Source: Deltaproteobacteria bacterium RBG_13_61_14 (GTDB taxonomy: Bacteria > RBG-13-61-14). From it: 8,588 nucleotides of DNA. The position numbers were made by a program, and so were the translations under genes. Shown in pieces: positions 1 to 8,588 of this stretch. The DNA lies in NCBI GenBank assembly GCA_001797815.1, contig MGQK01000074.1, positions 7,143 through 15,730 on the forward strand, given 5' to 3'. The notes below the pieces were generated by a model. It did no database searches. It saw only the letters and a program-made list of their open reading frames with translations, and was not told the origin of the DNA. Numbering within the stretch: position 1 is the stretch's first letter; each line of letters opens with the position of its first letter.

Positions 1-580
1 CGGTCAGCCCCTGGTCCCGGCAGAGCCGGCCGGCCAGGCGGTAGATCGCGGCCTGGTGTTTCAGGTCGAGGAAGGTGGTGGGCTCGTCCAGGAACAGGAG
101 TCGGGGTTCCTGGGCCAAGGCCCGGGCCAGGACCACCCGCTGTTTCTCCCCGCCCGAGAGTTCGTAGAGCCGGCGCTCGGCAAAGCCGGCGGCGTCGGTC
201 AGCTCCAGCGCGTTCCGGGCTGCGGCCAAGTCCTGGGCGCCCTCAAATTCGAAACGGCCCAGGTAAGGGGCGCGGCCCATGAGCACGATCTCGAGGGCAG
301 AGAAAGGAAAAGCGATTGAGGATTCCTGGGGCGCGACCGCCAGGGTGCGGGCCAGCTCGCGCCGCTCGTAGCCGGCCAGGGGCTTGCCGAAGAGGCGCAC
401 CCAGCCGGCCTGGGGAAAAAGTGCCCGGCTCAGGATCCGCACCAGGGTGGTTTTGCCCGAGCCGTTGGGCCCGATGATCCCGAAAAGTTCGCCCGCGTTC
501 ACGACCAGACTTACGCCCTGCAGCACCGGCGCACCCGGACGAAAGGCAAAGGTTAAGCCTTCGGCTTCAATCGCCGGCAT
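1..580 (-). CDS. btuD: Cobalamin ABC transporter ATP-binding protein, BtuD/FecE-like (partial, C-terminus off the window)
   Basis: This is the ATPase subunit that would power B12 import through the adjacent BtuC-like permease from the cytoplasmic face. The visible 193 residues begin MPAIEAEGLTFAF. They contain Walker A GPNGSGKTT (about 37-45), a Q-loop in APQES (Q85), the ABC signature LSGGEKQR (141-148) and Walker B LLFLDEPT (161-168). The D-loop LDLKHQ follows. The H-loop and the end of the protein lie beyond position 1. FecE/BtuD ATPases are usually about 250-270 residues, so roughly 60-80 residues are missing. The ATG overlaps the permease stop by one base (TGATG), which supports this start and translational coupling. 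It is the third gene of the riboswitch-controlled unit. The family is certain; the cobalamin assignment rests on the upstream riboswitch. Confidence 0.93.
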   Translation of the reverse strand, partial: MPAIEAEGLTFAFRPGAPVLQGVSLVVNAGELFGIIGPNGSGKTTLVRILSRALFPQAGWVRLFGKPLAGYERRELARTLAVAPQESSIAFPFSALEIVLMGRAPYLGRFEFEGAQDLAAARNALELTDAAGFAERRLYELSGGEKQRVVLARALAQEPRLLFLDEPTTFLDLKHQAAIYRLAGRLCRDQGLT

Positions 581-1623
581 CAGGTTTCTCCAAAGGCGAC
601 CGCGCGCCGCCGCCGCAAGAGCCAAATGAAGAAAGGCCCGCCGAACAGCGCGGTGACCACGCCCACCGGCATCTCGGCCGGGGCGACTAACGTGCGGGCC
701 AGGGTATCGCAGAGGATCAGGAAGAGAGCGCCGGATAGAAACGCGGCCGGGAGGAGCAGGCGATGGTCCGGGCCCAGGCTCAGGCGGACGAGGTGGGGGA
801 CGACCAGGCCCACGAACCCGACGATGCCGCTGACCGAGACCACTGCCCCCACCGCGAGGGAGGCGGCCACGAACGCCCAGAGCTTGGTCCGCTCCACCTC
901 CACGCCCAGGTGTCCGGCGGGTTCCTCCCCCAGGCTGAGCAGGTTGAAGTCCCGCGCCCGGCCGAAGAGCACGGCCCCGGCCAGGGCCACATACACCCCG
1001 ATGCCCGCGACCAGGCTCCAGCGCTCGCTGCCCACGCTGCCCATCATCCAGAAGACCACTCCCTGCACCCGCTCGGGACTGGAGAGGCTGAGCACGAACA
1101 TGATCACCGCGGAAAAGAAGGCGTTGGCCACCACCCCGGCCAGGAGCAAGGAATGGATCGGGAGCCGGCCCTCGGTCCGGGCCAGGGAAAAGACCAGGAG
1201 CACCGTGCCGAGCGCGCCGGCAAAGGCAAAGAGAGGAACGCCCCAGATGCCGAAGCCGGCCGCGGAGACGTCGAGGAGCATGGCGATGATCGCGCCCAGG
1301 GCTCCGCCGCCCGAAACCCCGAGCAGGAAGGGGTCGGCCAAAGGGTTTCGGAGCAGGGCCTGGAACCCGGCGCCGGCGACCGAGAGCGCCGCGCCCACGA
1401 TGCCGGCCAAAAAGACCCGGGGCAGCCGCACCTGCCAGAAGATAACCCCGGCGGGGCTGAGCGTTTCGCCGGAGGTCAAGCGCTGGAAATCCTGGAGCAG
1501 GGAAGCGGGCGAGAGCATGGGCGCGGTCGGGCCGATCAGGGCGGCGATCAGAGCGCCGAGCGCGAGCGCGGCCGAAAGCCCGCCTACTACCAGGGACCAG
1601 CGGCCCGGGCCGAGCCGGCTCAT
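580..1623 (-). CDS. btuC: Cobalamin ABC transporter permease, BtuC-like (FecCD family)
   Basis: This is the inner-membrane permease of the B12 importer; a homodimer would form the translocation channel and bind the ATPase. The 347-residue length is normal for FecCD permeases. Family hallmarks are visible in order: an N-terminal hydrophobic helix (about 12-30), RLPR (66-69), GFQALLRNPLADPFLLGVS (86-104), many hydrophobic segments, GIVGFVGLVVPHLVR (266-280) facing the ATPase coupling region, and the closing PVGVVTALFGGPFF block (319-332) followed by an Arg-rich cytoplasmic end. Its ATG overlaps the stop of the binding-protein gene by 4 nt (ATGA at 1620-1623), and its TGA shares one base with the next ATG. 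By sequence alone it could equally be a haem or siderophore permease. The cobalamin riboswitch upstream of the unit makes B12 or another corrinoid the best substrate. Confidence 0.92.
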   Translation of the reverse strand: MSRLGPGRWSLVVGGLSAALALGALIAALIGPTAPMLSPASLLQDFQRLTSGETLSPAGVIFWQVRLPRVFLAGIVGAALSVAGAGFQALLRNPLADPFLLGVSGGGALGAIIAMLLDVSAAGFGIWGVPLFAFAGALGTVLLVFSLARTEGRLPIHSLLLAGVVANAFFSAVIMFVLSLSSPERVQGVVFWMMGSVGSERWSLVAGIGVYVALAGAVLFGRARDFNLLSLGEEPAGHLGVEVERTKLWAFVAASLAVGAVVSVSGIVGFVGLVVPHLVRLSLGPDHRLLLPAAFLSGALFLILCDTLARTLVAPAEMPVGVVTALFGGPFFIWLLRRRRAVAFGET

Positions 1624-2528
1624 GGCCGCGCCTCCGCGGGAAAAGCTTCCGGATGCAGGATCTTGGCCATCAGGATCAGGCCGTCAAAGAGACGGGGGCC
1701 GGGCCGGGCCACCAGGTCGGCGTTGATAACCGCGATCCGAAGGTCGCGCACCGCCGGCAGGGTTCCCCAGCGCGACCAGCTCTCGCGCGCCCGCTCTGCG
1801 GCTTCGGCCTCCGAGCCCATGGCGCTCTCCACGATCACCTCCGGCGCCCGCGCGATCACTTCTTCCAGGCTGAAGCGAGGGTAGGGGATGGCCGAGTCGC
1901 CGGCGATGTTGATCCCGCCGGCGTTGCGGATCAAGTCATCGGCAAAGGTGCCTTGGCCGGCCAGGACCAGGGGATCGCGGCCATAGGCGAACAGCACCTT
2001 GACCGGCTGCAATCCCTGGGTCCGGCTCCGGACCAGTTCGAGCTTCTGGCGGCAAGCCAGGATCAGTTCTTGCGCCGCCGGCTGCCGGCCGGTCTCCTGG
2101 CCGATCGCCGCGAACTCCTCCAGCACCTGCTCCAGGGTAGCCGGTTGAAAGGTCTCTACCCGCACCCCCAGCTCGGAGACGCGGCCGAGGTCGCGGGCCG
2201 GGTTGCCGTCCCGCGTGGCCAGCACCAGGTCCGGCTTCTGCGCCAGGAGCGCCTCCAGGTTCAGTCCCCTGAATCCTCCCACCTTGGGCAAAGCTTTTGC
2301 CGCCGGCGGGTAATCGCAAAACTCGGTCACCCCCACGATCTTTCCTTCCAGCCCCAGGGCGAACAAGATCTCGGTGATGCTCGGAGCCAGCGACACGATG
2401 CGGTCCGGGGCTTCGACTCTGCCCGGCGCCTGGCCCTGGGAAGACCGCCTCCCCAGGGCCAGGCCGGCGCAGAGAAGAAGAAGAAAGAGAAGAGAAAGCG
2501 CGAGGGAGATATTCCGTTTTGTCTTCAT
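1620..2528 (-). CDS. btuF: Periplasmic cobalamin-binding protein, BtuF-like
   Basis: This is the solute-binding protein that would deliver cobalamin to the BtuC-like permease. The 302 residues start with a basic n-region (MKTKRN) and a hydrophobic core (about 7-20), with possible signal-peptidase cleavage after ALG (about 24-26). A Cys sits in LLLLCAG, but the small residue expected just before a lipobox Cys is absent, so lipidation is doubtful. The mature part has the class III (PF01497-type) pattern: RIVSLAPSITEILFALGL (43-60), VGVTEFCDYP (65-74), KVGGF..LNLEALLAQKPDLVLA (82-104), then the second lobe with GGINIAGD (204-211) and a C-terminal PGPRLFDGL (277-285). The start at 2528 was chosen for the signal peptide. 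A GTG at 2586-2588 in the same frame, with a GAGG 9 nt upstream, would add 20 residues encoded across the terminator hairpin and is a real alternative. Confidence 0.9.
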   Translation of the reverse strand: MKTKRNISLALSLLFLLLLCAGLALGRRSSQGQAPGRVEAPDRIVSLAPSITEILFALGLEGKIVGVTEFCDYPPAAKALPKVGGFRGLNLEALLAQKPDLVLATRDGNPARDLGRVSELGVRVETFQPATLEQVLEEFAAIGQETGRQPAAQELILACRQKLELVRSRTQGLQPVKVLFAYGRDPLVLAGQGTFADDLIRNAGGINIAGDSAIPYPRFSLEEVIARAPEVIVESAMGSEAEAAERARESWSRWGTLPAVRDLRIAVINADLVARPGPRLFDGLILMAKILHPEAFPAEARP

Positions 2529-2533
2529 GGCCG

Positions 2534-2566
2534 AAAAAAATCCCCGACCTCGGGGGAGGTCGGGGA
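2534..2566 (-). terminator. Rho-independent terminator in the btu leader (riboswitch expression platform)
   Basis: Read on the minus strand, an 11-bp perfect stem (TCCCCGACCTC / GAGGTCGGGGA, arms 2556-2566 and 2541-2551) with a 4-nt C loop is followed directly by seven T (2534-2540). It stops 5 nt before the btuF ATG at 2528. A terminator between a cobalamin aptamer and its first gene is the usual platform for transcription attenuation by B12: ligand-bound RNA terminates, ligand-free RNA reads through. Its 3' arm holds the only purine-rich stretch (GGGGA) near the ATG, so it may also hide the ribosome binding site. Confidence 0.9.
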
Positions 2567-2619
2567 TCATGTCGAGCGACGACTTCACTTTCCCACACCT
2601 CGAGGAAGATTACGTGAAG

Positions 2620-2777
2620 CGCGTCCCGGCAGGTTTCCTGGCTGACGGCATAATCTCTCGGCCTTCCCATCCCGGGCGGGACAGTGGCATGTTCGAGAGA
2701 TCGTCACCGATCACAGTGGCGGGGCCGCGAGGGCTTTCCACCCTCTTCCCTTTTATCCCAAGGGGCACCCGGACGCG
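2620..2777 (-). ncRNA. Cobalamin (B12) riboswitch aptamer
   Basis: The minus strand carries the conserved core of the cobalamin riboswitch in the right order. These elements are GGTGCC near the 5' end, an AAAGGGAA..AGGGTG..AA..CCCT block, CCGCCACTGT (plus 2713-2722), a helix ATCTCTCG/CGAGAGAT (2694-2701 with 2653-2660), a second GCCACTG (2682-2688), GGGAAGGC (2661-2668), and the B12 box GCCAGGAAACCTGCC (2628-2642). A closing P1 stem is visible as CGCGTCC (2771-2777) pairing with GGACGCG (2620-2626). It lies between the promoter and the btuF terminator. It binds adenosyl- or other cobalamins and lowers expression of the transporter when B12 is plentiful. The class is recognised by eye from the consensus; a covariance-model search would fix the exact ends. 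Confidence 0.95.
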
Positions 2778-2792
2778 TTATGTTTTACACTA

Positions 2793-2821
2793 ACCCTAGC
2801 GCATCTGCCGAGCGTTGTCAA
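2793..2821 (-). promoter_or_regulatory. Sigma70-type promoter of the btu unit
   Basis: On the minus strand a perfect -35 TTGACA (2816-2821) and a -10 TAGGGT (2793-2798) are separated by exactly 17 nt. The expected start of transcription is near 2786, about 9 nt before the first base of riboswitch stem P1. That position supports both the promoter and the aptamer calls. The -10 is weak in its middle bases. Confidence 0.75.
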
Positions 2822-2898
2822 GAAAAAAATGATGGGCTTTCCGAGAGGCTCCTGGAGAGGGGTCAGCGGGCTGGAAGGTTCAGGCAAATCGAAGCGAT

Positions 2899-2964
2899 CC
2901 TTGCGCCGGGCACTGTCCACCATGCTATGCAATTATGTAAAGTTTAAAGTAACGATCTGACCCC
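2899..2964 (-). repeat. Left copy of an inverted repeat flanking the RRM gene
   Basis: Read on the minus strand from 2964, this begins GGGGTCAGATCGTTACTTTA. It aligns with the plus-strand copy starting at 3635: 29 of the first 40 positions are identical by hand count. After a 10-nt length difference both copies share GTGGACAGT (here 2912-2920) and a GC-rich end. The two copies face each other across the RRM gene. A further GGGGTCAG at 2859-2866 forms an 8-bp inverted repeat with the CTGACCCC at 2957-2964. No transposase is present. The ends resemble sequences I associate with IS200/REP-associated transposase elements, which is an inference from memory. Confidence 0.5.
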
Positions 2965-3044
2965 GACCATTGGCACTATAAGAACAGGTGTGGGGCATTA
3001 TCCCAGAGGCTGCTTTCTCGGAAGGGCATCATGAAACAGTCTGG

Positions 3045-3084
3045 AAAGAAAGCGACCCTTCCCGACAGTGACCGTCGGGAAGGG
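3045..3084 (-). terminator. Rho-independent terminator of the RRM gene
   Basis: An 11-bp perfect stem (CCCTTCCCGAC / GTCGGGAAGGG, arms 3056-3066 and 3074-3084) with a 7-nt loop starts 25 nt after the stop codon of the RRM gene. On the minus strand it is followed by a T-rich tract (TCGCTTTCTTTCC) rather than a pure T run. Since it closes the only gene nearby on this strand, it very probably ends that transcript and shields the btu promoter from read-through. Confidence 0.75.
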
Positions 3085-3109
3085 CCGCGGGAGGTTTACT
3101 CGACTAGTC

Positions 3110-3403
3110 TTAATAGCGACGCCCGCCACCGCCGCCGCCGCGGTCGCCGTCACGGCGCTCGGTGCGGGGCTTGGCCTTGCTGACGTTGATGTTCCGGCCT
3201 TTCAGATCCTTCTGGTTCAGACCTGCAATCGCGGCCTGGGCCTTCTGCTCGTCCTTCATCTCCACGAACGCGAACCCCTTGGACTGACCGCTGTATTTGT
3301 CCTTGATCAAGTTAACCGAATCCACCTCGCCAAAGGCCTCGAAAGCCTCGCGCAGTTCACCCTCCGTCACGTCAAACGACAGATTCCCTACATAGATATT
3401 CAT
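3110..3403 (-). CDS. Small RNA-binding protein with one RRM domain and a Gly/Arg tail
   Basis: This 97-residue cytoplasmic protein is predicted to bind single-stranded RNA. A single RNA recognition motif fills residues 2-76: RNP2 is IYVGNL (3-8) and RNP1 is KGFAFVEM (42-49), with the aromatic residues F44 and F46 that stack on bases. The tail (about 77-97) is basic and ends in a run of six or more Gly followed by RRY, as in the Rbp/glycine-rich family of cyanobacteria and many proteobacteria. Members of that family are often cold-induced and act on mRNA stability or translation. The ATG at 3403 was chosen over one 9 codons upstream because AAGGAG lies 5 nt before it and the RRM starts right there. 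The gene stands alone, with its own promoter, structured leader and terminator, and is bracketed by inverted repeats. The target RNAs cannot be read from the sequence. Confidence 0.93.
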   Translation of the reverse strand: MNIYVGNLSFDVTEGELREAFEAFGEVDSVNLIKDKYSGQSKGFAFVEMKDEQKAQAAIAGLNQKDLKGRNINVSKAKPRTERRDGDRGGGGGGRRY

Positions 3404-3408
3404 GTTTT

Positions 3409-3414
3409 CTCCTT
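3409..3414 (-). promoter_or_regulatory. Ribosome binding site deciding the RRM start
   Basis: AAGGAG on the minus strand lies 5 nt before the ATG at 3403. It fixes this start over the in-frame ATG at 3430. Its first two bases lie inside a small hairpin (3413-3427). Confidence 0.85.
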
Positions 3415-3477
3415 CGATTTCTTCGAACAATGTTATCGGAATTTCGCCGGGAAATTGACTTCCGAGAAATGTTCGAA
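3413..3477 (-). promoter_or_regulatory. Structured 5' leader of the RRM gene with two competing hairpins
   Basis: On the minus strand an outer 8-bp stem TTCGAACA/TGTTCGAA (3470-3477 with 3422-3429) encloses an inner hairpin AATTTC-CCGGC-GAAATT (3451-3456 with 3440-3445). The inner hairpin is flanked by CGGA and TCCG. Immediately downstream, TTCGA-AGAAA-TCGAA (3423-3427 with 3413-3417) forms a second hairpin that reaches the Shine-Dalgarno. The two structures share bases 3423-3427 and cannot both form. This suggests translational control, possibly by temperature or by the RRM protein itself; that role is inferred. Confidence 0.45.
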
Positions 3478-3571
3478 CCTATTCCCCCTCTTCAGGGCCC
3501 TTACTCGAGCAATGGCGAGTTTGTCGAGCAAATCCATATGTATATGTAAACTGTGCCTAACAGATGCAAAT

Positions 3572-3601
3572 ATCATATACCGCTTTTCCCAGGAAAGTCA
3601 A
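3572..3601 (-). promoter_or_regulatory. Sigma70-type promoter of the RRM gene
   Basis: On the minus strand TTGACT (3596-3601) and TATGAT (3572-3577) are separated by 18 nt. An overlapping TATATG would give 16 nt. Transcription would start near 3565 and produce a leader of about 160 nt before the ATG at 3403. The leader contains an 8-base direct repeat TTGCTCGA (3524-3531 and 3505-3512) before the hairpins. The whole gene-free stretch 3404-3872 holds only this promoter and leader, the right repeat copy, and GC-rich palindromes near 3790-3844. Confidence 0.65.
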
Positions 3602-3634
3602 GTAAAATCTTCCCCGGTCCCGGCACCAGGGTTT

Positions 3635-3711
3635 GGGGTCAGGTCTTTAGTTTTTAGTTTACATTTCTGCATGAGATAAATGTGCACAGTGGACAGTTTG
3701 TCCGCGCCAGG
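3635..3711 (+). repeat. Right copy of the inverted repeat flanking the RRM gene
   Basis: This copy starts GGGGTCAGGTCTTTAGTTTT and matches the left copy (2899-2964, opposite strand) in 29 of its first 40 positions. The shared GTGGACAGT lies at 3689-3697, directly followed by a small palindrome GGACA-GTT-TGTCC (3691-3703). The similarity may continue more weakly to a CAGACCC near 3767-3773, which could be the far end of an element of about 135 bp. It lies upstream of the RRM promoter and inside no gene. Confidence 0.5.
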
Positions 3712-3813
3712 AGTGGAGTGCACTTGCTTTTGCACGATTCGGGTTTATACCCGATTGAATCAAAGACAGACCCGGCTTCGGCTCCCGGCCCGGGCCGAGG
3801 GCCCGGCCGCCCG

Positions 3814-3844
3814 AAAAAACCGGACCTGGGAGCCCGCGACCAGG
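3814..3844 (-). terminator. Possible weak terminator after the carboxylesterase gene
   Basis: Read on the minus strand, CCTGG/CCAGG (3840-3844 with 3825-3829) could form a short stem, followed five bases later by a run of six T (3814-3819). The stem is only 5 bp and the T run is displaced, so this is a weak candidate. It lies about 30 nt after the esterase stop. A stronger GC hairpin, CCGGGCC-GAG-GGCCCGG (3790-3806), lies just beyond, but the T run precedes it on the minus strand and no T run follows it on the plus strand. Confidence 0.3.
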
Positions 3845-3872
3845 GCAGGATCCCTTGCCCCCTTCGCCCCTT

Positions 3873-5516
3873 CTATTTCTTCTCCGCCGCTTTCAGCACG
3901 TTTTCCATCAGCGCGGGGTAGCTCTGGCCATAATCGGCCCAGAGCTGGCAGCGGTCGGCCAGGGCCGGGGTTTCGGTGGTGACGTTGACATCCAGCACCT
4001 GCACCTTGGTGTCGTCCAGGCGGAAGCGCGGCCAGGCGGGCAAGCCCTCGCTGTTGGGGTTGCCGGTCTTGGCAAAGTTGATCCAGTAGCCCTGGATGAT
4101 CCGAGCAAGCGGCTGCGCCTCGGCGACCCGCGCCGGCGTGTTGTAAAGCAGGTTAATCGGCTTGCGGTCGAGGTTGCCGAACACGAAGGGCAGCTCCATG
4201 GCGTGGATCGCGCCGATGGTCTGGCCGAACCGGAAGCGATCGTAATCAAAACGGTAATAATAGGTCTGGGGCTGGCGCGCCGCCACCGCTTCCATCCCCT
4301 CATAAGTCGGGCAGCCCAGGGCCCGGTCGGTAAACATCTGGGCGTAAGCATAGCGCGGTTTGCCGTATTGGCTCAGCGGATAGAGCGCCATGAGCCGGGC
4401 GGGATCCGCGTCCGGGGCGAACTTGCGGATTCCCTTCTCATAGGTCCGGGCTCGATCGTGGTAGGTTCGGGGCTTGAGCAGGGCCGCCACCTTGCTCACC
4501 TCATCCCGGTTGCTGCCGGCGATGAACGCCACATTGTTGAAGTTCCCGGCCTGGATCATGCGGAGCGGCGTGCCGGTCAGCAGATAACTATCTTCATGAG
4601 GCATGAAGGGGAAGGCGAGCAGGCCCTCCGGCATCATTTTCTCCAGCACTTCCTCGGCCGGCCGGCTCCGCATGCACGCCACGTCGTCTTCGGCGCAGCC
4701 CAGCTTCTTCGCCGCCTTCCGGCCCCGGCCAAAACCCTCTTCCAGGGTATGGCTCGCTTCGCAGCCCCCGCTCTCCAGGATCGCGCCCTGAAAAAGCCCG
4801 CGGGCCAAGGGCGTAGCCAGCATGGTGCACACGCTCCAGCCCCCGGCCGACTCGCCGAAGATGGTCACCCGGTCCGGGTCCCCCCCGAAGTGGGCGATAT
4901 TGTCATGCACCCATTGCAAGGCCGCCACCTGGTCCAGGCTCCCGTAACCCCCGACCGCTTGGTGCGGGTCTTCCTCCCGGAACTGCTCGTGCGCCAGAAA
5001 CCCAAACGCGTTCAGCCGGTAGTTGATGGTCACCACCACCAGGCCCCCGTTCTCGGAGAGCCGGTCGCCTATATACATCGGGGTGGCGCCGGTGCCGCCG
5101 GTATAGCCGCCGCCGTGGATCCAGACCATGACCGGATACACGCCGGCTTCCCGGGGCCGCCAGACGTTGAGGTAAAGGCAATCCTCGGACATGCCCGGCC
5201 CGCTCTTACCCTCCAAGCTATTCATCATCCCTTTTTGCCAGCAACGGTTTCCGTAATGGACGGTCTCGCGCGCGCCCTCCCACGACGGCACCGGCTGCGG
5301 CGCTTTCCAGCGGAGCTCGCCTTCCGGCGGCGCGGCATAAGGAACCCCTTTCCAGGAGCAGGTCGCGCTCTCGGCATCAGCCGCGCCTTTGACCAGGCCG
5401 GCCGCACTCGCCACCGGCTCTTCGCAACTGATCGGAGCCGCGTGAACCGCCTGGGATGTCGTCAACCCTAGCGTCATCAGGGCCATCAGGATCATCACCG
5501 ATAGTTTGCCTCTCAT
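3873..5516 (-). CDS. Secreted type-B carboxylesterase (alpha/beta hydrolase, COesterase family)
   Basis: This serine esterase is predicted to hydrolyse carboxylic esters outside the cytoplasm; the substrate is not predictable. The 547 residues match the usual 500-560 of the family. A signal peptide spans 1-26 (basic MRGK, hydrophobic core, cleavage after VHA). The family features follow: CSWKGVPYAAPP (53-64), EDCLYLNVWRP (111-121, the second type-B signature), the oxyanion-hole HGGG (134-137), the nucleophile motif FGESAGG with Ser223, the acid in GSNRDE (Glu339) and the His in AIHAMELPFVFG (His438). The catalytic triad is therefore complete. The ATG at 5516 has AAAGGAGGG about 7 nt upstream and begins the signal peptide, so the longer frame to 5591 was rejected. 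The gene is divergent from the acyl-CoA dehydrogenase gene and has its own promoter. Para-nitrobenzyl esterase is one likely database label. Confidence 0.93.
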   Translation of the reverse strand: MRGKLSVMILMALMTLGLTTSQAVHAAPISCEEPVASAAGLVKGAADAESATCSWKGVPYAAPPEGELRWKAPQPVPSWEGARETVHYGNRCWQKGMMNSLEGKSGPGMSEDCLYLNVWRPREAGVYPVMVWIHGGGYTGGTGATPMYIGDRLSENGGLVVVTINYRLNAFGFLAHEQFREEDPHQAVGGYGSLDQVAALQWVHDNIAHFGGDPDRVTIFGESAGGWSVCTMLATPLARGLFQGAILESGGCEASHTLEEGFGRGRKAAKKLGCAEDDVACMRSRPAEEVLEKMMPEGLLAFPFMPHEDSYLLTGTPLRMIQAGNFNNVAFIAGSNRDEVSKVAALLKPRTYHDRARTYEKGIRKFAPDADPARLMALYPLSQYGKPRYAYAQMFTDRALGCPTYEGMEAVAARQPQTYYYRFDYDRFRFGQTIGAIHAMELPFVFGNLDRKPINLLYNTPARVAEAQPLARIIQGYWINFAKTGNPNSEGLPAWPRFRLDDTKVQVLDVNVTTETPALADRCQLWADYGQSYPALMENVLKAAEKK

Positions 5517-5562
5517 TGCCAAACCCTCCTTTGCCGGGGAAAAGGCCTCCCGGAACGCGGCC

Positions 5563-5591
5563 ACTTTAGCGGTCGCCGCTGCACCTGTCAA
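5563..5591 (-). promoter_or_regulatory. Sigma70-type promoter of the carboxylesterase gene, with a palindrome in the spacer
   Basis: On the minus strand TTGACA (5586-5591) and TAAAGT (5563-5568) lie 17 nt apart, a near-consensus arrangement. Transcription would begin near 5556, about 40 nt before the ATG. The spacer contains a perfect dyad AGCGG-TCG-CCGCT (5568-5580), suitably placed for a repressor to block polymerase; the operator role is inferred. Confidence 0.75.
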
Positions 5592-5616
5592 CCGGGCTTT
5601 TTCAGGAAACAGCGAA

Positions 5617-5646
5617 TTGACTTGCTTTGCCAGACCATGCTAGCTT
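5617..5646 (+). promoter_or_regulatory. Candidate promoter of the acyl-CoA dehydrogenase gene
   Basis: TTGACT (5617-5622) and TAGCTT (5641-5646), preceded by TG as in extended -10 elements, are separated by 18 nt. The -10 matches the consensus poorly. An inverted repeat, GAGGACG (5648-5654) and CGTCTTC (5663-5669, one G:T wobble), covers the expected start of transcription near 5653 and could be an operator. Confidence 0.4.
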
Positions 5647-5702
5647 TGAGGACGACTTGCAGCGTCTTCACTGGAAGGCAGTAAACTTTAATAATCCAGA
5701 AC

Positions 5703-5708
5703 AGGAGG
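5703..5708 (+). promoter_or_regulatory. Ribosome binding site of the acyl-CoA dehydrogenase gene
   Basis: AGGAGG lies 7 nt before the ATG at 5716, which fixes this start. Confidence 0.85.
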
Positions 5709-5715
5709 AGTAGGG

Positions 5716-6861
5716 ATGGGTTATCGTTATTTCAAGGAGGAACACGAGATCTTCCGCAAGCAGGTCCGCGATTTTTGCGAGAAAGAACTGGCTCCGCACC
5801 ATGAAGAATGGGAAGAGGCCGGGCTGTTCCCCCGCTGGGTGTTTGAAAAAGCCGGCGAGCTCGGGTTCCTGGGGATCCGCTGCCCCGAGCAATACGGCGG
5901 CTCGAACTGCGAATACTGGTATACCGTGGTCTGGGCCGAGGAGCTTCCGCGCTGCCAGTCCGCGGGGGTGGCGCTGAGCCTGATGGTGCAGACCGACATG
6001 GCCACGCCGGCCATTGTGGCTCACGGCACCGAGGAGCAGAAGCAGGAGTTTTTGGTCCCGGCCATCCAGGGCAAGAAGATCGGCGCCATCTGCGTGACCG
6101 AGCCGGGCGCCGGCTCGGACGTGGCCGCCATCCGCTCCACGGCCAAGAAGGACGGCGATTACTACATCATCAACGGCTCCAAGACTTTTATCACCAACGG
6201 CACCCGCGCCGACTGGCTGACCCTGGCGGTTAAGACCCGGCCGGAAAAGGGCTACTCCGGGGTCAGCCTTTTCCTCTTCCCCACCACTACCCCCGGCTTC
6301 ACCGTGACCCGCAAGCTCCACAAGCTGGGCCAGCGCAGCAGCGATACCGCGGAGCTGGCCTTTGAGGACTGCAAACTCCACAAGAAATACCTCCTGGGCG
6401 AGGAAAACAAAGGTTTTTATTACATCATGGAGGGCTTTCAATACGAGCGGCTGGTGGGCGCGGTCTCGGGCCTGGCCGGGGCCAAGCTGGTCTTCGAGCA
6501 GACCCTCAAGTTTTGCAAGGAGCGGACCGTGTTCGGCAAGCCGGTGAGCTCCCACCAGGCCAACGCTCACCAGTTTGTCAACTTCGCCACCGAGCTGGAA
6601 GCGGCCCAGGCCCTGGTCTATCACTGCTGCGACATGTTGAACCGGGGCGAGAACGCGATCAAGGAAGTGAGCATGTGCAAGCTCTACGTGGGCGAGTTGG
6701 CCGTGCGCCTGGTGGATTTCTGCCTGCAGATGCACGGGGGTTACGGCTACATCGAGGAATACCCGGTCTGCCGGGCCTATCGGGACACCAAGCTCATCAC
6801 CATCGGCGGCGGGTCCAGCCAGGTGATGCGCGAGATCATCGCCCGGATGATGCAACTCTAG
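5716..6861 (+). CDS. Acyl-CoA dehydrogenase (FAD-dependent)
   Basis: This cytoplasmic flavoenzyme would carry out the alpha,beta-dehydrogenation of an acyl-CoA, passing electrons to an electron-transfer flavoprotein, in fatty-acid, branched-chain or aromatic-acid breakdown. The 381 residues are typical. Visible are an N-terminal helical domain (about 1-120), the first family signature ICVTEPGAGSD (125-135), the beta domain with FITNGTRADW (158-167), and the second signature QMHGGYGY (338-345) in the C-terminal helical domain. The position that holds the catalytic Glu in short- and medium-chain enzymes (YEG) reads TIGGGSSQ (362-369), with no Glu. Instead Glu244 in QYERL sits where isovaleryl- and long-chain acyl-CoA dehydrogenases carry their base. 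The chain length and exact substrate are undetermined. The start follows AGGAGG. No etf gene is in the window. Confidence 0.94.
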   Translation: MGYRYFKEEHEIFRKQVRDFCEKELAPHHEEWEEAGLFPRWVFEKAGELGFLGIRCPEQYGGSNCEYWYTVVWAEELPRCQSAGVALSLMVQTDMATPAIVAHGTEEQKQEFLVPAIQGKKIGAICVTEPGAGSDVAAIRSTAKKDGDYYIINGSKTFITNGTRADWLTLAVKTRPEKGYSGVSLFLFPTTTPGFTVTRKLHKLGQRSSDTAELAFEDCKLHKKYLLGEENKGFYYIMEGFQYERLVGAVSGLAGAKLVFEQTLKFCKERTVFGKPVSSHQANAHQFVNFATELEAAQALVYHCCDMLNRGENAIKEVSMCKLYVGELAVRLVDFCLQMHGGYGYIEEYPVCRAYRDTKLITIGGGSSQVMREIIARMMQL

Positions 6862-6952
6862 CTCGCCCGGGCCAACGCCAGGAGAGGGAAAGAAAAATTC
6901 TTTGGGGAAAAATGAAACCGGCGCGGCCACGCGCGCGTCTTAAGGGGCAGAG

Positions 6953-8290
6953 ATGAGAAGGAGCTATTACCTCGGATTCCTGGCGCTGGTTTTGGTGTCG
7001 CTCGTTGCCGGCGGGCAAAGTTGTGCCCGGGCGAAAAAGCAGCCGGGCGCTTCCGCCGGCGCTCCCACCCGCGCGCAATTGCAGCAGCGCCTGCAAGCGC
7101 TGCAATGGGACTGGGAGATCCTGCAGAAAGACCAGCCGCCGCAGAATGAGACCACGGGCTTCCGGCTCAGCCTGAAGCGGGCCGAGCAAAACCTGGCCGA
7201 AGGCCGGCTGAAACCGGCCGAGGCCGACCTGGCCGAAGCCGAAGCCTGGATGAAAGATGCCCGCGTCCGCTACTACCGCCAGCGCCAGGCGGCGGTGCCG
7301 GCCAAGGACAGCCCGGAAGACGGCGAAGCCCTGATGGACCAGGCCCGGGATTTCTGGAAACGGTCCCAGACCGCGGCCGGCCAGGGCCAGGAACTCTTAA
7401 GCCAGAAATACCAGGTCGCGGCCCTGGCGCAAGGCGAGCTCGCGCTGCTCGCCTCCGCGGGCAAGCGCGACCGCGTTCTCGATTCCGCCAACCGCTGCCT
7501 GGAATTGGCCGACTGGTATCGCCAGGCCGGGATGGAAAACGATGCCCAGCGCATGACCAATCAGGGACGAGCGGCGATTCAAGCAGAGGTTAAGACCCTG
7601 CTCGGCGAGATTGAGGCGGCGCTGGCCGGCCAGGAAAAGGGTTTCCCGCCGGAGCAGTTGAACAAGAGTGAAGAGGCCTTTGGTAACGCCCGGGCGGAAC
7701 TGGACCGCCGCAACCAGCGTTTGCTCTACCTCAAGCAGCGCGGCTCCATCTTGTATCCGGGCCAAATCCAGGCCGAAGACCAGGCCCCTCGCATCCAGGC
7801 CTGGGCCGCGCCCTTTCTTCAGCATTTCCAACGCGTGGCCCAGCAAAACCAGATCAAGACCCCGATCGCGGACAAGGAGCGCCTGGCCCAGCGCGAGCGC
7901 CAGCGCCTGCAGGCGGTGCGCGAGCTGAGCCAGGCCTGCGCCAACGCGATCCCGCTTTCCACCCCGGGGCTGCAAATCATGGAGTTGATCGTGGAGCCTC
8001 GGGGCCCCGAGGTGGTAGTTCGCGGCCGGATCATCAATAACAGCGGGCAGACCCTGTATCGGTTGCGGATGGCGGTGTGCGGAGAGCTCGTCGCTTCCGA
8101 AGTGATTGACCTGAACCGGCCCACCCTGCTCAATGAAAATCAGGAGAGCTTTACCCTCCCGCTCGCCCACTACGAGCTGGGAGATTTCATGGCTACCCAG
8201 TTCAAGATCGGACCCCACCAACTGCTCCTCATCTACGACGACAGCCAGGACGTCGAGCGCCGCGAATACCTCGCCTTGCCCAATAACTAG
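6953..8290 (+). CDS. Predicted exported or lipoprotein-like protein, mostly alpha-helical, function unknown
   Basis: I do not recognise a characterised family. The 445 residues start with an export signal (MRRSYY, then a hydrophobic stretch 8-20). A Cys24 in AGGQSC could be lipidated, but the residue three before it is Gly rather than Leu or another aliphatic, so the lipobox is poor. Residues about 38-335 are rich in Ala, Glu, Gln, Leu and Arg, with heptad-like runs such as LAEAEAWMKDAR (93-104), and should form a chain of helices or coiled coils. The last about 110 residues change character: IMELIVEPRGPEVVVRGRI (342-360) and INNSGQTLYRLRM (361-373) look like beta strands of an FxLYD-like sandwich, a resemblance judged by eye. 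The start has AAGGGGC upstream. The 91-nt gap after the acyl-CoA dehydrogenase gene shows no terminator or clear promoter, so co-transcription is possible. An envelope-structural or binding role is a guess. Confidence 0.8.
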   Translation: MRRSYYLGFLALVLVSLVAGGQSCARAKKQPGASAGAPTRAQLQQRLQALQWDWEILQKDQPPQNETTGFRLSLKRAEQNLAEGRLKPAEADLAEAEAWMKDARVRYYRQRQAAVPAKDSPEDGEALMDQARDFWKRSQTAAGQGQELLSQKYQVAALAQGELALLASAGKRDRVLDSANRCLELADWYRQAGMENDAQRMTNQGRAAIQAEVKTLLGEIEAALAGQEKGFPPEQLNKSEEAFGNARAELDRRNQRLLYLKQRGSILYPGQIQAEDQAPRIQAWAAPFLQHFQRVAQQNQIKTPIADKERLAQRERQRLQAVRELSQACANAIPLSTPGLQIMELIVEPRGPEVVVRGRIINNSGQTLYRLRMAVCGELVASEVIDLNRPTLLNENQESFTLPLAHYELGDFMATQFKIGPHQLLLIYDDSQDVERREYLALPNN

Positions 8291-8345
8291 TCTGCCCTTT
8301 TCCGAACGGCCCGGGCCGGGTCTGCCGACAGGCTCGTGGCACGGG

Positions 8346-8588
8346 TTAATGTTTCTTCTTTTTCTTCTTGGGGGAGGGGGCCGGGGTTTCCACCGACTGG
8401 GGCTGCGGCTCGGGCAGCGGCTGGCGCAGGGTCAAGATCAAGAGCACCAGCGCCGGAACCAAGACCAGGATGCCGATGAATTGCGAGGTGCTGAGCACGC
8501 CCGGGATCACGAACTTCCGCTCCACGTCGCCCCGGTAGTATTCCAGGAAAAAGCGGAGCAGAGGGTAGAGCGTAAAATAGGTCAGCGT
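8346..8588 (-). CDS. lgt: Prolipoprotein diacylglyceryl transferase, C-terminal part (5' end off the window)
   Basis: Lgt transfers diacylglycerol from phosphatidylglycerol to the lipobox Cys of prolipoproteins in the inner membrane. Only the last 80 residues are visible. They contain LYPLLRFFLEYYRGDVER (7-24), which matches the conserved (R)xxxExxRGD region before the last helix, then GVLSTSQFIGI (30-40) and a final hydrophobic helix (about 38-54). The stop is TAA at 8346-8348. The last about 25 residues are an unusual tail, rich in Pro, Gln and Glu and ending in six Lys and His. In E. coli Lgt the C-terminus faces the cytoplasm, so the tail would be cytoplasmic. The gene converges on the predicted exported protein with 55 nt between the stops and no obvious shared terminator. 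Confidence 0.9.
   Translation of the reverse strand, partial: TLTYFTLYPLLRFFLEYYRGDVERKFVIPGVLSTSQFIGILVLVPALVLLILTLRQPLPEPQPQSVETPAPSPKKKKKKH

Follow-up and report, generated by a model that had tools for sequence, protein, structure and literature searches.

A class I cobalamin riboswitch predicted to repress a btuFCD operon by premature transcription termination in Deltaproteobacteria bacterium RBG_13_61_14

The window analysed here, a stretch of 8,588 nucleotides, carries on its minus strand a leader followed by btuF, btuC and btuD (Table 1). The best solved relatives of the btuF product are vitamin B12-binding proteins (phmmer; 5ysc, E 1.8e-44), and downstream of btuD the contig encodes a TonB-dependent receptor that somewhat resembles B12 receptors. 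Given btuF, btuC, btuD and the downstream TonB receptor, these genes together look like an operon for B12 uptake. An earlier first-pass annotation of the sequence had described a complete B12-sensing leader ahead of btuF, and its coordinates and letters agree with our re-reading of the minus strand.

Table 1 Features of the btuFCD leader and operon, in window coordinates
Feature	Position	Strand	Basis
Putative sigma-70 promoter: TTGACA 2821-2816, 17-nt spacer, TAGGGT 2798-2793	2793..2821	-	read directly
Cobalamin (class I) aptamer, including P1 and B12 box AGCCAGGAAACCTGCC	2611..2787	-	RF00174 match
L5 loop CCCCG, putative kissing partner of L13	2720..2724	-	RF00174 alignment position; L5-L13 covariation in 83 distinct leaders
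P13 hairpin: outer stem 2619-2614/2588-2583, inner stem 2607-2604/2593-2590	2583..2619	-	folding; similar hairpin in most related leaders
L13 motif CGAGG, predicted to pair with L5, A2600 bulged	2598..2602	-	leader alignment and L5-L13 covariation
Predicted antiterminator 5' strand GAGGTGTGGGA, overlaps L13 and 3' side of P13	2591..2601	-	folding, duplex energies, shuffles
Predicted antiterminator 3' strand, the 5' arm of the terminator	2556..2566	-	folding
Intrinsic terminator: 13-bp hairpin 2568-2539 and U tract TTTTTTT 2540-2534	2534..2568	-	terminator scan; folding
btuF, B12-binding periplasmic protein, ATG 2528	1620..2528	-	Peripla_BP_2 E 9e-33; phmmer to 5ysc E 1.8e-44
btuC, FecCD-type permease	580..1623	-	FecCD family match
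btuD, ABC ATPase, extends beyond window edge	2..580	-	ABC_tran family match

Further downstream, past btuD and the TonB receptor, contig C74 of the same genome encodes two adjacent proteins (L149:5087-2987) that are 34% identical to each other and, as judged visually, carry propeller-like repeats; the first begins like a lipoprotein. Neither has a family match in Pfam or NCBIfam, and the first has none in the PDB. Their position beside a TonB receptor in a B12-riboswitch operon resembles the case of the surface B12-binding BtuG; they are candidate new B12-capture proteins. On the other side of the leader, an RRM (RNA-binding) protein is encoded at 3397-3110 on the minus strand, and just past it stands a strong 17-pair terminator-like hairpin (3088-3052, minus strand) that would insulate the riboswitch promoter. 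A 445-aa protein encoded on the plus strand (6953-8287) has no match in Pfam or NCBIfam.

The first-pass annotation had assigned the leader to the cobalamin riboswitches and proposed an Rfam covariance search as a check. This search matched RF00174 (Cobalamin) to the minus strand at 2787-2611 with 115.3 bits (gathering cut-off 31.5 bits) and E 4.6e-29 over the full model (1-189), and the match is the sole cobalamin riboswitch copy found by covariance search of the whole assembly. The B12 box AGCCAGGAAACCTGCC and the CCCG core of L5 (CCCCG 2724-2720, close to the consensus UCCCG) are both present, as is a P13 hairpin whose L13 is complementary to L5. Like RF00174 class I members, the leader has a full-length aptamer, a B12 box and a P13-L13 hairpin 3' of P1 and precedes B12 uptake genes; only normal sequence variation separates its aptamer from the family. 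Judged by this match, the aptamer is a class I cobalamin riboswitch and would be expected to bind a corrinoid.

Directly 3' of the aptamer, the first-pass annotation had described a competing hairpin, CTTCAC/GTGAAG. The stem is present (2619-2614/2588-2583), with an inner UUCC/GGAA stem (2607-2604/2593-2590) in the same hairpin, and by its position and loop it is the P13-L13 element of the cobalamin riboswitch literature; what the annotation missed is the L5-L13 kissing loop. The L13 loop of the window, UCGAGGUGUG, lies inside UUCC/GGAA and is flanked by CUUCAC/GUGAAG, and Nitrospira btuF leaders carry UCGAGGCUG in an equivalent setting. CCCG 2723-2720 of L5 can pair with CG-A-GG 2602-2598 with one bulge. 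When more than 100 cobalamin leaders were aligned 3' of the aptamer, most had a hairpin at this place with CGNGG, the commonest L13 form, in its loop. In 84% of 83 distinct leaders the variable position of L5 pairs with its counterpart in L13, a covariation that none of 20000 permutations equalled. All nine leaders with L5 TGCCG have C or U opposite, although these nine are related Nitrospira-type sequences that may represent few events. A simple count of the L13 motif (92 seen versus 72 expected; 85 versus 37 as a hairpin, many rows being near relatives) carries little weight, since chance often produces the motif: by itself it arises in 30% of window shuffles, and it is frequent in GC-rich RNA. 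The L5-L13 kissing loop and its sensing role are established (PMC10653944, PMC9600662), and in the window it would couple P13 to the ligand. Two other assignments were dropped: a kissing loop between L4 (UGGAAAG) and UUCC, after L5 had been identified from the Rfam structure line, and GUGGG 2596-2592 as L13, replaced by CGAGG 2602-2598, a form that most leaders share.

The promoter that the annotation reported as visible can be read directly as TTGACA, 17 nt and TAGGGT, but its -10 element is weak (3/6 consensus positions) and it is absent from the sites reported by the consensus scanner. A TTGACA-17-TA/TTAATT layout also occurs 5' of the aptamers in the same-phylum leaders L021 and L031, and TTGACA, 17 nt and a TA- or TT-rich -10 recur in 3/3 leaders of the comparison set, which covers three genomes of the phylum (the window's, G001 and G002). 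The terminator before btuF was found as annotated, a hairpin of 13 pairs (2568-2539) followed by seven U. It lies between aptamer and first gene, as in transcription-attenuating corrinoid riboswitches, and btuF ATG 2528 is 5 nt past the U tract; shuffling gives 1.2 expected terminator-like sites in 2300-3100, where five were seen. Another ATG, at 2570 and upstream of the terminator, is in frame with btuF.

Between aptamer and terminator, the first-pass annotation had proposed an antiterminator of 2592-2601 with 2556-2565. The pairing is exactly placed: GAGGTGTGGG (2601-2592) and CCCCGACCTC (2565-2556) form 5 bp, a 2x2 mismatch (G2596/G2561, U2595/C2562) and 3 bp. It is also one pair longer than described, GAGGUGUGGG (2601-2592) with CCCCGACCUC (2565-2556) being lengthened by A2591-U2566. 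The duplex has an energy of -15.0 kcal/mol; the runner-up among all leader segments that can pair with the terminator arm reaches -9.0 kcal/mol, so that the 2601-2591 strand is the arm's best partner by 6 kcal/mol. Against dinucleotide shuffles of the intervening aptamer-terminator RNA the pairing gives p = 0.027, and against shuffles of the terminator arm p = 0.059; significance by shuffling alone is modest. When 25 leaders were compared, the 3' half of the window's P13 ranked its own terminator arm 1/25, and complementarity of this kind over the 25 leaders was borderline (p 0.056). Many leaders, for example those of Nitrospira btuF, apparently use a different antiterminator strand.

When growing transcripts are folded for minimum energy, P13 comes first, then the antiterminator, then the terminator. 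P13 persists until about 2562, the antiterminator beats it by 5.6-7.8 kcal/mol at transcript ends 2556 to 2548, and the terminator is favoured from about 2544. By prediction the antiterminator is exclusive with both P13 and the terminator, as a repressing riboswitch needs. Kissing and tertiary contacts are not covered by nearest-neighbour energies. The bound state was represented by a bonus on P13, which is a free parameter and not a measured value: 6 to 8 kcal/mol abolishes the antiterminator, whose ensemble share at 2556-2549 falls from about 1.0 without the bonus to below 0.04 with 8 kcal/mol. The finished terminator is approximately 7 kcal/mol more stable than the antiterminator, so switching must be kinetic, and the stretch in which the decision would fall is only about 10 nt.

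A similar arrangement is found in G001, a genome of the same phylum and order from another family, in which a cobalamin leader (L031/L148) directly precedes btuF-btuC-btuD and BtuF is 53% identical to that of the window. Its prefixes fold from P13 through an antiterminator, UCGGGAAA/UUUCCCGA, to a terminator, and the antiterminator again arises from the 3' side of P13 (shuffle p = 0.017; combined by hand with the window by Fisher's method, approximately 0.004). The two leaders are alike in promoter layout, aptamer, CGAGG P13 loop, antiterminator origin and a terminator that abuts btuF, but their stem sequences differ, and the start codon predicted in G001 shares bases with the U tract. In G002, the leader of a TonB receptor (L021) combines an aptamer and a terminator with a P13 that carries CGUGG; the candidate for its antiterminator is outside P13, on the downstream side, and does not reach significance (p 0.25).

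From the aptamer, P13 and L13, the terminator, the complementarities and the predicted order of structures, we infer ligand binding, kissing, termination and its ligand dependence in the window RNA. The covariance search, the growing-transcript folding and the relative with the same architecture support the riboswitch class, the attenuation principle and the antiterminator pairing put forward by the first-pass annotation, and the class I cobalamin riboswitch very probably represses the btuFCD(-TonB receptor) operon by ending transcription early. At low corrinoid, L5 would leave P13 unheld, and 2601-2591 would pair with the 5' arm of the terminator once RNA polymerase has transcribed it, delaying the terminator so that btuF is transcribed. 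At high corrinoid, the bound aptamer would form the L5-L13 kissing loop and lock P13, leaving the 5' arm free to form the terminator and stop transcription before btuF. Because the antiterminator strand begins inside L13, L5 and the terminator arm would compete for the same bases, and because it overlaps both L13 and the 3' side of P13, the bound aptamer should keep it off the terminator.

Among the closest known systems is Priestia megaterium metE, for which a scheme with the 3' side of P13 as antiterminator has been demonstrated by mutagenesis; there, the antiterminator has to exceed unassisted P13 in stability (PMC10653944). Both riboswitches are repressing and transcriptional, the window's by prediction, with a kissing loop that stabilises P13, a P13 3' side that serves as antiterminator against the 5' side of the terminator, and an antiterminator more stable than P13 without kissing. 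The window differs in that its L13 kissing segment is bulged (CG-A-GG), its antiterminator takes in part of L13 and it would control btuFCD instead of metE; it is known from sequence and folding. As far as they are described in PMC10653944, the env8HyCbl and Escherichia coli btuB riboswitches share the L5-L13 kissing loop, with a bulge and a mismatch in the env8HyCbl pairing too, but act on translation through the ribosome-binding site, whereas the output in the window is a terminator.

The terminator hairpin could nevertheless have a second role. Its 3' arm holds the nearest purine-rich stretches, GAGGU and GGGGA, the only such sequence before ATG 2528, and there is no Shine-Dalgarno between the U tract and that ATG; in L148 btuF is predicted to start at a TTG that overlaps the U tract, with GGGGGA suitably spaced in the 3' arm. 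Dual control, in which the hairpin terminates transcription and in full-length RNA also hides the btuF ribosome-binding region, is thus possible but rather unlikely, given that the spacing to ATG 2528 is poor (12-18 nt) and that termination alone explains repression. A ribosome-binding-site-sequestering riboswitch lacking a terminator does not describe a leader with a U-tailed one, though purines may partly overlap the terminator arm. That a start-abutting hairpin acts at two levels while L5 and the terminator arm contest L13 is a more doubtful proposal; if true, it would be a compact dual-level variant in two families of one little-studied phylum. Translation might instead start at GTG 2588, in frame with btuF, with L13 (GAGGUG) as a Shine-Dalgarno of good spacing and stronger pairing (-9.7 kcal/mol) than at ATG 2528; the kissing loop and P13 would hide the site and ribosomes would block the terminator. 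We find this improbable: the start would add 20 residues before the normal signal peptide from ATG 2528, GTG 2588 is not conserved (in L031/L148 no in-frame ATG, GTG or TTG lies upstream of the btuF start within the platform), the antiterminator would cover the site when the operon should be on, and L13 accounts for the GAGG.

Complementarity could also have arisen by chance beside a constitutive terminator, as the GC-rich leader and shuffle p values of about 0.03-0.06 might suggest. This too has a low probability, since the 2601-2591 strand surpasses any other segment by 6 kcal/mol and the relative L031 retains the arrangement with other sequence. Activation by corrinoid, with P13 as antiterminator, is on record within the same aptamer class in A. 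halodurans cobT (PMC10653944), where the 3' side of P13 is shared with the 5' side of the terminator. In the window, P13 (2619-2583) and the terminator (2568-2539) have no overlap and fold together, an anatomy that excludes the activating design, and uptake genes are typically repressed; activation is accordingly the most improbable of these readings.

Repression by termination would predict B12-repressed uptake in a poorly sampled lineage. The leader is well formed but ordinary and adds no new class or principle; the P13-3'-strand antiterminator scheme, dissected to date in P. megaterium metE, would have in it an independent example from nature, here with part of L13 included in the antiterminator. 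Among the aligned leaders, Nitrospira-type loci (L034, L035, L038, L039, L055 and L056) have two cobalamin riboswitches approximately 3.5 kb apart. The second has L5 TGCCG and L13 CGAG[CU], followed by GGGAGG resembling a sequestered Shine-Dalgarno, and from their sequences these loci look like terminator-type and translation-type switches flanking btuF.
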